64,000 bases of DNA. Source: Natrarchaeobaculum aegyptiacum (GTDB taxonomy: Archaea > Halobacteriota > Halobacteria > Halobacteriales > Natrialbaceae). Shown here piece after piece: positions 1-64,000 of the stretch. Below the pieces are notes generated by a model. It had not been told where the DNA came from, did not search any database, and worked only from the letters and a program-made list of their open reading frames with translations. Positions within the stretch are counted from its first letter, which is position 1; each line of letters opens with the position of its first letter. The translations under genes and the position numbers were made by a program. The stretch lies in contig NZ_CP019893.1 in NCBI RefSeq assembly GCF_002156705.1, positions 434,001 through 498,000 of the forward strand, given 5' to 3'.

Positions 1-108
1 GACACGTATACATACGTCAGTGTGAAACAAAAACGTACGGGAATTCCCGCTGTGACGGCGCGTATCCACGCCGTGAACGACGTGGTATTGCGCCTGCTCC
101 GGGTATAA
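1..108. repeat. Copy 1 of a ~108-bp dispersed repeat (possible IS left end)
   Basis: Bases 1-108 match 22179-22286 in the same orientation with only two differences (unit positions 7 and 95). Both copies stop matching right after gggtataa. Read on the minus strand, each copy starts with TTATACCCGG and contains a short inverted repeat (acggcg/cgccgt). At the second copy, this boundary lies at the far end of a tnpB-like remnant. I infer that the repeat is the left end of a tnpB-type element, and that a related element continues beyond the left edge of the window. The plus strand also carries a 28-codon GTG-initiated frame through the repeat, which I do not consider a gene. Confidence 0.75.
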
Positions 109-189
109 GAACGTCGAACGGTCGAAATTTACCGAAACCGTCGGATACGACTTCCATAACTATCGGGGAGAATCGATAACGCGACGAGT

Positions 190-396
190 ATGTCTCGATC
201 GAATCGAGGGACGATGACCATCGGCTGTCCCTCCTGCGGTGGCACCGTCTCGACGTCCCTCCCCTCCGGTCCCGGGATCGTCGATCCCGAGTCCGTCGGG
301 CCCGGGGGTGTGGAAGACCAGGAGATGAATCGCCTGCGCGGAACCGAAACGACCTGCCGAAACTGCGGCCACGAACTCGAGTGGTACTACTACTGA
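190..396 (+). CDS. Small CPxCG-type zinc-ribbon protein
   Basis: A 68-residue protein with two paired-cysteine knuckles, CPSCGG near residue 13 and CRNCGH near residue 56, so it should bind one zinc ion. Haloarchaea encode many such single-zinc-finger micro-proteins, most of unknown role; no specific function can be assigned. The C-terminus ends in an aromatic YYY tail. An in-frame ATG at 214 is preceded by a gaggga-like ribosome site and could be the true start, which would remove eight residues. The gene is convergent with the M24 peptidase, 27 bp downstream. Its promoter should lie in 109-189, just inside the repeat at the window edge. Confidence 0.7.
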   Translation: MSRSNRGTMTIGCPSCGGTVSTSLPSGPGIVDPESVGPGGVEDQEMNRLRGTETTCRNCGHELEWYYY

Positions 397-423
397 TCGT
401 CGATACTGGTTCCCGATCCTCGG

Positions 424-1584
424 TTATTCGCTTCCCGTCTCCCACCCGTGCGGTGAGTCGTTCAACCGCTCGACGCCGTCGGCGTCGTCTGTGACCACGA
501 CCAGATCCTCGATCCGGATGCCGAACTCCCCCTCGAGGTAGATCCCTGGTTCGACGCTGAAGACCATTCCGGGCTCGAGTTCCCGGTCGTTCCCGGCAAC
601 GATGTACGGCGGTTCGTGGACCTCGAGACCGACGCCGTGACCCGTCCGGTGGACGAACGCGTCGCCGTAGCTAGCCGCCTCGATCACCTCGCGGGCGGCC
701 TCGTCGATCGACCCTGCGGTTACACCGGGTTCGACGGCGTCGACCGCAGCGGCCTGGGCCTCCCGGACGACCTCGTGGACGCGCTCGTAGCCGGACGGCG
801 GGTCTCCGGCGACGATCGTACGCGTCTGGTCGCCCGGGTAGCGTCCGGTTCCGGCCGGGAGGTCCGCCTCGACGAACGCGCCGAAGTCGAGCACGATCGG
901 GTCGCCCGCCTCGATCACTCGGTCACCGCTGTGGTGGTGGGGTCTGGCCCCGTTCGGGCCGGACGCGACGATCGTCTCGAATGCCGGTTCGTCGCCGCCT
1001 TCGGCCGCGAGCAGCCGTTCGATCTCGCGTGCGAGGTCCGCCTCCGTCCAGCCGACGAGGTCCGTTCCACGGGACCGGATCTCCTGGCTCACCCGGTCTG
1101 CAACCCCGGCGGCCCGGCGAAGCGCCTCGAGTTCGACCGGGTCCTTCCGGAGGCGAATCGGCTCGAGTACCGTGCTGGCGAGGCCGAAGTCGGCGTCGGG
1201 GAGACAGCCGCGGAGATCCTGCGAGAACGTCTCCCAGAGACGATCGTCCAGCAGGACGGTCGCCGACGCGCCGGTAACCCCCGCACGCTCGAGAACGTGA
1301 TCGATCGTCTCTGCCGGATCGTCGCCGTCGTCCCAGCACTCGAGCGCGAGGTCGTCGATCGGGACGGCAGCCAGCTGGTCTTCGTACATCCGCGGGGCGA
1401 CGATCGTCGGTTCGCCCGTCTGCGGGACGAACAGGAGGAGGTGACGCTCCGACGGTAATTCGTCGAATCCGGTACAGTACGTCAGGTTCGGTCCCGGAAA
1501 GCAGACGGTGAGGTCGGCGTCGGCGCGTGCCATGTTGCGACGACAGGCCTCGATCCGTTCCGGGAACGGTGTGTCCGCGCTCAT
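424..1584 (-). CDS. M24 family Xaa-Pro aminopeptidase/dipeptidase
   Basis: A 386-residue cytosolic metallopeptidase with the usual two-domain plan: an N-terminal creatinase-like domain (about 1-150) and a C-terminal pita-bread domain (about 155-380). The five metal ligands of the family can be placed: D233 in VLDFGA, D252 in GDQTRT, H316 in HRTGHGVG, E345 in SVEPGIY and E359 in RIEDL. This predicts an active dinuclear enzyme that removes residues N-terminal to proline. Several haloarchaeal paralogues exist, so substrate preference (dipeptides or longer peptides) cannot be told. Its ATG is 214 bp from the divergent otsA start. Confidence 0.9.
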   Translation of the reverse strand: MSADTPFPERIEACRRNMARADADLTVCFPGPNLTYCTGFDELPSERHLLLFVPQTGEPTIVAPRMYEDQLAAVPIDDLALECWDDGDDPAETIDHVLERAGVTGASATVLLDDRLWETFSQDLRGCLPDADFGLASTVLEPIRLRKDPVELEALRRAAGVADRVSQEIRSRGTDLVGWTEADLAREIERLLAAEGGDEPAFETIVASGPNGARPHHHSGDRVIEAGDPIVLDFGAFVEADLPAGTGRYPGDQTRTIVAGDPPSGYERVHEVVREAQAAAVDAVEPGVTAGSIDEAAREVIEAASYGDAFVHRTGHGVGLEVHEPPYIVAGNDRELEPGMVFSVEPGIYLEGEFGIRIEDLVVVTDDADGVERLNDSPHGWETGSE

Positions 1585-1798
1585 AGATCCGTGGTCGCCG
1601 CCTCGGCCGAAGTAGGTTCTGGTGGCTCGACGTGAGCCTGCCTCACGTCGAACGCGAGACCGCTCACGGTGGCGGAAATACGGTTTAGGCCGGTGTTACA
1701 GCGGACGTCGTCGCCGTCCCGTCTGCCACTCGAGCCAAGACACCCATGCGGTTGCAGGCCGTGAAGCAACCCGTCGGGGGGCTGTGTTCTCGGGGCGA

Positions 1799-3658
1799 AT
1801 GGCACCATCCGAGGAGCGACCGGCGGGACAACACTCGAGTGTGGATTCGAGTGAGCGATCACGCGACCGAACGTCGGGACGGCGACGAAGCACGACCGAC
1901 GCTCGAGACCGAGACGGCGAGGACGGCGGCAGTTCGGCAGACGAGGCCGAAGTCAGCGAGGACGACGAGGACGGTAATCAATCGCCGAACGACAGCTACC
2001 CCGACTCGTTGATCGTCGTCTCGAACCGACAGCCCTACCGTCACGAGTACGAGGACGTCGAGGGCGGGTCTGGACCGGGTAACGGCGACGGTGACGACGG
2101 TAGTGACGGTACGTCGGCAGACGGCGGTGAGGTCCGCACCGACGGAGACGACCGGGAGATCACCGTCGACGAGCCCGCTGGCGGACTGACCGCCGGCCTC
2201 GACCCGGTTCTTCAGGAGGCGAGTGGGACCTGGATCGCCTGGGGCGACGGCGAAGCGGACTTCGCGGTCACCGACGACGACAACCGCGTCTCGGTTCCGC
2301 CCGACGACGAATCCTACACCCTCCGGCGGATCGACATCCCGGACGAGGCCGTCGAGGGCTACTACTACGGGTTCAGCAACCGGGTTCTCTGGCCGCTGTG
2401 TCACGAGTTTCCCGGACTCGTCGACACCCGGCCGGACGACCTCGAGTGGTATCGACGGGTGAACGAGCGCTTCGCCGACGCGATCGTCGACAGCGCGAGC
2501 GCGCAGTCGACTGTCTGGATACAGGACTATCACTTCGCACTCGCCCCGCGACTCGTCCAGGAGTCGACGCCGGAGTCGACGACCGTCGCCCAGTTCTGGC
2601 ACATTCCCTGGCCCGACCCGGAGACCTTCGAGGTGTGTCCGGCCCACACCGACCTGCTCGAGGGGGTACTCGGGAACGACCTCCTCGGGTTCCACGTCGA
2701 GCGCTACGGTCGGCAGTTCCTCGCGTGCGTCGACGAGTATCTCCCCGAGGCGTCGGTCGACCGCGCCCGCCTGCTCGTCGAGTACGAGGGCTCGACGACG
2801 CGCGTCGTCGCGACGCCGATGGGTGTCGACGCCGAGACGTACGATCGGTCGGCCAGATCGACCGACCCGACCGCCGTCCACTCGCTGTTCGACGACTGTA
2901 CCATCGACGACGACACCGTCCTCGGACTGGGCGTCGACCGCCTCGACTACTCGAAGGGGATTCCCGAGCGACTGGCCGGAATCGAGCGGTTCTTCGAGCG
3001 AAATCCAGCGTGGCGGGGCGCGTTCACGTTCGTCCAGAAGGCGACGCCCTCGAGAACCGACATTCCGGCCTACGACCGCTACGGCGAACTCGTCAGGGAA
3101 GACGTCGCCCGGATCAACGCCCGGTTCGCGACCGGCGACTGGCAGCCGATCGTCTACACCGAGGAGTACTTCTCTCAGGAGGAACTCAGCGCCCTCTACC
3201 GCCGGGCGGACGTGATGGTCGTCAGTTCGCTACTCGACGGGATGAACCTCGTCGCCCAGGAGTACGTGGCTGCAACCGTCGACGGCGACGGAACGCTCCT
3301 CCTGAGCGACCGTGCCGGTGCCCACGACCGGCTCGGCACTCAGGCGCTCACGATCGACCCGACCGACGCCGACGGGGTGGCAGAGCAGCTCGAGCGAGCC
3401 GTCTCGATGCCACGAGCGGAGCGAAAACGGCGAATGCACCGGCTCCGGACGAAGGTGTTCGACGCCGACCTCGAGCGGTGGATGAACGCACAGTTCGACT
3501 GGATCGCGCGCGTCCACGGCGACGGTGGCCTCGAGGGAGGTCGGGGACGCTACGGGGATTCGAACCCCGATTCGGACGCGTCGACGTCCGCCGAATCCGC
3601 CGATCGGAGCACCGGGGGTCCCGATCGTGACACGCACGAGCGCCCGCCGTCGGTGTGA
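1799..3658 (+). CDS. otsA: Trehalose-6-phosphate synthase (GT20)
   Basis: Transfers glucose from a nucleotide sugar to glucose-6-phosphate, the first step of trehalose synthesis. The 619-residue protein shows GT20 hallmarks: VVSNR (residues 73-77), AGGL (127-130), QDYHFAL (242-248), HIPWP (268-272), the donor-phosphate site GVDRLDYSKG (378-387) and LLDGMNLV (478-485). The ATG at 1799 is chosen because the upstream in-frame extension is arginine-rich and unlike the family. Two oddities are a low-complexity acidic N-terminus of about 70 residues and an acidic insert of roughly 35 residues between VVSNR and AGGL, both probably disordered. otsB follows 64 bp downstream, so the two are likely one transcript. 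Confidence 0.93.
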   Translation: MAPSEERPAGQHSSVDSSERSRDRTSGRRRSTTDARDRDGEDGGSSADEAEVSEDDEDGNQSPNDSYPDSLIVVSNRQPYRHEYEDVEGGSGPGNGDGDDGSDGTSADGGEVRTDGDDREITVDEPAGGLTAGLDPVLQEASGTWIAWGDGEADFAVTDDDNRVSVPPDDESYTLRRIDIPDEAVEGYYYGFSNRVLWPLCHEFPGLVDTRPDDLEWYRRVNERFADAIVDSASAQSTVWIQDYHFALAPRLVQESTPESTTVAQFWHIPWPDPETFEVCPAHTDLLEGVLGNDLLGFHVERYGRQFLACVDEYLPEASVDRARLLVEYEGSTTRVVATPMGVDAETYDRSARSTDPTAVHSLFDDCTIDDDTVLGLGVDRLDYSKGIPERLAGIERFFERNPAWRGAFTFVQKATPSRTDIPAYDRYGELVREDVARINARFATGDWQPIVYTEEYFSQEELSALYRRADVMVVSSLLDGMNLVAQEYVAATVDGDGTLLLSDRAGAHDRLGTQALTIDPTDADGVAEQLERAVSMPRAERKRRMHRLRTKVFDADLERWMNAQFDWIARVHGDGGLEGGRGRYGDSNPDSDASTSAESADRSTGGPDRDTHERPPSV

Positions 3659-3722
3659 GCCCGAAGACGCTGATGATCACGAAACCGTGTCCGAACCCGA
3701 CCCAGGACCCGAACGCACGTCC

Positions 3723-4634
3723 ATGCCTGTAACAGCGACCGACGACATCCCCGACGACGACGCGTTCACACCGCCACTCGAGGAGCGCCGAGACGCACTC
3801 AGAGGGCGAATCGCCGAGGCGCGCCACCTGCTCGTCTGTCTCGACTTCGACGGGACGCTGGCCCCCATCGTCGAAGAGCCCGACGAGGCAATGCCGCTTC
3901 CGGAGGCCGAGACGGCCGTCGAAGCTCTCACAGACGCCGTAGACGTCACGACGGCGGTCGTCAGTGGCCGCGCGCTCGCAGACGTCCGCGAACGGATCGA
4001 CGGACCGCGGTTGTACGCCGGGAATCACGGGCTCGAGCTCGCACGAGACGGTCCCGACGACCGTGAGGGACCGACGAGCCACGGTTGCCACGGGGGAGCC
4101 AACGGGCGTGAAGCGACCGACGAGCCGGTCGCCGTCCACCCGATCGCTCGGAAACGCGCACGACAGGTCGATGCGGTCTGTACGGCCCTCGAGTCGGCAA
4201 CGGCGCAGATCCCGAACGTCGGGATCGAGAACAAACGGCTCACCGCTACCGTCCACGTCAGGACCGTACCGCCCGCCTTCCACGGATTTGTCCGTGAAAC
4301 CACCCACCGGCTGGTCGACCGGTTCGCCGGCGACGCGCTCGAGGTCTCGACCGGCAAACAGATCCTCGAGATCGGGCCGGCGATCCCGTGGGGGAAAGGG
4401 AACGCGGTCAGGTTGCTCGCTGCCGACAGTCCACCCGGGACGGTGACCATTTACGTCGGCGACGACGTGACAGACGAGTCGGCCTTCCGGGCGATCCACC
4501 CCGACGGGATCGGCGTCTACGTGGGTGAAGACGGCGACACCGCCGCCTCGTGCCGGGTTCCCGACCCCGAAGCTGTCGCCCGATTCCTGCGCTGGCTCGA
4601 GGCCATCGCCGTGCTGGATCGACACCCGACCTGA
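3723..4634 (+). CDS. otsB: Trehalose-6-phosphate phosphatase (HAD superfamily)
   Basis: Dephosphorylates trehalose-6-phosphate to trehalose, a compatible solute. The 303-residue protein carries HAD motif I LDFDGTLAP around residue 40 with both aspartates, motif II VSGR, the GNHG segment and motif IV VGDDVTDESAF, in the order expected for OtsB. The ATG at 3723 gives a normal family length; the frame is open further upstream into the end of otsA but that extension looks like non-coding shadow. The adjacent otsA makes the pathway assignment firm. A short family-variable stretch (about residues 107-135) is rich in Gly, Asp and Arg. Confidence 0.93.
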   Translation: MPVTATDDIPDDDAFTPPLEERRDALRGRIAEARHLLVCLDFDGTLAPIVEEPDEAMPLPEAETAVEALTDAVDVTTAVVSGRALADVRERIDGPRLYAGNHGLELARDGPDDREGPTSHGCHGGANGREATDEPVAVHPIARKRARQVDAVCTALESATAQIPNVGIENKRLTATVHVRTVPPAFHGFVRETTHRLVDRFAGDALEVSTGKQILEIGPAIPWGKGNAVRLLAADSPPGTVTIYVGDDVTDESAFRAIHPDGIGVYVGEDGDTAASCRVPDPEAVARFLRWLEAIAVLDRHPT

Positions 4635-4773
4635 CCGACGGCGACCCACCGGGGGTAGCCACGGCCTAGAACGCGTCGTCGGTTCCAGCAGGGTACGTTC
4701 ACGGTCGAATTATTGGCAAATATCTCTACCTGATACAGCGACCGTCGGCCCGAAAGTATTAGTTACCAGTGGA

Positions 4774-4783
4774 AATATACCCT
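4774..4783 (+). promoter_or_regulatory. TATA-like box for the winged-helix gene
   Basis: gaaatatacc lies about 25 nt before the GTG start at 4804. This spacing is what a leaderless haloarchaeal transcript needs, and it supports the GTG start. Confidence 0.5.
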
Positions 4784-4803
4784 CATCACGAGAGTGACCA
4801 CGA

Positions 4804-5160
4804 GTGAAACTCCGCCAACCAACTGACTTCCTCATCCTGGAAGCCCTAGAGGACAAAGGACGCAACGTCGCGACGAACCTCGCGGCCCACACCGGCAAGA
4901 GCCGCAAGAATATCAACACCCGTCTCCCCGTTCTCGAAGACTACGGCCTCGTTCGCAAAATCGGCCCCGCCGAACGCTCGGGACTCTACGAGATCACCCC
5001 CCTCGGCAAGGCTGCACTGGTCTATCAGGACCAGTACGACGAGGCCGACGACTTCGAAGCGCTCATCGAGGGGCCGACCGCTGGCGGTGCCGACGACGCT
5101 GCCAATGCACAGGCCAGTTTCGCTCGCGGAGACGACGAATCGGACGACTCGAACGAGTAA
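4804..5160 (+). CDS. Winged-helix DNA-binding protein, PhiH1-repressor-like
   Basis: A 118-residue protein that begins with GTG. Residues 1-75 form a winged helix: the helix-turn-helix spans about 20-45 (ATNLAAHTGKSRKNINTRLPVL) and a wing follows around RSGLYEITPLGKAAL. The C-terminal 40 residues are acidic and probably disordered. It resembles the small phage-PhiH1-repressor-like regulators that are abundant in haloarchaea. The regulated genes are unknown; it stands alone between otsB and a small unknown gene pair. The TATA-like box at 4774-4783 fits a leaderless message. Confidence 0.8.
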   Translation: MKLRQPTDFLILEALEDKGRNVATNLAAHTGKSRKNINTRLPVLEDYGLVRKIGPAERSGLYEITPLGKAALVYQDQYDEADDFEALIEGPTAGGADDAANAQASFARGDDESDDSNE

Positions 5161-5285
5161 GCCTCCCCGGCCGCCGGTCTCGTCTCGCTTTCTGTTCTGA
5201 ATTACCGGGTCTCAGGAACCCGTTCGTTCCCGACGCACTGACTCTCACGACCGCTTAACTATTGGGTATGTGAACCCGAGCGCCG

Positions 5286-5465
5286 ATGGCCGATCACGTC
5301 GACCGAACGATCATGGACACGTCGACGGATCGAGTGGTGCAGACGTTCTGCAGATCGGTGCCGGACGAGAACCCTTCCGAGACGGCGACGTGGGTGGCGT
5401 GGGACCACCGTGACGTGGCCGCTGGCTCGAGCGGAGGTGAGTGCGGTGACTGCCGACGAGGCTAA
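5286..5465 (+). CDS. Hypothetical 59-residue protein
   Basis: A short ATG-initiated frame of 59 codons with the high third-position G+C of its neighbours. A TATA-like ttaactatt lies about 30 nt upstream. The product starts MADHVDRTIMDTS and ends with a CGDC pair of cysteines. I do not recognise a family. Its last 20 nt overlap the start of the next gene, which is typical of coupled translation and supports it being real. It is short enough that it could still be spurious. Confidence 0.45.
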   Translation: MADHVDRTIMDTSTDRVVQTFCRSVPDENPSETATWVAWDHRDVAAGSSGGECGDCRRG

Positions 5466-5853
5466 CGACGCCGGCGACTCCACCGAAGCGGGGGAGGCGA
5501 CAGACGGTGCAGACGTCAGCAATCGTCCGTCCCGGGAACCCAAGATCGATTCCGGCGGTGACGTCTCCAGCACCGCCCGTGGCGCACACACTACTGCCGT
5601 CGGGGCGCTCTACGCCAGTTCCGACGGCACCCACTACACCGACTGGCAACTCGAGCGGCGACTCGACCGCGGGACCTGGCGGCACTGTCTCAGTCAGCAG
5701 CGCCCGGAGCGACACCTGTTCGAGGACGCCGCTGGCCGGCTGGTGTTGGTCGAACGGATCGCCCTCGACGGCGCGCCGCCGTGGCTCGAGATCCGGGTCG
5801 ACGACGAGCGCGCGTGGGCCGTCGATACACGGCCCCGCCGGCCACGGGAGTGA
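5446..5853 (+). CDS. Hypothetical protein
   Basis: A 135-residue protein with an acidic, low-complexity N-terminal half (about 1-60) and a compact C-terminal half with alternating hydrophobic residues (LYASSDGTHYTDW, then LVLVERIALDG and WLEIRVDD). I do not recognise a domain. The GTG at 5446 is chosen because a strong ribosome site, ggaggtga (5433-5440), ends five bases before it. The gene overlaps the preceding small frame by 20 nt, suggesting a two-gene unit, and is convergent with the Bat-like regulator 44 bp away. Confidence 0.6.
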   Translation: MTADEANDAGDSTEAGEATDGADVSNRPSREPKIDSGGDVSSTARGAHTTAVGALYASSDGTHYTDWQLERRLDRGTWRHCLSQQRPERHLFEDAAGRLVLVERIALDGAPPWLEIRVDDERAWAVDTRPRRPRE

Positions 5854-5897
5854 GACTCGAATCAGGGTAGCGAGCCCCATCTGGGCGTCTACAGCGA

Positions 5898-7880
5898 CTA
5901 CCGGTACGTCCCACCGCCGTCCTCGAAGAACTCACCGAGGATCGTCTTCAGTCCTTTCCGCAGGTGCTGGTGCATCGTCGGAGCAGAGACGTCCATCGCT
6001 TCGGCGATCTCTTCGCCAGTGCTCTGGCGGGGCCACTCGAAGTAGCCGCCGTAGTAGGCAAGCCGGATCGTCGTGAGCTGTCGATCGGTGAGTTCGTCGA
6101 GGATGCGTTTGCGCCGTTCGGCGGCCGTCTGCACCGCCCGGTCGACCGTCCGTCTGGCGACGAGTTCCGTGTTTTCGTAGATGCTCCCGAGGGCGTCTGC
6201 GATCTCACGGACGTCCGCGTCGGGTGAGACCTCCACGAGGCAGGTCCCAACGCCGCCCTCGACGGAGACGTCCCGAATCGTCACGCCGTGATTCGAGAGC
6301 GTCCTGACCCCCGAGCGCTCGAGGCGCATCTCGATCGTACACTGGTCGCCGCCGTCGTGGATCAGTCGACACGTCTCGACCGACTCGTGATCGGCCGCCT
6401 CCTCGAGAACCGTCGTTCCGTCCAGTCCTTCGACGGTGACGTACTGGAAGGTCTGGCCGCTGGTCGTCGTTCCCGTCCACTCGAGTGAACACGTACAGTC
6501 GTACCGTTCCGTGAGATCGAACGAGAAGGTGTCGCCGCCGTCGATCCGGAACTCCAGTTCGACGATGGAATCTGAAAATAGCAACTGGCGATTCCTGATC
6601 GACATGATGGTAAAGCCGATGATCTCGCCGAACAGGGCGAAGGCCTCCTCTTCGTTGTCGGAAAACGCGTCCTCGCGTCCCGACAGCACCGTGAGAACTC
6701 CGTAGGTCGTATCCTCGTGTTTGATGGGAACGGAGATCACCGCCCCGACGTCGTCCTCGCGGGCAGCCGACTGGAGGGGATCCGGAAGCGGTTCGGTCTC
6801 GAGGACGTGCGTGACCGTCTCGACGTCCGCAGACTGGGCGGCCCATCGGGTGGGACACTCACCGTCGAGCCCCATCTCGCGGATCCGCCCGAGGTAGGTC
6901 GTCGCCTCGCCCTCGCCGGTCCGGTAGACGAGTTCGCCGTCCGGGCCGAGTTCGGCGATACAGGAGCCACAGTAGAGCTCAGAGTCGACGAGCTGAGCAC
7001 AGACGTCGCGTTCGATTGCGTTCTGGCCGGGCATCTCGACGAGGGTCTCGATCACCTGCTGGCCGACCGCGTTGATCCGATTCAGCGTCTCGAGTTCGGT
7101 CTGGCGCGAGCGCAACTCGCGTTCGCGCCTGACGCGCTCGGTGATGTCGCGGGCCAGCCAGACGACGGCGCGCCGGCCGTCGATTCGCTCGGCCGTCGGC
7201 ACGACGCGCGCCTCGAACTGGCGAGTTCCCCCGGTCGTCTCCGCCGCGTACTCGATCGACTGCACCTCGCCAGTCTCGATCGCTCGCTCGAGACACGCCC
7301 GGAGTCGGTCGGCCACGTCCTGCGGAAAGGCCTCGGTCAGTCGACTCCCGATCAGTTCGTCGGCACTGACGGTGTAGAGGTCGGCTGACTCGGGTCTGAC
7401 TTTCGCCTCGAGATAGGTGCCATCTTCGTCGACGACGAACGCTTCGTCCGGCAGTTCGTTCGCGATAATCCGGTGGTAGGAGGGGGCCTCATCGTCGTCA
7501 CCGTCTTGCTCGGCCGTCGGGTCGACTCCGGTGGCGACGGCGTCACTAACTCGTTCGACGGCGTCCTCGCACTCGAGCGGGGCGTATTCGGTTGCACCAC
7601 CGCGGAGGGCTGCCGCAGCGACGGCTTCCGATCCCGTCGGTGGTGCGACGACCGTCACCTGAGTGCCGGACTCGTGGATCCGTTCGAGACAATCTCGGAC
7701 CCGCTCCGGGTGCTCGAGTTCGATCACGACAGCCGTCGGATCACAACGGGCGAGTGCCGACTCGAGTTCGGCGACGGCCGTCTCGGCGACCGACCAGTCC
7801 GACTCCTCGATCTGGGGCCGAAGATGGCTCTTCTCGCCCGTCTCGATGATCAACAGGTCCGTCGGGGTGTCACCTTCCAT
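5898..7880 (-). CDS. Bacterio-opsin-activator-like regulator (receiver-like, PAS, GAF, HTH-10)
   Basis: A 660-residue multidomain regulator. In order it has a receiver-like domain (about 1-120) without a clear phospho-acceptor aspartate, a PAS domain (about 140-255), a GAF domain (about 275-430), the bacterioopsin-activator domain (about 435-590) and an HTH-10 DNA-binding domain (about 595-655, LTDRQL through MHQHLRKGLK). This architecture is that of the Bat family of haloarchaeal transcription regulators, which couple redox, light or ligand sensing to gene control. The target here is unknown; no opsin gene is present in the window. Cysteines at 300-312 and 461-464 are possible redox sites, but this is inference. 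Confidence 0.88.
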   Translation of the reverse strand: MEGDTPTDLLIIETGEKSHLRPQIEESDWSVAETAVAELESALARCDPTAVVIELEHPERVRDCLERIHESGTQVTVVAPPTGSEAVAAAALRGGATEYAPLECEDAVERVSDAVATGVDPTAEQDGDDDEAPSYHRIIANELPDEAFVVDEDGTYLEAKVRPESADLYTVSADELIGSRLTEAFPQDVADRLRACLERAIETGEVQSIEYAAETTGGTRQFEARVVPTAERIDGRRAVVWLARDITERVRRERELRSRQTELETLNRINAVGQQVIETLVEMPGQNAIERDVCAQLVDSELYCGSCIAELGPDGELVYRTGEGEATTYLGRIREMGLDGECPTRWAAQSADVETVTHVLETEPLPDPLQSAAREDDVGAVISVPIKHEDTTYGVLTVLSGREDAFSDNEEEAFALFGEIIGFTIMSIRNRQLLFSDSIVELEFRIDGGDTFSFDLTERYDCTCSLEWTGTTTSGQTFQYVTVEGLDGTTVLEEAADHESVETCRLIHDGGDQCTIEMRLERSGVRTLSNHGVTIRDVSVEGGVGTCLVEVSPDADVREIADALGSIYENTELVARRTVDRAVQTAAERRKRILDELTDRQLTTIRLAYYGGYFEWPRQSTGEEIAEAMDVSAPTMHQHLRKGLKTILGEFFEDGGGTYR

Positions 7881-8123
7881 GCGTCTCGAAAGCGCCGGAA
7901 TACAGTCGCTGGCTGCGTCGGCGTCGTAATCAATCGACTACGCTCCGAAATAAAAGTATAGTGGTTCGTCGACACGACTACCGGCCAGCCAGTCACGAAC
8001 GAACCCGGTCGTTCTGGGTCGGCAGGACGGCAGTTACCGCTGGCGTAGTTTTGAGTCCGATCGCACACCGCAGTGCGATCGTACGAGAATGACTGTCTGT
8101 GACCGGTACAGGGTTCGTTTCGG

Positions 8124-8375
8124 TTAGATTTCGCCCTGATCTTTAAGGTCTTCGACGACGTCGTCGACGAACGACTCGACGTCGTCGTACGGGAAGTCGC
8201 CGCCGGAGGTCTTGGTGTTCAGTTCCATCGCGGTCATCGAGAAGTCACCCGACTCGAACTTCGTTCCGGGACCGTCGGGCAGTGCCGGAACCAGGTCCAT
8301 CGGACTGGAAATCGGATAGTCGGCTCCCTCGAACGCCTCGATCATCTGCTCTCGGATCTCGTCTTCGTCTGCCAT
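8124..8375 (-). CDS. MTH865-like family protein
   Basis: An 83-residue acidic protein with the features of the archaeal MTH865-like family: an N-terminal helix (REQMIEAFEGADYPI), a central PDGPGTKFESGDFSMTA segment and a C-terminal helix. No biochemical role is known for the family. The ATG at 8375 is preferred over an upstream in-frame ATG at 8438 because it follows a TATA-like tttaatattt by about 30 nt on the minus strand. It is divergent from the ribbon-helix-helix gene. Confidence 0.75.
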   Translation of the reverse strand: MADEDEIREQMIEAFEGADYPISSPMDLVPALPDGPGTKFESGDFSMTAMELNTKTSGGDFPYDDVESFVDDVVEDLKDQGEI

Positions 8376-8507
8376 AGCGTCCCACGCTTCGTTCTGGTAA
8401 ATATTAAATTTGTGGGTAGTTGATGCCCGAGTCCGCACAGCCCGTGGACCGTCAGGACGCGTGGGTTCCCGAAACAGTGATTACTGAAGAGTGAAATATC
8501 ACTCGGT
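8376..8507. promoter_or_regulatory. Divergent promoter region, MTH865-like / RHH regulator
   Basis: This AT-rich 132-bp spacer between two divergent starts contains aaatattaaat near 8399-8409, which serves the minus-strand gene, and gaaatatcac near 8491-8500, close to the plus-strand gene. The inverted pair agtga/tcact around 8490-8503 could be an autoregulatory site for the RHH protein. Confidence 0.4.
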
Positions 8508-8897
8508 ATGGCTAAAGATACCGTCAGATATCCGGACGAGGTCGTCGAGGAGATCGACGCCCTCGTCCAAGACGGTATGTTCGAGAGCAAATCCGAGTTC
8601 TACCGGTTTTCCGCGGAGTACGTCCTCACGCTCGTCAATCCCGATCACGACGTCAAGACATTCAACTTCGACGAGATCAAGAGTGAACTCGACATCTCAC
8701 GTGCAGATCACGCCAAGGCCCTGGGAACCGACGGTGGAACCTTCTTCCTCGACGCGGTCATCACCGTCCGGAAACACGGCCTCCGGGGCAACTACGAGGC
8801 CGCAGAACGGTTCATCGACACCCACTACGACTCAACCGACCAGGAGTGTATCATCCTCGAGGAACTGCTCGGTACCTACCGGAACAACTCGAGTTGA
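8508..8897 (+). CDS. Ribbon-helix-helix (CopG-type) transcription regulator
   Basis: A 129-residue protein with an N-terminal RHH fold: the beta strand DTVRYPDE (residues 4-11), helix 1 VVEEIDALVQDG and helix 2 SKSEFYRFSAEYVL (27-40). It therefore should bind DNA as a dimer. The C-terminal ~80 residues (about 50-129) are an extra domain not present in minimal RHH proteins. It resembles the longer haloarchaeal RHH regulators of the CdrL kind, but there is no ftsZ2/cdrS neighbour here, so I do not assign that name. Regulation of itself or the divergent gene is plausible. Confidence 0.75.
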   Translation: MAKDTVRYPDEVVEEIDALVQDGMFESKSEFYRFSAEYVLTLVNPDHDVKTFNFDEIKSELDISRADHAKALGTDGGTFFLDAVITVRKHGLRGNYEAAERFIDTHYDSTDQECIILEELLGTYRNNSS

Positions 8898-8942
8898 CGG
8901 CCTGACTCACTTTCTCGCGGACCGGCACAGTCCAGTCGAACG

Positions 8943-10619
8943 TCAACGGAACGGCTCTCCGAGCGCCGCGAGATCGACGTGCTCGCGAACCAGCGTCGCT
9001 GCTCGATCGTACGGCGTCGCACCGTCGAGCCTCCCCGTTCCGTCGACCGAATCGGTAGCAGGTCCGTCGTCTCCGCCATCGACGGGTCCGTCACCCGTAC
9101 TGTCGGCCGCTGGCGGCCAGTCGACACCAGCGTGTCGGGCGACGGCCGCGAGGAACGCCTCGCGGACGTGCGCTTCGTCGAATACGCCGTGGAGGTAGGT
9201 GCCGAGCACGACTCCGCAGGCGGCACTCGAGTCGCCGAGCGGTCGGGTCACGTCGGCCCCGGAAATCGGTCGCGTTCGACCGGCGTGGATCTCGTAGCCC
9301 GAGGCCGTTCCCGACGCCCCGGCGAGCAACGGTGAGGCCTCACCGTCGACCGGCACCGTCGCCTGCTCGACGTGCTTGTCGGGTTCGAATTGCGTCTCGA
9401 CCGGGAGGAGACCCAGTCCCTCGAGTTCGTCCTGCTCGTCTGTTCCCTCGAGTGCGGCGTTCGTGAGGCGCTCGCCGAGTACCTGGTAGCCGCCACAGAG
9501 GCCGACGGTCGGCCCGTCGAATCGCTCGAGGGCGTCCTGATAGCCCGCCTCGCGAAGCGCTCGCAGGTCGTCGACAGTGTTCTTCGTGCCCGGGAGGACG
9601 ACGGCGTCGGCGTCTGCGAGCGGACTCTGACCCTGTGCCGAGACCGGTTTCTCGGGATCGACGGGCAGATAGGCGACCGACACGCCCGGTTCCCCGGCGA
9701 GGGCCTCGAGGTCGGTCGCGTTGGAGATACGGGGAAGGCGGGGAACACCGATGCGAATTCGCTGGTCGGCCGGCACGCCGTCGTCGTCGCCGCGGACACC
9801 GCGTTCGCTCACGTCCGGGAGGCCGACGCTGTCTTCTTCTGGAAGGCCGGGATCGGCGTAGGGCAGGACGCCGAGGACGGGCACCCCTGTCCTGTCTTCG
9901 ATCTCGTCGATTCCGGGCTCGAGCAGCGAGGCGTCGCCGCGGAACTTCGTGATCGCGGTGCCGATCACGCGTTCGCGAAGGTGGTCGGGCATGAGTTCGA
10001 GCGTCCCGTAGAGGCTGGCGAACGCGCCGCCGCGTTCGATGTCGACGAGCAACAGGATCTCGGCGTCGGCGAACTCGGCTGCCTCGACGTTCGCCAGATC
10101 ACGGTCGTGGAGGTTGATCTCGCCGATGCTTCCGGCACCTTCGGCGACGATCACGTCGTGGTCGGCCGCGAGTCGCTCGTAAGATTTTTCCGCGGCCTCG
10201 CGGGCGCGGTGCCAGTACTCGTCGTAGTAGCTTCCGGCCGACAGGTGCGTGAGCGCCCGGCCCTGGACGACGAGCTGGCTCTCGCCGTCGCCGCGGGGTT
10301 TGAGCAAGACGGGATTGCAGTCGGTCGTCGGGGTGGTTCGGGCCGCTCGAGCCTGGACGAACTGGGAGACGCCGATCTCGCCCCACCTGTCTGTGGATGC
10401 GTCGGCGCTCTCACTCGCGTCGACGTCATCGTCATCGGCGTCGTCACCTGCGGCGTCGGGCCGAACCACGACGCGCGCGTTATTGCTCATGTTCTGGGCC
10501 TTGAACGGGGCGACGGAAACGCCCTGGTCAGCCAGGTGCCGGCAGAGGCCCGCCGCCACGGTCGACTTGCCGACGTGGCTGGCCGTACCGGCGACGAGGA
10601 TCGTCCGAGTCCGTGTCAT
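8943..10619 (-). CDS. cbiP: Cobyric acid synthase (glutamine-hydrolysing)
   Basis: Amidates four carboxylates of adenosyl-cobyrinic acid a,c-diamide in cobalamin synthesis. The 558-residue protein has an N-terminal P-loop synthetase domain ([10 protein letters not shown] near residue 10, then KAQNMSNNA) and a C-terminal class I glutamine amidotransferase domain with the nucleophile motif [10 protein letters not shown] and the catalytic His in TYLHGVFD. An acidic insertion around residues 55-80 and a Gly/Asp-rich stretch near 510-530 are typical haloarchaeal embellishments. The ATG at 10619 is chosen over a longer frame because it lies right before the conserved TILVAGT strand. Other cobalamin genes lie elsewhere in the window rather than next to it. 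Confidence 0.93.
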
Positions 10620-10691
10620 TCGATTGTCGACACTCGCTGTGCGTGGGCTATCGTCCTGTCGATTCCTGACGCCGGACCGACGACCACAGAA

Positions 10692-10703
10692 AGTACTTAT
10701 TGA
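10692..10703 (+). promoter_or_regulatory. TATA-like box upstream of membrane protein gene
   Basis: agtacttattga sits about 25-30 nt before the ATG at 10726, fitting a leaderless transcript. The spacer is shared with the divergent cbiP start at 10619. Confidence 0.45.
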
Positions 10704-10725
10704 ACGGCTGTCAGTATCGGATCGA

Positions 10726-11469
10726 ATGAACGTGGACTCGAGGCTGGTGACGGTGTTCGCTGCAGTCGTCTGTCTTCTCCTCGTGGGCAGCCTCGGTCTC
10801 CCTGCGTACGTGAGCCCGTACGAAGGGGTCACGCCGACCTACGGCGTCGCCCACGAATCGACGGAGACGTTCGACGAGACGGTCGACCGGGCAGACCTCG
10901 AGGCCGACCGCGCGACGGCAGTCGACAGCCTGTCGCCCGAGACCCAGCGAGTCTTCGCCGAGGCGACCGAGGCGGAAGCCGATTCCGGCTGGCAGCGCGT
11001 CGACATCGACGTCTGCATCGACGAACTCGTGGTCTGTGACTCGTACGCAGAACGCCCCGATTTCCCCTCACACGGGTTCGACTCGGCCAACTCGAAGTCA
11101 CCGTCATACGGCGTCGTCGAGGACGACGGCGAACGCTACGTTACGTCGACGCAGAACCTCGGCACGATGTGGGATTTCGGTCCGTTTTTCGAGTTCGTCG
11201 CGAAACTCGCCGGGTTGCTACCGTTCACCCTCTACCTCGCGTACACGACGTACCGACGACACCGGGATCAGCCCCGGCGAGTCCTGGGCGTCGCCGCGTA
11301 CGGACTGGTCTTGGTCGCACTTGGCCTCGCGTGGCCGTATCTCGCGATGGTCACCGACGCCTCGCTCCCGCCCGCGCTGGTCGTCCCGCTCGCGTGGGGT
11401 GGAATCGTCGTCGCCGTCGCTTGGAACCGCTACGCCGACGGTGGGCCCTCTCGAGACGCGGCGTCCTAG
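10726..11469 (+). CDS. Hypothetical membrane protein
   Basis: A 247-residue protein with an N-terminal signal anchor (about residues 6-26, [21 protein letters not shown]), an extracellular region of about 130 residues with a cysteine pair (CIDELVVC), and three C-terminal hydrophobic segments (about 160-240). The topology suggests a surface-exposed sensor or binding domain anchored by a small membrane bundle. I do not recognise the family. It is convergent with the ABC permease gene, 31 bp away. Confidence 0.7.
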
Positions 11470-11500
11470 GTCGAGTTAAAGCCAGAGCAAACAGGATCGA

Positions 11501-12991
11501 TCAGCCAGCCCGATACCGCTCGTCCCAGCGCGGCCCGGCGCGACTCGAGCAGACGTACCCGACTGCGCCGAAGGCAAGTCCCATCGCGGTGAGAGCAGCG
11601 GCCGACTCGAGCGAGGGCGGCACGACGACGAAGCCGACGACGAGCGCGGGGACGAGCGCGACGGCGACGCCGACGGTGAACGTGGCGAAGCGAACGACGT
11701 CGAAGAGGAACTCGTTGGGATCGAAGCCGGCGACGGAGACGGTGAGGCCGTAGTAGTACAGGCCGAAGCCAGCAAGCAGGATGGCCCCGACGATGGCGTC
11801 GAGAACCGTCGCGTCGAACCAGACGACCGCGAGGAGGTAGGGCAGGCCCGCCGCGGGCGTGCCCACGAGGACGAACGCGGTTCGCTTGGCCCGGAAGACG
11901 GACGCGACGTCGACCGGGTAGACGAGGTAGGCCTCGAGGGAGTCGAACTGGGTGAGCCAGTTGTAGGTCGTAAAGGCCGTCAGCCCGAGCACGCCGCCGA
12001 AGAAGATGCCGGGTGCGGGTTCGGTGCCCGTAATCTCCCCGACGAGACCGACGAGAGCAGCCACGAGTGCGAGCAAGATGGCGGCGGAGACGAAGGGCTT
12101 CCAGACGCCGCCCGAGGAGCGCGCGAGGTCGAGCAGCGTCTTCGAGACCAGCGCGTCGTCGCCGACGGGGAGCGCGTCGGCCAGTCGGGCGAACCGATCG
12201 GTCGCGGTCCTGTCGGGTCGGGCGTACGTCGGGTCGTAGCGCCACAGCGAGCCGACGGCGACGACGAGCGTCCCGAGTGCCAGTGCAGCGACCGCAGCGG
12301 GCGGTGACGTCACCGGGACGACGAACGCGACGAGGACGTGGACCGCCTCGAGCGCCCAGCTACCCACGAGAACCGAGGCGACGAGTCCGGCGAGGGCCCA
12401 CGGCGGAACGCCGCGGGTTCGCAGGGCGATCAACGCCACTGTCGCGGTCATTCCGGCGACGAAGACGAGCGAGAGCGAGAGCCAGAGCGTCACGAGCGCG
12501 CCGGCCGCGGCCGTCGTCGCGAGCGTGCCGATGCCGGTTCCGTCTTCCACACCTGCCAGCGGCACCGCGGCCGTCGCCATCGGCAACACGAACGCGACGG
12601 CGTAGAACAGGGCGTCTTTCACGAGGAACGCACCGAGAAGCCACCGACGGGAGAGCGGCAGCACTTCCGGTGTCGAGAGCACCAGCGTGAGGTCGCCGAA
12701 GACGTTCTCGAGCAGGTCCGAGCCCGCGAAGCCCGCGGTCCCGCTGTAGAGGCCGAAGCCGAGCGCGAGGACGTGCAGCCCCACCAGAATCGTCTCCGCG
12801 GCGGTCCCGGTCTCGAGCAGCGCGGCGGTTGCACCGACGACGAGGGCGGCGATCAGTGCCGGGAAGGCGAGGAAGCGCCAGCCGCCGAACAGGCGGGTGT
12901 GGAGTCGCCACTCCTCGCGTGCGAGCGCGACGAATACCGTTACCGCTCGACGCCGTCGAAGTCGACTCACAGCCGTCTCACCGTCGGTCAT
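11501..12991 (-). CDS. ABC-2 type transporter permease
   Basis: A 496-residue integral membrane protein with about ten or more hydrophobic segments (for example WRFLAFPALIAALVVGATAAL near residues 38-58). Its ATG at 12991 overlaps the stop of the upstream ATPase gene by 4 nt (ATGA), so the two are translationally coupled and almost certainly form one transporter. The family includes multi-span permeases of exporters; the substrate cannot be told. The conserved motif near the middle, SLEAYLVYPVDVASVFRAK, recalls haloarchaeal permeases of this type. Confidence 0.82.
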   Translation of the reverse strand: MTDGETAVSRLRRRRAVTVFVALAREEWRLHTRLFGGWRFLAFPALIAALVVGATAALLETGTAAETILVGLHVLALGFGLYSGTAGFAGSDLLENVFGDLTLVLSTPEVLPLSRRWLLGAFLVKDALFYAVAFVLPMATAAVPLAGVEDGTGIGTLATTAAAGALVTLWLSLSLVFVAGMTATVALIALRTRGVPPWALAGLVASVLVGSWALEAVHVLVAFVVPVTSPPAAVAALALGTLVVAVGSLWRYDPTYARPDRTATDRFARLADALPVGDDALVSKTLLDLARSSGGVWKPFVSAAILLALVAALVGLVGEITGTEPAPGIFFGGVLGLTAFTTYNWLTQFDSLEAYLVYPVDVASVFRAKRTAFVLVGTPAAGLPYLLAVVWFDATVLDAIVGAILLAGFGLYYYGLTVSVAGFDPNEFLFDVVRFATFTVGVAVALVPALVVGFVVVPPSLESAAALTAMGLAFGAVGYVCSSRAGPRWDERYRAG

Positions 12992-13734
12992 GGTTCGAGT
13001 GACTCGATCTCGGGCGTATCTCTCGCACCCGCCGCACCGACGTGCTCGAGGAACGTCTCGAGCAGCGGTTGCTCGTCGGCCTGTGGGTCGCACTCGGCGA
13101 CGAGACGGCCGTCGGTGACGATGCCGACGCGGGTGCAGATCTCCTCGGCGACGTCGACGTTGTGCGTCGAGACGAAGACGGCGTTGTCTTCGGCGTACTG
13201 GTGGAGGAATCGCTTGACCTGCTCCTGGACGATCGGATCGAGGTTCGCAAGCGGCTCGTCGATCAGGACCACGTCGGGTTCGTGCAGGAACGCCTGCGCG
13301 AGCATCACTTTCTGTTGCTGGCCGCGCGAGAGGTCCGTGTGGAGCGTCTCGAGTTTGTTCTCGAAGGCGAGTCGATCGGCCCACTGATCGATCTGGTAGT
13401 CGACGACGTCCGGATTCATTTCGCGAATCCGGCCGACGAACGAGAGGAACTCACGCGGGGTGAGGAAACTCGGTGGCGTTCCGCGCTCGGGGAGAATACC
13501 GACCCGGCGGCGCGTCTCGAGCGGGTCGGCCACCGGGTCCGTCTCGAGCACCGAGATGGTGCCCGCGTCTGGGCGGATCTGGCCGGTCAGCGCCCGGATC
13601 GTGGTGGTCTTTCCGGCCCCGTTCGGTCCGAGGAAGCCGTACAGCTCACCGCGGTCGACGGTGAAGCTCATGCCGTCGACTGCGCGAACGGTGCCGAACG
13701 CTTTCGAGAGCCCATCGACTCGTATAGCGGCCAT
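12988..13734 (-). CDS. ABC transporter ATP-binding protein
   Basis: A 248-residue nucleotide-binding subunit with Walker A GPNGAGKTTT (about 36-45), the signature LSRGQQQKV, Walker B VVLIDEP and the H-loop STHNVDVAE. It energises the permease encoded immediately downstream. The ATG at 13734 gives the usual N-terminus AAIRVDGLSKAFG; a TTG four codons earlier is less likely. The domain order and the single-permease partner fit an exporter-type (DrrA/CcmA-like) system. Confidence 0.9.
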   Translation of the reverse strand: MAAIRVDGLSKAFGTVRAVDGMSFTVDRGELYGFLGPNGAGKTTTIRALTGQIRPDAGTISVLETDPVADPLETRRRVGILPERGTPPSFLTPREFLSFVGRIREMNPDVVDYQIDQWADRLAFENKLETLHTDLSRGQQQKVMLAQAFLHEPDVVLIDEPLANLDPIVQEQVKRFLHQYAEDNAVFVSTHNVDVAEEICTRVGIVTDGRLVAECDPQADEQPLLETFLEHVGAAGARDTPEIESLEP

Positions 13735-13821
13735 CGATCGACCCAACGTCGTCAGCGATCGGTAATAACGGTGCTGGCACGCCGATAGCAGGTCCTGCTG
13801 GACCTCTCGAGCCGTGAGCGG

Positions 13822-14523
13822 TCAGTACTCCGTTCCACGTCGGGCGCGCTGGCCGTCCTCGATCGGGTGGGCCACCTTGCGGACGTTCGTGACCAGATCC
13901 GCGCGATCCTCGAGGTACGCCGGTTCCTCGTGACTCCCCGAGAGCACCAGTTCGAGGCCTTCGGGCTTTGCGTCGAGGAGGTCGAGGACGTCGTCCTCGC
14001 CGAGCAGCCCCCGGTCGGCGGCGTACAGCACCTCGTCGAGAATCAGCATGTGCATCCCCGCTTCGGGCGGCGCGTCGAGGTCGATCGGCTCCGCGAGATC
14101 CGCCGCCGTGGCCGCCGCGAGCAACTCGTGTGCGCGCTCGAGTCCCGCCGTGGCCTGTGCCTCGTGGTCGGCTTCGTCGCTGCCGTCGGCCATGCCGTGC
14201 CAGCCGTAGTGACCGAGGTTCTCGTAGCTCATCCCCGGCAGGGACTCGATCGCGTTGTACTCGCCGCGAACGGCCTCGACGCTCGAGGCACCACCTTTCA
14301 TGAACTGGAGGACGTGGACGCGGTAGCCGTGGCCGGCCGCACGCATTCCCATGCCGAGGGTGGCCGTCGTCTTGCCTTTGCCGTCGCCCCACCAGACCTG
14401 CACGAGGCCGAACTCTTCGGGCGCGTCCGGTTCGATCTGCTGGGCCTCGGGCGTTTTTCCCTTCCCGGGCGTGTTCTCGAGAGCCGCTTCCCGCGGCGGC
14501 CGGTCGTCGTCTGTCTCGTTCAT
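13822..14523 (-). CDS. cobA: Cob(I)alamin adenosyltransferase (CobA/BtuR type)
   Basis: Adenosylates the cobalt of corrinoids using ATP. The 233-residue protein carries the P-loop GDGKGKTT (about residues 47-54) and the downstream LGMGMRAAGHG and VHVLQFMKG strands of the CobA family, followed by LILDEV (Walker B like). The first 40 residues are a haloarchaeal acidic extension. An insert around DGSDEADHEAQATAGLERAHE lies within the usual fold. The gene is divergent from a small HTH gene and near the ABC exporter, not near the other cobalamin genes, so it probably has its own promoter. Confidence 0.92.
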   Translation of the reverse strand: MNETDDDRPPREAALENTPGKGKTPEAQQIEPDAPEEFGLVQVWWGDGKGKTTATLGMGMRAAGHGYRVHVLQFMKGGASSVEAVRGEYNAIESLPGMSYENLGHYGWHGMADGSDEADHEAQATAGLERAHELLAAATAADLAEPIDLDAPPEAGMHMLILDEVLYAADRGLLGEDDVLDLLDAKPEGLELVLSGSHEEPAYLEDRADLVTNVRKVAHPIEDGQRARRGTEY

Positions 14524-14666
14524 ATTCGGCTACAGGATTGCCCACGTGATAACGGGTTCCCTCCGATGGCAGCCTGCTGGAGTGATCGATTTCGTGATAG
14601 CACGTCGTGGAGGCCCACCGGGGGGTCAACGTCTTAAGGTTCCAGCCCGCACGTGTTCCCATCGTT

Positions 14667-15029
14667 ATGTGGTCCGAACCGTCAGCGGCCGACGAGACCC
14701 CCGCCATCGAGTCGGTCGTCGGCGCGCTCGACGACGACGGCTGTCGAGCCATCGTCACCGCACTCGAGACGCCGATGACGGCCGAGGAAATCGCTGTTGA
14801 AACGGGACTGCCGCGGTCGACGACCTACCGGAAGCTCGACCAGTTGACCGAGGCGTCGCTGGTGACCGAACTCGAGCCCGTCGCTGCCGGTCACGGGACG
14901 GCACGCTACGTCGCGGATTTCGAAAGCGTCGCGATCGACCTCGACGAGCGACGCCGCTTCAGAGTACGGATTCGACGCGCGACGTCGCGGATGCTCGGGA
15001 TGTGGGCAGCCGTGTCCCAAAAACTGTAA
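14667..15029 (+). CDS. Small winged-helix (ArsR-like) transcription regulator
   Basis: A 120-residue protein whose residues 17-85 form a winged helix: the helix-turn-helix AEEIAVETGLPRSTTYRKLDQL (about 39-60) followed by a wing ending in ARYVADF. The C-terminus (about 90-120) is basic and helical. It resembles the haloarchaeal TrmB/ArsR-like single-domain regulators. cttaagg about 35 nt upstream may be its promoter. The divergent gene is cobA, so control of adenosylation is possible, but nothing in the sequence proves it. Confidence 0.75.
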   Translation: MWSEPSAADETPAIESVVGALDDDGCRAIVTALETPMTAEEIAVETGLPRSTTYRKLDQLTEASLVTELEPVAAGHGTARYVADFESVAIDLDERRRFRVRIRRATSRMLGMWAAVSQKL

Positions 15030-15093
15030 CCGCGACGGCGGTGTGAGCGTCACACCGCTGCCGTCTCGTCGACTACCCACGCTGGCGCGCGAT

Positions 15094-15510
15094 CTATCGC
15101 GGACCAGCCTGCTGTTCGATCACGTCGGAGGCGTTGCTCAACTCTGCAGCGGTGAGCATCACCAGGTCGTCGAGGGTCACGATGCCCGCCAGTTCTCCAT
15201 CCTCGACGATCGGCATTCGACGGATTCCCTCGTCGCTCATCATCTCGAGCGCTTCGAAGTGACCGTGGTCGTCCTCGATCGTCACCGGTGAGTCGGTCAT
15301 CACGTCCCCGGCTGTGATGTCGTCGAGGCTGTCTGCCTCCCTGAGTTCGAGCGCGATCGACCGATCGGTGACGATCCCCTCGATGTCGTCGCCGTCGGTG
15401 ATGACCACGCTCCCGACCATCTTCTCGTCCATCATCTCGAGCAGTTCTCGAGCGTCTGTGTCCGTACTCGCCGTCACGACGTCTGTCGTTGCGATTTCGG
15501 TCAGTGTCAT
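15094..15510 (-). CDS. Tandem CBS-domain protein
   Basis: A 138-residue protein consisting of two CBS motifs (about residues 6-62 and 72-128; compare GSVVITDGDDIEGIVTDRSI and RRMPIVEDGELAGIVTLDDL). Such Bateman modules bind adenosine nucleotides and signal energy state. It has no fused effector domain, so its partner is unknown. The ATG at 15510 immediately precedes TLTEIATTDVVTA, the normal N-terminus of a first CBS repeat. It is convergent with the winged-helix gene at 14667-15029. Confidence 0.85.
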   Translation of the reverse strand: MTLTEIATTDVVTASTDTDARELLEMMDEKMVGSVVITDGDDIEGIVTDRSIALELREADSLDDITAGDVMTDSPVTIEDDHGHFEALEMMSDEGIRRMPIVEDGELAGIVTLDDLVMLTAAELSNASDVIEQQAGPR

Positions 15511-15599
15511 GTCTACTCGGCCCGTGCTACCATCGTCTGATGCTAAAGAAACGGGGGTGAAATCGCCGGGTACGTCGAGTGGGAACTGAGGGCGGGGGC

Positions 15600-15824
15600 T
15601 CACTCGCCGTGGAAGCGCTGCTCGCGCCGGGCGACCGCGCCCTCGAGGGCGTCGCCACGGGTCGCGTAGCCGATTCCGATGGCCGCACACTCGAGGCAGG
15701 TCCAGTAGTACTCGCCGTCGAATCCCCGGATGGAGATCACTGCCTCGCAGTCGGGACAGCGTTTCTGCTGGCGTCGTTCACGAACTCGCTCGAGGGCGTC
15801 GGTGACGCTCGACTCGTCGTTCAT
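15600..15824 (-). CDS. Small zinc-ribbon protein
   Basis: A 74-residue protein with two CxxC knuckles, CPDC (residues 23-26) and CLEC (43-46), spaced for one zinc ion. An N-terminal basic helix (ALERVRERRQQKR) precedes them. No family-specific function is known. It lies between the CBS gene and msrA, all on the minus strand but separated by about 90-100 bp, so co-transcription is uncertain. Confidence 0.7.
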   Translation of the reverse strand: MNDESSVTDALERVRERRQQKRCPDCEAVISIRGFDGEYYWTCLECAAIGIGYATRGDALEGAVARREQRFHGE

Positions 15825-15926
15825 GTCGGGTACACCCGGGCTCAGGAGCCAGCGCCTGTATACTTTTCCTTCCCCGAGTTACAGTTGGGCGTCTCGAGAA
15901 TGCGGTTGATCGATCCTCGAGTCAGC

Positions 15927-16466
15927 TCACTCCGGCGTCGCACCGGCGACGTATTCCGCGAAGTGCTCGCGGACTTTCTCAACCTTTGGTGCGGCGTGCA
16001 TTCGACAGTAGGCGTCCTGTGGATTCTTCTCGAAGTAGTTCTGGTGATAGTCCTCGGCCTCGTGGAAGGTCTCGAGCGGCTCGATCTCGGTGACGATCCG
16101 GTCGTAGACGCCCTCTTCTTCGAGTTTCGCGGCGTAGGCCGCGGCCGTCTCGAGCTGGTCGTCGTCGTGAGCGTAGATCGCCGACCGGTACTGCGAGCCG
16201 ATATCGGGCCCCTCCCGATCCTCGGTGGTCGGATCGTGGGTCGAGAAGAAGACCTCGAGTAAGTCCACGTAGCCGATTTCGTCGGGATCGTACTCGAGCT
16301 GGACGACCTCCGCGTGGCCGGTCTCGCCCCGACAGACCGCCTCGTAGGTTGGATCTTCGGTGTGACCGCCAGCGTAGCCGGACGTGACCGATTCGACGCC
16401 CTCGAGTTCACAGAAGACGGCCTCGACACACCAGAAACAGCCGCCGCCGAACGTCGCTCGTTCCAT
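15927..16466 (-). CDS. msrA: Peptide methionine sulfoxide reductase A
   Basis: Reduces methionine-S-sulfoxide in proteins. The 179-residue protein has the catalytic motif GCFWC at residues 9-13 (C10 is the nucleophile), YAGGHTEDPTYEAVCRGETGH and the QYRSAIY strand, all standard for MsrA. A cysteine near the C-terminus (YCRMH) may act in recycling. The ATG at 16466 directly precedes ERATFGGGCFW, the usual N-terminus. Confidence 0.95.
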   Translation of the reverse strand: MERATFGGGCFWCVEAVFCELEGVESVTSGYAGGHTEDPTYEAVCRGETGHAEVVQLEYDPDEIGYVDLLEVFFSTHDPTTEDREGPDIGSQYRSAIYAHDDDQLETAAAYAAKLEEEGVYDRIVTEIEPLETFHEAEDYHQNYFEKNPQDAYCRMHAAPKVEKVREHFAEYVAGATPE

Positions 16467-16519
16467 ACCGGGGGGAAGGCTTGCCCGGCAAAAGGTGTGA
16501 CGGGTGTTCGAACGGATGA

Positions 16520-17182
16520 CTATTCGGCGATGCGCCAGACGAGCAAGACGCCGTCGTCGACTCGAGCGACCTCCGCCAGCGTGAGCGTCGGGAACTCCTC
16601 GACGAACCCTTCGCCGTCGGCGAGCGTCGGGGCGTCCCGTCCACCGATGATTTTCGGTCCGACGAACACCCGGAGTTCGTCGACCAGCCCCGCCTCGAAC
16701 AGCGAGAAGATAAGTTCGCCGCCACCCTCGACCATGACCTGCTCGAGCCCCTCGCGCTCTAAGGCGGCGAACGCCCGGAGGAGGTCGACGCGCTCCTCGC
16801 CGGCGGTGACGAGGTCGGCGCGGTCGGACAGTTCCATCCGTCGGTCGATCGGCGCGCGCTCGCTCAGGCAGACGTAGGTCGCGGCCTCGTCGTCGAGAAT
16901 CTCGGCCTCGAGGGGCGTCCGTCCCCGGGAGTCGACGACGACGCGGGCGGGATTCGCGGGGTCGCCGCGCTCGAGGCGCTCGTCTCGCAACGACTCGTCT
17001 TTGACCGTGAGGCGCGGGTCGTCCGCGAGGACGGTGCCGACGCCGACGACGACCGCGTCGCTGTCGGCACGGAGGCGGTCGACGCGGTCGAAATCGGCGT
17101 CGCCGCTGATGGCGATCTGCTCTCGCCGGTGCGAGGAGAGCTTGCCGTCTGCGCTCATTGCGGCGTTGACGACGACGTGCAT
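16520..17182 (-). CDS. arfC: 2,5-diamino-6-ribosylamino-pyrimidinone 5'-phosphate reductase
   Basis: The second-step reductase of the archaeal riboflavin/F420 pathway, NAD(P)H dependent. The 220-residue protein is a single RibD-C/DHFR-like domain: the N-terminus MHVVVNAAMSADGKLSS, then GVGTVLADDPRLT (about 47-59), VVVDSRGRTP and VMVEGGGEL (about 148-156) are the family signatures. No deaminase domain is fused, which fits the archaeal type. GTP cyclohydrolase III, which acts earlier in the same pathway, is also in this window (48063-48824), but not adjacent. Confidence 0.92.
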   Translation of the reverse strand: MHVVVNAAMSADGKLSSHRREQIAISGDADFDRVDRLRADSDAVVVGVGTVLADDPRLTVKDESLRDERLERGDPANPARVVVDSRGRTPLEAEILDDEAATYVCLSERAPIDRRMELSDRADLVTAGEERVDLLRAFAALEREGLEQVMVEGGGELIFSLFEAGLVDELRVFVGPKIIGGRDAPTLADGEGFVEEFPTLTLAEVARVDDGVLLVWRIAE

Positions 17183-17310
17183 ACGCCTGCTGGGTGACCG
17201 ACCCTAAAGAACCACCCGGATAGGGTCCTCGGACGTTCGCCACATGTCGCTGTAGGCGACGACGGACCGGCGGGTCGCTTTCGCGGGGCGCGACGGTCTT
17301 CGATGGGCTG

Positions 17311-17547
17311 TCAGGTCGTCCGTCGTGGGTCGTCACTCGAGCCGAGCAGGATTCGGTACACCACGTAGCCGATCAACAACGCGAACGCGAACGTCGCCAC
17401 CGTCTCTGCGAACCAGATCACGGCATACAGCGCTCGTGTCAGGATTCTGATGACGATCAGGCCGCCGAAGATCGCGACGACGAACGCCAGCCCACCGAGG
17501 GCCGCACCGACTCGTTCCATACTCCACTGTCCTGTCCGAGCCGACAT
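17311..17547 (-). CDS. Small two-span membrane protein
   Basis: About 78 residues with two hydrophobic segments (GALGGLAFVVAIFGGLIVI-like near residues 14-34, and TVATFAFALLIGYVVYRILL near 48-67) and a short charged tail. I do not recognise a family. The start is uncertain: the ATG at 17547 is used here, but the ATG at 17520 (MERVGAA) is equally possible. It is divergent from rpa1. Confidence 0.55.
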   Translation of the reverse strand: MSARTGQWSMERVGAALGGLAFVVAIFGGLIVIRILTRALYAVIWFAETVATFAFALLIGYVVYRILLGSSDDPRRTT

Positions 17548-17666
17548 GAATGTGAGACGTTCGACGGATCGCGGCAGGACCGCAACCGAATCACGCAACC
17601 AGTGCCCGGGTTCAATTCCGCCCCGCTGCGGGAACGCTTTTTAAGCCCCCGGCCGAACGTCCGGTG

Positions 17667-18986
17667 ATGGAACTCGACGATCATGCCGAGGAACTCGCCT
17701 CCGACCTCGGTGTCGACAAAGAGGAGGTCAAATCCGACCTGCAGAACCTCGTGGAGTACAGCGTCCCGATCGACGAAGCCAAAGGCAGCCTCCGGCGCAA
17801 GTACGGCGACGGCTCGAGCGCCAGCAGCAGTGCGCCGTCAGCCAGAGACGTCGCCGACGTCACTCCCGACGACGGGAACGTGACGGTCACCGGCGTCGTC
17901 CTGACCGCGGGCGAGCGGTCGATCCGCTACCAGGGAGACGATCACGTCATCGTCGAAGGTCGACTCGCCGACGAGACCGGCACGATCGACTACACCGCCT
18001 GGGAGGACTTCGGCCTCGAGCCAGGGACGACGATCACCGCGGGCAACGCCTCCGTGCGCGAGTGGGACGGCGAACCCGAACTCAACCTCGGGGAGAGCAC
18101 GTCGATCTCGTTCGAAGACGAGTCGCTCGACCTCCCTGCGGCGTACGCCGACGCCATCGGCGGCGAGGCCACTCTCGCGGACCTCCAGACCGGCGACCGC
18201 GCGGTGACCGTGGAAGTGACCGTCCTCGAGTGTGAACGCCGGACGATCGACGGTCGCGACGGCGAGACGGAGATCAAAAGCGGCGTCCTCGGCGACGAGT
18301 CAGGCCGACTTCCGTTTACGAACTGGGAGCCGGCACCGGCGCTCGAGGAGGGCAACGTCGTTCGCATCGAGAACGCATACGTCCAGGAATTCCGCGGCGT
18401 TCCCGAGGTGAACGTCTCGAAATTCTCGACGGTGGCCGAACTGGACCGCGAAATCGACGTCGGGGCGGATGCCACGACGATGAACGTCCGCGAAGCGATC
18501 CGAACCGGCGGCATCTACGACGTCGAACTCGTCGGGAACGTGATCGCGATCCGGGACGGCTCCGGACTCATCCAGCGCTGTCCGGAGTGCTACCGGGTCA
18601 TCCAGAAGGGACAGTGCCGGACCCACGGCAGCGTCGACGGCGTCGACGACCTTCGGGTGAAGGCGATCCTCGACGACGGTACCGCCGCACTTACCGTCGT
18701 CCTCGACGACGAGTTGACAGAACAGGTCTACGGCGGCACCCTAGAGGACGCACTCGAGGCCGCCCGCGAGGCGATGGACCAGTCGGTCGTCGCCGATACG
18801 ATCCGCGACCGGGTCGTCGGCCGCGAGTACCGCGTCCGCGGACACCTCTCGGTCGACGAGTACGGCGCGAACCTCGACGCCGAGACGTTCGCCGAGAGTG
18901 CAGCTGATCCAGAAAAGCGGGCTCGAGCCCTGCTCGAGGACCATGAACTCGACCGTGACGCCGCCGACGCGGAGGTGGAAGCATGA
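17667..18986 (+). CDS. rpa1: Replication protein A, large subunit (three OB folds plus zinc finger)
   Basis: Single-stranded DNA-binding protein for replication and repair. The 439-residue protein has an N-terminal helical segment (1-45), an OB fold at about 68-150, a second at about 165-260, and a third at about 270-420. The third contains a zinc finger, CPECYRVIQKGQCRTH. This is the layout of haloarchaeal RPA1. It opens a three-gene operon with rpap1 (4-nt ATGA overlap) and rpe (3 bp apart), the order known for the Haloferax rpa1 operon. A GTG one codon earlier is a less likely start. Confidence 0.93.
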   Translation: MELDDHAEELASDLGVDKEEVKSDLQNLVEYSVPIDEAKGSLRRKYGDGSSASSSAPSARDVADVTPDDGNVTVTGVVLTAGERSIRYQGDDHVIVEGRLADETGTIDYTAWEDFGLEPGTTITAGNASVREWDGEPELNLGESTSISFEDESLDLPAAYADAIGGEATLADLQTGDRAVTVEVTVLECERRTIDGRDGETEIKSGVLGDESGRLPFTNWEPAPALEEGNVVRIENAYVQEFRGVPEVNVSKFSTVAELDREIDVGADATTMNVREAIRTGGIYDVELVGNVIAIRDGSGLIQRCPECYRVIQKGQCRTHGSVDGVDDLRVKAILDDGTAALTVVLDDELTEQVYGGTLEDALEAAREAMDQSVVADTIRDRVVGREYRVRGHLSVDEYGANLDAETFAESAADPEKRARALLEDHELDRDAADAEVEA

Positions 18987-20830
18987 GCACGAACACGAAC
19001 GCGAGCGACGAAGAGATTCCGAGCCGCGAGGTCGCCTACCGACTGTTCGCCGCCGAGTACGACGACGCCTCGCTCTCTCACACCGAGAGCGACGAGGAGC
19101 GCGCCCCGAACTACGTGGTCACGCCAACCGGTGCCCGGACGAACCGCGTGTTCGTCGTCGGGACGCTCACCGAAGTCGCAGACGTCAACGAGGAGATGGT
19201 TCGCGCCCGCGTCGTCGACCCGACGGGCGCGTTCGTCGTCTACGCCGGCCAGTACCAGCCCGACGAACTGGCGTTCTTAGAGCAGGTCTCCCCACCGGCG
19301 TTCGTCGCGGTCACCGGAAAGGCCCGGACCTTCGAACCCGAGGACGGTGACCGCGTCTACACATCGATCCGTCCGGAGAGCATCGCGACCGTCGACGCCG
19401 AGACGCGCGATCGCTGGGTCGTCAGCGCGGCCGAACGGACCCTCGAGCGAATCGGCACCTACGCCAGCGCTGCCACTATCGATGCACGCGGTGACGACCT
19501 TGCCGACGCGTTGGCCGAGGCTGGCGTCGACCGCGGACTGGCCGCCGGTATCCCGCTCGCTCAGGACCACTACGGGACGACGCCCGACTACCTCACAGCG
19601 CTCCAGGCGTGTGCGCTCGAGGCGGTCGAATCCGTCGCCGGAGATCGGACGGAGGTCACGGCCCCGTCGATCGGTCCAGACGAGTCGAATCCCGCCGGTG
19701 ACGCGTCGTTCGCGGCGCTGTCGGGGCTCGTGGATCTCGATCTCGACGTCGAAGCAGAACTCGAGGGCGAAGTTCCCGCGGACGAACGCGATGCGATGGA
19801 ACCAGCCGGCGATGCCGTTGCTGACTCGAGTCCCGAACAGGTGGAAACTCGCGCCGGTTCGGCCGAGCCGTCCGCCGAGACGACGACCGACGATCCAGAA
19901 CCCGTCGCGACCGACGATCCGGAGCCCGCTGGGGACGACGGCGGACCGGGCGACGTCCCGACCGCCAGCGTCGAGACGCCTGTCGAATCGACCGACAGCG
20001 ACGAGGTCGCGGCGAGCGACCCGGCGGACGATTCAGTGGGCGACGCGACGGTCTCCGACTCGACCGAGCCGACCGGGACGTCGGAAATCGAGTCGTCGGT
20101 CCCAACGGCCGACGAGGGTGCGAGCGCCGACTCCGAGACGATCGAGTTCGACTCAGAGGCGGACGCCGAGGCGGACCCTGACGACGACCTCGAGGACCTC
20201 GGTCCCGGAATGTACGAGATGGACGACGAGGAACGCGAACAGCTCGAGGCCGAGTTCGGCGCGGAGTTCACCACCGGAGCCGAAGTCGACGACCCCGGAG
20301 ACGCCGGACTCGAGACCGAGCCAGCAGCGGAGGCGACGACCGACGACAGCCCTGCGACCAGCGCTGAACCGGCGGACGCCGATCCGCTGGACGCGAGCGC
20401 CGACTCGAGCGCGGACGCTGGCGACGACCTCGAGACTGCACCCGAATCGACGCTCGAGGCAGGCGACGCCACGCTCGACTCGGCCCCGGAATCGTCGTTC
20501 GAATCCACGGACGAACCCGAGACGGACGACGAAATCGAAGACGACGAACTGGCCGACGCCGAGTCCGATCCCGACGAGACTGCTGACGCCGGCGAGAGCG
20601 ACGAATCCACGGCCGCCGACGAGGTCGCCGAGGACGTCGACCTCCAGTCGTACGTCGTCGACGCGATGACCGACCTCGACGACGGCAGCGGGGCCGACCG
20701 CGACGAACTCGTCGCGTCGGTGGTCGAGAACACCGGCGCCTCGAGCGAGGCCGTCGAGGACGCGATCCAGGACGCGCTGATGGGTGGCCAGTGTTACGAG
20801 CCCGACGACGGCGTCCTGAAAGCGATCTGA
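18983..20830 (+). CDS. rpap1: RPA-associated protein (COG3390 type)
   Basis: Partner of RPA1 in haloarchaea. The 615-residue protein has an N-terminal OB-fold domain (about 10-150, with NRVFVVGTLTEV and VDPTGAFVVYAGQYQP), a long acidic, low-complexity linker (about 240-540, very rich in D, E, S, A, T, P) and a C-terminal winged-helix-like domain (about 545-615). The start overlaps the rpa1 stop by 4 nt and is preceded by ggaggtgg. The linker is much longer than the folded parts and is probably disordered. Its charge could mimic DNA, but this is inference. Confidence 0.9.
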   Translation: MSTNTNASDEEIPSREVAYRLFAAEYDDASLSHTESDEERAPNYVVTPTGARTNRVFVVGTLTEVADVNEEMVRARVVDPTGAFVVYAGQYQPDELAFLEQVSPPAFVAVTGKARTFEPEDGDRVYTSIRPESIATVDAETRDRWVVSAAERTLERIGTYASAATIDARGDDLADALAEAGVDRGLAAGIPLAQDHYGTTPDYLTALQACALEAVESVAGDRTEVTAPSIGPDESNPAGDASFAALSGLVDLDLDVEAELEGEVPADERDAMEPAGDAVADSSPEQVETRAGSAEPSAETTTDDPEPVATDDPEPAGDDGGPGDVPTASVETPVESTDSDEVAASDPADDSVGDATVSDSTEPTGTSEIESSVPTADEGASADSETIEFDSEADAEADPDDDLEDLGPGMYEMDDEEREQLEAEFGAEFTTGAEVDDPGDAGLETEPAAEATTDDSPATSAEPADADPLDASADSSADAGDDLETAPESTLEAGDATLDSAPESSFESTDEPETDDEIEDDELADAESDPDETADAGESDESTAADEVAEDVDLQSYVVDAMTDLDDGSGADRDELVASVVENTGASSEAVEDAIQDALMGGQCYEPDDGVLKAI

Positions 20831-20833
20831 CCG

Positions 20834-21715
20834 ATGGACGACTCGAGTCCGTCTGAGCCGTCCTCCGACTCCCCTCGGGAACCGGATGAACCAGCGACTA
20901 TCGACGTGGGTGACCGCCCGCTCGTCGAACCGATCCCCGGCGAACCCGCAGCCACGGCACCGATCGGTGGCGATCTGGCACTGCTAATCGCAGACTACCA
21001 CGCGGGCTACGAGCCGGCACTCCGGTACGAACGGGGCGTCGACGTCCCCAGTCGTGCAACTGATCGCCGCGAACGGTTGCTGGCGTTACTCGAGCGAACT
21101 GGTGCCGACAGACTCGTCGTCTGCGGCGATCTGATGCACTCCATCGGTGATCCCGGCGGGACCGAACGCGGCGAACTCGAGGTGCTGTTCGACTCGCTCC
21201 CCGCGTCGCTCTCGGTGACCGTCGTCAAGGGCAACCACGACGGCGGTATCGGCGACTGGCTGGCCACGGAGGCCGACATCCCGGCCGAGCGGCTCCCGGA
21301 AATCGACGTCGTTCCCGGCGCCGGCGTCGCGCTCGATCGGATCGGCGTCTGTCACGGACACACCTGGCCCGCCGCGGACGCCCTCGAGTGTGACGTTCTC
21401 TGTCTCGGCCACGAACACCCGTGCGTCCGGCTCGAGGACGAGGTCGGTGGCAGTCGCGTCGAGCGCGTGTGGCTCCGCGGGCGTGCCGACCCGGGGCCGT
21501 TTCGACCGCGACCCGAGTACGAGGCCCTGCCGTGGCTGGCGGGTGAGCGTCCGCCCCGGATCGTCGTGCTCCCGGCGTTCAACGACCTCGTCGGCGGTAC
21601 CTGGGTGAATTTACCAGAGCAGTCGTTTCTCTCGCCGTTTCTTCCGGCGGGGCTGACCGAAGGTGAGACATATCTGCTCGACGGTACCCGACTGGGTCCG
21701 TATCGATCGGTCTGA
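20834..21715 (+). CDS. rpe: RPA-operon calcineurin-like phosphoesterase
   Basis: A 293-residue metallophosphoesterase of the MPE superfamily. Metal-site motifs appear in order: LLIADYHAGYE (D-x-H), VVCGDLMHS (GD), VVKGNHDGGI (GNHD), VCHGHTWPA and CLGHEHP. This is the third gene of the rpa1 operon, starting 3 bp after rpap1. The family is likely a phosphatase or nuclease acting with RPA in DNA repair, but the substrate is not known. An acidic Pro/Ser-rich N-terminus of about 25 residues precedes the domain. Confidence 0.9.
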   Translation: MDDSSPSEPSSDSPREPDEPATIDVGDRPLVEPIPGEPAATAPIGGDLALLIADYHAGYEPALRYERGVDVPSRATDRRERLLALLERTGADRLVVCGDLMHSIGDPGGTERGELEVLFDSLPASLSVTVVKGNHDGGIGDWLATEADIPAERLPEIDVVPGAGVALDRIGVCHGHTWPAADALECDVLCLGHEHPCVRLEDEVGGSRVERVWLRGRADPGPFRPRPEYEALPWLAGERPPRIVVLPAFNDLVGGTWVNLPEQSFLSPFLPAGLTEGETYLLDGTRLGPYRSV

Positions 21716-21810
21716 CGGGCGACAACCGCCAGAGAGAAACTATCGTTTTACCGGAATTTTCGAACGAATAGCGTGCGACGTGGAGATTACGTCGTTCGGG
21801 TTCGAACCGA
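21716..21810. other. Spacer after rpe, flank of IS remnant
   Basis: Short non-coding spacer. It contains ggttcgaacc (21799-21808), a tRNA T-loop-like palindrome, but no tRNA folds around it. On the minus strand this sequence lies immediately beyond the right end of the IS remnant, the position of the guide in a tnpB-type RNA. Confidence 0.5.
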
Positions 21811-21850
21811 CTTGACATCCTCCTCCGCGTGAACGCGGGAGGAATCCCAC
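21811..21850 (-). ncRNA. Possible guide-RNA (omega/reRNA-like) 3' scaffold of the tnpB remnant
   Basis: On the minus strand the right end folds as a strong hairpin: CTCCCGCG and CGCGGAGG pair around TTCA, followed by GATGTCAAG. In tnpB elements the RNA covering this end carries its guide in the flanking host sequence, here the bases below 21811. Expression from this truncated element is not known. Confidence 0.35.
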
Positions 21851-21876
21851 GGCACCGAACCGTTGAGTTGGGAATT

Positions 21877-22191
21877 TCAGGTTCGCAGATCACCAAGCCA
21901 ACGCACCGTCAGAATCGGTGAGTGGCCGGTCTGTGGGCAGTCTCCTGGGAGTGCCAAGCCCCCGGTACTCCTATCCTCGGTTGGGTTCGACCCTCGTGGT
22001 TGTTTGTGCCCGGCGGGGGTCGAATCAACGGTAACGGACTCGGAGTTACTTCTTCGGTCGGGTCGCCCGGTGCTTGTTATTTGATTCCCGCGTGGGCACA
22101 CCCTGTTTCCAGCGTGGGCGGACACTCGAACCGCCAGTTTCGGGCGCTCGGCTACATTGGGGTCATAGCCAATGTGCCGACACGCATACAT
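21877..22191 (-). pseudogene. tnpB: TnpB C-terminal remnant
   Basis: A minus-strand frame of about 104 codons reads YACRHIGYDPN near its start and later RVSAHAGNRVCPRG. This recalls the last zinc knuckle and tail of haloarchaeal TnpB proteins, with the second cysteine of the knuckle replaced (CRHIG instead of CxxCG). A stop codon lies just upstream (FVSH then stop), and the RuvC-like catalytic part is absent. It is therefore a fragment that at most preserves the overlapping guide-RNA scaffold. Assignment is moderate. Confidence 0.5.
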
Positions 22192-22286
22192 ACGTCAGTG
22201 TGAAACAAAAACGTACGGGAATTCCCGCTGTGACGGCGCGTATCCACGCCGTGAACGACGTGCTATTGCGCCTGCTCCGGGTATAA
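22179..22286. repeat. Copy 2 of the ~108-bp dispersed repeat
   Basis: Matches 1-108 at 106 of 108 positions. It forms the left end of the tnpB-type remnant. The matching part ends at the same base (gggtataa) in both copies, while the flanks beyond differ, which marks an element boundary. Confidence 0.75.
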
Positions 22287-22309
22287 TTAGCGAGATATTA
22301 TGGCTCGAA

Positions 22310-22449
22310 TTTTTATATTTTCTCGAGTCACGAGTCCAGGAATTGACCAGTAATGACTTCTTACGCACTCGCGCGTACGATATTACTGACCTGTAGGATA
22401 GGCGTATTCTCATAAGCGAGACGATACGAATAACAGAAAGCTTATACCG
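22310..22449 (+). promoter_or_regulatory. Promoter and leader region of the S-layer-type gene
   Basis: This AT-rich stretch contains two TATA-like boxes: ttttatattt (22311-22320) and gcttatacc (22441-22449). The second would place transcription start near 22470, giving a leader of about 110 nt before the ATG at 22584; long leaders are known for haloarchaeal S-layer genes. A 7-bp inverted repeat, cagtaat/attactg, lies around 22344-22390. The IS remnant ends only about 25 bp upstream of the first box. Confidence 0.45.
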
Positions 22450-22583
22450 AAATCTGCGAAAGGGAGGAGTACCCCTACCCGGAAGACCGACGCTGGCAGC
22501 AGCCGAGTCAGTCGGTTAGCGAGCTGGAAGCCTCCAGCGTATCGTGAGCCAACCACCCGAAACACGACATTACCACACAACAC

Positions 22584-25079
22584 ATGACAAGCGAACCAAC
22601 GATTCGCGAAAAGGGACGCGCCGTGTTCCTTGCCGCGCTGATGGTCCTCTCCGTGGTCGCCATGTCCGCAGCGTTTGCGGGCGGTGCGGCCGCCTCCGCT
22701 GAGGAGACAGAGCTCGACGATGTCGACGCTCTCCACAACAGTGTGCACTGGGAAGGACAGATTCTGAACGTATCGAACGACGATTGGGGCGAAGACCTGC
22801 AGCTTCGAGCCGTCGATGATTACGATGGCGGCGAAATTGAAAGCAGCTCCTTCGTCGAAGAACTTACCGCAGACGGTAACTTCGTCGAGATCGACACCGA
22901 TGGTCTCGAGGGATATTACACCGTCCAGAACGACTCTGGCTACCTCGAGTCCGGCGACGACGACCTCCGCTTCGAGGTCACCTCCCAGTCCCTCTCCGCC
23001 GAGTGGGACGAGGACACCGTGACCGAGGCTGACGACGACGTCGAACTCGAGCTCGACAGCAACCGCGCGAGCTACAACGTGACGATCGCGGCAGATGGTC
23101 TCGACTACGACCAGCTCAAGGCGCTGTTCGTCCACGACGGTGCCGACGGCATCGAGGCTATCGAAGAGGACGGTGAAGACTACCTCCCACTCGACAAGTT
23201 CGACGCTGACGACTTCGACGACCTCGAGAGCGACGACTACCTCACGCTCGACCTGAGCGACTGGGGAACGGACGAACTCATCGGTAACTTCAGCAACCTC
23301 GACGACACCGAGGGCATCGACGCTGGTGAGTACGACTTCGAAGTCTACGTGACCGACAGCTCCGCTGAAGCCACCGCGCCGATCGAATTCCGTGAGGAAG
23401 ACGTCGACGGTGCCTTCAGCCAGGGCGTCTACACGCAGTCCGCCGGTGACCTCGTCGAGATCACCCTCGAGCTCGAGGACACCGACGAAGCGTTCATCCA
23501 GATCGGTGACGAAGACGCTGGCTTCGTCGACGTCGTCCACGTCGAAGACGACGACGAAGACGGCGAAGTGAGCTTCTGGGTCAACACCCGAACGCTCGGT
23601 GTCACCAGTGAAGAGATCGATAACGTCTACGACGCGGGTGACGACGAGATTAACAGTCTCCTCCACGGAGACCTCGAGAACAGCTCCCAAGGAGCTGAAT
23701 CCGACTACGTCAACTTCTGGGACGAAGAAGTCGGTAACGACGACGACCTGCTCAACTTCGACCAGTACGTCGATGAGCTTGGTCTCGGTGACGACGCCGA
23801 GGACCAGCTGACCCGACCCCTCCAGCCGACCGACTACAGCCTGATCGCTGAGGCCGACGGCAACTTCATCGTCGACGATGGCGAATCCGAGGCCGACAAC
23901 GAAATCGACCAGGCGACGCTCGACCTGATCGCACCCGAACTCGGCGAAATCACGACTCACGTCGCACCTGAAGACGCCGCCGACGAGGACGACGAACTCG
24001 CCGACCTCCTCGACATCGTCACCGAGCGATCCGACGTCGCCGAGGACGACCGCCTGATCATCGAGGCCGAGGCCACCGGTATCTACGGTGCCCTCGCGGC
24101 CCACTCCGACAACGGCTTCGACATCGTCGAGGATGGCGTCGAAGCTGAAGCCCTTTACAACGTCATCGGCGACGAGGGTGAGGGCATCACCTTCGAGGTC
24201 GAAGCTGACGACGCGATCGGCAATCAGGACCCGACCGCGCTCCAGCTTGACGGCGTTGACGACGAAGACGTCTTCATCCTCGTGGACAACGAGGAAGGTG
24301 CCTTCTACGTTGTCGTCGACACCTCCTCGAGTGACGCCTTCGACGGCAGCCTTGAAGACGGCCAGACCTTCGACGTGACGCTCGAGTACGAGACCGACGA
24401 CGACGAACGCTACGCGTTCGACGACAACCCTGACAACGCCTTCGACGGCGGTGCTGACGGCCAGACCGGCGACGCCGCCTACCCGTACTTCAGCGCTGAC
24501 TCGACCCAGTCCGTGAGCACCGAGTTCACGATCGTCGAGCCCGAGGCCGCCTTCGACAACCTCGACGCTGACGACAACGTCCAGCTCGAGGCCAGCGACG
24601 ACGCCGTCGTGACGGGTGAGACGAACGTCGCACCCGGCTCGGAGATCGACATCCGCATCAGCAACGCTGGTGACACGCCGAGCTTCCTGACGACGGTCGA
24701 CGCTGAAATCGATTCCGACGGCACCTTCGAGTCCGAGGAGATCGACTTCGGCGACCGTAGCGTCGACGACGAGGCCGAACTCACCTTCCGCGTGGGTGGC
24801 AGCTCGATCGACGACGCTGACGGAATCTTCGTCGAGGCCATTGAAGACGTCGACGACGCTGACGACGAGGCCGACGACGAAGTTGACGACGACGCCGCTG
24901 ATGACGAGGCTGACGACGACGCCACTGACGACGAACCCGTCGAAACTGACGACGAACCCGTCGAGACCGACGACGAGCCCGTCGACACTGACGACGACGG
25001 CGTCCCCGGATTCGGTCTCGCCATCGCTATCGTCGCGCTCCTCGCCGCCGCGATGCTGGCACTCCGCCGCCAGAACTAA
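22584..25079 (+). CDS. csg: S-layer-type surface glycoprotein with PGF-CTERM anchor
   Basis: A secreted cell-surface protein of 831 residues. It starts with the haloarchaeal surface-glycoprotein signal peptide (REKGRAVFLAALMVLSVVAM, about 9-28), cleaved near AAASA (residue ~38). Sequons for N-glycosylation are visible at N62, N116, N165 and N235. The beta-rich ectodomain (about 40-760) is extremely acidic. It ends in a threonine-bearing acidic spacer with a 7-residue repeat (EPVETDD three times), then PGFGLAIAIVALLAAAMLAL and RR, the PGF-CTERM signal processed by archaeosortase A with lipid attachment. This is the plan of S-layer glycoproteins; whether it is the main S-layer subunit or a paralogue cannot be told, so the symbol is tentative. 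Confidence 0.85.
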   Translation: MTSEPTIREKGRAVFLAALMVLSVVAMSAAFAGGAAASAEETELDDVDALHNSVHWEGQILNVSNDDWGEDLQLRAVDDYDGGEIESSSFVEELTADGNFVEIDTDGLEGYYTVQNDSGYLESGDDDLRFEVTSQSLSAEWDEDTVTEADDDVELELDSNRASYNVTIAADGLDYDQLKALFVHDGADGIEAIEEDGEDYLPLDKFDADDFDDLESDDYLTLDLSDWGTDELIGNFSNLDDTEGIDAGEYDFEVYVTDSSAEATAPIEFREEDVDGAFSQGVYTQSAGDLVEITLELEDTDEAFIQIGDEDAGFVDVVHVEDDDEDGEVSFWVNTRTLGVTSEEIDNVYDAGDDEINSLLHGDLENSSQGAESDYVNFWDEEVGNDDDLLNFDQYVDELGLGDDAEDQLTRPLQPTDYSLIAEADGNFIVDDGESEADNEIDQATLDLIAPELGEITTHVAPEDAADEDDELADLLDIVTERSDVAEDDRLIIEAEATGIYGALAAHSDNGFDIVEDGVEAEALYNVIGDEGEGITFEVEADDAIGNQDPTALQLDGVDDEDVFILVDNEEGAFYVVVDTSSSDAFDGSLEDGQTFDVTLEYETDDDERYAFDDNPDNAFDGGADGQTGDAAYPYFSADSTQSVSTEFTIVEPEAAFDNLDADDNVQLEASDDAVVTGETNVAPGSEIDIRISNAGDTPSFLTTVDAEIDSDGTFESEEIDFGDRSVDDEAELTFRVGGSSIDDADGIFVEAIEDVDDADDEADDEVDDDAADDEADDDATDDEPVETDDEPVETDDEPVDTDDDGVPGFGLAIAIVALLAAAMLALRRQN

Positions 25080-25203
25080 CGACCGCTAACTACCGTCCGG
25101 ACCGGTTTCCGGACGCCCTCGATTGCGGCTTTTCTTTGGGTACTATCCTCGTAGCGGACGCTTTCGACGAGTCACACGTGCGCGTACAAACAAGTATACA
25201 GAT

Positions 25204-25250
25204 AGCCCTCGCCCTGTACTACAGTACACGAACAGCCCTCGCCCTGTACT
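25204..25250. repeat. Pair of 17-bp direct repeats, 30-bp period
   Basis: agccctcgccctgtact occurs at 25204-25220 and 25234-25250 without mismatch. The origin is unknown; it may be a short tandem duplication or part of an old element. Confidence 0.7.
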
Positions 25251-25319
25251 CGACAACCGCCGATTTAGTGACCTACTCGAGTCGAACTGCCGGCTCGTCA
25301 GGAACTGGCTGCAAGAAGA

Positions 25320-25363
25320 CGCCGGGTGAAAACTTTGGCCCTACCCGAAAGTTTGGCCCGGCG
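25320..25363. terminator. Nested inverted repeat, possible bidirectional terminator
   Basis: cgccggg (25320-25326) pairs with cccggcg (25357-25363), and inside it aacttt (25331-25336) pairs with aaagtt (25348-25353). It lies between two convergent genes, a likely place for transcript ends. There is no clear T-run, so the terminator role is only inferred. Confidence 0.4.
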
Positions 25364-25569
25364 TTTCACATGACAAGCGTTCGCGAATGGAACGCCGTGT
25401 GGGCTAGACCCACACTCGAAGCATCTAGCTCATCCTAAATTAGTATTCCGATCGGACAGATACGCAGACTGATGAGTCCACCTGATCAGCAGACGGACGT
25501 CAGTCCGGGTCCGCTGAGCAACCGACGATGGTGGTCGATTCAGAAAGCAACCGCTGGGACGACAGCCGC

Positions 25570-26814
25570 TCAGAACAGCGAGTCGGGAAGGAACTCGCGC
25601 TTGAAGAACGTCGCGAGCATCGGAAGGTCCTCTGCGTGGAGTAACCGAGCAATCGCGAACGGGTCACCGTTGTTCGCCTTCGCCAGCGTGTCCTCGTCGA
25701 GCTGGTTGAGGTCGGCCATGAGCTGGTCGTAGCGTTCGTTCTCTGCGAGGTACAGCAGTTTCGTCATCAACAGACGGTTACGCATGTTCGGTGCGACGTC
25801 ACGGTGCCAGAGGGTCTCGTAGACCTCGAGGTTCTCGGCGCTTGGTTCGACGTGGTCGTGGGTGAGACAGCTATCGGCTGCGGCAGCGGCGACGCGGCCG
25901 GACTTCATGCACTGGTGGATCCCTTCGCCCCAGAGCGGGTCGACAGTCGGGACGGTGTCACCGATGGCCATGAATCGGTCGGTGTGCATTTTGCCCGGCA
26001 TCTGGATATGCGCTGAACCGCGGTGTTGTTTCCCCTCGAGTCGCTCGGCGTTTGCGAGTCGGGGGTCGGTGTCGAGCCAGTGCTCGAGGTAGTCGTCGAC
26101 CGTGAACCCGTCGCGCGCGTACCGCGTGTGATAGTCGTTCTGGATGTAACAGAGGCCGACTTTCGCGGTGTCCTCGCCCGTGTGGAAGATCCACGAGTAG
26201 CCGCCAGGGGCGATCGCGTGGTCGAGGCGGAGCATCATCGCGTCGTGGAGGTCGGCGTATCCCGGCCGGTCGATGTCGATGCCTTCGAACTCGTACTCGA
26301 TCCCGATTGCGTGGTTCTTCCGCTTGAGGTCGCTGACGCCGAGGGCTTTCGCAAGTGGTGCAGAGGGTCCCGTGGCGTCGATCGTGATCTCTCCGTAGAC
26401 CTCCTGATCGCCGTTGTACCGGACACCGACGATCTCGCCGTTTTCCATGATCGGTTCGGTCACGCGCGCGCCGAACCGGTACTCGGCACCCTTTTCGCGA
26501 CTATCTTCGACGAGGAACCGTTTGAAATCGGCGAACTCGAGGACGGCGCCAGTCTGGGATTTGACGTAGTAGTCCGTCGGCGACTCGAGGACGACGCTGT
26601 CGGTGTACTGCATCACCACGTCGTCGGGAATTCCGAAGGCAGACATCATCGACGGGAACGTTCCCGCAGTTGACTTGTTGCTCGCGCGCGGGAACTCGTC
26701 TTCGGGTTCTGTTTCGAGGACGACGACGTCGTAGCCCCTCGCTGCCAGGTCCCGTGCACACTGCCCGCCTGCTGGACCGGCACCGGCGATCACTACGTCG
26801 TAGCGGTCGTTCAT
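25570..26814 (-). CDS. Geranylgeranyl reductase family flavoprotein
   Basis: An FAD-dependent oxidoreductase of 414 residues that probably reduces isoprenoid double bonds, as in saturating archaeal lipid chains or other prenyl groups. Motifs: the dinucleotide-binding GAGPAGGQCARDLA (about 10-23), the ADP-ribose-binding VVLETE end of strand 2, and the GDTVPTVDPLWGEGI segment (about 296-310) that contacts FAD. The lack of the digeranylgeranylglycerophospholipid reductase C-terminus means the exact substrate is open. The ATG at 26814 gives the standard N-terminus MNDRYDVVIAG. It is divergent from an HTH gene. Confidence 0.85.
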   Translation of the reverse strand: MNDRYDVVIAGAGPAGGQCARDLAARGYDVVVLETEPEDEFPRASNKSTAGTFPSMMSAFGIPDDVVMQYTDSVVLESPTDYYVKSQTGAVLEFADFKRFLVEDSREKGAEYRFGARVTEPIMENGEIVGVRYNGDQEVYGEITIDATGPSAPLAKALGVSDLKRKNHAIGIEYEFEGIDIDRPGYADLHDAMMLRLDHAIAPGGYSWIFHTGEDTAKVGLCYIQNDYHTRYARDGFTVDDYLEHWLDTDPRLANAERLEGKQHRGSAHIQMPGKMHTDRFMAIGDTVPTVDPLWGEGIHQCMKSGRVAAAAADSCLTHDHVEPSAENLEVYETLWHRDVAPNMRNRLLMTKLLYLAENERYDQLMADLNQLDEDTLAKANNGDPFAIARLLHAEDLPMLATFFKREFLPDSLF

Positions 26815-26979
26815 GCAATCAGGACTCTTTTCGACCCTAATGAGTTTATTCAGTCGTCGTTCGGTATCGATTTTCTGATGTTTTTGGCTCGAACGGGCCG
26901 GGACGCGACGGGGCGAGTGGTCCACACGTCCCGTCGTCGATCGCCTACCTTTTAGTCACACTTGGCCTATCTCACCTGT

Positions 26980-27759
26980 ATGGTCGACGTCCTCGACAAT
27001 AAACGGGCCGCGACGCGGTTTCGGATCCTCGTTCAGATCGCCGAGCGCCAGCCCGCGGTGAGCCAGGGGGAGATCGCCGAGGAAGTCGGCGTCACGAGCC
27101 AGGCCGTCTCCGAGTACATCCGCGAACTCGTCGACGACGGGTTAGTCGAGAAAGAGGGTCGGTCACGGTACCGCGTCACGCCCGAAGGCGTCGACTGGCT
27201 GTTCCAGGCCGCCGACGACGTTCGGCGGTTCGCCGACCACGTCACGGGTGACGTCCTGGACGCGATGAGCGAGGCGGCATACATCGCGACCGACGACATC
27301 GAAGAGGGTGAAACCGTCACCCTGTTCGTCGAAGACGGCCTGCTCCACGCCCGTCCCGGCGACGAGGGGCCAGCGACCGGCGTCGCGACGACCGACGCCG
27401 AGGCGGGCACCGACGTCGGGGTCAACAGTTTCGAGGGCGTCATGGATCTGGAACCGGGTTCGGTCACTGTCCTCCAGGTGCCCGCGGTTCGCAGCGGGGG
27501 TAGTCGCACCATCGACTCGAGTCTCGTCACCGACCACTGCGAGGAGGCAGACCTCGTCGTCGCCGCTGGTGTCGAGGCCGTCGTCGCGTGTCGAGCGGCC
27601 GGGACCGAGCCCGCAGTCCCGTTCGCAGCCGGCAAAATCGCCGCAGAGGGAGCCGAACGTGGCCTCACAGTGACCGCTCTGGTCACGACCGACGAGGTCG
27701 GCCGCGTCACCGACACCCTCAGGGAAGCCGACGTCTCCTACGAAGTTCTCGAGGGATAA
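26980..27759 (+). CDS. HTH transcription regulator (COG1497-like, DUF7839)
   Basis: A 259-residue protein with an N-terminal winged helix (about 5-75; helix-turn-helix SQGEIAEEVGVTSQAVSEYIREL, wing SRYRVTPEGVDWL) and a C-terminal domain of about 160 residues with alternating strands (VTVLQVP, ADLVVAAGVEAVVACRAAG). It resembles the conserved archaeal regulators of the COG1497 kind, for which targets are unknown. The C-terminal part could bind a small ligand. The ATG at 26980 is six codons inside a longer frame and directly follows a TATA-like ttttagtca region. It is divergent from the reductase gene. Confidence 0.75.
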   Translation: MVDVLDNKRAATRFRILVQIAERQPAVSQGEIAEEVGVTSQAVSEYIRELVDDGLVEKEGRSRYRVTPEGVDWLFQAADDVRRFADHVTGDVLDAMSEAAYIATDDIEEGETVTLFVEDGLLHARPGDEGPATGVATTDAEAGTDVGVNSFEGVMDLEPGSVTVLQVPAVRSGGSRTIDSSLVTDHCEEADLVVAAGVEAVVACRAAGTEPAVPFAAGKIAAEGAERGLTVTALVTTDEVGRVTDTLREADVSYEVLEG

Positions 27760-28006
27760 CCCGGGGACGTTGGTTACCGGAACCGGCCACCTCGCACCGT
27801 CGTCCTTGAGTGTTGGGCTACCGGCCACCGTCCCGACGGTAAGTAAACTATTTAGGACGCCGTGGGCAAGTCACGGGAGAGAGAAACGTCGTGTTCGTGA
27901 CCGAAGAGCGAGTCGCCGACCGTCGCGTGCGTAGGACTACAGACTGGCGACTCGATGATGCGTTCGCGGGCGCGGCAGACCTCAACTTACGATTTAGCGT
28001 GATACT
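27760..28006 (+). promoter_or_regulatory. psmA upstream region
   Basis: A 247-bp spacer with two TATA-like boxes: aaactatttagg (27846-27857), which would give a leader of about 130 nt, and cttacgattta (27986-27996), which would give a near-leaderless message. No gene is seen here. Confidence 0.4.
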
Positions 28007-28762
28007 ATGCAGGGACAAGCCCAACAGCAGGCGTACGACCGCGGCATCACGATCTTCTCACCTGACGGCCGGCTCTACCAGGTCGAGTACGCTCGCGAGG
28101 CGGTCAAACGCGGTACAGCGAGTATCGGCATTCGAACCACCGACGGCGTCGTTCTCGCCGTCGACAAACGCGTTCCATCACCGCTTCTCGAGGACTCGAG
28201 CGTCGAGAAGATCCACAAGGCCGACGACCACATCGGGATCGCAAGCGCCGGCCACGTCGCCGACGCTCGCCAGCTGATCGACTTCGCCCGACGGCAGGCG
28301 CAGGTCAACCAGCTCCGGTACGGTGAACCGGTTGGCGTCGAAACACTTACCAAGCAAGTCACCGACCACATCCAGCAGTACACGCAGGTCGGCGGTGCCC
28401 GCCCGTTCGGTGTTGCGCTGATCGTCGGCGGCATCGAGAACGGCGAGCCGCGCCTGTTCGAGACCGACCCCTCGGGGACTCCCTACGAGTGGAAGGCCCT
28501 CGCCGTCGGTGCCGACCGGAACGAACTCCAGGAGTACCTCGAAGAGAACTACGACGACGAGGCCGACCTTGACGGTGGCATCGGTCTCGCCCTCGACGCC
28601 CTCGCGTCGGTCAACGACGGATCGTTGCTCCCCAGCGAAGTGGGGCTCGCCACCGTCGACGCCGAGACCGAATCGTTCGAACAGTTCGACCAGGACCGTA
28701 TCGCCGAACACCTCGAGGAGAACGACCTGCTCGAGGAGGAAGGCGAGGAAGACGCGGAATAA
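28007..28762 (+). CDS. psmA: 20S proteasome alpha subunit
   Basis: Forms the outer heptameric rings of the 20S proteasome and gates substrate entry. The 251-residue protein has the alpha-type N-terminal gate ([31 protein letters not shown] at 10-12), the GTASIGIR strand and the conserved SAGHVADAR segment. It lacks the catalytic N-terminal threonine, as expected for an alpha subunit. The C-terminus is very acidic. Haloarchaea usually carry a second alpha paralogue; the QQQAYDRG N-terminus fits PsmA1-like. The SBDS gene lies 118 bp downstream in the same direction, a conserved archaeal neighbourhood. Confidence 0.95.
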
Positions 28763-28880
28763 CATCACTGAAACCGCCGACGCGAACGATCACGCGATCG
28801 GGACTCGCCGCGGGCGCTCGGCGAACGCCCGCGCTGTGACTTCAACAACACTCTTTTACCCCGCACGGGTAGGTCACGGT

Positions 28881-29606
28881 ATGATATCACTCGACGAGGC
28901 AGTGACGGCGCGACTCGAGTCACACGGGGCCCGCTTCGAGGTGCTCGTCGACCCCGACGCAGCCCTGTCGATCAAACGCGGCGAGTTCGACGGCGACCTG
29001 GAAGACGTCATCGCCGCAGAAGACGTCTTCGAGGACGCGTCCCGTGGCGACCGGCCTGCAGAGAACGACCTCGAGACGGTCTTCGACACCACGGACCCAC
29101 TCGAGATCATCCCCGAGGTTATCAGAGAGGGGGAGATCCAGATCACGGCCGAACAGCGCCGAGAGATGCAAGAACAAAAGCGCAAACAGTTGATCGACAC
29201 CATCGCGCGCAACGCGATCAACCCCCAGATGGACGACGCCCCCCACCCGCCCGAGCGGATCGAGAACGCCCTCGAGGAGGCGGGCTTTACGGTCGATCCG
29301 ATGGAGCCGGTCGAGGGGCAAGTCGACGACGCCCTCGACGCGTTGCGGCCCGTGATCCCGATTCGGTTCGAGGAAGTTACCATCGCGGTACAGGTCCCTG
29401 CCGAGTACGCGGGTAGCGCCCAGTCCCAGATCCGGCAGTTTGGTGACCTCGAGCGCGAGGAGTGGCAATCCGACGGTTCGTGGATCGGCGTCATTACCTT
29501 CCCCGCGGGAATGCAAAACGACTTCTACGACGTGGTCAACGAGTACTCGAGCGGGGAGGCCGAGACGCAACTCGTCAAGGACAAAGACGACATCAAGACG
29601 CGCTGA
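28881..29606 (+). CDS. Ribosome maturation protein SBDS homologue
   Basis: A 241-residue protein of the SBDS family, which in archaea and eukaryotes helps late large-subunit ribosome maturation. Three domains are visible in order: the N-terminal FYSH-like domain (about 1-90), the central helical domain (about 95-165, with [20 protein letters not shown] and RNAINPQ), and the C-terminal ferredoxin-like domain (about 170-241). RNAINPQ.. and [11 protein letters not shown] are family signatures. The neighbourhood with the proteasome alpha gene is conserved in archaea. Confidence 0.92.
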
Positions 29607-29883
29607 CGTCGTCTTCGGCGTCGACCGTGCGCTGTTGACCAGTTCACCGGCTCTCGGCTAGCTGCGTCTCCTCGGGCGATCCTGGTACCGTTCCAACCGT
29701 CGACTGATGAGTGAAACCAGTCACTCGCTCTCGGTTTCACTCACCAGTTCAGGCCTGGACCGCCACTGGGACGTGCGTCGTCTGCCAGTAGACGAGCTCG
29801 TATCGCACAATCATTCACGTCTGCTGCCGATCAATTCACCAACTTCGAAATAATTTTCAACTGCACGACAGCATACTGGATCG
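29607..29883. other. Spacer between SBDS and membrane protein gene
   Basis: Non-coding. It contains an inverted repeat of gtgaaacc(a) and (t)ggtttcac around 29710-29742, with the loop cactcgctct, a good stem that may end the SBDS transcript. An AT-rich stretch, gaaataattttcaact (29847-29862), lies about 25-35 nt before the next ATG and is its probable promoter. Confidence 0.5.
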
Positions 29884-31593
29884 ATGGAGCTACCGGATAT
29901 TGTCGTCGGGATCGGCGGACTCGGTGGGGTGCTCGTTGGACTGTACGCGCTCTCGAGGGCCACTGCCACGGTCGGACGACGTGTCGGTAGGTCGGAACAA
30001 CGACAGAAGACGCTGACAGTGTACGCGCGGATCGGGGTGCTGGCCGTCGGCATCGCTCTCGCATGGACTCTGTATACGATGTATCCGGTCTTCGAGCCGA
30101 TCGTCGCTGTGCTTGAGCCCGACGGGTGGTGGATCGGTCGACCGCTCGGTCACGGAGTCGGGCTGGGGGTCGTCGCACTCGCCGCGATCTGGGCCGTCAA
30201 GCGCGGTACCGATCCGACGATCGAGGACGTGCTTGACCAGCAGCATACAGTCCCAGCACGGTACCGTCGTCGGCTCTGGACCGCCCACGCACTGTTCGTC
30301 GTTGGTACGCCAGTGGTGCTGCTCACGCTGTATGCCGCCGGATTCGGGTCCGTCTGGACCGTCGTGGCGTTTTACGTGCTCGTCCTGTGCTGGTTCGTAC
30401 TCAGAACGCCGCTCGTGTCGTTCGCGTATCGAACGCGAGATCCGACGGCTGAAGAACGATCGCGACTCGAGCGCTGTTTCGATCGATTCGGTCGCGAGCC
30501 ACCGACGGTCGTCGTCTTCGACGATCGACACGAGAACCTCGACGTCAAACTCGTCGGTCACAGCGCGTACCGGACCCTGTGGATACAGGAGTCGCTACTC
30601 TCGAGTACCGACGAGGCGGAACTCGCGGCGATCCTCGGCGCAGAAGACGAGAAGAATCGCCGATACTTCTACGAACAGTGTTACCTCGCGGTTGCACCCG
30701 TGCTGTTCATGGTGACCGCACTGATCCTCATTCTCGGGGAACTGCTGTTCGTGTCGGAGTTCACCGTAGATTCTGCGTCCACCCTCGTCTGGTTCACCAG
30801 CATCGGTTTCGCGTTCGTCGGCATCCTCGCTGTGAGCCAGACCTCGAGATGGACGATCTACCGGGCGGATCGGTTCGTGAGCTCACACGTCGATCCCGAC
30901 GTCGTTCGGCGCGCGTACGACCGATACGCACAGACGATCACGACGATCGATCAGGAGCAGACCCGGAGTGGATTGAGCAAGCGTCTCACCATCGAACCAC
31001 CGATGGAGCAGCGAATCCGACGGCTCGAACGGGCGAATTCGCTCGAGCCGATGCCCCGGACTGCCCGCGAGCCTGAGTCGAGCGAGGTAGAGACGCCTGC
31101 TGAAGCAGCCGGTTCGAACGGAACAGTCGCCTCAGATGACGTGGAACCGACGCCGAACGCGCCGCCGGCGGACTGGGATTCTCGCGAGCACCACCCGATC
31201 CAGCAGGCGCTCGCGTCGATAGATCGACGGGAGTTCGCGGACGTCGTTGCGCGACTTCGAGGCGAATTTGGCCGGGAGTGTACGGTAGCCGAGGCAGACG
31301 AGTCAGACTGGATCGACGTCGTCGCCCGATCGACAGACGGTACGACTGAATTGCTCCGAACGGTTCACAGACGAACCGACGACCCAGTAACACCCGATGA
31401 GATCACCGACGAACGCGGTCGGATCGTCAGTGGCCGATCGGTCGAGACAGTACTGGTGGTCACCAACGGTCGTTTCGACGACCGCGTCGACCGGCTGGCG
31501 GCCGACCTGACGCTCGTCGACGGGCAACGACTCACCGAGTTACTCGAGGACAGTGCTCTCGCGGACGAACTGGGCGCATCGGCGGCCGAGTAA
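29884..31593 (+). CDS. Membrane protein: inactive M48-like domain fused to an Mrr-like domain
   Basis: A 569-residue fusion. Hydrophobic spans lie at about 6-24, 45-68, 86-105, 132-152, 155-175, 265-291 and 299-317. Between spans the sequence follows M48 metallopeptidases (VVVFDDRHENLD, then TDEAELAAILGAEDEKNRRYF). However, the zinc site HExxH is replaced by GAEDE (252-256), and the third-ligand region (HtpX-type EYLAD) reads IYRAD (325-329). A linker (390-435) leads to a C-terminal domain (about 445-555) with the restriction-endonuclease-like order DWIDVVAR, TELLRTVHRR, VETVLVVTNGRFDD and LVDGQRLTELL. There the usual (E/Q)xK is TVH (493-495). Both enzymatic sites thus look dead. Function is unknown; it may be a scaffold or sensor at the membrane. 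Confidence 0.75.
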   Translation: MELPDIVVGIGGLGGVLVGLYALSRATATVGRRVGRSEQRQKTLTVYARIGVLAVGIALAWTLYTMYPVFEPIVAVLEPDGWWIGRPLGHGVGLGVVALAAIWAVKRGTDPTIEDVLDQQHTVPARYRRRLWTAHALFVVGTPVVLLTLYAAGFGSVWTVVAFYVLVLCWFVLRTPLVSFAYRTRDPTAEERSRLERCFDRFGREPPTVVVFDDRHENLDVKLVGHSAYRTLWIQESLLSSTDEAELAAILGAEDEKNRRYFYEQCYLAVAPVLFMVTALILILGELLFVSEFTVDSASTLVWFTSIGFAFVGILAVSQTSRWTIYRADRFVSSHVDPDVVRRAYDRYAQTITTIDQEQTRSGLSKRLTIEPPMEQRIRRLERANSLEPMPRTAREPESSEVETPAEAAGSNGTVASDDVEPTPNAPPADWDSREHHPIQQALASIDRREFADVVARLRGEFGRECTVAEADESDWIDVVARSTDGTTELLRTVHRRTDDPVTPDEITDERGRIVSGRSVETVLVVTNGRFDDRVDRLAADLTLVDGQRLTELLEDSALADELGASAAE

Positions 31594-31844
31594 CTCGAGT
31601 CGCCACGGGATTCAAGGTCACCCGCCACCTAGATGAGCGTATGATCGTGATCGAACCAGCGGAGGTGAACGGCCGCCACCCCGAACGTGTCGCGTGAACG
31701 ACCGACGGGCGCTGTGCCCGCTGACCGGCAGGCCCACACCCCGAACAGTATCGACGCTGTCCCGGACAGCAGTGAGCGGCCACAGTTTCGAGACAGCAGT
31801 GATAAGTCCCGAGCGCGAGCGCGCTCACGCGTGGAGATGACGCT
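31594..31844. other. Spacer upstream of hflX
   Basis: 251 bp without a convincing gene. The spacer starts right after the fusion gene and ends at the hflX ATG; no strong TATA box is seen close to the start. Confidence 0.4.
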
Positions 31845-33149
31845 ATGAGGGCGATCGTCGCGAAACGGGTCGACTCGGGAGAACCAGACACCGAGGAGAT
31901 CCACGACCTCGCCGCGGCCGCGGGCTACGAGGTCGTCGGCGAAGTAACCCAGACCCGGCGAGCCGATCCCGCGCTCCAGCTGGGTGAGGGGAAGGCGAAC
32001 GAACTCGCCGAAAAAGTGGCGATGGCCGACGCCACGACCGTGATCTTCGACAATCGGCTCGGTCCCTACCAGACGTACAATCTGGGTCAGCTTCTACCAG
32101 AGGGCGTCGAGGTGATCGACCGCTTTACACTTATCCTCGAGATCTTCGGGCAGCGGGCCCAGACGCGCAAGGCCCAGTTGCAGGTCGAACTCGCGGAACT
32201 GCGGTACGAACTGCCCCGGGTCGAGGCCAAGACCAGCCTCGCGAAGCGTGACGAACATCCCGGGTTCATGGGGCTCGGTGAGTACGACGAGAGCCGCGAG
32301 CAGGACATCAAGGCCCAGATCAGCCGGATCAAGGACGAGCTCGCCCAGATCGAGCAGACCGAGCAACACCGCCGGGAACGCCGCCGGGATTCCGGGTTCG
32401 ACCTCGTCGCGCTGGCGGGCTACACCAACGCCGGCAAGTCGACTCTCCTGCGGCGGCTCTCGACCGACCTCGAGATCGACGAGAACGAGGACCTGCACCC
32501 GGACCTCGAGTCGACTGCAGAATCCGAGGATCGGCTGTTCACGACACTCGGGACGACGACCCGGCGAGCCGATATCGAACCGCGGGACGTGCTGGTGACC
32601 GACACCGTCGGGTTCATCAGCGACCTCCCGCACTGGCTCGTCGAGTCGTTCAAGTCCACGCTGGAGTCGGTCTACCGCGCGGATCTCGTGTTGCTCGTCG
32701 TCGACGTGAGCGAACCGGTTGCAGACATCCACGAGAAGCTCGTCACCAGTCACGACACGCTCTACGAGCGCAACGAGGCACCGATTGTGACCGTTCTCAA
32801 CAAGATCGACCGGGTCGACGACGAGGAACTCGCCGAGAAGGAAGCGGCGCTCTCGGCGCTCGCGCCGGATCCAGTGTCAGTCAGTGCGAAAGAAGGGACG
32901 AACGTCGACGACCTCCTCGAGCGCATCGACGAGGAGTTACCCGACTGGGAGGACGAACGGCTCGTCCTGCCGATGACCGACGAGACGATGAGCCTGGTCT
33001 CGTGGATCCACGACAACGCGAACGTCGAGGACGTCACCTACGGCGACGAGGACGTCCTCGTCTCCTTCGAAGCCAGACCGGCGATCATCTCGAGGGCCCG
33101 GTCGCGGGCGAGCGAACTGGCGACCACCGCGGCGGAGTCGGCCGACTGA
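31845..33149 (+). CDS. hflX: Ribosome-associated GTPase HflX
   Basis: A 434-residue GTPase that in other organisms binds and splits ribosomes under stress. It has the HflX N-terminal domain (about 1-180, with the glycine-rich LGEGKANELAEK and FDNRLGPYQTYNL), a coiled-coil segment (ISRIKDELAQIEQTEQHRRERRR, about 159-182), and the GTPase domain with G1 GYTNAGKST (about 193-201), G3 DTVGF and G4 NKID. The C-terminal ~70 residues form the small extra domain seen in archaeal HflX. The nearest downstream gene is the importer operon, which has its own promoter. Confidence 0.93.
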   Translation: MRAIVAKRVDSGEPDTEEIHDLAAAAGYEVVGEVTQTRRADPALQLGEGKANELAEKVAMADATTVIFDNRLGPYQTYNLGQLLPEGVEVIDRFTLILEIFGQRAQTRKAQLQVELAELRYELPRVEAKTSLAKRDEHPGFMGLGEYDESREQDIKAQISRIKDELAQIEQTEQHRRERRRDSGFDLVALAGYTNAGKSTLLRRLSTDLEIDENEDLHPDLESTAESEDRLFTTLGTTTRRADIEPRDVLVTDTVGFISDLPHWLVESFKSTLESVYRADLVLLVVDVSEPVADIHEKLVTSHDTLYERNEAPIVTVLNKIDRVDDEELAEKEAALSALAPDPVSVSAKEGTNVDDLLERIDEELPDWEDERLVLPMTDETMSLVSWIHDNANVEDVTYGDEDVLVSFEARPAIISRARSRASELATTAAESAD

Positions 33150-33323
33150 GGCCGGGAAACCCCTTCTGAGGGATCCAGTTTCGAACGAGCAGCCATCTGT
33201 TCTCGGATACGTTCGACTCGTCAAACGGGCAGAAAGATTGTGACGACGACCGCTAAGTATGTTTCTCTCCTGATTGGTGTTCGTGTTGTTTGCAAGCCTG
33301 TAACGGGGTGGCACTTACCAACA

Positions 33324-33334
33324 TTTTTAATATG
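33324..33334 (+). promoter_or_regulatory. TATA-like box of the liv-type importer operon
   Basis: tttttaatatg lies 48 nt before the ATG at 33382, giving a leader of about 20-25 nt. The surrounding AT-rich stretch is the only promoter-like sequence in 33150-33381. Confidence 0.5.
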
Positions 33335-33381
33335 CATGGTTTGGAAACCACGGGTGTGCTTTACACACAACGTGGTGGCCT

Positions 33382-34704
33382 ATGACAGGAAAACACGCAG
33401 ACACGGGACGCGACAGTGGTACGGTGACGGATGGACTGGACCGACGAACGTTTCTCGGTGCAGCCGGAGCGGGCGCAGTCGCGACGGTCGCTGGATGTCT
33501 CGGCGACGATAACGGCGACGTCGTGAGGGTCGGTCACATCGCAAACGTGCAGGCCGACATGGGTGCCGGCTCCGAGAACAGCGGCCAGCTCGCAGTCGAC
33601 GAACTGAACGACGCCGACGGCATCATGGATCAGGACGTGGAGTTCATCTCCGTCGACTCCCAGTCCGACCCCGGGCACGCGCTGACCGAAGTCGAGGGTC
33701 TCGTCGAGCAGGACAACGTCGACGTCGTCATCGGGACGTTCGTTACCGAGGTGATGCAAGGGATCACCGATTACGTCGCGGAGATGGACGTGCCGTTCCT
33801 GATCACTGGGTCGGCCGATCCCGTGACCCTGACCGACACCGTCGCCGTCGACTACGACAGATACAGGAACATCTTCCGGTCTGGCCCGATCAACTCGGAC
33901 TTCCAGGCCGAAGCGTCGGCTGACTACGCAGAGTTCCTGAACGACGAGTACGGTTGGACGGACGTCGCACTCGTCATGGACGACGCCGCCTGGACCGAGC
34001 CCTTCTCGGAGATCCTCCCCGGCGAACTCGAGGACCGGGGGTTCGACGTCGTCCTCGAGGATCGGCTGGCACCCGGGACCGACGACTGGGCACCCGTAAA
34101 CAGCAGTATCGCCGATTCGGGTGCCGATTTCGTCTTGCGATTTTTCGCCCACAACGTCGGCACCGGGATGCTCGTCAACTGGCGAGAAAACGAGTACGAA
34201 TTCTCGATCGAGGGCATCCACGTCCCCGGAATGTCGCCCGAGTTCTGGGACGACTCGGAGGGTGCAGCGCTGTACGAGACGACCTCTCAGTCTGGTGGCG
34301 GTGGTGCTGCCGAAATGACCGAGGAGACGATGCCCTTCGTCGACGCCTACGAGGCCGAGTACGGTGACGATCGACCCAGCCTCCCGATGTACATGGGGTT
34401 CAACACGTACGACGCTGTCCACGTCTACAAAGAGGCAGTCGAACGCGCTGGAACCACCGACTACCAGGCGGACATCGACGTGATCGTCGACGAACTCCTC
34501 GAGACCGATCACACCGGTGCGGCAGGGGAGATCGAGTTCTACGGGGAGGGCGACGAATACCCACACGACGTCGTCGAGATGCGGACCGACGACGGCGTGA
34601 TCTCGAACTTCCCGGTAACTCAGTGGCAAGAGGGTGGTGAAATCGAGTGCGTCTACCCACTCGAGTTCGCGAGCGCCGATCACGTCGCCCCCGAATGGAT
34701 GTAA
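33382..34704 (+). CDS. livK: Branched-chain amino acid-type ABC transporter, substrate-binding lipoprotein
   Basis: The extracellular binding protein of the importer. The 440-residue precursor has a twin-arginine signal (DRRTFLG, R21-R22) followed by a lipobox ending at C39 (VAGC), so it is exported folded by Tat and lipid-anchored. The mature part is a type I periplasmic-binding fold (VRVGHIANVQADMGAGSENSGQLAVDELN near the start). The family binds branched-chain amino acids, amides, urea or aromatic acids; the ligand here is unknown. The four transport components follow directly, so it is the first gene of a five-gene operon. Confidence 0.9.
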   Translation: MTGKHADTGRDSGTVTDGLDRRTFLGAAGAGAVATVAGCLGDDNGDVVRVGHIANVQADMGAGSENSGQLAVDELNDADGIMDQDVEFISVDSQSDPGHALTEVEGLVEQDNVDVVIGTFVTEVMQGITDYVAEMDVPFLITGSADPVTLTDTVAVDYDRYRNIFRSGPINSDFQAEASADYAEFLNDEYGWTDVALVMDDAAWTEPFSEILPGELEDRGFDVVLEDRLAPGTDDWAPVNSSIADSGADFVLRFFAHNVGTGMLVNWRENEYEFSIEGIHVPGMSPEFWDDSEGAALYETTSQSGGGGAAEMTEETMPFVDAYEAEYGDDRPSLPMYMGFNTYDAVHVYKEAVERAGTTDYQADIDVIVDELLETDHTGAAGEIEFYGEGDEYPHDVVEMRTDDGVISNFPVTQWQEGGEIECVYPLEFASADHVAPEWM

Positions 34705-34707
34705 GCC

Positions 34708-35598
34708 ATGCTTGGCTCAGCCATCTCGATTCTCGTAACGGGGGCAATGATCAGCGCCGTCTACGCCCTGATCGCGATCGGCTTTACGATGATCTTCGGC
34801 GTCGGTGGCGTATTGAATCTCGCTCACGGTGCGTTGATCATGCTCGGGGCCTACGGCTACCTCGTCGTCACCTCGTCGTCGACGGTGGAGTTTCTCGCGC
34901 TTCCGCCAGTGGTCGGACTGGTCGTCGCGATCGCCGTCGGTGCGATCGGGTCGTACGGCCTCTACAGGGGGCTCGTCGAGTACATCGAGGACAATCCGGT
35001 TATCACGTTCCTCGCGACGCTCGTCGTCGCGTTGATCCTCGCAGAACTCGCCGTCGTCGGCTTCTCTGCGAGTCCGCGGAGCCTCGTCAACCTCGCCCCG
35101 GGAAGCTACCACCACGAAGGGTTCGGCATTCGCGTCACGTACATCGAACTCGTCGCGTTCGTCGCCTCGTGGGTCTCGATCGGGTTGCTGTGGTACTACG
35201 TGACCCGGACCGACGAGGGCCGGTCGATTCTCGCGACGTCGATGAGCGAGCGCGGCGCGCAATTGACCGGCGTCGACCTGCCGTCGGTGAAAGCTCGAAC
35301 GTGGGTGATCGCTGGTGGCCTCGCCGGTCTCGCTGGCGTCTTCATCGGCACACTCCAGCAGACGAGTCCGGTGATGTGGCTCGATCCGCTGGCACTCGCG
35401 TTCATCATCGTCGTCATCGGCGGCATCGGCTCGATCAAAGGCTCGATCATCGCGGCGTACCTGATTGGCTACCTCGAGACGCTGACCGTCGAGTTGCTCG
35501 GCTCAGGGTTCCGAGGAACGTTCTCGCTGATCGTGCTCGTGATCGTGTTGCTCGTGATGCCACAGGGACTCTTCGGGAGGGAGTGGGTCCATGAGTAG
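34708..35598 (+). CDS. livH: Branched-chain-type ABC transporter permease (LivH)
   Basis: One of the two membrane subunits, 296 residues with about eight spans (for example MISAVYALIAIGFTMIFGVGGVLNLAHG, about 12-39). The GFTMIFGVGGVLNLAHGALIM segment and the C-terminal EAA-like loop KARTWVIAGGLAGLAG are hallmarks of LivH. The ATG at 34708 follows the binding-protein stop by 3 bp and overlaps livM by 8 nt at its end, so translation is coupled. Confidence 0.92.
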   Translation: MLGSAISILVTGAMISAVYALIAIGFTMIFGVGGVLNLAHGALIMLGAYGYLVVTSSSTVEFLALPPVVGLVVAIAVGAIGSYGLYRGLVEYIEDNPVITFLATLVVALILAELAVVGFSASPRSLVNLAPGSYHHEGFGIRVTYIELVAFVASWVSIGLLWYYVTRTDEGRSILATSMSERGAQLTGVDLPSVKARTWVIAGGLAGLAGVFIGTLQQTSPVMWLDPLALAFIIVVIGGIGSIKGSIIAAYLIGYLETLTVELLGSGFRGTFSLIVLVIVLLVMPQGLFGREWVHE

Positions 35599-36664
35599 TG
35601 ACACGCGTACCGGCGGTCGACTCGGATCGGTCGCAGACGGCTACAACGACCGGTTTGGTCACCTCTTCGGCGAAATGAACGCGTTGCAACTCCTGTTCCT
35701 CGCCGCGTCACTCGTCGGGCTGCTCGCTGCGCCGCTTTGGACGTCGCTGCTCGGCGTGGAAGGATTCTTGCGAACGTTCGCCCTCGCGTCGATCTGGGCG
35801 ATCCTCGCGATGGGATGGGACATCCAGAGTGGCTACACCGGCTACATCAGTTTCGGGCACGCCGTTCTCTCGGGTGGTGCAGCCTACGCGACTGCGCTGT
35901 TGCTCACCCACGTGAACCCGGACCTCCCGTTCCTGGTGACCGCACCGATCTCCGTGCTGGTCGCACTGGGAATCGGGCTGGCGATCGCGATCCCGTCGCT
36001 CCGACTCAGGGGACCGTACTTCTCGCTGGTCACGTTCGTCGCCGGCCTGATCTTCTACCAGCTTACGTACGCGTTCAGCGGGATCACCGGTGGCGAACTC
36101 GGCCAGCGTGTCGGCCGACTCCAGTTCGAGGTCGCCGGCCTCGAGGTGACGACCTTCGACCCGGTCACGCGATACTACGTCATGTTGATCCCGATGCTGG
36201 TCATCGCCGTCGCGTTGCTCTACGTGGCTCGATCGAACGTCGGGATGATCCTCATCGCAATCCGGGAAAACGAAGAGGCAGTCGCCGCTGCCGGCATCGA
36301 CACGACGAAGTTCAAGATCTGGTCGTTCGTGCTGAGTTCGATCCCGATGGGGATCGGTGGCGTGTTGCTCGCGTACTTCTACGGAACGGTCAACCCGGTG
36401 AACTTCCTGCTGGTCGACCGGAGCATCGAGATGATCGCGATGGCTGTCGTCGGCGGTATGAGTTCGATCCTCGGACCGGTCGGCGGCGCGTTCCTCGTGA
36501 TCTTCTTGCGAGAGGAAGTGCTGTACGTCTTCGGGACGACCGGCCGCTGGGTCGCACTCTGGACGGCCGTGTTGCTCGTCCTCGTGTTCGCCCGGGACGG
36601 CCTGTTCCGCAAACTGTGGCACAAACTCGGTGACCGGGGCGCAACTGGAGGTGATGACGAATGA
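35591..36664 (+). CDS. livM: Branched-chain-type ABC transporter permease (LivM)
   Basis: The second membrane subunit, 357 residues. The first 35 residues form a charged cytoplasmic lead; then come about eight to nine spans with GYTGYISFGHAVLSGGAAYA (about 80-99) and the EAA-like NVGMILIAIRENEEAVAAAGID (about 216-237), both LivM signatures. It overlaps livH by 8 nt and livG by 4 nt (ATGA). Confidence 0.92.
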   Translation: MSSDTRTGGRLGSVADGYNDRFGHLFGEMNALQLLFLAASLVGLLAAPLWTSLLGVEGFLRTFALASIWAILAMGWDIQSGYTGYISFGHAVLSGGAAYATALLLTHVNPDLPFLVTAPISVLVALGIGLAIAIPSLRLRGPYFSLVTFVAGLIFYQLTYAFSGITGGELGQRVGRLQFEVAGLEVTTFDPVTRYYVMLIPMLVIAVALLYVARSNVGMILIAIRENEEAVAAAGIDTTKFKIWSFVLSSIPMGIGGVLLAYFYGTVNPVNFLLVDRSIEMIAMAVVGGMSSILGPVGGAFLVIFLREEVLYVFGTTGRWVALWTAVLLVLVFARDGLFRKLWHKLGDRGATGGDDE

Positions 36665-37392
36665 GCATGTTCGAACTCGAGGGACTGACCAAGCGATTCG
36701 GTGGACTGACCGCCGTCGACGACCTCTCATTTACGGTCGACCGCGGCGAGATCGTCGGATTGATCGGCCCGAACGGGTCTGGCAAGTCGACGGTGTTCAA
36801 CTGCACGATGGGGCGCTACTCGGTGACCGACGGCTCGATCTACTTCGACGGCGAGGAGATTACGGACGACGACACTCACGAGGTCGTCGAACGCGGACTG
36901 TCCCGGGTCTCACAGGAGTCGAACCCGATCGACGCCATGACCGTCGCCGCGAACATCAAACTGTTCACGCTCCCCAACAGCGTCCGGACGATGCGCGGCG
37001 GCGGCGACGAGGAAACAATCTTCGAGTACGCCGCCCGCGTCGACATCGAGGACAAGCTCCACGAAGAGCCGGGATCGCTGCCTCACGCGGACGTCCGTCG
37101 CCTCGAGATCGCGAAGGCGCTCGCGACCGAGCCGGAGATGCTGTTGCTGGACGAGCCGTTCGCCGGCATGAACCAGCAGGAGATCGACGAACTGGTGACG
37201 AAGTTCGAGACGTTCCGCGACGAGGGGATGACGATGATCGTCGTCGACCACAACATGGGCGGACTCATGCGACTCGTCGACCGGGTCGTGGTAATCCACA
37301 ACGGCGTCAAGATCGCCGAGGGTGATCCCGACGAAATCGCCGAAAACGAGACCGTTCGAAACGCCTACCTCGGCAGTTCGGAGGCGATGTAA
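36661..37392 (+). CDS. livG: Branched-chain-type ABC transporter ATP-binding protein (LivG)
   Basis: A 243-residue ATPase subunit. Walker A GPNGSGKST (about 36-44), Walker B LLLDEPFAGM, Q-loop and H-loop VVDHNMGGL are present. The usual LSGGQ signature reads LPHADVRRLEIAKA, a degenerate C-loop that is worth noting; the family normally shows LPYGxQRRLEIARAL at this point, so L-P with a shifted G is a modest change. It overlaps livM by 4 nt and abuts livF. Confidence 0.9.
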   Translation: MSMFELEGLTKRFGGLTAVDDLSFTVDRGEIVGLIGPNGSGKSTVFNCTMGRYSVTDGSIYFDGEEITDDDTHEVVERGLSRVSQESNPIDAMTVAANIKLFTLPNSVRTMRGGGDEETIFEYAARVDIEDKLHEEPGSLPHADVRRLEIAKALATEPEMLLLDEPFAGMNQQEIDELVTKFETFRDEGMTMIVVDHNMGGLMRLVDRVVVIHNGVKIAEGDPDEIAENETVRNAYLGSSEAM

Positions 37393-38115
37393 ATGTCCGG
37401 CTCACAGCCTCACCTCGAGATCGACGATCTGCACGTCTACTACGGCAAGGCACACGCCCTGAAAGGCGTTTCCCTCTCGATCGACGAGGGTGAGATATTC
37501 GGCGTCATCGGCCCGAATGGCGCAGGCAAGACGACCATGCTGAACGCCATCGCCAATTTCGTCGACTACGAGGGGACGATCCGCTACGGCGGGACGGACC
37601 TCACGTCGCATTCGCCGCGAGAGATCGTTCAGGACGGCCTCGTCTACTGTACCGAAGACCGGGACCTGTTCCCGTTCTTCTCGGTCCACGAGAACCTCCT
37701 GATGGGGGCGCAGTTCCGCGATGACGACGACGCCGTTCAGGCCGACCTCGAGATGGTCTACGACCTCTTCCCGAAGCTCGACCAGCGGCGCGAGCAGGAA
37801 GCCGAGACGATGAGCGGCGGCGAACAGCAGATGCTCGCCATCGGCCGGGCGCTGATGAGCGACCCCGACGTCCTGATGCTCGACGAACCGACGCTCGGGC
37901 TCGCGCCGATCATCATCGAAGACATCAACGATGCGATCGAGACGCTGAACGCCGAGGGCCTCACGATCTTGCTGGCCGAGCAGAACTCGACGTTCGCGCT
38001 TCGCCACGCCGACCGGCTCGCCTTACTCGAGACCGGCACGATCGAGCTCTCGGGGCCGGCCGACGAGTTCCAGGACAACGACTACATCCAGGAAGCCTAT
38101 ATCGGAATTCACTGA
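37393..38115 (+). CDS. livF: Branched-chain-type ABC transporter ATP-binding protein (LivF)
   Basis: The second ATPase subunit, 240 residues: Walker A GPNGAGKTT (about 40-48), signature MSGGEQQML (about 137-145), Walker B LMLDEPTLGLAP and switch H region LLAEQNST. Its ATG directly follows the livG stop (TAA then ATG). It is the last gene of the operon; hairpins lie downstream at 38259-38322. Confidence 0.92.
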   Translation: MSGSQPHLEIDDLHVYYGKAHALKGVSLSIDEGEIFGVIGPNGAGKTTMLNAIANFVDYEGTIRYGGTDLTSHSPREIVQDGLVYCTEDRDLFPFFSVHENLLMGAQFRDDDDAVQADLEMVYDLFPKLDQRREQEAETMSGGEQQMLAIGRALMSDPDVLMLDEPTLGLAPIIIEDINDAIETLNAEGLTILLAEQNSTFALRHADRLALLETGTIELSGPADEFQDNDYIQEAYIGIH

Positions 38116-38133
38116 CGCCGAACCCGATTCCGT

Positions 38134-38322
38134 GACCGGTTTTTTCGCGCGAATCTGGCTCTCTCACGCCGAGTCTGATCACAGCCCCGGTCCGATCGGC
38201 CGTGGCTCCTCGAGAGTCTGTGTCACTACAGTAGCCACTGAAAACCAGTGCGAACACAATCGCACGACAGCCGTGCGATCGGTGTGCAAACCGCCTCGGT
38301 TGTTACCCGTCTCTGGACGGGT
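38134..38322. terminator. Terminator-like region between livF and acyl-CoA ligase
   Basis: A run of six T (38134-38139, in ggttttttcg) follows livF by 18 nt, a likely archaeal terminator for the plus strand. Two perfect hairpins then follow: atcgcacg..cgtgcgat (38259-38279, 8-bp stem) and acccgt..acgggt (38305-38322, 6-bp stem), which face the convergent ligase gene. No gene is seen in 38116-38408. Confidence 0.5.
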
Positions 38323-38408
38323 CAAACAGCTGGACGCAGCGAGCGCTACGCCGTCACGCTATCCCCTCCTCACACACCAGACACAGAAAACCGGCGACGA
38401 CGGTTCGG

Positions 38409-40079
38409 TCAGTCGTCGCTTTCCGGTGCCGCTTCTTCCGGGGCGTCTTCCTCGAGCAACTCGCTTTCCTCGCCCTCGTACAGTTCCCGGAGGTCCTTCT
38501 TGGAGAACTTCCCGGTCGCCGTTTTCGGAATCTCGTCGATGAACTCGAAGCCGTCAGGGACCCACCACTTCGGATACTCCTCGACGAGCATCGCTTTGAG
38601 TTCGTCGCTCAACTGCTCGTGGTCGGTACCCTCGGGTGTGACGACCATCGCCACGGGTCGTTCCTGCCAGCGCTCGTGTGGCACGCCGATGACTGCTGCC
38701 TCGCTCACGTCGTCGTGGGCCATGATCGCGTTCTCGAGTTCCTGTGAGGAGATCCACTCGCCACCGGACTTGATCACGTCGTCTGCGCGGTCGACGATCT
38801 CGATGTAGCCGTCCGTATCGACGGTGACGATGTCGCCGGTTCGTAGCCACGAGCCCTCGAAGTCCTCCTCGTTGGCCTCCGGCCGGTTGAAGTACTCGGT
38901 CGTCACCCACGGCCCGCGAACGAGGAGTTCACCGAAGTCCTCGCCGTCCCACTCGACTTCGTCGCCGTCGTCGTCGACGACTTTGAACTCGAGACCGGGC
39001 ACGATCAGTCCCTGCTTCGACTTGACGTTGAACTGCTGGTCCTTCGGCGCGTCCCTGAGATCGTGTTTCAGGTTTGCGACCGTTCCGATCGGCGACATCT
39101 CGGTCATCCCCCACGCGTGAACGACTTCCACGTCGAGTTCGTCGAACTGCTCGATGAGCGCCTGTGGGGCCGCCGACCCACCGATGACGACCTGCTCGAG
39201 TGAGGAGAGGTCGACGTCGTTGTCTTCCATGTACTCGAGGAGGCCGAGCCAGACCGTCGGGACGCCGGCGGTGAGCGTCACTCCCTCCTCTTCGATGAGT
39301 CGCGCGATGTCTGCCGGTTCCGGCGACGGGCCGGGGAAGACCTGTTTGGCCCCGGCTGCAGCCGCGGAAAACGGCATCCCCCACGCGTTGACGTGGAACA
39401 TCGGAACGACCGGCATCAACACGTCCGAGTCGTCGATTCCAAGCGCCTGCGGGACCATCGTCGCCATCGTGTGGGCGTGAAGCATCTGCTGGGTGTACTC
39501 GACGCCCTTCGGCATTCCCGTCGTTCCCGACGTATAGCACATCCCCGCCGGCTGCTCCTCCTCGAGTTCCGGGAATTCGTAGGTCGTCGGCTGGTCGCCG
39601 ATAAACGACTCGTAGTCGGTGATTGGCTCGAGTGGCAGGTCGGGGACTTCCGAGCCCATGACGACGAACTGGTCGACGCTCTCGAAGGCATCGGGGTCGT
39701 ACGCCGAGGCGAGCTTTTCGGCCAGTGACGGATCGACGAAGATCACCCTGTCCTCGGCGTCGGAGACGATGTGCTGGATGTGTCCGTCGGGCAACAGCGG
39801 GTTGATCGTGTGAAGCTGTGCGCCGACGTTCGGGACCGAAAAGTACGTCTCGAAGTGTCGATCCGTGTTCCAGCAGATCGTTCCGACGCGGTCACCTTGT
39901 TCGACGCCGACGTCCTCGAGGGCGTTCGCCAGCTGTCGGACGCGATCACCGTACTCGGCGTAGGTGTATCGCTTCATCCCCTCGTGGGTCCGTGCGACCA
40001 CTTCTCGCTCCGGGAAGATGTTTTCTGCACGCCACAGGAACGGCTTCAGTGTCTGTTGATACCCAGTCACAGTAGACAC
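38409..40079 (-). CDS. Acyl-CoA synthetase (AMP-forming; medium/long-chain type)
   Basis: Activates a carboxylic acid to its CoA thioester via an acyl-adenylate. The 556-residue ANL enzyme shows the P-loop YTSGTTGMPKGVE (about 182-194), the core GGSAAPQALI and AWGMTEMSP, the hinge TGDIVTVDTDGYIEIVDRADDVIKSGGEW and the catalytic lysine in TATGKFSKKDL (about 528-538). It belongs to the AlkK-like acyl ligases abundant in haloarchaea. It is convergent with the importer operon and 243 bp from the divergent thiolase gene, so the three units may act on the same class of acid; this is inference. Confidence 0.92.
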   Translation of the reverse strand: MSTVTGYQQTLKPFLWRAENIFPEREVVARTHEGMKRYTYAEYGDRVRQLANALEDVGVEQGDRVGTICWNTDRHFETYFSVPNVGAQLHTINPLLPDGHIQHIVSDAEDRVIFVDPSLAEKLASAYDPDAFESVDQFVVMGSEVPDLPLEPITDYESFIGDQPTTYEFPELEEEQPAGMCYTSGTTGMPKGVEYTQQMLHAHTMATMVPQALGIDDSDVLMPVVPMFHVNAWGMPFSAAAAGAKQVFPGPSPEPADIARLIEEEGVTLTAGVPTVWLGLLEYMEDNDVDLSSLEQVVIGGSAAPQALIEQFDELDVEVVHAWGMTEMSPIGTVANLKHDLRDAPKDQQFNVKSKQGLIVPGLEFKVVDDDGDEVEWDGEDFGELLVRGPWVTTEYFNRPEANEEDFEGSWLRTGDIVTVDTDGYIEIVDRADDVIKSGGEWISSQELENAIMAHDDVSEAAVIGVPHERWQERPVAMVVTPEGTDHEQLSDELKAMLVEEYPKWWVPDGFEFIDEIPKTATGKFSKKDLRELYEGEESELLEEDAPEEAAPESDD

Positions 40080-40289
40080 ATAGTGACACGCCCAGATAGC
40101 TTTTTATGATTATTTTTACCGTGGGTCGTCCTCGAAGCTGCTTCCACCAGACGGTTCGACGAGGGGACGGAGAACCGTTCGCCACGATTCCCGATCCGCT
40201 GTCGACGAGGACGACCGGATGGGGCGACGCCGGCGAGTGGTCGCCAGCTTCGGCGAATCCACCGGTCGGTCGCCCGCTCGAGGACCCGA

Positions 40290-40300
40290 CATTATATACC
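40290..40300 (+). promoter_or_regulatory. TATA-like box of the thiolase/DUF35 unit
   Basis: cattatatacc is centred about 28 nt before the ATG at 40323, fitting a leaderless transcript. The spacer (40080-40322) also contains the divergent start of the acyl-CoA ligase. Confidence 0.55.
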
Positions 40301-40322
40301 ACTGATCCAAGTCTGGTAGGAT

Positions 40323-41480
40323 ATGGAACGCGTAGCAGTCATCGGCGCATCCATGACCCAGTTCGGCCAGCGCGAGGAGTGGGTCCTCGAGTTGCTGGCC
40401 GAGGCTGGCCTCGAGTGTCTCGACGACTCGGGCGTCGACGCCGCAGACGTCGAGCACCTGTACGTCTCGAACATGGCCAGCGGTGAGTTCGAAGGACAGA
40501 CCGGGATCATGAACGCCCTGGCACACGATCTCGACGCCATCCCGGCGTACACCCAGCGAATCGACCAGACCAGTTCCAGCGGTGGCGCGGGAATCTACGC
40601 CGCCTGGCAGTCGGTCGCAAGCGGGGCCAGCGACATGACCCTGCTCGTCGGCGGCGAGAAAATGACCCACAAGACGACCGGCGAAGCGACGGACGTAATC
40701 GCGTCGCTGACCCACCCCGTCGAGTACAAGACCGGCGTCACGCTCCCCTCGTTTGCCGGTCTCACGGCTCGACACTACTTAGAGCGTTTCGACGCACCTC
40801 GTGACAGCCTCGCGAAGGTCGCCGTCAAGAACCACAAAAACGGCGTCGACAACCCGAACGCCCAGTTCCGCAAGGAGATCGACGAGGAGACCGCCCTCGA
40901 GTCGCCGATCGTCGCCGATCCGCTGCGGCTGTACGACTTCTGCCCGATCACCGACGGCTCGGCGGCGCTCATGCTCTGTCCCGAAGACGTCGCAAGGGAG
41001 TACACCGACGAGTACGCGGTCATCACGGGCATCGACGGGGCGACCGACACCCACGTCGTCCACGAGCGCGAGGACCCGACCGTCATGGGTGGCGTCGTCG
41101 AGAGCGGCGAGGGTGCCTACGAGATGAGCGGCCTCGAGCCCGAGGATATCGACGTCGCGGAACTCCACGACATGTTCACCATTCTCGAGTTCCTCCAGAT
41201 GGAGGGACTTGGTTTCGCCGAACAGGGTGAGGCGTGGAAACTGGTCGAGGAGGGCTACACCGAGCGCGACACCGGTGAGCTGCCGATCAACACCTCCGGT
41301 GGGCTCAAGTCGAAGGGACACCCACTCGGTGCCAGCGGCGTCGCACAGGCAGTCGAGATTTACGAACAGCTCGTCGGCGAGGCCGGCCCGCGACAGGTCG
41401 AGGCCGACGTCGGCCTCTGCTGTAACGTCGGCGGGTTCGGAAACTGCGTAATCACTACCATCATGGAGGCAGCACGATGA
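40323..41480 (+). CDS. Thiolase-like protein lacking the nucleophilic cysteine
   Basis: A 385-residue protein of the archaeal thiolase (acetyl-CoA C-acetyltransferase-like, SCP-x-related) family. Conserved features: N-terminal VAVIGASMTQFG, GGEKMTH, the ELHDMFT segment with catalytic-type His, GHPLGASG (GHP, base) and CNVGGFGNC at the C-terminus. However, the position of the acyl-accepting cysteine reads DQTSSSGGAG: the family CASGG is SSSGG, so Ser84 replaces Cys. Classical thiolysis or condensation would be impaired. It may be a non-canonical acyl-CoA-binding or transferring enzyme. It overlaps the downstream DUF35 gene by 4 nt, an arrangement typical of thiolase-DUF35 pairs. Confidence 0.82.
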   Translation: MERVAVIGASMTQFGQREEWVLELLAEAGLECLDDSGVDAADVEHLYVSNMASGEFEGQTGIMNALAHDLDAIPAYTQRIDQTSSSGGAGIYAAWQSVASGASDMTLLVGGEKMTHKTTGEATDVIASLTHPVEYKTGVTLPSFAGLTARHYLERFDAPRDSLAKVAVKNHKNGVDNPNAQFRKEIDEETALESPIVADPLRLYDFCPITDGSAALMLCPEDVAREYTDEYAVITGIDGATDTHVVHEREDPTVMGGVVESGEGAYEMSGLEPEDIDVAELHDMFTILEFLQMEGLGFAEQGEAWKLVEEGYTERDTGELPINTSGGLKSKGHPLGASGVAQAVEIYEQLVGEAGPRQVEADVGLCCNVGGFGNCVITTIMEAAR

Positions 41481-41836
41481 CGATGGAAGCGACTCGATAC
41501 GAGGACGGTTCGATCACCTACCCCGGACACCCGCGGGGGCCCGGCGGCGCGGAACCAGTAGAGACGATCGATCTGAGCGAGTACACTGCAGAAGTCATCA
41601 CGTGGACGACCTCGATGGCGACGCCGCCGGGTGTCCGCGAGCCGAACACGCTCGCGATCGTCGAGTTCGACGTCGATGGCGAACCGGTGCGTGCGATCGG
41701 TCAGGCGACCACGGGCGAGATCCAAACCGGCGACGAAGTCCGACCCGTCCACGTCGACGAACTGCGCGAACCCGGTGCCGGCATTCGAGAACCGGAGAGT
41801 CAGGACTGGGACGGATATCGGTTCGAGCCGGTCTGA
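41477..41836 (+). CDS. DUF35 OB-fold protein without zinc ribbon
   Basis: A 119-residue partner of the thiolase-like protein (4-nt ATGA overlap). DUF35 proteins usually have an N-terminal zinc ribbon (two CxxC) and a C-terminal OB fold. Here the OB fold is recognisable (YTAEVITWTTSMATPPGVREPNTLAIVEFDVDGEPVRAIGQ, about 36-76), but the protein contains no cysteine at all, so there is no zinc ribbon. In the known archaeal thiolase/HMG-CoA synthase/DUF35 complex, the DUF35 protein shapes the CoA-binding site; a similar scaffolding role is inferred. Its last codons lie in the first unit of a 102-bp tandem repeat. Confidence 0.78.
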   Translation: MTMEATRYEDGSITYPGHPRGPGGAEPVETIDLSEYTAEVITWTTSMATPPGVREPNTLAIVEFDVDGEPVRAIGQATTGEIQTGDEVRPVHVDELREPGAGIREPESQDWDGYRFEPV

Positions 41837-42146
41837 GCTGGAATCTGGCGCGAACAGCCCGTGAGCGGCAGGTCCCAACGCGAAGCCGGTTCGGATCAGG
41901 GAGGTGCAACGCTCCGACCGTGGTTCGAGCCGGTCTGAGCTGGAATCTGGCGCGAACAGCCCGTGAGCGGCAGGTCCCAACGCGAAGCCGGTTCGGATCA
42001 GGGAGGTGCAACGCTCCGACCGTGGTTCGAGCCGGTCTGAGCCGGAATCTGGCGCGAACAGCCCGTGAGCGGCAGGTCCCAACGCGAAGCCGGTTCGGAT
42101 CAGGGAGGTGCAACGCTCCGACCGTGGTTCGAGCCGGTCTGAGCCG
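41821..42146. repeat. 102-bp tandem repeat, three full copies plus a partial
   Basis: Three units (41821-41922, 41923-42024, 42025-42126) are followed by 20 bp of a fourth (42127-42146). Units 1 and 2 are identical; unit 3 differs at unit position 18 (t to c), and the partial fourth matches unit 3. Each unit begins with gttcgagccggtctga, which is the 3' end of the DUF35 gene with its stop codon, so the array grew by duplicating the gene's tail plus 86 bp of flank. The unit length is 34 codons and leaves one frame per strand open through the array. The array lies between convergent genes. Confidence 0.9.
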
Positions 42147-42164
42147 TCTCAACAGGAACCGCAG

Positions 42165-42983
42165 TTACGTTTCGTCACCGTTCGCCCCGTCAGTGTCGTC
42201 GCCGTCAGGTCCGTCGTCATCGGCGTCGTCGGTCCCGTTCGAATCCGAATCGTCGGCGTCGACCTCCTCGCCGTCGGTTGCCGGCGCGGTGTCATCATCT
42301 GTATCGATGTCGTCCTGCCCGTACCGATCTTTCAGCGTCTCGAGTTCGGCGTCGACGTCGACGGCCGACTTGTCGTCGGGTTCTGGTTCGGCATCCTGTT
42401 CCCCGTCCTGATTGCGGGAGCGGTGATCGATCGAGCCGGACTGCACGTCGATCTGCACGCCGCCCGAGGGTCGATCCCGATCGCTGGATTCGGCCGCTCG
42501 TCGCAATCGGTCGTCGACGTCGTCGCGCAAGTCACGGGCCTCCTCCAGTAACTCGCGTGCACGATCGTCTGCTGGAAGGGTTCCCTCGGTGGTCGCACGC
42601 TGGAGTTCAGCCAGTACGGTGTCGAGGTGATCGAGGGTCGTTCGTCGGAGATCGGTCGCGCGATCACTGGTCACGTCGGCCGTTTCCGTCACGCGGTCGC
42701 GGGCCTCGCGTTCTGTGCGGACGAGTCGAATCGCCCGCTGGAACGCCTCGAGCGTCCGGACGCTGGACTCGAGGGCCGCGAGCAACGCCGGCAGTGCGAC
42801 CTCGTCGGTGAACGCGAGAAATTCGCGAGGGGTCGGTGGACGGAGCGGGGGGCGGGGCATCGACCCAGTTGGGTCCCGAAGCGGCGACCGCGACCGGTCA
42901 GCGCCCAGTTCCTCGCCGACCTCCTCGAGCGTTCGCGTGAGTTCCCTGATCGCCTCGGCGAGGTCGTCGTCCTGGTCGGCCAT
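42165..42983 (-). CDS. Haloarchaeal coiled-coil protein (DUF7547-like)
   Basis: A 272-residue protein. Residues 3-30 and about 55-175 are largely helical with heptad-like leucines (FTDEVALPALLAALESSVRTLEAFQRAI; LDHLDTVLAELQRA), so a coiled coil is likely. The tail from about 185 is disordered and extremely acidic. A proline-rich piece (PRPPLRPPTPREF, about 43-55) separates the first helix from the rest. It is typical of conserved haloarchaeal hypotheticals; the function is unknown. The ATG at 42983 is used, since the upstream nine codons look non-coding. Confidence 0.7.
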   Translation of the reverse strand: MADQDDDLAEAIRELTRTLEEVGEELGADRSRSPLRDPTGSMPRPPLRPPTPREFLAFTDEVALPALLAALESSVRTLEAFQRAIRLVRTEREARDRVTETADVTSDRATDLRRTTLDHLDTVLAELQRATTEGTLPADDRARELLEEARDLRDDVDDRLRRAAESSDRDRPSGGVQIDVQSGSIDHRSRNQDGEQDAEPEPDDKSAVDVDAELETLKDRYGQDDIDTDDDTAPATDGEEVDADDSDSNGTDDADDDGPDGDDTDGANGDET

Positions 42984-43156
42984 GGAGTGGGCTACGCGTG
43001 CCGGCGGCAAAAGGATACGGTCGAGCGAACGCGGGACGGCCGAACGGACACTCGGCTGACAGCAGCTGCGAGGTCGTCGTAGCGCTGATCGTCACCACGA
43101 GTGACCGAATCGGCCGATCTGGCCCTCGAACCTCTGTCTTCCGACCTGTGGAGCCA

Positions 43157-43169
43157 CAATATTTATTTC
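43157..43169 (+). promoter_or_regulatory. TATA-like box for DUF7504 gene
   Basis: caatatttatttc lies about 25-36 nt before the ATG at 43194, in a 210-bp divergent spacer. Confidence 0.5.
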
Positions 43170-43193
43170 TGTCGGGTTAATTCTATCGAATAG

Positions 43194-43862
43194 ATGGATC
43201 GCGCGATAGGGGATCGGGGGGCGGTGCGCGTCGTCCAGACGCTCGACGCGTTGAAACGAACGGGAAGCAACATCTTGCTGGTCGGATCCAGCGTGACCGG
43301 TGCCCACGAAATGGCCTGTCGTCGACTCTGCGGTCACGCCGACGCCGACCGACGGTACCGACTGGTCGTAACCGACGAGCGACGGCCGATGGCGTCCTGT
43401 GACCACGACGACCGGGGTAACGTTCGGTCGATCATCTACGACGCCCCGGAAACGACGGCGGCACCGACTGCAGAGCGCGATCCGGCCGAACGTTCCAGTC
43501 GGTCGCCCGACCCGCTCGAGGCGCTCGGACTCGAGGTCATCGACGCGATCGACGCAATCGAAAGCGAAGCTGATGGGCTCGGTCCGTCGGAACTGCGGGT
43601 CTGCGTCGACTCGCTCGCGACGCTCTTCCAGGAACACGACACGGAAAGCGTCTTCAGGCTCGTCCACGTCGTCAGTTCCCGTATCGAGCAGGCCGGTGGA
43701 ATGGGACACTACCACCTTCCGGTCGCCGCCGACCACGAGGCCGTCAGATTACTCGAGCCGATGTTCGACGCGACCGTCGAACTCCGCGGTGAGCGCGGTG
43801 GATACGAACAGCGGTGGTCACTCGACGATCGGGGCCTCGAGACGGACTGGGTTCCGCTGTGA
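43194..43862 (+). CDS. DUF7504 family protein (RecA/KaiC-like fold)
   Basis: A 222-residue protein with a RecA-like core: NILLVGSSVTGAHEMACRRL near residues 23-42 occupies the P-loop position but does not read GxxxxGK(S/T), so nucleotide binding is doubtful. Strands YRLVVTDE, LRVCVDSLATLF and HYHLPVAADHEAVRLLEPMFDATVELR follow the fold order. This matches the haloarchaeal DUF7504 group of degenerate KaiC-like proteins. No function is known. Confidence 0.7.
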   Translation: MDRAIGDRGAVRVVQTLDALKRTGSNILLVGSSVTGAHEMACRRLCGHADADRRYRLVVTDERRPMASCDHDDRGNVRSIIYDAPETTAAPTAERDPAERSSRSPDPLEALGLEVIDAIDAIESEADGLGPSELRVCVDSLATLFQEHDTESVFRLVHVVSSRIEQAGGMGHYHLPVAADHEAVRLLEPMFDATVELRGERGGYEQRWSLDDRGLETDWVPL

Positions 43863-43953
43863 TCGGTCGGTAACGTCCCGCCTCGCTCGTCGAGCACGCA
43901 GGTACCGTCTGTCGATCCAAGCGTTTTTGCCGCCTCCACACCCCTGTGAGCGT

Positions 43954-44706
43954 GTGCGAATCGAGAACAGTTTCATTCCCGTTCGCGGCGTCGGGGAGGT
44001 CACCGAACGACGGCTCTGGGAACACGGCATCACCCACTGGGACGAGTTCGACGGCAGCGTCGTCGGTGACACCGTCGCCGAGCGAATCGAACGTTTCATC
44101 GACGAGGGGTGGACCCACCTCGAGCGCGGCGATCTCTCGCCGTTCGCGACGGAACTACCGGCGTCGAGTCGGTGGCGGCTCTACGAGAACGTTCGCGAGG
44201 ATACCTGCTTTCTGGACATCGAGACGACGGGTCTCGACGCGACCCGGAACCGCGTCACGACCGTCAGCGTTCACCGCGGTGGCGAGACGACGACGTTCGT
44301 GCACGGGCACGACCTGACTGCCGATCGACTCGCGTCCGAACTCACGGAGGCGTCACTGCTGGTCACGTTCAACGGCCAGCGCTTCGACGTGCCGTTTCTC
44401 GAGACCTGTTTCGACCTCGAGATCACACTCCCCCACGTCGACCTCATGTATCCCTGCAAGAAGCTGGGACTCGACGGCGGGCTGAAAGCGATCGAACGCG
44501 ATCTCGGCATCGAGCGTGACCGACCCGACCTGAGCGGCAGAGACGCCGTTCGGCTCTGGCACGAGTACGAACGCGGCGACGACGGTGCTCTCGAGACGCT
44601 CGTCTCGTACAACCGGGCGGACACCCGGAACATGGAACCGCTCATGGACCTCGTAGCAGACGAGCTCCACGACCGCGTCTTCGAGCCGTACTGTCCGGGA
44701 GAATAA
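43954..44706 (+). CDS. RNase H-like exonuclease domain protein (YprB-like)
   Basis: A 250-residue protein with an N-terminal helix-hairpin-helix-like region (about 1-50, VRGVGEVTERRLWEHGI), and a DEDDh-type 3'-5' exonuclease core. The acidic residues are visible as FLDIETTGLD (D and E of motif I, about 87-96), LVTFNGQRFDVPFLE (motif II) and the YNRADTRNM end (motif III). This predicts a metal-dependent nuclease acting on DNA or RNA ends. GTG at 43954 is the only start that gives a compact protein (VRIENSFIPV). Haloarchaeal genomes often carry one of these. Confidence 0.8.
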   Translation: MRIENSFIPVRGVGEVTERRLWEHGITHWDEFDGSVVGDTVAERIERFIDEGWTHLERGDLSPFATELPASSRWRLYENVREDTCFLDIETTGLDATRNRVTTVSVHRGGETTTFVHGHDLTADRLASELTEASLLVTFNGQRFDVPFLETCFDLEITLPHVDLMYPCKKLGLDGGLKAIERDLGIERDRPDLSGRDAVRLWHEYERGDDGALETLVSYNRADTRNMEPLMDLVADELHDRVFEPYCPGE

Positions 44707-44714
44707 CGGGCTCT

Positions 44715-45014
44715 TTACTCGAATGCCGTCGCGTCTTCCGGCTCGGCGACGTCGACAGTCCCGTCGCTCGAGACGGTGACGTGGTAGCCACAGAAGAGAA
44801 ACTCGACCGTTCCGGTCGATCGTGGCGTTCCGTCTTCACGCGGTGCAAAGAGAGAGTCGAGCGCTTCCGGATTGATGACGTCGTACAGCGCCTCGTACGT
44901 CGGCGGTTCGATATCCGTCGGGTCGACGCCTTCGCGTTCAGCAATGGCGGCGATCACTTCGAAACTAAGTGACGGTACCGAGTCTGTTTCCGACCGATCG
45001 ACTGAGAGTAGCAT
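44715..45014 (-). CDS. HalOD1 output-domain protein
   Basis: A 99-residue stand-alone HalOD1 domain, a halophile-specific module found alone or attached to response regulators. The signature pieces are SLSFEVIAAIAEREGVDPTDIEPPTYEALYDVINPEALDSLF and VEFLFCGYHVTVSSDGTV. It is thought to be an output or interaction domain with no known enzymatic activity. It is convergent with the exonuclease gene, 8 bp from its stop. Confidence 0.82.
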   Translation of the reverse strand: MLLSVDRSETDSVPSLSFEVIAAIAEREGVDPTDIEPPTYEALYDVINPEALDSLFAPREDGTPRSTGTVEFLFCGYHVTVSSDGTVDVAEPEDATAFE

Positions 45015-45397
45015 TGAACGCAGTCTTTCTTCGCCTCCACATAAATCCTCTGGCTACAACGACGGGTTGTTGCACACCTTCGTCCGTCAGCCCGCACTTG
45101 TAGACATCAGCGCATTATTTTGTGATGCTTTTAATAATAAAATTACTACTGTGGCCGTAATTGAACGGTCTCAAGCGTTGATAGGGACCGGACAAGACTC
45201 CCCTGTGAACCGCCTCGGGGTCAAGTGGTTCGAAAGGCCTTCGGCCTTTCGTCATCACGGAAGATCGAAGATCTTCCGAACGACCCCAAGGCACTCGGCC
45301 TGCTCCGCCTGTAGAGCCAGAACCAGAGTGTGACTAACTGGCGCGGCGAGACCATCTCTCTAACTCGTTGCCTGATGGGTTCCGTTTACCGAGAAGA
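45015..45397. other. Intergenic region with structured RNA-like element
   Basis: 383 bp without a convincing gene. An AT-rich stretch at 45117-45145 lies left of the hairpins. The structured block at 45211-45290 is described separately. The 3' end of tRNA-Thr abuts the right side. Confidence 0.6.
45211..45290. repeat. Two perfect hairpins inside an outer stem
   Basis: Hairpin 1 is cgaaaggcc-ttc-ggcctttcg (45231-45251, 9-bp stem). Hairpin 2 is cggaagatc-gaa-gatcttccg (45258-45278, 9-bp stem). An outer stem can pair cctcggggtc (45213-45222) with gaccccaagg (45282-45291) except for one mismatch. The whole looks like a three-way junction on either strand. It may be an IS-end remnant, a MITE or a non-coding RNA. 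Confidence 0.65.
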
Positions 45398-45471
45398 AGC
45401 CAGGGCGGGGATTTGAACCCCGGAAGTCTCGATTACAAGTCGAGTGCATGAACCGCCCATGCTCCCCTGGC
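45398..45471 (-). tRNA. tRNA-Thr (anticodon UGU)
   Basis: The minus-strand sequence folds as a full cloverleaf. The acceptor stem is GCCAGGG/CCCTGGC, the D stem GCAT/ATGC, the anticodon stem CTCGA/TCGAG with loop CTTGTAA (anticodon TGT), the T stem CGGGG/CCCCG with loop TTCAAAT, and the discriminator is U. No CCA is encoded and no intron is present. The U discriminator fits archaeal tRNA-Thr. Confidence 0.95.
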
Positions 45472-45537
45472 GCAATACCGTCGGTCCGAACGTTTGCACT
45501 CACCCTTTGAGTGTGTGTCGTTTTTGCGCCGACAGAC

Positions 45538-46017
45538 CTACTGCTCGCCGTCGTCAGTGGCGATCGATCGACCCATGGTGAGTCGGTGGGGGTCGTACCC
45601 GCGCTTGCGGTAAAATCGCCGTGCCGACTCGTTCGCAGCCATGACCTCGAGACGGACGACATCGACTCCGCGTTCAGCGAGTGACGCTTCGACCTCCTCC
45701 AGCAGGGCCGTGCCGATGCCCTGATCCCGGTAGTCGGGATCGACGTACAGGTTCGACAGCGTTCCACGGGTTACGTCGAGTTCGAGGGCACCGCGTTCGA
45801 TCGAAAACGAGGCGAAGCCGACGACGGTCCCGTCGAGACGCGCGACGAGGAGTGCGTCCGCGGCCGCGTGTGCTGCCAGCGTCTCTCGCATGCGCTCACG
45901 GTTTTCGTCGGCACGGATCGCCGAATCGTACGCTCGCTGGCCACAAGCGAGCGACACCCACATGTCGGTAACGACCGCTACGTCCGCACTCTGGGCGGGC
46001 TCAATCTCGAGGGTCAT
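45538..46017 (-). CDS. GNAT family N-acetyltransferase
   Basis: A 159-residue acetyltransferase. The fold's core motifs are visible: LSNLYVDPDYRDQGIGTALLEEVE (about 88-111, with the Q-x-x-G-x-A acetyl-CoA loop as RDQGIGTALL) and VMAANESARRFYRKRGY (about 126-142). It is acetyl-CoA dependent; the acceptor is unknown. Its ATG overlaps the pgk stop region by 17 nt on the same strand, so it is probably cotranscribed with pgk. Confidence 0.88.
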   Translation of the reverse strand: MTLEIEPAQSADVAVVTDMWVSLACGQRAYDSAIRADENRERMRETLAAHAAADALLVARLDGTVVGFASFSIERGALELDVTRGTLSNLYVDPDYRDQGIGTALLEEVEASLAERGVDVVRLEVMAANESARRFYRKRGYDPHRLTMGRSIATDDGEQ

Positions 46018-47209
46018 CCTCGAGTGCCGTCACGGCGGGCAGCGGTTCGGCAGTGAGCATGCGGAGGGCTGCGCCGCCGCCGGTGCTGACGTGTGAGAAG
46101 CCGTCGACGCCGAGTCGGCGCAGTGCCGAAGCGGTGTCACCGCCGCCGACGATGCTCGTCGGGACGTCGGTCGCCGTCTCGTACAGTTCGCGTGTGCCAC
46201 GTTCGAACGCGTCTTCCTCGAAGACGCCGGCGGGCCCGTTCAGGATCACCGTTTCGGCGTCGGCGAGGATCCGACCGTAGTACTCGAGGGTGGACTCGCC
46301 GACGTCCATCGCGGCTTCCTCGTTGCGCGGTGGGAGAGCGTTGACGCCGAGTTCGTAGCGGTCGCCGTCGCGTTCTACCGCGACGTCCCTGGGGAGGGCG
46401 ATCTGGTCGCCGTAGGCGTCGAGCAGGTCTGCAGCGCGGTCGATCTCGTCCCAGTAGCCCTGATCGTAGATAAAGTCGGAACTCGCGTCGCCGAGGTCGA
46501 CGCCGTCGGCGATGAGAAAGACGTTGCCGACGACGCCGGCTGTGAGGACGTGGTCGGCGAGCCCCTTCTCGAGGACCGACCAGGCGACGTCGATGGAGTC
46601 GGAGACCTTGGCGCCGCCGACGACGTAGACGCGCGGGGAGCCGGTCTCCTCGATCGAGCCAAGGACGTCGAGTTCGGCTTCCATCACGCGGCCGGCGTAG
46701 CCCGGAACGATCTGGGGGAAGCCGACGAGCGACGGCTGTGAACGGTGGGCGGCGGCGAACGCGTCGTTGACGTAGGCGTCGAGCACCGGTGCCAGCCCCG
46801 TGACGAGGTGCGTCCGGGCGGCCCGATCGGGGTCGAACTCCATGTACTCCTCGCTGTAAAAGCGCGTGTTCTCGAGGACGAGACACTCGCCGTCGTCGAG
46901 CGACCTGACGGCGTCGCGTGCGGTCTCGCTGAACGTCGCGTCGACGTACTCGACCGGCTGGTCGAGCAGTTCGGCGAGGCGGGCGGCGTGGGGCTCGAGT
47001 GAGACGAACTCGTCGCCGCCCGGTCTCCCCTGATGGGCGAGAACGGCAACGCGGCCGCCCCGGTCTGTGAGTTCCGCGAGCGTGTCGACGTGGGCACGCA
47101 GTCGGGCGTCGTCGTCGAGGCCGCCGTCGTCGGCGATCGGGCTGTTGACGTCGACGCGGACACCGACGGTGGTCCCTTCGACGTCGAGGTCGTCGAGGGT
47201 CTCGATCAT
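46001..47209 (-). CDS. pgk: Phosphoglycerate kinase
   Basis: Interconverts 1,3-bisphosphoglycerate and 3-phosphoglycerate with ATP/ADP in glycolysis and gluconeogenesis. The 402-residue protein has the N-terminal substrate-binding signature VGVRVDVNSPI (about 15-25), HQGRPGG, LENTRFY (about 114-120), NDAFAAAHRSQPS, GGAKVSDSI and the nucleotide-binding NGPAGVFE and GGGDTASAL. The ATG at 47209 is followed by IETLDDLDVEG, the normal N-terminus. Confidence 0.96.
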   Translation of the reverse strand: MIETLDDLDVEGTTVGVRVDVNSPIADDGGLDDDARLRAHVDTLAELTDRGGRVAVLAHQGRPGGDEFVSLEPHAARLAELLDQPVEYVDATFSETARDAVRSLDDGECLVLENTRFYSEEYMEFDPDRAARTHLVTGLAPVLDAYVNDAFAAAHRSQPSLVGFPQIVPGYAGRVMEAELDVLGSIEETGSPRVYVVGGAKVSDSIDVAWSVLEKGLADHVLTAGVVGNVFLIADGVDLGDASSDFIYDQGYWDEIDRAADLLDAYGDQIALPRDVAVERDGDRYELGVNALPPRNEEAAMDVGESTLEYYGRILADAETVILNGPAGVFEEDAFERGTRELYETATDVPTSIVGGGDTASALRRLGVDGFSHVSTGGGAALRMLTAEPLPAVTALEDDPRD

Positions 47210-47342
47210 TGTCGGGGAGTCCACGGCGGCACCCGAAAGGTCTTTCTATCGGACGGATCAGGGGAGCCGAATGCTGTCACGGCACAGCATTTCGTCTCGA
47301 AGAACACGTCAGGGGAGAACGACCTGGTCGACGCTCGCCCCA

Positions 47343-47960
47343 TCACACCGTCCGGCAGTCGGTACAGACGAGTTGTCCGTTGGCGTCCCAGAGGTCGGTT
47401 GCGAGCGAGCCGCAGGCTTCACAGACACCCTGAGTCGAGTACTCGTCGCCGCCGTTTGGGACCATTCGGTCGTCGGGAACCTCGTCGACGGGTGCAGTCA
47501 CGGCCTCCTCGAGGGGCTGGTCCGGGCTGGTCGGTTGCTCACCCGAACCGGCTGACCGGGGTGGCGTTACGGTCGCCCGGAAGGATCCCGCGGCGGCGAT
47601 CACGTCTCGCTGTGTGACGACGCCGACCACCTCGTCGTCCGTCTCGACGACGACGTTTCGGATGTTCTGGCGGGCCATCGTCGTCGCCACGTCGGCGAGT
47701 GAGCGCGTCGGGTCGACGGTGATCACCGGGGTCGTCATGACCGCTCCGACGGTGGTTTCGGCGGGATCGTGTTCGTCGGCCACGAGTCCGAGGACGTCCC
47801 ACTCGGTGACGATACCGACCGGGTCGCTCCCGCGGACGACGAGGACGCAACTCGACCGTTCCTCACGCATGAGCCTGACGACGCCGAGGACGGTGTCCGA
47901 TTCGCTGACGCCGACGTAGTCGGCCGTCAGGACGTCCCTGACCGACAGTTCCGATTCCAT
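47343..47960 (-). CDS. CBS-domain protein with C-terminal zinc ribbon
   Basis: A 205-residue protein: two CBS repeats (about 5-60 with CVLVVRGSDPVGIVTEWDVL, and 70-125 with RNVVVETDDEVVGVVTQRDV), a flexible Pro/Ser/Glu-rich linker (about 130-170) and a zinc ribbon with CEAC (about 182-185) and CTDC (about 199-202). CBS pairs sense adenosine nucleotides, and the ribbon probably mediates binding to nucleic acid or protein. The partner is unknown. Confidence 0.85.
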   Translation of the reverse strand: MESELSVRDVLTADYVGVSESDTVLGVVRLMREERSSCVLVVRGSDPVGIVTEWDVLGLVADEHDPAETTVGAVMTTPVITVDPTRSLADVATTMARQNIRNVVVETDDEVVGVVTQRDVIAAAGSFRATVTPPRSAGSGEQPTSPDQPLEEAVTAPVDEVPDDRMVPNGGDEYSTQGVCEACGSLATDLWDANGQLVCTDCRTV

Positions 47961-48062
47961 GTGTGGGTGTTGTTCACAGACGGGCTAAAAGCTACTCCCG
48001 CCACCATTAAGCCCGTCGGCGGGGAACTATCCACGTTATACCGGTCGGCTGGTCGACGATGG

Positions 48063-48824
48063 TCAGTCCTCGAGTTCGACGCGCGTTCCGTCGGCCCGGC
48101 AGGTCTCGAGGGCGTGTTTCGCGGCGTAGCCGGCGTCGTGGGCGCTCTCGCCACGGCCGACGCCGACCTGCAGCTGGACGTCGACGGCCTCGTCGACGTG
48201 GGCGATCGCCTCCTCGTAGTCGGGTTTCTCGAGGTCGGGGCAGACGACGATGACGTTGTCGCCGCCGACGAAAAACGAGAGGCTGTCGTGGGCGTAGCGC
48301 ATGTGGCGCATGAGTTCGGCGTAGCCCTGTTCGATCTCGATGAACGTGTCGAAGGCGTTGAGCTGGTCGGTGTAGTTGCCGGTGACGTTCACGACGTCGA
48401 AGTGAGCGATCTGAACGTCGTCTGCGGTTCGGTAATCGTCGTCGATGGTCCGGCCCTCGAGACACTCACGGCGGGTCTCGTCCTGTGCGCTGCCGGCGTT
48501 CTGGAGTCGCTCGGTTGCGTCGGCGAGCGCCTGGACGGGGCTGGTCCCGGTGGCGACGCCGAGGCTGAGCGTCACCGGGTAGCGGTTGCCGATGGACTCC
48601 TGTAGGGTGGCGTGATCGTCCATCGTGAGGCCGTTCGTGACGGCGATCATGTTGTCGAAACGCGTGAAAAAGGTGTAGCCGCCGCGGTTCCCAACGAACT
48701 GGGAGATGTCGGCGTAGAGTCGAGATTGCATCGTCTGGAGGTCAGCCTCACGTCGCGGCTCCGGCGTCACCGTCCACGGCCCGTAGTTGTCGATCTGAAC
48801 GAGCGTCACCTGCGTGTTAGTCAC
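48063..48824 (-). CDS. arfA: GTP cyclohydrolase III
   Basis: Opens the imidazole ring of GTP to give 2-amino-5-formylamino-6-ribosylamino-pyrimidinone phosphate, the first step of archaeal riboflavin and F420 synthesis. The 253-residue protein matches the family: VTLVQIDNYGPWTVTPEPRREADLQTMQ at the start, FFTRFDNMIAVTNG and SFFVGGDNVIVVCPDL (a nucleotidyl-cyclase-like GGD turn). GTG at 48824 is used, since no ATG lies close and this gives the typical N-terminus TNTQVTLVQIDNYG. The product feeds ArfC encoded at 16520-17182 after ArfB acts. Confidence 0.93.
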   Translation of the reverse strand: MTNTQVTLVQIDNYGPWTVTPEPRREADLQTMQSRLYADISQFVGNRGGYTFFTRFDNMIAVTNGLTMDDHATLQESIGNRYPVTLSLGVATGTSPVQALADATERLQNAGSAQDETRRECLEGRTIDDDYRTADDVQIAHFDVVNVTGNYTDQLNAFDTFIEIEQGYAELMRHMRYAHDSLSFFVGGDNVIVVCPDLEKPDYEEAIAHVDEAVDVQLQVGVGRGESAHDAGYAAKHALETCRADGTRVELED

Positions 48825-48942
48825 GGTGATCGGACCTTTCGAACGCCGTCGTATAAGTGATACGCAATCCAGATTCGTGACGCTCGACGTAACGCGCGTG
48901 CTCACGCCACGACGGGCACGAGAAGAGTGTCTGCGAACCGGC

Positions 48943-49269
48943 TCAGGCGTGTTTCTTCTCGGGGTTCGCGCCCTTTGGGTGGTAGTCCCAGAAGTCCCCT
49001 TCGCGCATGGCCGCTCCGACCGCCTTGTGCATGTCCAGAATCGTCTCGAACTCCTCGTCGTCGATGTACTCGAAGATGTCGCTCATTGCCACGACTTTCT
49101 GGTGGTTGATCCGGATTGGATCGTCGCCGTGTTCCTCGACGAATTCGACAACGTCCATCGGAAAGTCTTCCGCTTCGTCGACCTTGTCGGCGATGATCCG
49201 CATATCGAACTTGCGCATCCCTTCGCTCCCCTGCTCGCCGTCTGGATCGTGTGGCCAGTCCGAACTCAT
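48943..49269 (-). CDS. DUF5785 family haloarchaeal protein
   Basis: A 108-residue protein of the conserved haloarchaeal DUF5785 group. It begins SSDWPHDPDGEQGSEGMRKFDMRIIADKV and is mostly helical, with FPMDVVEFVEEHGDDPIRINHQKVVAMSDIFEYI in the centre. The function is unknown; it could be an RNA-binding or ribosome-related factor only by guess, so none is assigned. The ATG at 49269 is nine codons inside a longer frame and starts the conserved block. Confidence 0.78.
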   Translation of the reverse strand: MSSDWPHDPDGEQGSEGMRKFDMRIIADKVDEAEDFPMDVVEFVEEHGDDPIRINHQKVVAMSDIFEYIDDEEFETILDMHKAVGAAMREGDFWDYHPKGANPEKKHA

Positions 49270-49365
49270 ATGCTGATCTGTGCAGGGGTCTTGCAAAAGG
49301 GTTACTCTTGGCCCCCGACGTCGGTCGCCCCGCCCCCACGTGACGACCGTCCCGACGGAACCAGC

Positions 49366-49641
49366 TCAGAAGTCCAGATACTGTGACTCCCACTCGCGTC
49401 TGGCCTCGAGTTCGCGTCGACCTCGGCGCGTCAGCGTGTAGACGTTGGTCCGGCGGTCGCGCGTCCCCTTCTCGACCAGGCCCTTGTCGACGAGCGTGTC
49501 GAGGTTCGGGTAGAGTCGGCCGTGGTGAATCTCCGACTCGTAGTACTCCTCGAGTTCTTCCTTGACGGCCAGCCCGTGTGGTTCCTCCTCGCCAGCGATC
49601 ACCGTCAGCAGGTCTCGTTGAAATCCAGTCAGGTCGTACAT
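49366..49641 (-). CDS. PadR family transcription regulator
   Basis: A 91-residue winged-helix protein of the PadR family: TGFQRDLLTVIAGEEEPHGLAVKEELEEYYESEIHHGRLYPNLDTLVDKGLVEKGTRDRRTNVYTLTRRG contains the characteristic G-x-LYPxLxxL helix and the winged T-x-x-G strand. No C-terminal dimerisation domain beyond the short helix is present, as in small archaeal PadRs. A 7-bp inverted repeat 50-80 nt upstream may be its own operator. Confidence 0.88.
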   Translation of the reverse strand: MYDLTGFQRDLLTVIAGEEEPHGLAVKEELEEYYESEIHHGRLYPNLDTLVDKGLVEKGTRDRRTNVYTLTRRGRRELEARREWESQYLDF

Positions 49642-49692
49642 TGGAGAGTTCCCAGCCAGTATACGTGTCGAACTCGCATAAGAATACCGGGT

Positions 49693-49723
49693 TAGTATGG
49701 ATCATCTCCGCAGTTTCATACTA
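49693..49723. promoter_or_regulatory. Candidate PadR operator
   Basis: tagtatg (49693-49699) and catacta (49717-49723) are perfect inverted 7-mers, 52-82 nt upstream of the PadR start. A related sequence, agtatac, lies at 49654-49660. PadR proteins often repress themselves, so this is a plausible but untested site. Confidence 0.35.
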
Positions 49724-49831
49724 TACAGTGCTGCGATGGCCGGTCCCGAAACTTCGAATGCTGACATAATCTGGGCCGAGCTTTTGAAACTGATGCTACA
49801 CATCGAACGGGTAAGAGCTCGAACGCGGTGG

Positions 49832-50710
49832 TCACCCGTCGGAATCCGGGCCGCGGTTCGCCCAGTCGCCGTAGAGGTACGACCGTTCGTATCCGGAACC
49901 GGTGACGGCCTCGCCGACGATCACCAGTGCCGAGGCGCGATAGCCGGCCTCCTCGACGCGGTCGGCGATCGTCTCGATCGTCCCGAGGATGACGTCTTCG
50001 TCCGGCCACGAGGCGTGATAGACCACGGCGACCGGGAGGTCGGGATCGTGACCGTCCGCGAGCAGGCGGTCCATCGTCTCCCGGACGGCGTGGGTGCCGA
50101 GGTAGAGGCAGGTCGTGACGTCCCCCATCCCGACGAACTCTGAGACGTGGTCCTCCTCGGGAGTCAGCGTCTTGCCCTGTGGCCGCGTGAACGCGACGTG
50201 ATTGGCGAGTTCGTTCAGCGTCAACTGCGTGCGGAGCGTCGCACTCGCGGCGAACGCCGACGTGACGCCGGGGACGAGATAGGTGGGAATACCCTCGTGC
50301 TCGAGGGCGTCCATCTGCTCGAGTGCGGCCCCGTAGATCGCTGGGTCGCCGCTGTGGAGGCGAACGACGTTCTGTCCGTCCTCGTAGGCGTCGCGCATGA
50401 GCGGGATCAGTTCCTCGAGATCCTTGCCAACCGAATTGACCAGCTCGGCGTGAGCGCAGTAGGCCTCGAGCACCTCGCTGTTGACCAGCGAGCCGGCGTG
50501 GACGACCAGATCCGCCTCCTCGAGCAGTTCCTTCCCGGCGACGGTCAGCAGCCGTGGGTTACCCGGCCCGGCACCGACGAAAGGAATTCCCTCCTGATGG
50601 TCGCCGGCGCTGTGCTCGAAAATTCGATCGTCGAGATCCTCACGGCGGCGTTCGCCCTGTGCATCGATGGCCGCCTGCGGGTCGCCTGCGGCCTCGTCGG
50701 AATCAGTCAC
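49832..50710 (-). CDS. cbiF: Precorrin-4/cobalt-precorrin-4 methyltransferase
   Basis: An S-adenosylmethionine-dependent corrin C-11 methyltransferase. The 292-residue protein shows the family signature GIPFVGAGPGNPRLLTVAGKELLEEADLVVHAGSLV (about 42-76), HSGDPAIYGA and the CbiF segment VGDVTTCLYLGTHA-like (GMGDVTTCLYLGTHAV, about 200-215). A haloarchaeal N-terminal extension of about 40 residues precedes the domain. GTG at 50710 is used because it overlaps the cbiL stop by 8 nt. It is the last gene of cbiT-cbiL-cbiF. Confidence 0.92.
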   Translation of the reverse strand: MTDSDEAAGDPQAAIDAQGERRREDLDDRIFEHSAGDHQEGIPFVGAGPGNPRLLTVAGKELLEEADLVVHAGSLVNSEVLEAYCAHAELVNSVGKDLEELIPLMRDAYEDGQNVVRLHSGDPAIYGAALEQMDALEHEGIPTYLVPGVTSAFAASATLRTQLTLNELANHVAFTRPQGKTLTPEEDHVSEFVGMGDVTTCLYLGTHAVRETMDRLLADGHDPDLPVAVVYHASWPDEDVILGTIETIADRVEEAGYRASALVIVGEAVTGSGYERSYLYGDWANRGPDSDG

Positions 50711-51548
50711 GGTAGTACCCTCCACAGTCGCCACCCTCACAGCCCTCCGCTCGCTCGACGTCGAGCAGCTTCCCCCCGTCGGCGAGGGGTCCGTTTTCGG
50801 CATCGACCGTCTCAGCATCGCTCGACTCACTCGACCCACTCGAGTCACCCCCGTCCCCGGCCGCTCGCTCGAAGACGGCCGTCGCCGACTCGATCTCGAG
50901 GGCTTCCTTCTCGGCGTAGGCGAGCGTGTAGTAGTCGCGTTCCTCGACCTCGGATGGATCGTCGGTCACTACTGTCTCGCCCTGTTCCATGAACAGCCGA
51001 CGGCCGAAGCGGACCTCGTAGCCCGCCTCGACGAGCCCCTCGTGGGTGGCCGGTGCATCGGTGACCTTGAAGAGGATCATCCGATCGGGGCCGGTCGGAC
51101 TGGCACCGTCTGCCGCTTCTCGCAGCGCGAGACCGGCACCGGCTTCGACCTCGACGTCCAGTGCCGTCGCGAACGCCGTCATCGCGCTCACGCCGGGGAC
51201 GATCTCGAGGTCGACGTCCGGGTGAAACGCGCGGAGCGTCCGTCTGAGGTGCCCGAACGTCGAGTAGACGTTCGGATCGCCGAGCGTGACGAACGCGACG
51301 TCGCCCTCGCGGGCCCGTGGGGCGACCTCCGCGGCCGCCTCCTTCCATGCTGTCCGCAGTTTCTCCTCGTCTCTGGTCATCGGGAAGTCCAGATCGCCGA
51401 TCTTCGACTCCGGGACGTGCTCGAGGGCAACGCTCCGGGAGAGGCGACCGGGAGAGTAGACCACGTCTGCCTCCTCGAGCACGCGCTTCCCGCGGACGGT
51501 AACGAGGTCCGCCTCGCCGGGGCCGAGACCGACGCCGTAGAGAGTCAT
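50703..51548 (-). CDS. cbiL: Cobalt-factor II / precorrin-2 C20-methyltransferase
   Basis: Methylates C-20 of the corrin precursor. The 281-residue protein has the SAM-binding motif YGVGLGPGEADLVTVRGKRVLEEADVVYSPGR (about 4-34) and FVTLGDPNVYSTFGHLRR (about 86-103), typical of CbiL. The C-terminal 50 residues are Ser/Asp/Glu-rich and end in a CEGGDCGGYYRD tail with two cysteines. It overlaps cbiT by 4 nt at its start and cbiF by 8 nt at its end. Confidence 0.92.
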   Translation of the reverse strand: MTLYGVGLGPGEADLVTVRGKRVLEEADVVYSPGRLSRSVALEHVPESKIGDLDFPMTRDEEKLRTAWKEAAAEVAPRAREGDVAFVTLGDPNVYSTFGHLRRTLRAFHPDVDLEIVPGVSAMTAFATALDVEVEAGAGLALREAADGASPTGPDRMILFKVTDAPATHEGLVEAGYEVRFGRRLFMEQGETVVTDDPSEVEERDYYTLAYAEKEALEIESATAVFERAAGDGGDSSGSSESSDAETVDAENGPLADGGKLLDVERAEGCEGGDCGGYYRD

Positions 51549-52132
51549 CTGGCCACCTCCCCGGCGTCTGCGCGGACCGATTGCTCCGAGGCGCTCCCGA
51601 CCAGCATATAGACGGGGTTGTCCGAATCGAAACTCGTCGCGCCCGCGAGTTCGTAGCCGTGGCTCACCTGGAACTGGACGACCTCCTCGAGAATCCCGCG
51701 CTCGCGGAACGCCGTTGCAGCACGGCCAGCGACCTCGAGTCTCGAGACGTTCATCACGATCCGATCGACGCCGGTCTCGACGGCGTGGTCGAGAACGGCA
51801 TCGAAGTTGCGGCTCCCCCCGAGAAAGAGTGCGTCGGCGTCGTCGGGCAGTCCATCGGGTGCTTCGGCGTGTCGCACTTCGACGTCGGCCCGGATCGTCT
51901 CCTCGTTGGCCGAGAGGTTCTTCTCGGTCGTCTCGAGCCGTTCGGGCTTGCGCTCGACGGCTGTCACCCGCCCTGCTTGCTGGGCGGATTCGATGGTGAC
52001 AGCACCGGTACAGGATCCGACCTCGACGAAGTGGTCCTCGGCCGTGAGGGCGAGTTTCGACTGGACCACCGCCCGGACCTCCGGTTTCGTCGGCCCGGCC
52101 TTCGCATCGTGTGGTAACGCGATCGGCGACAT
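51545..52132 (-). CDS. cbiT: Cobalt-precorrin-6B C15-methyltransferase/decarboxylase
   Basis: A 195-residue SAM-dependent enzyme of the CbiT type. Motif I is FVEVGSCTGAVTIESAQQ (about 35-52), followed by VTAVERKPERLETTEKNL (motif II) and DADALFLGGSRNFDAVL (about 99-115), where CbiT residues shape the corrin pocket. The start at 52132 is preceded by a 70-bp spacer. It is the first gene of a three-gene cobalamin operon; the gene order cbiT-cbiL-cbiF lacks cbiE, cbiG, cbiH, cbiC, which must be elsewhere. Confidence 0.9.
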   Translation of the reverse strand: MSPIALPHDAKAGPTKPEVRAVVQSKLALTAEDHFVEVGSCTGAVTIESAQQAGRVTAVERKPERLETTEKNLSANEETIRADVEVRHAEAPDGLPDDADALFLGGSRNFDAVLDHAVETGVDRIVMNVSRLEVAGRAATAFRERGILEEVVQFQVSHGYELAGATSFDSDNPVYMLVGSASEQSVRADAGEVAR

Positions 52133-52217
52133 TGTCCGGCCCAACAGCGGCCGCCCCTAAAACAATTTTGTTTGGAATAGGGCAATCAGCCTTGTGTTGG
52201 TCGCCGACGGGCCGGCA

Positions 52218-54077
52218 TCAGTAAGCGAAGAGTCGCCAGAACAGCTCTCCGGGACCCGGTGGACCGACTTCCTCGGGTCGCTCGACGTCGACGTCGACCT
52301 CGTAGTCCAGCTCGAGGTGTGCGTCGTGAGTCGGTTCGTGGTCGCCATCGGAGTCGTCGCCGGGTGGTTCGTTGCTGGCGTCTGGCTCTCTGTCCGCAGA
52401 TTCGTCGGTAGCGTCTGGCTGCCTGTCCGTAGACTCGTCGTCGGCCACAGCCGCTGTGACTCCGTCGAACGACGATTCGTTCACCTGTTCTCCGGTCGTG
52501 ACACCGGTTTCGACGCCGTCAATTTCGTCGGCTGACTCGACCTCGGCCCAGTCGGTCACGGCGAATCGGAACTCCCCGTCGACCAGTACGTTTCGTTCGG
52601 TGTCGACCGTCATCGTCACGGACGCCTCGTGAACCTCGGGCTCGTCGAATCTCTCGTCGAGTTCTCCCCCGGCCAGGGCAGCGGAGACGTCGTCCGGGTC
52701 CTCGAGTTCGAGCACGAGTTCGTCGTCGGTCGCGTCACGTATCGTCCAGTCGTGTTCGGCAGGGTCGGGTTCGCCCACTCTCGCCGACGACTCGGACCAC
52801 TGTTCGCTCTCTTCCCACACGAGATAGCCGGGCACTGCGATCGCTTCCGATCCGGAGCCGTCGAACGGACCGCCGAAATTCCCGTAGCTGACGGCGCTGG
52901 TGAGGTAGGTCACCGGACCGTCCTCGCCGGAGACGCTCTTCAGCTGGCGATCCGACCGATCGATATGCGTCTCGATCACGGTGCCGCCGTCACCGACGTC
53001 GCTGTATCGGTAGACGTGATCGGACCGATCTGTGTTCTCCAGCGCCGTCGCGTAGATCCCGTTCGGATCGTCCGGCAGCGGCTCGGGTTCCGCGTCCACG
53101 GGCCGTATCTCACCTGCTCGAACGAGCCCGGCGGTCGTGACGAGGGACGTAACGAGCAGGAAGGCCACAGCTAGCTGTGCGACCGGCACCGACGGCGGTC
53201 GCCAGGAGCCTCGTGCGCCCGTCGCGTCGAATCGACCCGCGGCCAGCGCGACCGACGCCGCGAGCCACGCCGCAGAGCCGAACACGAGAACCAGCCCGCT
53301 TCCCGCAAGCGGAAGGACGACGCCTTCTATCGACCCGAACTCCGTTCCGTTCGGGACGGTCACCTCGAGCCACACGAATGTACCCACCAGCGTCGCCGCG
53401 AGAAACACGACGTACCCGAGGTGCAACGCGAAGGGGCGAGCGAGCGCTCGAGGGGTACCCACCGTCGTCTCGAGGGCCTCGCGTAATCCGGTCCGGGCGC
53501 TCGCTCCGTCTGCGACACGGACGACCGCTACTGCGGGGACTGCCCAGGCGACGAGCGTTCCGAACGCCAGTCCCAGAAAGGCCCCGTAGACGACCACGTG
53601 CGGAGCGAGCAGGTCGCCGCGTCCGAGCAAGTAGAGCCCGTATCGGATCGGTGTGTCGATTAGCACGAAAAGGGCGACGCCGGCCACGACGGCCAGCGCG
53701 TGGCCACCGACGGCGACCGCGAGCAGGGAACGGCCACGGCTCCGAACTTGCTCGAGCCACTCACGTTGGTCCGGCTCGCTGGCTTCGTCGGTGTCGGCCT
53801 CGTTGCCGTCGTTTCGCCCGTCACTCTTGCCCGGTCCGTCAGCCGCATTCACCTCCCGCAGTGCGGGGACGACCGCCCCCAGACAAAGGGTAGCGAAAAT
53901 CGGCGGCACGAGGATCGGAAGGACGTACGACCAGACGGACTCGACGAACGGTCCCACCGCGACGGCAAGCAGGATCCGGCTCAGCCCCTCGAGCAACACG
54001 ACGATGGCCGCGACGGCGACGAGCCGGTCCGTCCTCGCCGCTGGGAGCGAAAGCGAGAGCCCATCGGGGAGATCCAT
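52218..54077 (-). CDS. Large haloarchaeal membrane protein with C-terminal lipoprotein-like domain
   Basis: A 619-residue protein with two parts. Residues 1-315 contain about seven hydrophobic spans (for example LVAVAAIVVLLEGLSRILLAVAVGPF, and VVVYGAFLGLAFGTLVAWAVPAV). From about 320 on, a soluble domain begins after one more hydrophobic stretch (VAQLAVAFLLVTSLVTTAGLV). It includes SVSGEDGPVTYLTSAVSYGN and VTMTVDTERNVLVDGEFRFAVTDW, which recalls beta-rich extracellular domains of haloarchaeal surface proteins. A very acidic linker precedes the C-terminus, which ends in ERPEEVGPPGPGELFWRLFAY. A shortened copy of the two ends occurs at 55182-55452. Function unknown. Confidence 0.75.
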   Translation of the reverse strand: MDLPDGLSLSLPAARTDRLVAVAAIVVLLEGLSRILLAVAVGPFVESVWSYVLPILVPPIFATLCLGAVVPALREVNAADGPGKSDGRNDGNEADTDEASEPDQREWLEQVRSRGRSLLAVAVGGHALAVVAGVALFVLIDTPIRYGLYLLGRGDLLAPHVVVYGAFLGLAFGTLVAWAVPAVAVVRVADGASARTGLREALETTVGTPRALARPFALHLGYVVFLAATLVGTFVWLEVTVPNGTEFGSIEGVVLPLAGSGLVLVFGSAAWLAASVALAAGRFDATGARGSWRPPSVPVAQLAVAFLLVTSLVTTAGLVRAGEIRPVDAEPEPLPDDPNGIYATALENTDRSDHVYRYSDVGDGGTVIETHIDRSDRQLKSVSGEDGPVTYLTSAVSYGNFGGPFDGSGSEAIAVPGYLVWEESEQWSESSARVGEPDPAEHDWTIRDATDDELVLELEDPDDVSAALAGGELDERFDEPEVHEASVTMTVDTERNVLVDGEFRFAVTDWAEVESADEIDGVETGVTTGEQVNESSFDGVTAAVADDESTDRQPDATDESADREPDASNEPPGDDSDGDHEPTHDAHLELDYEVDVDVERPEEVGPPGPGELFWRLFAY

Positions 54078-54161
54078 ACCTTCGTCTCGACACACTGGAG
54101 CGATAAAATTTGCCGTTCGGGTCCCGGATAGACGGCCAGCAGCGCTGTCGCGACGATCGGG

Positions 54162-55088
54162 TCAGTCGGCCGCTTGCTTCCCGCTGACCGTCGCGCGCAC
54201 GTCGCTGTACTCCTCGAACTGTTCGGCACCGATGTAGTCGATCGTGTCCTGCAGGTACTGGATCGTCTGTTTCCCGATTTTCTTTTCGTCGTATCCCTCG
54301 AACGGCATCTCCTGCTGGGGCTCGGTCAGCACCCGGTTCTGTACGTACTCGTCGATTCGGGGCTCGTAGACGTCCGCGACGATGTCCGGTTCGGCCTCGA
54401 CCAGTTTCGACAGCACCCAGCGACCGTTCTCGATGTGGCGGGTCTCGTCCTGCCGAACCTTGCCGATCGCCTCCTGGAACGACTCGAGGACGACGTCCCG
54501 GCCCATCTCTTCTGCTTTGAGTTCGATCATCTGGTCGAACGAGAGGTAGCCACTCCGTGCCAGCTGGGCCTCGACGATCCCCATGTAGTTGAGGTAGGCC
54601 TCGCCGAGAGCGTACACCAGTTGCTGGCGCTCGCCGCTGGTGATCGCCGCCAGAAGCTCGTCGGCCGTGTCGTACAGGTCGTCGGTACTGTAGCCAGCTT
54701 CCTGGTAGCCTCCCTCTCGATACGCCTCGGTATCGTGGGTTCCGAACACTTGCTCGAAGTACCGACTGAAAAGGTCCGTGTGCTTTGCTTCCTCGTAGAC
54801 CTGCTGGGCCAGGTACATCTGCTCCTGGACGACGTCGAACGGCATCTCCTCGTTCTCGAGGGCATCGAGCGCCATCATGTACGGTGCCAGCGTCCGAGTT
54901 ACGTCCTCTTCGCCGTCGTAGAACGCTGCACACGACCCGAGGAACCGATGCTGTTCTTGCTCGCTGAACTGTTCCCAGTCTTCCCGGTCCTGTTCGAAGT
55001 CGTAGTCGTCCGGGTCCCACGTTCCCTCTCGTTTCCCTTTTCGATACAGTTCGTACGGCTTCTCCCGCTCGCTGTACTCGATCGGCAT
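54162..55088 (-). CDS. R2-like ligand-binding oxidase (R2lox)
   Basis: A 308-residue ferritin-like protein often annotated as ribonucleotide reductase beta chain. The heterodinuclear Mn/Fe ligand pattern of R2lox is intact: E60, E100-x2-H103 (EEAKH), E173 and E215-x2-H218 (DETRH). The residues of the R2lox-specific Tyr-Val ether crosslink also align: V63 (three residues after E60) and Y168 (five before E173). The context sequence MYLAQQVYEEAKHTDLF matches R2lox rather than class I R2. Its exact substrate is unknown; family members bind a long-chain fatty acid in the active-site tunnel. It lies between the intact and broken copies of a membrane protein. Confidence 0.85.
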   Translation of the reverse strand: MPIEYSEREKPYELYRKGKREGTWDPDDYDFEQDREDWEQFSEQEQHRFLGSCAAFYDGEEDVTRTLAPYMMALDALENEEMPFDVVQEQMYLAQQVYEEAKHTDLFSRYFEQVFGTHDTEAYREGGYQEAGYSTDDLYDTADELLAAITSGERQQLVYALGEAYLNYMGIVEAQLARSGYLSFDQMIELKAEEMGRDVVLESFQEAIGKVRQDETRHIENGRWVLSKLVEAEPDIVADVYEPRIDEYVQNRVLTEPQQEMPFEGYDEKKIGKQTIQYLQDTIDYIGAEQFEEYSDVRATVSGKQAAD

Positions 55089-55181
55089 ACAACTGTCACC
55101 ACACCACATTGTGCATTATTAATGTTCTCGAATCGGAAATCCAGCGGTCGAGAACTGCCGTCGTAATCGCCGTTCGTTCGA

Positions 55182-55452
55182 TCAGTAGGCGAACAGTCGC
55201 CAGAAGCGCTCGCCGGGACCGGGCGTGCCGAACTCCTCAGGCCGCTCGACCGTCACGTCGTCGCCAGTTTCGAACTCCGACGGGCGGCCAGGCAACGACG
55301 GCGGCGAGGACCCAGAGGGCTCCCCAGTGGGGTTCCATTCCCACCGCGAGCGCCAGCCGAATCGTCCCCTCGAGCAGCACGACGAGCCCCGGGATCAGGA
55401 GCAGGCGATACGTGGTCCCCGTCGCTAGGCTGTTCTGTCCGAGGAGAGCCAT
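55182..55452 (-). pseudogene. Collapsed, frameshifted paralogue of the membrane protein at 52218-54077
   Basis: The frame from the ATG at 55452 (MALLGQNSLATGTTYRLLL) carries a span LIPGLVVLLEGTIRLALAVGM that matches the N-terminal part of the larger protein (VVLLEGLSRILLAVAVG). It then runs out of frame and stops at 55237. In a second frame the same strand reads DDVTVERPEEFGTPGPGERFWRLFAY to a stop at 55182, which matches the C-terminus of the larger protein. Thus the N- and C-terminal ends are kept and about 1.5 kb between them is missing, with a frameshift at the junction. Together the two copies flank the R2lox gene. Confidence 0.75.
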
Positions 55453-55539
55453 ATCTCAACGAGCATTCGTTTGGAATATAATGAATCCGGTATCGAATCG
55501 TGCGTCCAGTCGAGCCACGTGTGGGCGCCTGCGATCGAT

Positions 55540-56856
55540 TCAGCGTGCGACCCGGTCGAGGAACCGATCGAACGCACCGCTTTCGGCGTGGACGTGAACG
55601 TAGGTTCCCACGGACTCGTACTCGAGCAGGCCGTCGTGGTCACCGTCGATGCCGTCGCCGCGGACGGTCTCGAAGGCGAAGCGTGCGTCGCCGTCGACGT
55701 CCGCGCGCGAGTAGTGGAACTCGTGACCCCGGAGGCGCTCGCCGGCGTCGGCCGTGAGCCCGTCGCAGGTCGCCTCGAGTTCGACGTGGTCGAGCGCCTG
55801 ATACCGGTCGTGCATCGTCACATCCGCCGGCACGATGGCGGCCATTTCGTGACGGTCGCCGTCGGCCGTGGTCAGCGACTGGCTCATGGCCATCAGACCC
55901 CCGCACTCGCCAAGCACGGGGAGTCCGTCGCTCGCCCGCTCGCCAAGTGCAGAGAGGGTGCCGGCGGCCTCGAGTTCGGCGGCGTGGAGTTCCGGGTATC
56001 CACCGGGGAGATAGACGCCGTCACAGTCGGGGACCGGATCGCCCGCAACGGGTGAGAACGACACCACCTCGGCGCGCTCGCGGAGCCGCTCGATCGTCGC
56101 CGGGTACCGGAAACAGAACGCCGAGTCGCTGGCGACGGCGACGCGGCCAGTAGTCCGTCCCGATGCCGGCCCCGGTTCGGCCGCTGTGGACGGCGGCGCT
56201 GCTTCGCGCGCCACTGCAGCCAGTTGCTCGGCTGCGAGCGTCTCGGCTGCCTCTCGCAGGGCCGCCGTCGGGAGTTCGGCCTCCTCACCCATGTGCAGGC
56301 CGAGGTGCCGGTCGGGAATCTCGAGGTCGGGGTTCGGTGGAATCCGCCCAAAGTATGCGAGGTCCTCGGGGAGGGCGTCGCGGATGCCCTGCTCGTGGCG
56401 GCCGCCGTGGGCGCGCTGGGCGACGATGCCTGCCACCTCGACGTCGCGGCCGATCGCGTCGGCGTACTCGCGAAAGCCGAGTGCGGTCGCCGCGACGCTC
56501 TCCATGCCCGCCTTGGCGTCGACGACGAGCACCACGGGCAGACCGAGGGCCTCGGCGACCATCGCCGTGCTCGAGCCGTCGCCGTCGTACAGTCCCATCA
56601 CGCCCTCGACGACGCAGACGTCGCCCTCGCCGCGATGGTAGTTGCGCCGGAGGCCGTCTTCGCCGCAGAGCCACAGGTCGAGCGTCCGCGAGGGCCGGCC
56701 CGCGACCGCCTCGTGGTGGCTCGGGTCGATGAAGTCCGGGCCCGCCTTGGCGGGCTGGACGTCGTAGCCCGCGTCTTCGAGCGCACGGACGATCGCGAGC
56801 GTCGCGACGGTCTTGCCGACGCCGGAACTGACGCCGCCGAGGACGAACCCCTTCAT
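55540..56856 (-). CDS. cbiA: Cobyrinate a,c-diamide synthase
   Basis: An ATP-dependent amidotransferase that amidates the a and c acetates of cobyrinate with glutamine as donor. The 438-residue protein has the N-terminal P-loop GVSSGVGKTVATLAI (about 8-22), AGPDFIDPSHHEAVAGRPSR (about 38-57) and the C-terminal glutaminase site with VLGECGGLMAM (Cys nucleophile, about 322-332) and a late VGTYVHVHAES (His). The length and the order of the two domains are standard for CbiA/CobB. It has no close cobalamin neighbour in the same direction except the cbiTLF operon 3.4 kb away. Confidence 0.92.
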   Translation of the reverse strand: MKGFVLGGVSSGVGKTVATLAIVRALEDAGYDVQPAKAGPDFIDPSHHEAVAGRPSRTLDLWLCGEDGLRRNYHRGEGDVCVVEGVMGLYDGDGSSTAMVAEALGLPVVLVVDAKAGMESVAATALGFREYADAIGRDVEVAGIVAQRAHGGRHEQGIRDALPEDLAYFGRIPPNPDLEIPDRHLGLHMGEEAELPTAALREAAETLAAEQLAAVAREAAPPSTAAEPGPASGRTTGRVAVASDSAFCFRYPATIERLRERAEVVSFSPVAGDPVPDCDGVYLPGGYPELHAAELEAAGTLSALGERASDGLPVLGECGGLMAMSQSLTTADGDRHEMAAIVPADVTMHDRYQALDHVELEATCDGLTADAGERLRGHEFHYSRADVDGDARFAFETVRGDGIDGDHDGLLEYESVGTYVHVHAESGAFDRFLDRVAR

Positions 56857-57118
56857 CGGTCGGTCCCCGTCCGGTCGGTCGATCTCGGACGCGTCTCGTG
56901 TTCGGCAGGCGGTTCCACGGGCTGGCGCTGGTGGTCACACATCGTCGGTCGTCACCTCGAGTAGTCACACCGGGGCAATCAAGCTTGGTGGTCTCGCGCC
57001 AAATCCACTTGTTCGCGTCCGTCGGGTCGAACGCAGCGTCGACGAGGTGTCCGATGTCTAGCGGCGAGGATCAGGACCATTATCCACTCGCCGCGAGGAG
57101 TGTCGGGTGATCACGATC

Positions 57119-57541
57119 ATGCCTTCATCGCTCAGCGGCCACCACGTCGGACTCACCGTATCGGACCTCGAGACGACCGTCGCGTTCTATCGCGACGTCC
57201 TCGGCCTCGAGGTGCTCGACCGATTCGAGGTCTCGGGACAGGCGTTCGAAACCGTCACCGAACTCGAGGGTTCGAGCGGCCGGTTCGTCCACCTCGACGC
57301 CGGCGACGTTCGCCTGGAACTCGTCGAGTACGAGCCAGCCGGGGCGGCACTCGAGGATAGCGACCTGAACCAGCCCGGTGCTGCCCACGTCGGCCTCGCC
57401 GTCGACGACCTCGAGTCGGTCTACGCCGGGCTTCCCGAGGACGTCGAAACGCTCAGCGACCCCCAGACGACCGCGAGCGGTACGACGCTGTGTTTTCTCC
57501 GGGATCCGGAAGGGAACCTCGTGGAGTTGCTCGAGGCCTGA
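57119..57541 (+). CDS. VOC-family (glyoxalase-like) protein
   Basis: A 140-residue vicinal-oxygen-chelate protein built of two beta-alpha-beta units (about 6-62, starting HHVGLTVSDLETTVAFYRDVLGLEVL, and 75-139, starting AHVGLAVDDLESVYAGL). Metal-ligand-type positions are His8 and a Glu near LVELLEA. The family covers glyoxalase I, dioxygenases and isomerases, so the reaction is not assigned. The ATG at 57119 is used; a GTG four codons upstream is possible. pyrF follows 69 bp downstream. Confidence 0.85.
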   Translation: MPSSLSGHHVGLTVSDLETTVAFYRDVLGLEVLDRFEVSGQAFETVTELEGSSGRFVHLDAGDVRLELVEYEPAGAALEDSDLNQPGAAHVGLAVDDLESVYAGLPEDVETLSDPQTTASGTTLCFLRDPEGNLVELLEA

Positions 57542-57610
57542 CGCCGCTCTTTCCGTCGAACCCGCGCGAGGATGGCAACCTTTTCGACTGTCGCCGCGTC
57601 ACTCGCGTGC

Positions 57611-58411
57611 ATGAACTTCTTCGACCGGTTGCACGACCGCATTCGGACGGTCGACAGTGTCGTCAGCGTCGGCCTCGACCCGGACCCATCTCGGATCCCC
57701 GACCACCTCGCAGACTACGACCTCCCGAGATGGGCGTTCAACCGCCGGATCATCGACGCCACGCACGAACACGCCGCCGTCTACAAACCAAACGCCGCCT
57801 TCTACGAGGACCCCGACGGCTGGGCCGCACTCGAGGAGACCATCGCCTACGCCCACGGCAAGGACGTTCCCGTCCTGCTCGACGCCAAACGCGCCGACAT
57901 CGGCAACACGACCCGCCAGTACGCGCAGGTCCTCGAGAAAGTCGACGCGATCACCGTCAACCCCTACATGGGCCGCGATTCACTCCAGCCGTTTCTGGCC
58001 GACGAGGAGTCGGGCGTCTTTATCCTCTGTCGAACCTCGAATCCGGGAGGTGCAGACCTGCAGGACCTCGAACTCGAGACCGGCGAACCCGTCTACCAGC
58101 GCGTCGCCGCGCTCGCGGACCTCTGGAACGAAAACGACAACGTGGGGCTGGTCGTCGGCGCGACGAAACCCGAAGAACTCGAGGAGTTGCGTGAACAGGT
58201 TCCCGACCTCCCGTTCCTCGTCCCCGGTGTCGGCGCGCAAGGCGGTGATGCCGAGGCGGCGGTCGAGTACGGCCTCGCCAACGGTGTCGGCCTCGTCAAC
58301 TCCTCGCGCGGGATCATCTTCGCGGGAGAAAACCAGGGAGAAGGGTTCGCGAAAGCGAGTGACCGGGCTGCAAAACAGCTCAAAGACCGTCTCAATCAGT
58401 ACCGGGAGTGA
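57611..58411 (+). CDS. pyrF: Orotidine 5'-phosphate decarboxylase
   Basis: Catalyses the last step of UMP synthesis. The 266-residue protein has the catalytic D-K-x-x-D motif LDAKRADIGNTTRQYA (about 90-105), VKP-like YKPNAAFYE, and PFLVPGVGAQGGDAE (about 206-220, phosphate-binding). The length and the LDAKRxDIGNTT motif fit the longer type II-like PyrF group. The ATG at 57611 gives MNFFDRLHDRI, the normal N-terminus; an upstream ATG would add 13 residues of poor coding quality. Confidence 0.95.
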   Translation: MNFFDRLHDRIRTVDSVVSVGLDPDPSRIPDHLADYDLPRWAFNRRIIDATHEHAAVYKPNAAFYEDPDGWAALEETIAYAHGKDVPVLLDAKRADIGNTTRQYAQVLEKVDAITVNPYMGRDSLQPFLADEESGVFILCRTSNPGGADLQDLELETGEPVYQRVAALADLWNENDNVGLVVGATKPEELEELREQVPDLPFLVPGVGAQGGDAEAAVEYGLANGVGLVNSSRGIIFAGENQGEGFAKASDRAAKQLKDRLNQYRE

Positions 58412-58438
58412 GCGACCGATCGCCGGTCGGACGTCTCG

Positions 58439-58909
58439 TTACGCGTCAGTCTCGTCTCGCAACCGCTCGAGCACTTCCTCGGCGTTCTCCACGGCCTGTT
58501 CTTTCTTCGCGGGGTAGGCCTCGACCTTCCCGCGGAAGGTGATGCCGTCGCCGAGGCGAACGTCGCCACCGAACGCGGCCTGCTTGTCGAGTCGCAAGAA
58601 CAGTTCCGTGTTCTCCGTGACCCGCTCGTCGAGTTCGTCGATCAGGGTCTCGAAGTCCTCGAGGTCGGCGAGTCTGGAGAGCACGTACCGGACGTCGTCT
58701 GCGTTTTCGACGCGCGCGGAGAGCACGAGGATGCGGTCGCCGTAGTGACCCTCGGTCTCGACGCGCTCGATCTCGAACGGTTCGTCGTCCTCGTCGGCTT
58801 CGTCACTACCCGGCAGGAACGTTCGAAGCGCCTCCTCGACGCGTTTTTCGTCCTCGGTGGCGTAACAGAACGTCCGGAGATCGACGTAGTGAAGCGGTAT
58901 CTGTGGCAT
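58439..58909 (-). CDS. RNA-binding / exosome-associated protein (COG1325-like)
   Basis: A 156-residue protein of the archaeal COG1325 group (predicted RNA-binding exosome subunit). Blocks: IPLHYVDLRTFCYATEDEKRVEEALRTFLP (about 4-33), ILVLSARVENADDVRYVLSRL (about 61-81) and ELFLRLDKQAAFGGDVRLGDGITFRGKVEAYPAKKEQAVENAEEVL. It probably binds structured RNA together with the exosome or ribosome. It is convergent with pyrF. Confidence 0.78.
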   Translation of the reverse strand: MPQIPLHYVDLRTFCYATEDEKRVEEALRTFLPGSDEADEDDEPFEIERVETEGHYGDRILVLSARVENADDVRYVLSRLADLEDFETLIDELDERVTENTELFLRLDKQAAFGGDVRLGDGITFRGKVEAYPAKKEQAVENAEEVLERLRDETDA

Positions 58910-58961
58910 CTGCGTAGGTTCGGATCCGGTCAGCTGTGCGAGCGGCCGTCGGCGAGTGACC

Positions 58962-59162
58962 TTACTCGTCGTCTTCGTCCTCGTCGTCAGCAGCCTCGAG
59001 TGCGTCCTCGGGGACGCCGGCTTCCTGCCCGTCCTCGAAGCTGATCGTGTAGGTGACGTCGCCGAACATCGACTCCATCGTCTGGGTGACGGTACCGGTT
59101 TCGCCGTCGAACTCGCTGTGCTCGTCGTTCAGGACGACGCGGTCGTCTTCCTCGAAGCTCAT
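58962..59162 (-). CDS. Small acidic SH3/KOW-like protein
   Basis: A 66-residue protein. Residues 3-48 form a small beta barrel-like block with the KOW/DUF1918 flavour (EDDRVVLNDEHSEFDGETGTVTQTMESMFGDVTYTISFEDGQEAGV). The tail is a run of E and D. A role in nucleic-acid binding is possible but not shown. It starts at an ATG 52 bp upstream of the divergent end of the next gene. Confidence 0.65.
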   Translation of the reverse strand: MSFEEDDRVVLNDEHSEFDGETGTVTQTMESMFGDVTYTISFEDGQEAGVPEDALEAADDEDEDDE

Positions 59163-59261
59163 AGTGGTCGTTCCCCGTCGTCGCCTAAAAAGGGACTGAT
59201 TCTGTCGGTTCAGGTCACCGGACAGTCCGCTGGGATCGCCTCGTTCAGTTGGGAAAGCTAT

Positions 59262-59534
59262 ATGTTCGGCAGACGACAACGTGACCATATGTTCGGAGTC
59301 CTGTTTCTCTTGCTCCCGATCGTCGGCGCGTACGCAGTCTACGTCGATGCCACCGACCGCGAGACGGAGGGTCCGGTCTGGTGGGCGCTGTTAACGATCG
59401 TCGTCGGCTACGGGATCGGCCCCATCGCGATGGGCGTTTTCCTCGTACTCTACCTGCTGGTCCACCTGCTCGAAGAGTGGTGGACCGCCGACGGTGGCAC
59501 GGATACTCGCGCCCAGGAACGATCCCCGTGGTGA
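59262..59534 (+). CDS. Small two-span membrane protein
   Basis: A 90-residue protein with two spans (MFGVLFLLLPIVGAYAVYV, about 10-28, and VWWALLTIVVGYGIGPIAMGVFLVLYLLVHLL, about 39-70). The N-terminus is basic (FGRRQRDHM). A second ATG at 59289 would start right at the first span and is an alternative start. I do not recognise a specific family. Confidence 0.6.
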   Translation: MFGRRQRDHMFGVLFLLLPIVGAYAVYVDATDRETEGPVWWALLTIVVGYGIGPIAMGVFLVLYLLVHLLEEWWTADGGTDTRAQERSPW

Positions 59535-59584
59535 CGGGAAGCGAAAGTGGATCAGCAGTTGGGAGAGAGTCGAGACAGGTCCAG

Positions 59585-59761
59585 TCACAGCATACTCTCG
59601 AGTGAGCAGACGGTGTCGGACATCAGCCAGGCGTCGTCGTCGTCGGGATCTTCGATACTGAGTGCGTAGAACGACTCGCGCCCGTCGTCGACGGTAATCC
59701 GGTAGCTACGGCTCTGCAACGCATCGATTCGATCTGGTCGGGACGGTTCGGCAGGGACCAC
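59585..59761 (-). CDS. Small haloarchaeal protein (DUF7331-like)
   Basis: A 58-residue product starting with GTG at 59761: it reads VVPAEPSRPDRIDAL, then SYRITVDDGRESFYALSIEDP and ends AWLMSDTVCSLESML. The pattern of DD..FYALSIxDPxDxDAWLMSDTV resembles the small haloarchaeal DUF7331-type proteins. A TATA-like gttatac lies about 25 nt upstream on the minus strand, which fits a leaderless message. It is shorter than the usual cutoff for gene prediction, so it is easily missed. Confidence 0.6.
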   Translation of the reverse strand: MVPAEPSRPDRIDALQSRSYRITVDDGRESFYALSIEDPDDDDAWLMSDTVCSLESML

Positions 59762-59860
59762 ACACGTCTTCGGGAATCGGCGGGTATAACTCAGTCGGTC
59801 CGGACCTCGAGATCGGTCGCTCGAGGGCGTTAGTCGCCGATCCCCACGCCTTCGCGCGAT

Positions 59861-60193
59861 TTACCGGTCGAGTACCGGTCGCAGACGCTCGGCTTCCGTG
59901 ATCGCGTGAAAGTGTTCGTCACAGAGCCGTGGTGCGGTTCCGTCCTCGATTTCCGATTCAACGACCACCGTCTCGCCGACCTGTCGCTCGACGGGCACGA
60001 ACCGCGGGAGTTCGATCTGTCCGTCGCGCTCACAGAGTACACACTCGTCGTCTCCTCGCGTGCTGTACTCGAGGACGTTTCCGAACTCCTCTCGTTCGCA
60101 GTTCATACACAGGTGCCCGATCTTGGCACCGCTGAACCGGTCGATCACCGCCCGGTTGTAGCCGGACTCGTGACCACAGCGTACGCAATTCAT
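59861..60193 (-). CDS. Zinc-finger protein with two pairs of CxxC-type sites
   Basis: A 110-residue protein. Cysteine pairs are CVRC (3-6), CMNC (about 29-32), CVLC (about 50-53) and a C..H..H cluster near the C-terminus (LCDEHFHA, about 90-97). The order C-x2-C, C-x2-C, C-x2-C, C-x2-H suggests two zinc sites. The start ATG at 60193 is chosen because ggagggg precedes it by about 6 nt; further in-frame ATGs upstream at 60238 and beyond do not have this. Function unknown. Confidence 0.65.
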   Translation of the reverse strand: MNCVRCGHESGYNRAVIDRFSGAKIGHLCMNCEREEFGNVLEYSTRGDDECVLCERDGQIELPRFVPVERQVGETVVVESEIEDGTAPRLCDEHFHAITEAERLRPVLDR

Positions 60194-60436
60194 CTCGTCA
60201 TCCCCTCCGATTTCGCTGCCATATTCATCACGTGCCATCCCAGCTCGCGGATCGATTTCCTGCAGCTCACCACGCACCCCTCGCGCGGCGGTGTCTGTTC
60301 CCCATCCATCCGCTGGGAATCGGTGGTAAGTACCCATTATATAAAAAGTCGGACACCACAGTGGAATTGAACGAACGTATCAGTAATAATATGTCCGGGG
60401 GTTGAATCCGTAAGCGAACTACACCTGGTGGTTTTC

Positions 60437-60474
60437 GTGTCCGTTTCGAGTGGATCACGTCCACTCGAGGACAC
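60437..60474. repeat. Long perfect hairpin
   Basis: tcgagtgga (60446-60454) and tccactcga (60460-60468) form a perfect 9-bp stem around tcacg. An outer stem pairs gtgtcc (60437-60442) with ggacac (60469-60474), with gtt as a bulge. The total stem is 15 bp. Confidence 0.7.
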
Positions 60475-60511
60475 AATTTACTTATGGATAGTGGTAGCTC
60501 TCCACCCCACT

Positions 60512-60566
60512 GTTCAGGTGGAAACCGACGCCGTCCGGTGGTTTTCGACCCCGGGTCCACCTGAAC
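60512..60566. repeat. 11-bp inverted repeat enclosing a GC-rich block
   Basis: gttcaggtgga (60512-60522) and tccacctgaac (60556-60566) are perfect inverted repeats 33 nt apart. Inside, aaacc and ggttt can pair further. Together with the hairpin upstream this forms a structured 130-bp block. Confidence 0.7.
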
Positions 60567-60769
60567 GAACGGTCGACCCCGGTACCGGGTGTGAAATAAT
60601 CCCACGAGTCCGCCCCCTCGACTTCTGCTGAGTCAGCCGGGAATCAACGGTAGCGCCGACCGACCCGTTCGTCCACTCGCGTCGACACGGCGGAGCCAAA
60701 ACCGCGGGCGAAATATCTGATTGTGTAATGTGCAGGCCCAAAACCTCGCGCTTCAGCTCGGGGAGCATG

Positions 60770-61774
60770 TCAGGACTCTTCCTCGAGGTTCAGCGCGTCG
60801 AAAAACCGGTTGGTCAGTCGCGTCCTGACGAACTCGAGGAGCGCCGCGTCGTCGTCGGCGTCGTCGGCGAACAGCCCGAGTTCGATGTGACCACCGGCCA
60901 TGTCGTGGTGGCCCCCTGCCGGGCCAAGTTCACCGTAGGCGTCCTCGAGCGTCCGGCCGATGTGAACGCGGGGGTCGTACGACCGGCCGCTCAATCGAAT
61001 CGCGTCGTCGACGATTCCGTAGACGAGAACGGTGTCGACCCCCTCGAGGTTGAGGAGGTAATCAGCGGCCTGCGGGAGTGCGTCGGTCTCGCTCGTAACG
61101 CCGACGCTCGCCGCCAGCGAGGAGCCGCGACGTTCCCGGGTGTCGATCGCGCGCCCGATCGCGTCGAGGGTGCCCGGCGTGAACGCGCTGCCGTATAGCT
61201 GGTCGAGAACCTCGAGATCGGCCGCCGGGTAGACCTCGAGTGCGGCCTCGTACTCGCGGCGGGTGGGTCCTCTGACGTAATCGAGTCGCTCGCGGTGGAG
61301 CGCAAAGAGCAGCGCCGAGGCGAGTCGTTCGGTGACGTCGGTCTCGAGGTCGACGAGGTACTCGACGAGGAGCGTCGCGGTCGCGCCGACGTCCGGTCGA
61401 ACGTCGACGAACGTCGCGTCGACCGGGCCGTCGGGGTGGTGATCGACGACGACGTCCGGTTCGACGGTGGCGTCGAGCTGCGTCGTCGTTCCGGGCCGGC
61501 TGTGGTCGACGAAGGCGACGCAGTCGTAATCGTCGACGTCGACGGCGTCGACGTGCTCGAGGTCGATGTCGAGCATCGTGACGAACGCTCGGTTTTGCTG
61601 GTGGGAGAGTTCGCCGCCGTACCCGATCGTCACGTCGTCGACGCCCTGGTCCCGGGCGATCGTCTCGAGGGCGATCGCGCTCGCGAGACAGTCCGGGTCC
61701 GGGTTGTCGTGACAGACGATGACGAGCGACGCGACCGTCTCGAGGGCGGACGCGAGGGCTGCCGCACGGGACAT
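60770..61774 (-). CDS. DHH family phosphoesterase (NrnA/RecJ-like)
   Basis: A 334-residue phosphoesterase with N-terminal DHH and C-terminal DHHA1 domains. Motifs: CHDNPDPDCLASA (about 21-33), FVDHSRPG (about 89-96), VVVDHHPDG (about 108-116, DHH) and GGHHDMAGGHIELG (about 293-306, DHHA1 GGGH-like). Family members are Mn-dependent exo- or oligo-nucleases/phosphatases (nanoRNase, pAp phosphatase or c-di-AMP phosphodiesterase types); this one stands alone so the substrate is not decided. Its ATG is taken at 61774, since the long upstream extension is non-coding in character. Confidence 0.88.
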   Translation of the reverse strand: MSRAAALASALETVASLVIVCHDNPDPDCLASAIALETIARDQGVDDVTIGYGGELSHQQNRAFVTMLDIDLEHVDAVDVDDYDCVAFVDHSRPGTTTQLDATVEPDVVVDHHPDGPVDATFVDVRPDVGATATLLVEYLVDLETDVTERLASALLFALHRERLDYVRGPTRREYEAALEVYPAADLEVLDQLYGSAFTPGTLDAIGRAIDTRERRGSSLAASVGVTSETDALPQAADYLLNLEGVDTVLVYGIVDDAIRLSGRSYDPRVHIGRTLEDAYGELGPAGGHHDMAGGHIELGLFADDADDDAALLEFVRTRLTNRFFDALNLEEES

Positions 61775-61938
61775 ACGAGTACGGGTCCTACGTGACCGAA
61801 CGGCTTGAATCCCCAGTGACAGTTTCACCCGGGTGGGGCGGAGACTGGACGGGCCCGACGAGTCGAGGTGCCCGGTCCGGTCGCGTCGCGAACGACGGAC
61901 TCGGTACGTCTTTGAGCCAGCCGACCCTTCGTTCGTGC

Positions 61939-62424
61939 ATGGTCGACCCCGTCGCAGTCGTGGCGCTCGTCCTGCTCGTCGGTGGCGTCCTCGCGACGCT
62001 GATCCCACTCGTCCCCGGCGGTGCGTTCTCGCTCACCGGCCTGCTGCTGTACTGGTGGCGGTCGGGATTCGACGAACCCGGCACCGTGGCTCTCGTCGTC
62101 CTCGTCTCCCTCGCCGTCCTCACGCTCGTGATCGAGCTCTTCGGAAGTCCCGCCGCAACTCGCGCCAGCGGAGGGTCGTGGACGACGACCGCAGCCGCGA
62201 CCGTCGTCGGAATCGTCCTCATGCTCGTCACCGGGCCAGCCGGACTGCTCGTCGGCCTCTTCGGGACCGTGCTCGTACTCGAGTTCGTCCGTAACGGCGA
62301 CCTCGAACACAGCGCCCGGACGGCCCTCTGGTCGACCGTCGGGACGCTCGCCTCCACGGCGGTGCAGGTGCTGTTGACCCTCTCGATTTTACTCGGCTTC
62401 CTCGTTGCCGTCTACGTCCTGTAA
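61939..62424 (+). CDS. DUF456 family membrane protein
   Basis: A 161-residue protein with five hydrophobic spans and the DUF456 features (VVALVLLVGGVLATLIPLVPGGAFSLTGLLLYWW at the N-terminus, GPAGLLVGLFGTVLVLEF in the C-terminal half). The function is unknown; DUF456 proteins are common small inner-membrane proteins. The ATG at 61939 begins MVDPVAVVALV. It is divergent from the DHH gene. Confidence 0.85.
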   Translation: MVDPVAVVALVLLVGGVLATLIPLVPGGAFSLTGLLLYWWRSGFDEPGTVALVVLVSLAVLTLVIELFGSPAATRASGGSWTTTAAATVVGIVLMLVTGPAGLLVGLFGTVLVLEFVRNGDLEHSARTALWSTVGTLASTAVQVLLTLSILLGFLVAVYVL

Positions 62425-62486
62425 GCAGTCGCCGTGGGGAAACGGGACCGGCCCGCCGAACTGTCGGCGACCGCAACGCTCATGCT

Positions 62487-62672
62487 ATGGTTCGTGGTAA
62501 CATTCCTGTGGACTGTTCGGAACCAGACTGCGACCGCCCGGCAGCCGTCGAACTTCACATCCCGTGGGCGGAGAACCGGCTGGTCTGTGCACCTCACGCC
62601 CGCGTTCTCGGCCGCCGAGACGGGATCGTCGCGGACCCGCTGCCAGACCGGGCGGACGAACTCCTCGAGTGA
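62487..62672 (+). CDS. Small CxxxxC-type haloarchaeal protein
   Basis: A 61-residue protein (MVRGNIPVDCSEPDCDRPAA at the start) with cysteines at C10 and C15 and a further Cys34-x2-His pair (CAPHARVLG), enough for one zinc site. It is probably one of the haloarchaeal micro-proteins. The ATG at 62487 lies 62 bp after the DUF456 stop. It is convergent with gltX, 21 bp from its end. Confidence 0.6.
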   Translation: MVRGNIPVDCSEPDCDRPAAVELHIPWAENRLVCAPHARVLGRRDGIVADPLPDRADELLE

Positions 62673-62693
62673 CCGGCGATCTGCGATCTGTCG

Positions 62694-64000
62694 CTACGGG
62701 TGGGTGTAGTAGACGACGGTTTCGTCGCCGTCGTGGGCGTCGATCCTGGCGAAGCCGACGCGTTCGAACTGGACCAGTTCGTCGGGCTCGAGGTTCGCGA
62801 CTCCGGGTTCGGCGCGCCCGGTCACGTCGCCATCCATGGTTCGCATGCGAACGGGGACGCTCTCGTCGACCGGCACCCAGTGGACGACGTCGACGTCACC
62901 CTCGCGGACGACGTCGATGTCCTCGCCGGTGTACTGGAGCACGTCGCGCGTGTACTGGAAACAGCCCAGTCCCTTGAGCCAGATCCGTTCCTCTCGGCCG
63001 GGAAGGTCCGCTGACTCGAGCAAGACCGCGTCGCCGACGGGAATCTCACGGACGCCACGGTCCTCGTGGTTGGGATGCAACGGCGGGTTGGCCTCCCCGG
63101 GTGGGCTGCCGCCGAGGGGGAGTTCGGTACCGTCGCGGACGAGGAACCGGCGGTCGGTCTCGTCGTCGATCAACTCGCGGTTGTTGGCGTAGACGGTGCT
63201 CATCGCGAGGTCGACGTCGGTCGTCGAGGTGCCGAGGCCGACCATCGCGTCGACGATGGCCTCGCCCCGGATGCCCCGTCGGCGAAGGCTCTGGAGCGTC
63301 GGCGCGCGCGGGTCGTCCCAGCCGTCGAGGTCGCCACCATCGATCAACTCACCGATTCTCGAGGTACTCATCTTCACGTCGTAGGCGTCGATCTGGACGT
63401 GGCCCCAGTGGACCACCTCGGGGTACTCCCAGTCGAAGTAGTCGTAGACGAACTGCTGGCGTTTGGCCGAGTCCTGGAGGTCGATTCCGCGAATGATGTG
63501 GGTGATGCCGACCAGGTGATCGTCGACGCCGGACTGGAAGTCGAGCATCGGCCAGCAGCGGTATTCGCTCGCCTCCTCGCGCGGGTGGGGCGTGTCGATC
63601 ATCCGGAACGCGACCCAGTCGCGCAGGGCGGGGTTCTTGTGCTCGATGTCCGTCTTTACGCGCAGAACCATCTCGCCGCTCTCGTACTCGCCGTCGACCA
63701 TCGCCTCGAACTCCTCGAGGACGGTCTCGACGTCCTTGTCGCGGTGCGGACAGGGTTCACCCGAGTTCTTCAGTTCCGAGAACTCCTCGCCCGAACACGA
63801 GCAGGTGTAGGCCCCGCCGAGTTCGATCAGTTCGCGAGCGTGGTCGTAGTAGGTCTCGAGTCGATCACTCGCCCGGAAGACGTCGTCTGGCTCGAATCCC
63901 AGATAGTCGAGGTCCTCGATGATGGCGTCGTAGGCCTCGAGATCCGGGCGCTTTGTCTCGGGATCGGTGTCGTCGAAGCGGACACAGAACCAGCCGTCGT
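62694..64000 (-). CDS. gltX: Glutamyl-tRNA synthetase, C-terminal part (partial)
   Basis: The reading frame is open to the right edge of the window, so the N-terminus is outside. The visible part (about 435 residues) begins in the Rossmann-fold region (VRFDDTDPETKRPDLEAY) and includes the class I KMSKS-type loop as DVKMSTSRIG. It also has DYFDWEYPEVVHWG and the C-terminal anticodon-binding beta-barrel of the archaeal/eukaryotic-type GluRS (VPVDESVPVRMRTMDGDVTGRAEP). The KMSTS variant is normal for archaeal GluRS. The enzyme may charge both tRNA-Glu and tRNA-Gln (for amidotransferase repair), as is general in archaea. Confidence 0.94.
   Translation of the reverse strand, partial: DGWFCVRFDDTDPETKRPDLEAYDAIIEDLDYLGFEPDDVFRASDRLETYYDHARELIELGGAYTCSCSGEEFSELKNSGEPCPHRDKDVETVLEEFEAMVDGEYESGEMVLRVKTDIEHKNPALRDWVAFRMIDTPHPREEASEYRCWPMLDFQSGVDDHLVGITHIIRGIDLQDSAKRQQFVYDYFDWEYPEVVHWGHVQIDAYDVKMSTSRIGELIDGGDLDGWDDPRAPTLQSLRRRGIRGEAIVDAMVGLGTSTTDVDLAMSTVYANNRELIDDETDRRFLVRDGTELPLGGSPPGEANPPLHPNHEDRGVREIPVGDAVLLESADLPGREERIWLKGLGCFQYTRDVLQYTGEDIDVVREGDVDVVHWVPVDESVPVRMRTMDGDVTGRAEPGVANLEPDELVQFERVGFARIDAHDGDETVVYYTHP

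Follow-up and report, generated by a model that had tools for sequence, protein, structure and literature searches.

A haloarchaeal membrane protein joining an M48-like and an Mrr-like domain, both without their catalytic residues

The gene and its surroundings

The window, a 64,000-nucleotide stretch of the Natrarchaeobaculum aegyptiacum genome, carries on its forward strand an open reading frame (29884-31593) that encodes 569 residues from an ATG start, was also called as a gene by codon-usage scoring, and has orthologues in other genera according to a search for relatives. It lies at position 463884 of the 3.93-Mb genome, which is a single contig. The features of the gene and its flanks are as follows.

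28007-28762: proteasome alpha, upstream of SBDS
28881..29606, + strand: SBDS, the conserved upstream flank, outside the fusion (Pfam, synteny)
29884..31593, + strand: whole gene, pseudo-M48/pseudo-Mrr fusion with seven TM helices, 569 aa (ORF, codon usage, orthologues)
29899..30402, + strand: five N-terminal TM helices, residues 6-24, 52-70, 84-102, 136-154 and 155-173 (hydropathy, model helices)
30271..31038, + strand: M48-like domain, residues 130-385, including TM6 (266-284) and TM7 (299-317) (hhalign, M48 profile, fold matches)
30640..30654, + strand: HExxH site, here A253-E-D-E-K257, both zinc His gone (alignment)
30856..30870, + strand: ExxxD site, here I325-Y-R-A-D329, third zinc ligand Glu lost and structural Asp kept (alignment)
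30994..31023, + strand: M48 'HPP..RI..L' site, here E371-PPMEQRI-R-R380, His lost and scaffold P/R kept (alignment)
31039..31188, + strand: low-complexity acidic linker, residues ~386-435, disordered, pLDDT ~30 (structure model)
31189..31575, + strand: Mrr_cat / PD-(D/E)XK-like domain, residues ~436-564 (Pfam, AF2, fold search)
31315..31317, + strand: D478, the nuclease motif's metal-binding Asp, still present (Mrr alignment)
31357..31365, + strand: QxK site, here R492-T-V494, catalytic Lys lost (Mrr alignment)
31845..33149, + strand: HflX GTPase, the conserved downstream flank, outside the fusion (Pfam, synteny)

The gene occupies the junction between SBDS and HflX, downstream of proteasome alpha, in three genera (the window species, Salinadaptatus and Halopiger), and in the window it is set off from its flanks by gaps at 29607-29883 and 31594-31844. 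In most other Natrialbaceae examined the junction holds no such gene, with 245-1030 bases between SBDS and HflX, while the remaining fusions are found at other loci, in Natrinema next to a short gene that by eye is eIF5A-like. Pfam-scanned genes of the window are housekeeping, transport or unassigned; the neighbours comprise proteasome alpha, SBDS, HflX, a periplasmic-binding-type ABC transporter, an acyl-CoA-synthetase-like protein, a thiolase and uncharacterised proteins. About 30 bases before the ATG, at window positions 29846-29858, we noticed by eye a TATA-like AT-rich stretch (cgaaataattttc), which would fit a leaderless transcript of the fusion gene's own.

Hydropathy and loop charges predict seven TM helices for the protein, with the N-terminus outside and both the M48-like and the Mrr-like domains in the cytosol. 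Membrane anchoring, as the earlier note on this DNA had proposed, is thus borne out by hydropathy, and the helices also appear in the structure model.

Two enzyme folds and their lost active sites

The same note had read the membrane half as an M48 fold. Against the single window sequence the Pfam M48 model gave only E=0.036 (14.3 bits, below the cut-off of 20.3), so that recognition required a stronger test. When a pseudo-M48 profile of 18 haloarchaeal relatives was compared by hhalign with one built from 14 genuine HtpX-type M48 proteins of haloarchaea, the two aligned over 235 columns with 99.0% probability and E=4e-18, and the genuine M48 profile matched residues 131-382 of the window protein at E=2.3e-7. 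Searches against solved structures agreed: the family profile matched Ste24p (E=0.0038), and a fold search with the model of the window protein matched ZMPSTE24, Ste24, BlaR1, BepA and HtpX. Because the model of this half is of low confidence (pLDDT ~60, built from five sequences), the M48 claim rests on sequence evidence. TM6 and TM7 lie between the two helices that hold the HExxH and ExxxD sites, which is the membrane topology of M48. As judged from the profile comparisons, the descent of the membrane half from M48 can be regarded as firm.

Alignment with a true M48 protease (L025) sets HEFGH...EFQAD...HPPIADRI against AEDEK...IYRAD...EPPMEQRI in the window protein, which has neither the HExxH motif nor the third-ligand Glu of an active protease. 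The earlier note was right that HExxH is lost, although its reading of the site, GAEDE, began one residue early, the aligned site being A253-E254-D255-E256-K257; its IYRAD in the third-ligand region is I325-Y-R-A-D329, as claimed. Among 98 distinct class-wide relatives only one, L025 itself, has HExxH; the motif is restored in none of the pseudo-family members read, and the Glu ligand of ExxxD is replaced throughout the pseudo-M48 relatives. The Asp of ExxxD was present in all 133 rows covering the column (duplicates included). From these alignments the loss of the M48 motifs is, in our reading, old and lineage-wide rather than local. A local mutation or a sequencing artefact is ruled out, as the catalytic residues are missing from all fused relatives.

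The C-terminal tail matched Pfam PF04471 (E=5.5e-7, 30.1 bits, above the cut-off of 21), in line with the earlier assignment of an Mrr-like domain, and its terminal LVDGQRLTELL corresponds to the conserved last beta-alpha of Mrr_cat. An AF2 model of residues 433-564 (pLDDT 83, pTM 0.80) has the order alpha-beta-beta-beta-alpha-beta. The Mrr profile found nothing among solved structures by sequence, but the fold search did, the nearest structures being AF1548 (Z 13.3), AspBHI (11.5) and MspJI (11.2), so that the PD-(D/E)xK fold looked for by the earlier note is present.

We compared the five fused domains with 26 distinct unfused haloarchaeal Mrr proteins. The motif Asp (D478 in the window protein) is kept by all fused (5/5) and all free (26/26) domains. 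The position of the catalytic Lys reads V, V, L, I and I in the five fused domains, all of which have also lost the alpha-1 Glu, whereas the unfused relatives retain both residues (L155, misregistered at the motif, reads VECK, which is ExK). Of the D...(Q/E)xK pattern of an active nuclease the window protein thus has the Asp, with RTV in place of QxK. The TVH given by the earlier note for this site lies one residue late, the aligned site being R492-T493-V494; the Lys is gone as it stated, and QxK is restored in none of the five fused homologues. As aligned and modelled, the tail represents a degenerated Mrr domain of restriction-endonuclease (REase) fold, its catalytic Lys lost in all fusions.

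Relatives, origin and selection

At E<=1e-5 the pseudo-M48 profile had matches in 255 of the 391 Halobacteria genomes; this count sets a ceiling on the pseudo-family, since the weakest matches may be active M48 proteins. Outside Halobacteria the matches were few and weak. This is a widespread and seemingly undescribed haloarchaeal family, most members of which have no nuclease domain. In the genome that holds the window another pseudo-M48 gene lies at 2952746, and six places match the Pfam M48 model at E<=1e-8, so the organism is not devoid of M48 peptidases. No active M48 gene was found in flanks of ~1.5-2 kb on each side of pseudo-M48 loci; a conserved protease-pseudoprotease operon is therefore not seen. 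A 166-kb contig of a congener (L216:4127-14988) has three active M48 genes no more than 10 kb from two pseudo-M48 genes, one of which is split into two ORFs. Two members without HExxH (L093:2009-4057 and L106:2006-3775) nevertheless attain the cut-off of the Pfam M48 model and might be labelled proteases in annotation, so databases may misname such proteins.

Relatives of the window protein itself are patchily distributed. Those of full or near-full length are G118 (46%), G011 (53-55%, tail-less), G097 (34%), and G051 and G059 (~28-33%). The window protein alone as query found no related loci in the genome contigs; a search with the fusion-clade alignment matched Salinadaptatus halalkaliphilus, Halopiger goleimassiliensis, Natronolimnohabitans innermongolicus and Natrinema ejinorense. 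Plasmids yielded a single match, distant and partial, in Salinirubellus. Four subgroup members away from the SBDS-HflX site (L034, L038, L035 and L036) stand beside what by eye are translation or transcription housekeeping genes (eIF2 gamma/Rpo7/Spt4-like, eIF5A-like).

Two proteins of the same pseudo-M48 subgroup (L115:1440-3122 and L034:5222-8425) lack the Mrr domain and instead have at their C-terminus a 3-TM module (WPxxxxxYLWRR) whose usual place is behind active Mrr nuclease domains of haloarchaea, as phmmer (E=2e-10 for L115) and alignment showed. This module is present in 5/21 genomes at 1-3 per genome, so its sharing is unlikely to be trivial; it suggests that pseudo-M48 and Mrr proteins share a functional setting.

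All fused Mrr domains fall into one clade (bootstrap/SH-aLRT 97/94), and in the M48 tree the fused proteins group together with the tail-less Halopiger protein; the simplest account is that the Mrr domain was gained once and lost once, in Halopiger. Two separate origins of the fusion are unsupported, given the monophyly of the fused Mrr domains and the position of the tail-less protein inside the fusion group on the M48 tree. Between the two Natrinema copies dN/dS was 0.30 for the Mrr domain (95% bootstrap range 0.17-0.63) and 0.41 for the M48 part; between the window gene and that of Salinadaptatus it was 0.23 and 0.35, respectively, with dS above 1, and over the comparisons the M48 half ranged from 0.33 to 0.41. 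Values well below 1 in both halves indicate purifying selection rather than decay, and the dead Mrr domain is the most constrained part of the fusion protein. The reading frame of the Natrinema ejinorense fusion L134:4677-6461 (also L007) seems to shift within the N-terminal TM part, which means a pseudogene or a sequencing error.

Possible function and comparison with known systems

As both catalytic sites are lost yet selection is maintained, the protein is probably a binding or sensing device, not an enzyme. We tentatively propose, as something a little short of probable, that it is a membrane pseudoprotease acting as adaptor or sensor, with a pseudo-nuclease sensor domain and no catalysis. 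The M48 half would still have its peptide-binding groove and its membrane chamber, and would hold, shield or pass on a protein instead of cutting it; that protein may be a membrane protein that has misfolded, or a partner, for instance active HtpX or LonB, a membrane AAA+ protease. Haloferax has LonB as an AAA+ protease anchored in the membrane and HtpX as a protease linked to stress (PMC9263693), which would make them natural candidate partners; no protease partner is encoded among the conserved neighbours, and in nearly all relatives that lack the fusion gene proteasome alpha likewise adjoins SBDS and HflX. The cytosolic dead Mrr domain, with its one metal-binding Asp, may bind nucleic acid, a nucleotide or a divalent metal, and ligand binding would then set when the membrane half acts.

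Next in standing, and in our judgement rather unlikely, is a role in conflict, with the dead Mrr domain recognising foreign or modified DNA, or intercepting nuclease inhibitors as a decoy, and the membrane half relaying or executing the response. A role as nucleotide sensor or decoy has been put forward for inactive REases in BREX-related systems (PMC12839542), candidate defence models (PDC-S02, ZorD, Type IV REases) are matched by the free Mrr relatives of haloarchaea, and the 3-TM module behind active Mrr nucleases recurs in the pseudo-M48 subgroup; the protein also evolves fast, at 45-52% identity where its neighbours have 87-95%. The 'defence-derived sensor' of the earlier note stands to the extent that candidate defence proteins contain nucleases related to the Mrr domain. 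The window protein itself, however, is no member of PDC-S02 or Zorya ZorD, as it matches PDC-S02 in the Mrr region alone, over positions 229-359 of that protein's 390; the Pfam scan of window genes and the relatives' loci gave no recognised defence gene near the fusion gene, and the surroundings are not those of a known defence system. The housekeeping junction, syntenic in three genera, the mostly nuclease-free pseudo-M48 family and the lack of relatives in the viral contigs and phage records searched also speak against defence.

We consider it improbable that the dead nuclease still binds DNA and so anchors DNA or nucleoprotein at the membrane. The fold, whose nearest structures cleave DNA, and the predicted cytosolic position of the tail would suit such a tether, but the catalytic Q/K motif is gone, the conserved M48 fold is left unexplained, and the tail is strongly acidic (pI 4.5), the last a weak point given that acidity is common in haloarchaea. 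That the Mrr tail or the whole gene is a functionless, decaying remnant we judge decidedly improbable: the tail loss at the same locus in Halopiger, the apparent frameshift in Natrinema ejinorense and the patchy distribution would fit, but dN/dS, lowest in the Mrr domain, disfavours it, frames are open in 4/5 fusions, and D478 and other conserved residues are kept in 5/5. Residual catalysis through relocated or unusual residues is highly improbable, for although E254 aligns with the Glu of HExxH and D478 with the nuclease Asp, the M48 half has no zinc ligand at all and the aligned Lys is aliphatic in 5/5 fusions.

Our literature search found no paper on any family of M48 pseudoproteases and no description of an archaeal one or of an M48/Mrr fusion, absence being weak evidence; as far as that search reached, the earlier statement that no described family has this combination holds. 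Both folds and the pseudoenzyme principle are known, and rhomboid pseudoproteases (iRhoms, Derlins) are well known; the pseudo-M48 family and the fusion appear to be undescribed. A zinc-ligand-free M48 chamber in many haloarchaeal genomes would be a natural experiment on the roles of a chamber that does not cut, and the fusion retains two independent enzyme folds in one chain after loss of catalysis, which makes a 'sensor plus adaptor' directly testable in genetically tractable archaea.

With M48 proteins (HtpX, Ste24/ZMPSTE24; PF01435) the window protein shares the fold, the inter-motif TM helices, the ExxxD Asp and the PP..RI..L scaffold; unlike them it lacks HExxH, the Glu ligand and the HP histidine, scores below the Pfam cut-off and has the Mrr-like tail in addition. 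The tail shares profile, fold order and motif Asp with Mrr_cat (PF04471), including haloarchaeal zinc-ribbon/Mrr/3-TM proteins, but the fused versions have lost the catalytic Lys and alpha-1 Glu and are joined to a pseudoprotease. A degenerate REase fold has also been proposed as a sensor in the inactive REases of BREX-related helicases and NACHT proteins (NA-iREase1, PF22722; PMC12839542), a model that free haloarchaeal Mrr relatives match; those domains sit with NTPases in defence operons, whereas the window domain sits with a membrane pseudoprotease at a housekeeping locus.

The closest parallel in organisation is YqgP of Bacillus subtilis, a rhomboid protease whose cytosolic domain, built on a type II restriction endonuclease-like core, binds Mn and Zn and is needed for the protease-independent hand-over of MgtE to FtsH (PMC7231995). 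Both proteins would combine a polytopic, protease-type membrane half in an adaptor role with a cytosolic REase-fold domain in one chain. YqgP differs in that it is a rhomboid rather than M48 and an active protease too, with its domain at the opposite end and no demonstrable homology. As the YqgP domain gave a weak structural match to the whole model (Z 6.8) and was missing from the domain-only match list, we set kinship aside and keep YqgP as a functional analogy. It is conceivable, if on balance doubtful, that archaeal pseudoproteases serve more generally as membrane quality-control adaptors, one lineage of which gained a dead REase as a ligand sensor in parallel to YqgP.

Follow-up and report, generated by a model that had tools for sequence, protein, structure and literature searches.

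A stretch of 64,000 nucleotides from Natrarchaeobaculum aegyptiacum (contig NZ_CP019893.1; hereafter the window) contains, near a tRNA-Thr gene, a block of nested hairpins, and we asked whether this block is a structured non-coding RNA, the end of an insertion sequence, a MITE or something else. A preliminary description had placed at 45211-45290 two perfect 9-bp triloop stems six bases apart, enclosed by a stem of 9-10 bp. Both inner hairpins were confirmed (45231-45251 and 45258-45278; perfect 9-bp stems with 3-nt loops, spaced 6 nt apart), and the enclosing stem comprised 11 pairs, one of them G-T, between 45212-45222 and 45282-45292. The suspicion that chance could hardly produce this symmetry was borne out, as the RNA fold of 45190-45310 reached -53.4 kcal/mol (z -4.45) and the DNA fold of the 111-nt unit -30 kcal/mol (z -5.24), with 0 of 200 shuffles as good in either case. 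The block is therefore real, but its limits had been drawn too narrowly. A search of the same genome with 45100-45330 as query returned 16 matches, the longest repeats of which stopped at query positions 106 and 216, that is, at 45205 and 45315; the full unit thus covers 111 bp, from 45315 to 45205 on the minus strand. With a 301-bp query, matches were found in 52 of 61 genomes, and the search for dispersed copies that had been recommended accordingly succeeded both in this genome and in other haloarchaea.

We conclude that the whole block is probably a nested composite of mobile DNA, in which a 58-bp two-hairpin piece sits in the palindrome tip of a tiny IS200/IS605 remnant. For the inner piece, we use the name double-hairpin element (DHE), coined in this analysis. 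Read on the minus strand, TCTAC is followed by the left end, one palindrome arm, the insert, the other arm and GGTTCAC, with the following features:

45311-45315, minus strand: target TCTAC, adjoining the IS605-type unit at its left end
45293-45310, minus strand: left end of the terminal-only IS200/IS605 derivative, the same in a full element (L064) and in plain units (L065, L066, L067)
45284-45292, minus strand: first arm of the host palindrome, GCCTTGGGG, from the sequence and own-genome comparison
45226-45283, minus strand: DHE of 58 bp inside the palindrome tip, matched by covariance model R1 at G000:C1:479225-479283 and missing from plain units
45258-45278, minus strand: DHE hairpin 1, 9-bp stem, loop TTC, from the sequence and folds
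45252-45257, minus strand: DHE linker TGATGA, which in relatives can be occupied by a second double hairpin
45231-45251, minus strand: DHE hairpin 2, 9-bp stem, loop GAA, from the sequence and folds
45212-45225, minus strand: remainder of the host palindrome, namely the tip CTT and the second arm GACCCCGAGGC, from the sequence and own-genome comparison
45205-45211, minus strand: right end GGTTCAC, common to L002, L003, L064, L065 and L066, where the similarity of other copies ends

Relatives elsewhere in this genome served to identify the outer layer. The same ends are found in a full element (L064, G000:C1:2464089-2466215), which carries tnpA and a 425-aa tnpB frame and whose palindromes read GCCTCGGGGCTAGACCCCGAGG on the left and GCCTCGGGGCTTGACCCCGAGGC on the right. 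Plain 53-bp units, consisting of the left end, a single palindrome and the right end, occur at L065, L066 and L067, and the window unit corresponds to this 53-bp form with an insert at the palindrome tip. Insert-bearing terminal-only units occupy four separate places in the genome (the window, L002, L003 and L004); the outer flanks of the window unit and L002 are 14% and 34% identical. T preceded CTAC in 34 of 35 left ends, which were collected by a pattern that already demanded CTAC, and the bases farther out were variable. At L003, an empty site in two relatives was contiguous on the right flank from TAC, while its left side was unalignable; the DNA search for two-sided empty sites therefore yielded one flank for L003 and nothing clear for L002.

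These properties resemble those of the PATEs of Haloquadratum walsbyi, whose terminal-only members are described in PMC3119063 as a fused form of 52 bp, compared with 53 bp here. As in the PATEs outlined there, the window unit has IS605-related near-terminal palindromes without terminal inverted repeats or target duplication: an IS605-type transposon has the same ends and palindrome, the unit lacks a transposase gene (L064, L065-L067), and the flanks around the copies show no repeat. Unlike the H. walsbyi elements (PMC3119063), the window copy holds a DHE in its palindrome and belongs to another genus, and the two are likened by description. The suggestion of an IS end or a MITE was thus close, insofar as the block combines a terminal-only derivative of IS200/IS605 with another short element lodged in its palindrome; the traits of a classical MITE, however, are absent, since the PATE layer has neither terminal inverted repeats nor a target-site duplication and in the DHE short inverted ends are present without any duplication.

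The window DHE consists of TCGTT, a hairpin, TGATGA, a second hairpin and AACCA. DHEs have inverted ends of the form TCGTTCG...CGAACSA, begin with TCGT in 110 of 125 copies and are usually 54-62 bp long; the most symmetric, such as L049, read TCGTTCGA...GTGATCAC...TCGAACGA. Model R1 was built from 21 sequences out of 26 rows (some near-duplicates omitted) plus L008, and the inputs L007, L037, L051 and L068 were trimmed to the consensus start. At E <= 0.001, it identified 14 distinct sites in the own genome (28 rows, both strands matching at each site) and, at E 0.01, matches in 39 of the 41 genomes searched. From 187 match sites over partly overlapping loci, we retained 125 rows that were full-length, had 60 bases on each side and were distinct in sequence. 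A total of 44 plasmid records also matched; the 30 among those listed were all haloarchaeal, and 22 of them had no annotated feature under the match. A copy in Haloferax mediterranei lies between two genes, and no match was found in phage records. A pattern scan of named genomes was uninformative, returning, among the matches listed, mostly chance matches in bacteria. DHEs can themselves be nested: a second double hairpin lies within the DHE linker at L338, L341, L345, L348, L352, L353 and L354, and L346 carries a third. Such four-hairpin DHEs measure ~110 bp; the nested copy at L062 is a model match and is not among the 125 rows in its nested form.

We then related the copies to their surroundings. 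IS605-type palindromes harbour 54 DHEs (21 left, 15 right, 15 terminal-only and 3 unclear, sorted by text patterns that may have misplaced single rows), some of the right-palindrome copies lying directly downstream of tnpB, and further DHEs are found within reading frames or in repeats of other kinds. One tnpA site, six codons ahead of the HVH motif, holds a 54-bp DHE in four genomes; compared with the intact tnpA of L069, which represents the empty allele, the DHE has been inserted exactly and without shifting the frame. The stems of these four copies are the same and the loops differ; the linker holds TGA in two genomes and GGA in the other two (G018 and G021), for whose tnpA genes no stop was listed. 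The shared site suggests a single insertion inherited by descent. The open tnpA frames of L147 (G021) and L167 (G018) include an 18-codon DHE, because GGA replaces TGA in the linker. The tnpB of L167 likewise contains a DHE; the bases on either side of it are neighbours in L064, again an empty allele. At L049/L130 (G000:C1:2852125-2852185), a tnpB frame runs in phase through a DHE close to the C-terminus. No target duplication was seen at DHE insertions.

A target preference emerged from the 73 copies outside the main palindrome class, in which the base before the DHE was G in 66, position -4 was G in 52 and position -5 was a pyrimidine in 69. The motif YGNNG/C (the slash marking the insertion point) was present in 25 of 43 context clusters, some of which are distantly related to one another and hence not wholly independent, versus 13 of 1000 random positions. 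General targeting of hairpin tips was dropped, as 8 of 43 context clusters versus 95 of 1000 random positions conformed to it, and was retained for IS605-type palindromes alone. One setting recurred in several genomes, with CTTTTGC-GCTG, the DHE, another hairpin and then TCGGCAAAA (L105, L112, L119, L126, L158, L198, L204 and L206), as though the DHE were cargo of yet another element, one whose ends are TTTTGC/GCAAAA. Three own-genome DHEs, L006, L007 and L068 (G000:C1:1434266, 1560222 and 1419949), are embedded in a different related repeat marked by CACGAAAGCCCC, and TTCATTCCCACCC is close by in two of the three.

Whether the hairpins act as RNA or as DNA was assessed from the substitutions in their stems. 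Compensatory changes, proposed at the outset as the mark of an RNA, do exist: 55 cells of the 21-sequence alignment are altered on both sides of a pair. RNA-selected structures would be expected to tolerate G.U more than A.C on their own strand. Across the 125 copies, 2081 of 2160 stem cells were Watson-Crick, 19 were G.T and 16 were A.C; covariation was thus present without the accompanying G-U tolerance, and the equal rarity of both mismatches is taken here to point to DNA hairpins or arm-to-arm correction rather than RNA. Within the window, the tRNA alone reached the Rfam threshold, and the permissive list resembled chance, so no known family could be assigned to the block. The idea of a structured non-coding RNA was thus not supported, the covariation notwithstanding. 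An omega-RNA or other non-coding RNA had been our initial guess, which was dropped on account of the DHEs in left palindromes and tnpA and the G.T/A.C parity. In its fullest form, that explanation holds that the hairpins extend the omega-RNA of TnpB and that solo copies are stand-alone guide RNAs. It draws on the 15 of 54 palindrome copies in right palindromes, some just past tnpB, where an omega-RNA would include them, on the expressed haloarchaeal omega-RNAs with a right-end hairpin described in PMC12558985, on the co-varying stems and on the position of the unit downstream of tRNA-Thr on the same strand. We nevertheless regard it as improbable, given that modules of this same kind also populate left palindromes, tnpA and unrelated repeats, that G.T and A.C are about equally rare and that Rfam gave no match. 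Upstream of the unit on the plus strand, the A+T-rich sequence TTTTAATAATAAAA at 45127-45141 looks by eye like an archaeal promoter element; such an element would point away from the reading favoured here.

Two groups of known elements invite comparison with the DHE. SMR-A of H. walsbyi is likewise short, with inverted ends and no target duplication, and it too enters near-terminal palindromes, both in PATEs and in IS605-type elements, its mobilisation being called enigmatic (PMC3119063). Insertion into such palindromes without target duplication was also found for the DHE. The sizes differ, however: SMR-A is given as ~110 bp in the same paper, whereas the window DHE has 58 bp and most copies 54-62 bp, and it is the nested four-hairpin DHEs of ~110 bp that equal the size stated there for SMR-A. 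The H. walsbyi plasmid PL47 contained no significant DHE (best E 0.24), and DHE and SMR-A were otherwise compared by description. The second group comprises bacterial REPINs and REP dimers, which, according to PMC3116915 and PMC3733652, share with the DHE two hairpins in inverted order, a tetranucleotide at the outer feet and a dispersed distribution; some REP dimers are reported there inside palindromes and some in frame within genes. The tag, however, is TCGT in the DHE versus GTAG or CGTC in REPINs, and the DHE has triloops and no apparent RAYT partner: 9 of 39 DHE-positive genomes are without a detectable Y1 gene. Of these transposases, only the IS200-type subclass is reported from Archaea in PMC6006769. 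Mitochondrial DNA double-hairpin elements resemble the DHE in name and general shape and belong to organelle DNA. Searches of an open-access library yielded no account of a DHE-type double hairpin from haloarchaea.

How might such a composite have arisen? On this reading, the 53-bp host unit consists of the left and right ends of an IS200/IS605 element fused at their near-identical palindromes. If the host follows the mechanism established for IS200/IS605, its hairpin would be recognised in single-stranded DNA by a trans-acting Y1 (HUH) TnpA, which would place the unit 3' of TCTAC without target duplication. The palindrome tip has received a REPIN-like DHE with inverted ends. The DHE itself would move in a folded, single-stranded form, with an enzyme supplied in trans cleaving and rejoining its ends; that enzyme is most likely, though not provably, of the Y1 type. 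As the DHE merely widens the loop, the host hairpin stays intact and the host can still move carrying it; an RNA function is unnecessary. In G016, four units have DHEs that are 98-100% identical within outer flanks of 14-36% identity, and the left flanks of nine left-palindrome copies in G045 are unrelated (14-40%). The hosts thus seem to have travelled with the DHE in place, unless the DHEs of different units were made alike by gene conversion, which could produce identical copies. The parent-like tnpA of the own genome is broken by a DHE with TGA, and the window unit may therefore now be immobile. Further results count against this scheme. Y1_Tnp genes were found in 30 of 41 genomes; none was detected in 9 of the 39 DHE-positive genomes, among them G024, G040, G041 and G052 with 13 to 27 DHE matches each (both strands counted). 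Hairpin-tip insertion is not general, and at strain level no insertion of a DHE on its own came to light. A longer, gene-bearing autonomous DHE was sought upstream of right junctions in 20 regions chosen among the matches listed (~260 bases each), and none was seen; the corresponding left-junction pattern was too promiscuous for use.

These data bear on two further explanations of the inner layer. According to one, the DHE is not independently mobile but an old part of some IS605 palindromes, spread by host transposition, recombination and gene conversion, with other contexts being rare captures. The concentration of 53 of 125 copies in one context cluster fits this account, as do the mere three pairs of copies in different contexts whose DHEs are at most 2 mismatches apart, and alike left and right palindromes could exchange inserts. 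We consider it unlikely, though not negligible, in view of the 43 context clusters with a target motif common to 25, the exact insertions into tnpA and tnpB, where the flanks lack palindrome homology, and the nested copies. According to the other, the inner repeat exists as a defence device that disables IS605-type elements by inserting into their palindromes, as has been proposed for SMR-A (PMC3119063). DHEs are indeed frequent in IS605-type palindromes, and one with an in-frame TGA interrupts the parent-like tnpA; yet DHE-bearing units seem to have multiplied (the four of G016 and the nine left-palindrome copies with unrelated left flanks of G045), and G018 and G021 have GGA for TGA in the tnpA linker and an open frame, so that we hold inactivation to be very improbable. 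Beyond the nested composite itself, we tentatively suggest, as a possibility somewhat short of probable, that DHEs are the archaeal counterpart of REPINs, spreading free of RAYTs into YGNNG/C and often palindrome centres and nesting like Russian dolls, with arms that change together by template-switching correction rather than by selection on an RNA.

The DHE copies collected here supply a consensus for the target, alleles with and without the insert, and units that have seemingly spread with it inside. The apparent spread of DHE-bearing units speaks against simple inactivation as proposed in 2011 (PMC3119063), and copies in cultured species, such as Haloferax mediterranei, make the question of mobilisation testable.

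Finally, we considered the tRNA neighbour, which had been taken as a hallmark of mobile DNA. The tRNA-Thr gene lies at 45398-45471 on the minus strand, 82 bp from the unit. In 16 other own-genome loci that were scanned, each a DHE or PATE copy and its flanks, no tRNA was present; the adjacency looks incidental, and the tRNA as an insertion target was rejected. No such unit separates tRNA-Thr from the HalOD1 gene in G002, G003, G004 and G008 (L209, L210, L214 and L215; read by eye in a spacer too diverged for a base-exact empty site), so the window insertion looks lineage-specific. Elsewhere in the window, a tandem array at 41820-42144 (102-bp unit, 3.2 copies, 99% matches) lies amid long overlapping frames, and 24851-24997 contains degenerate, CGACGA-rich units of 12 to 27 bp, perhaps encoding an acidic protein repeat.
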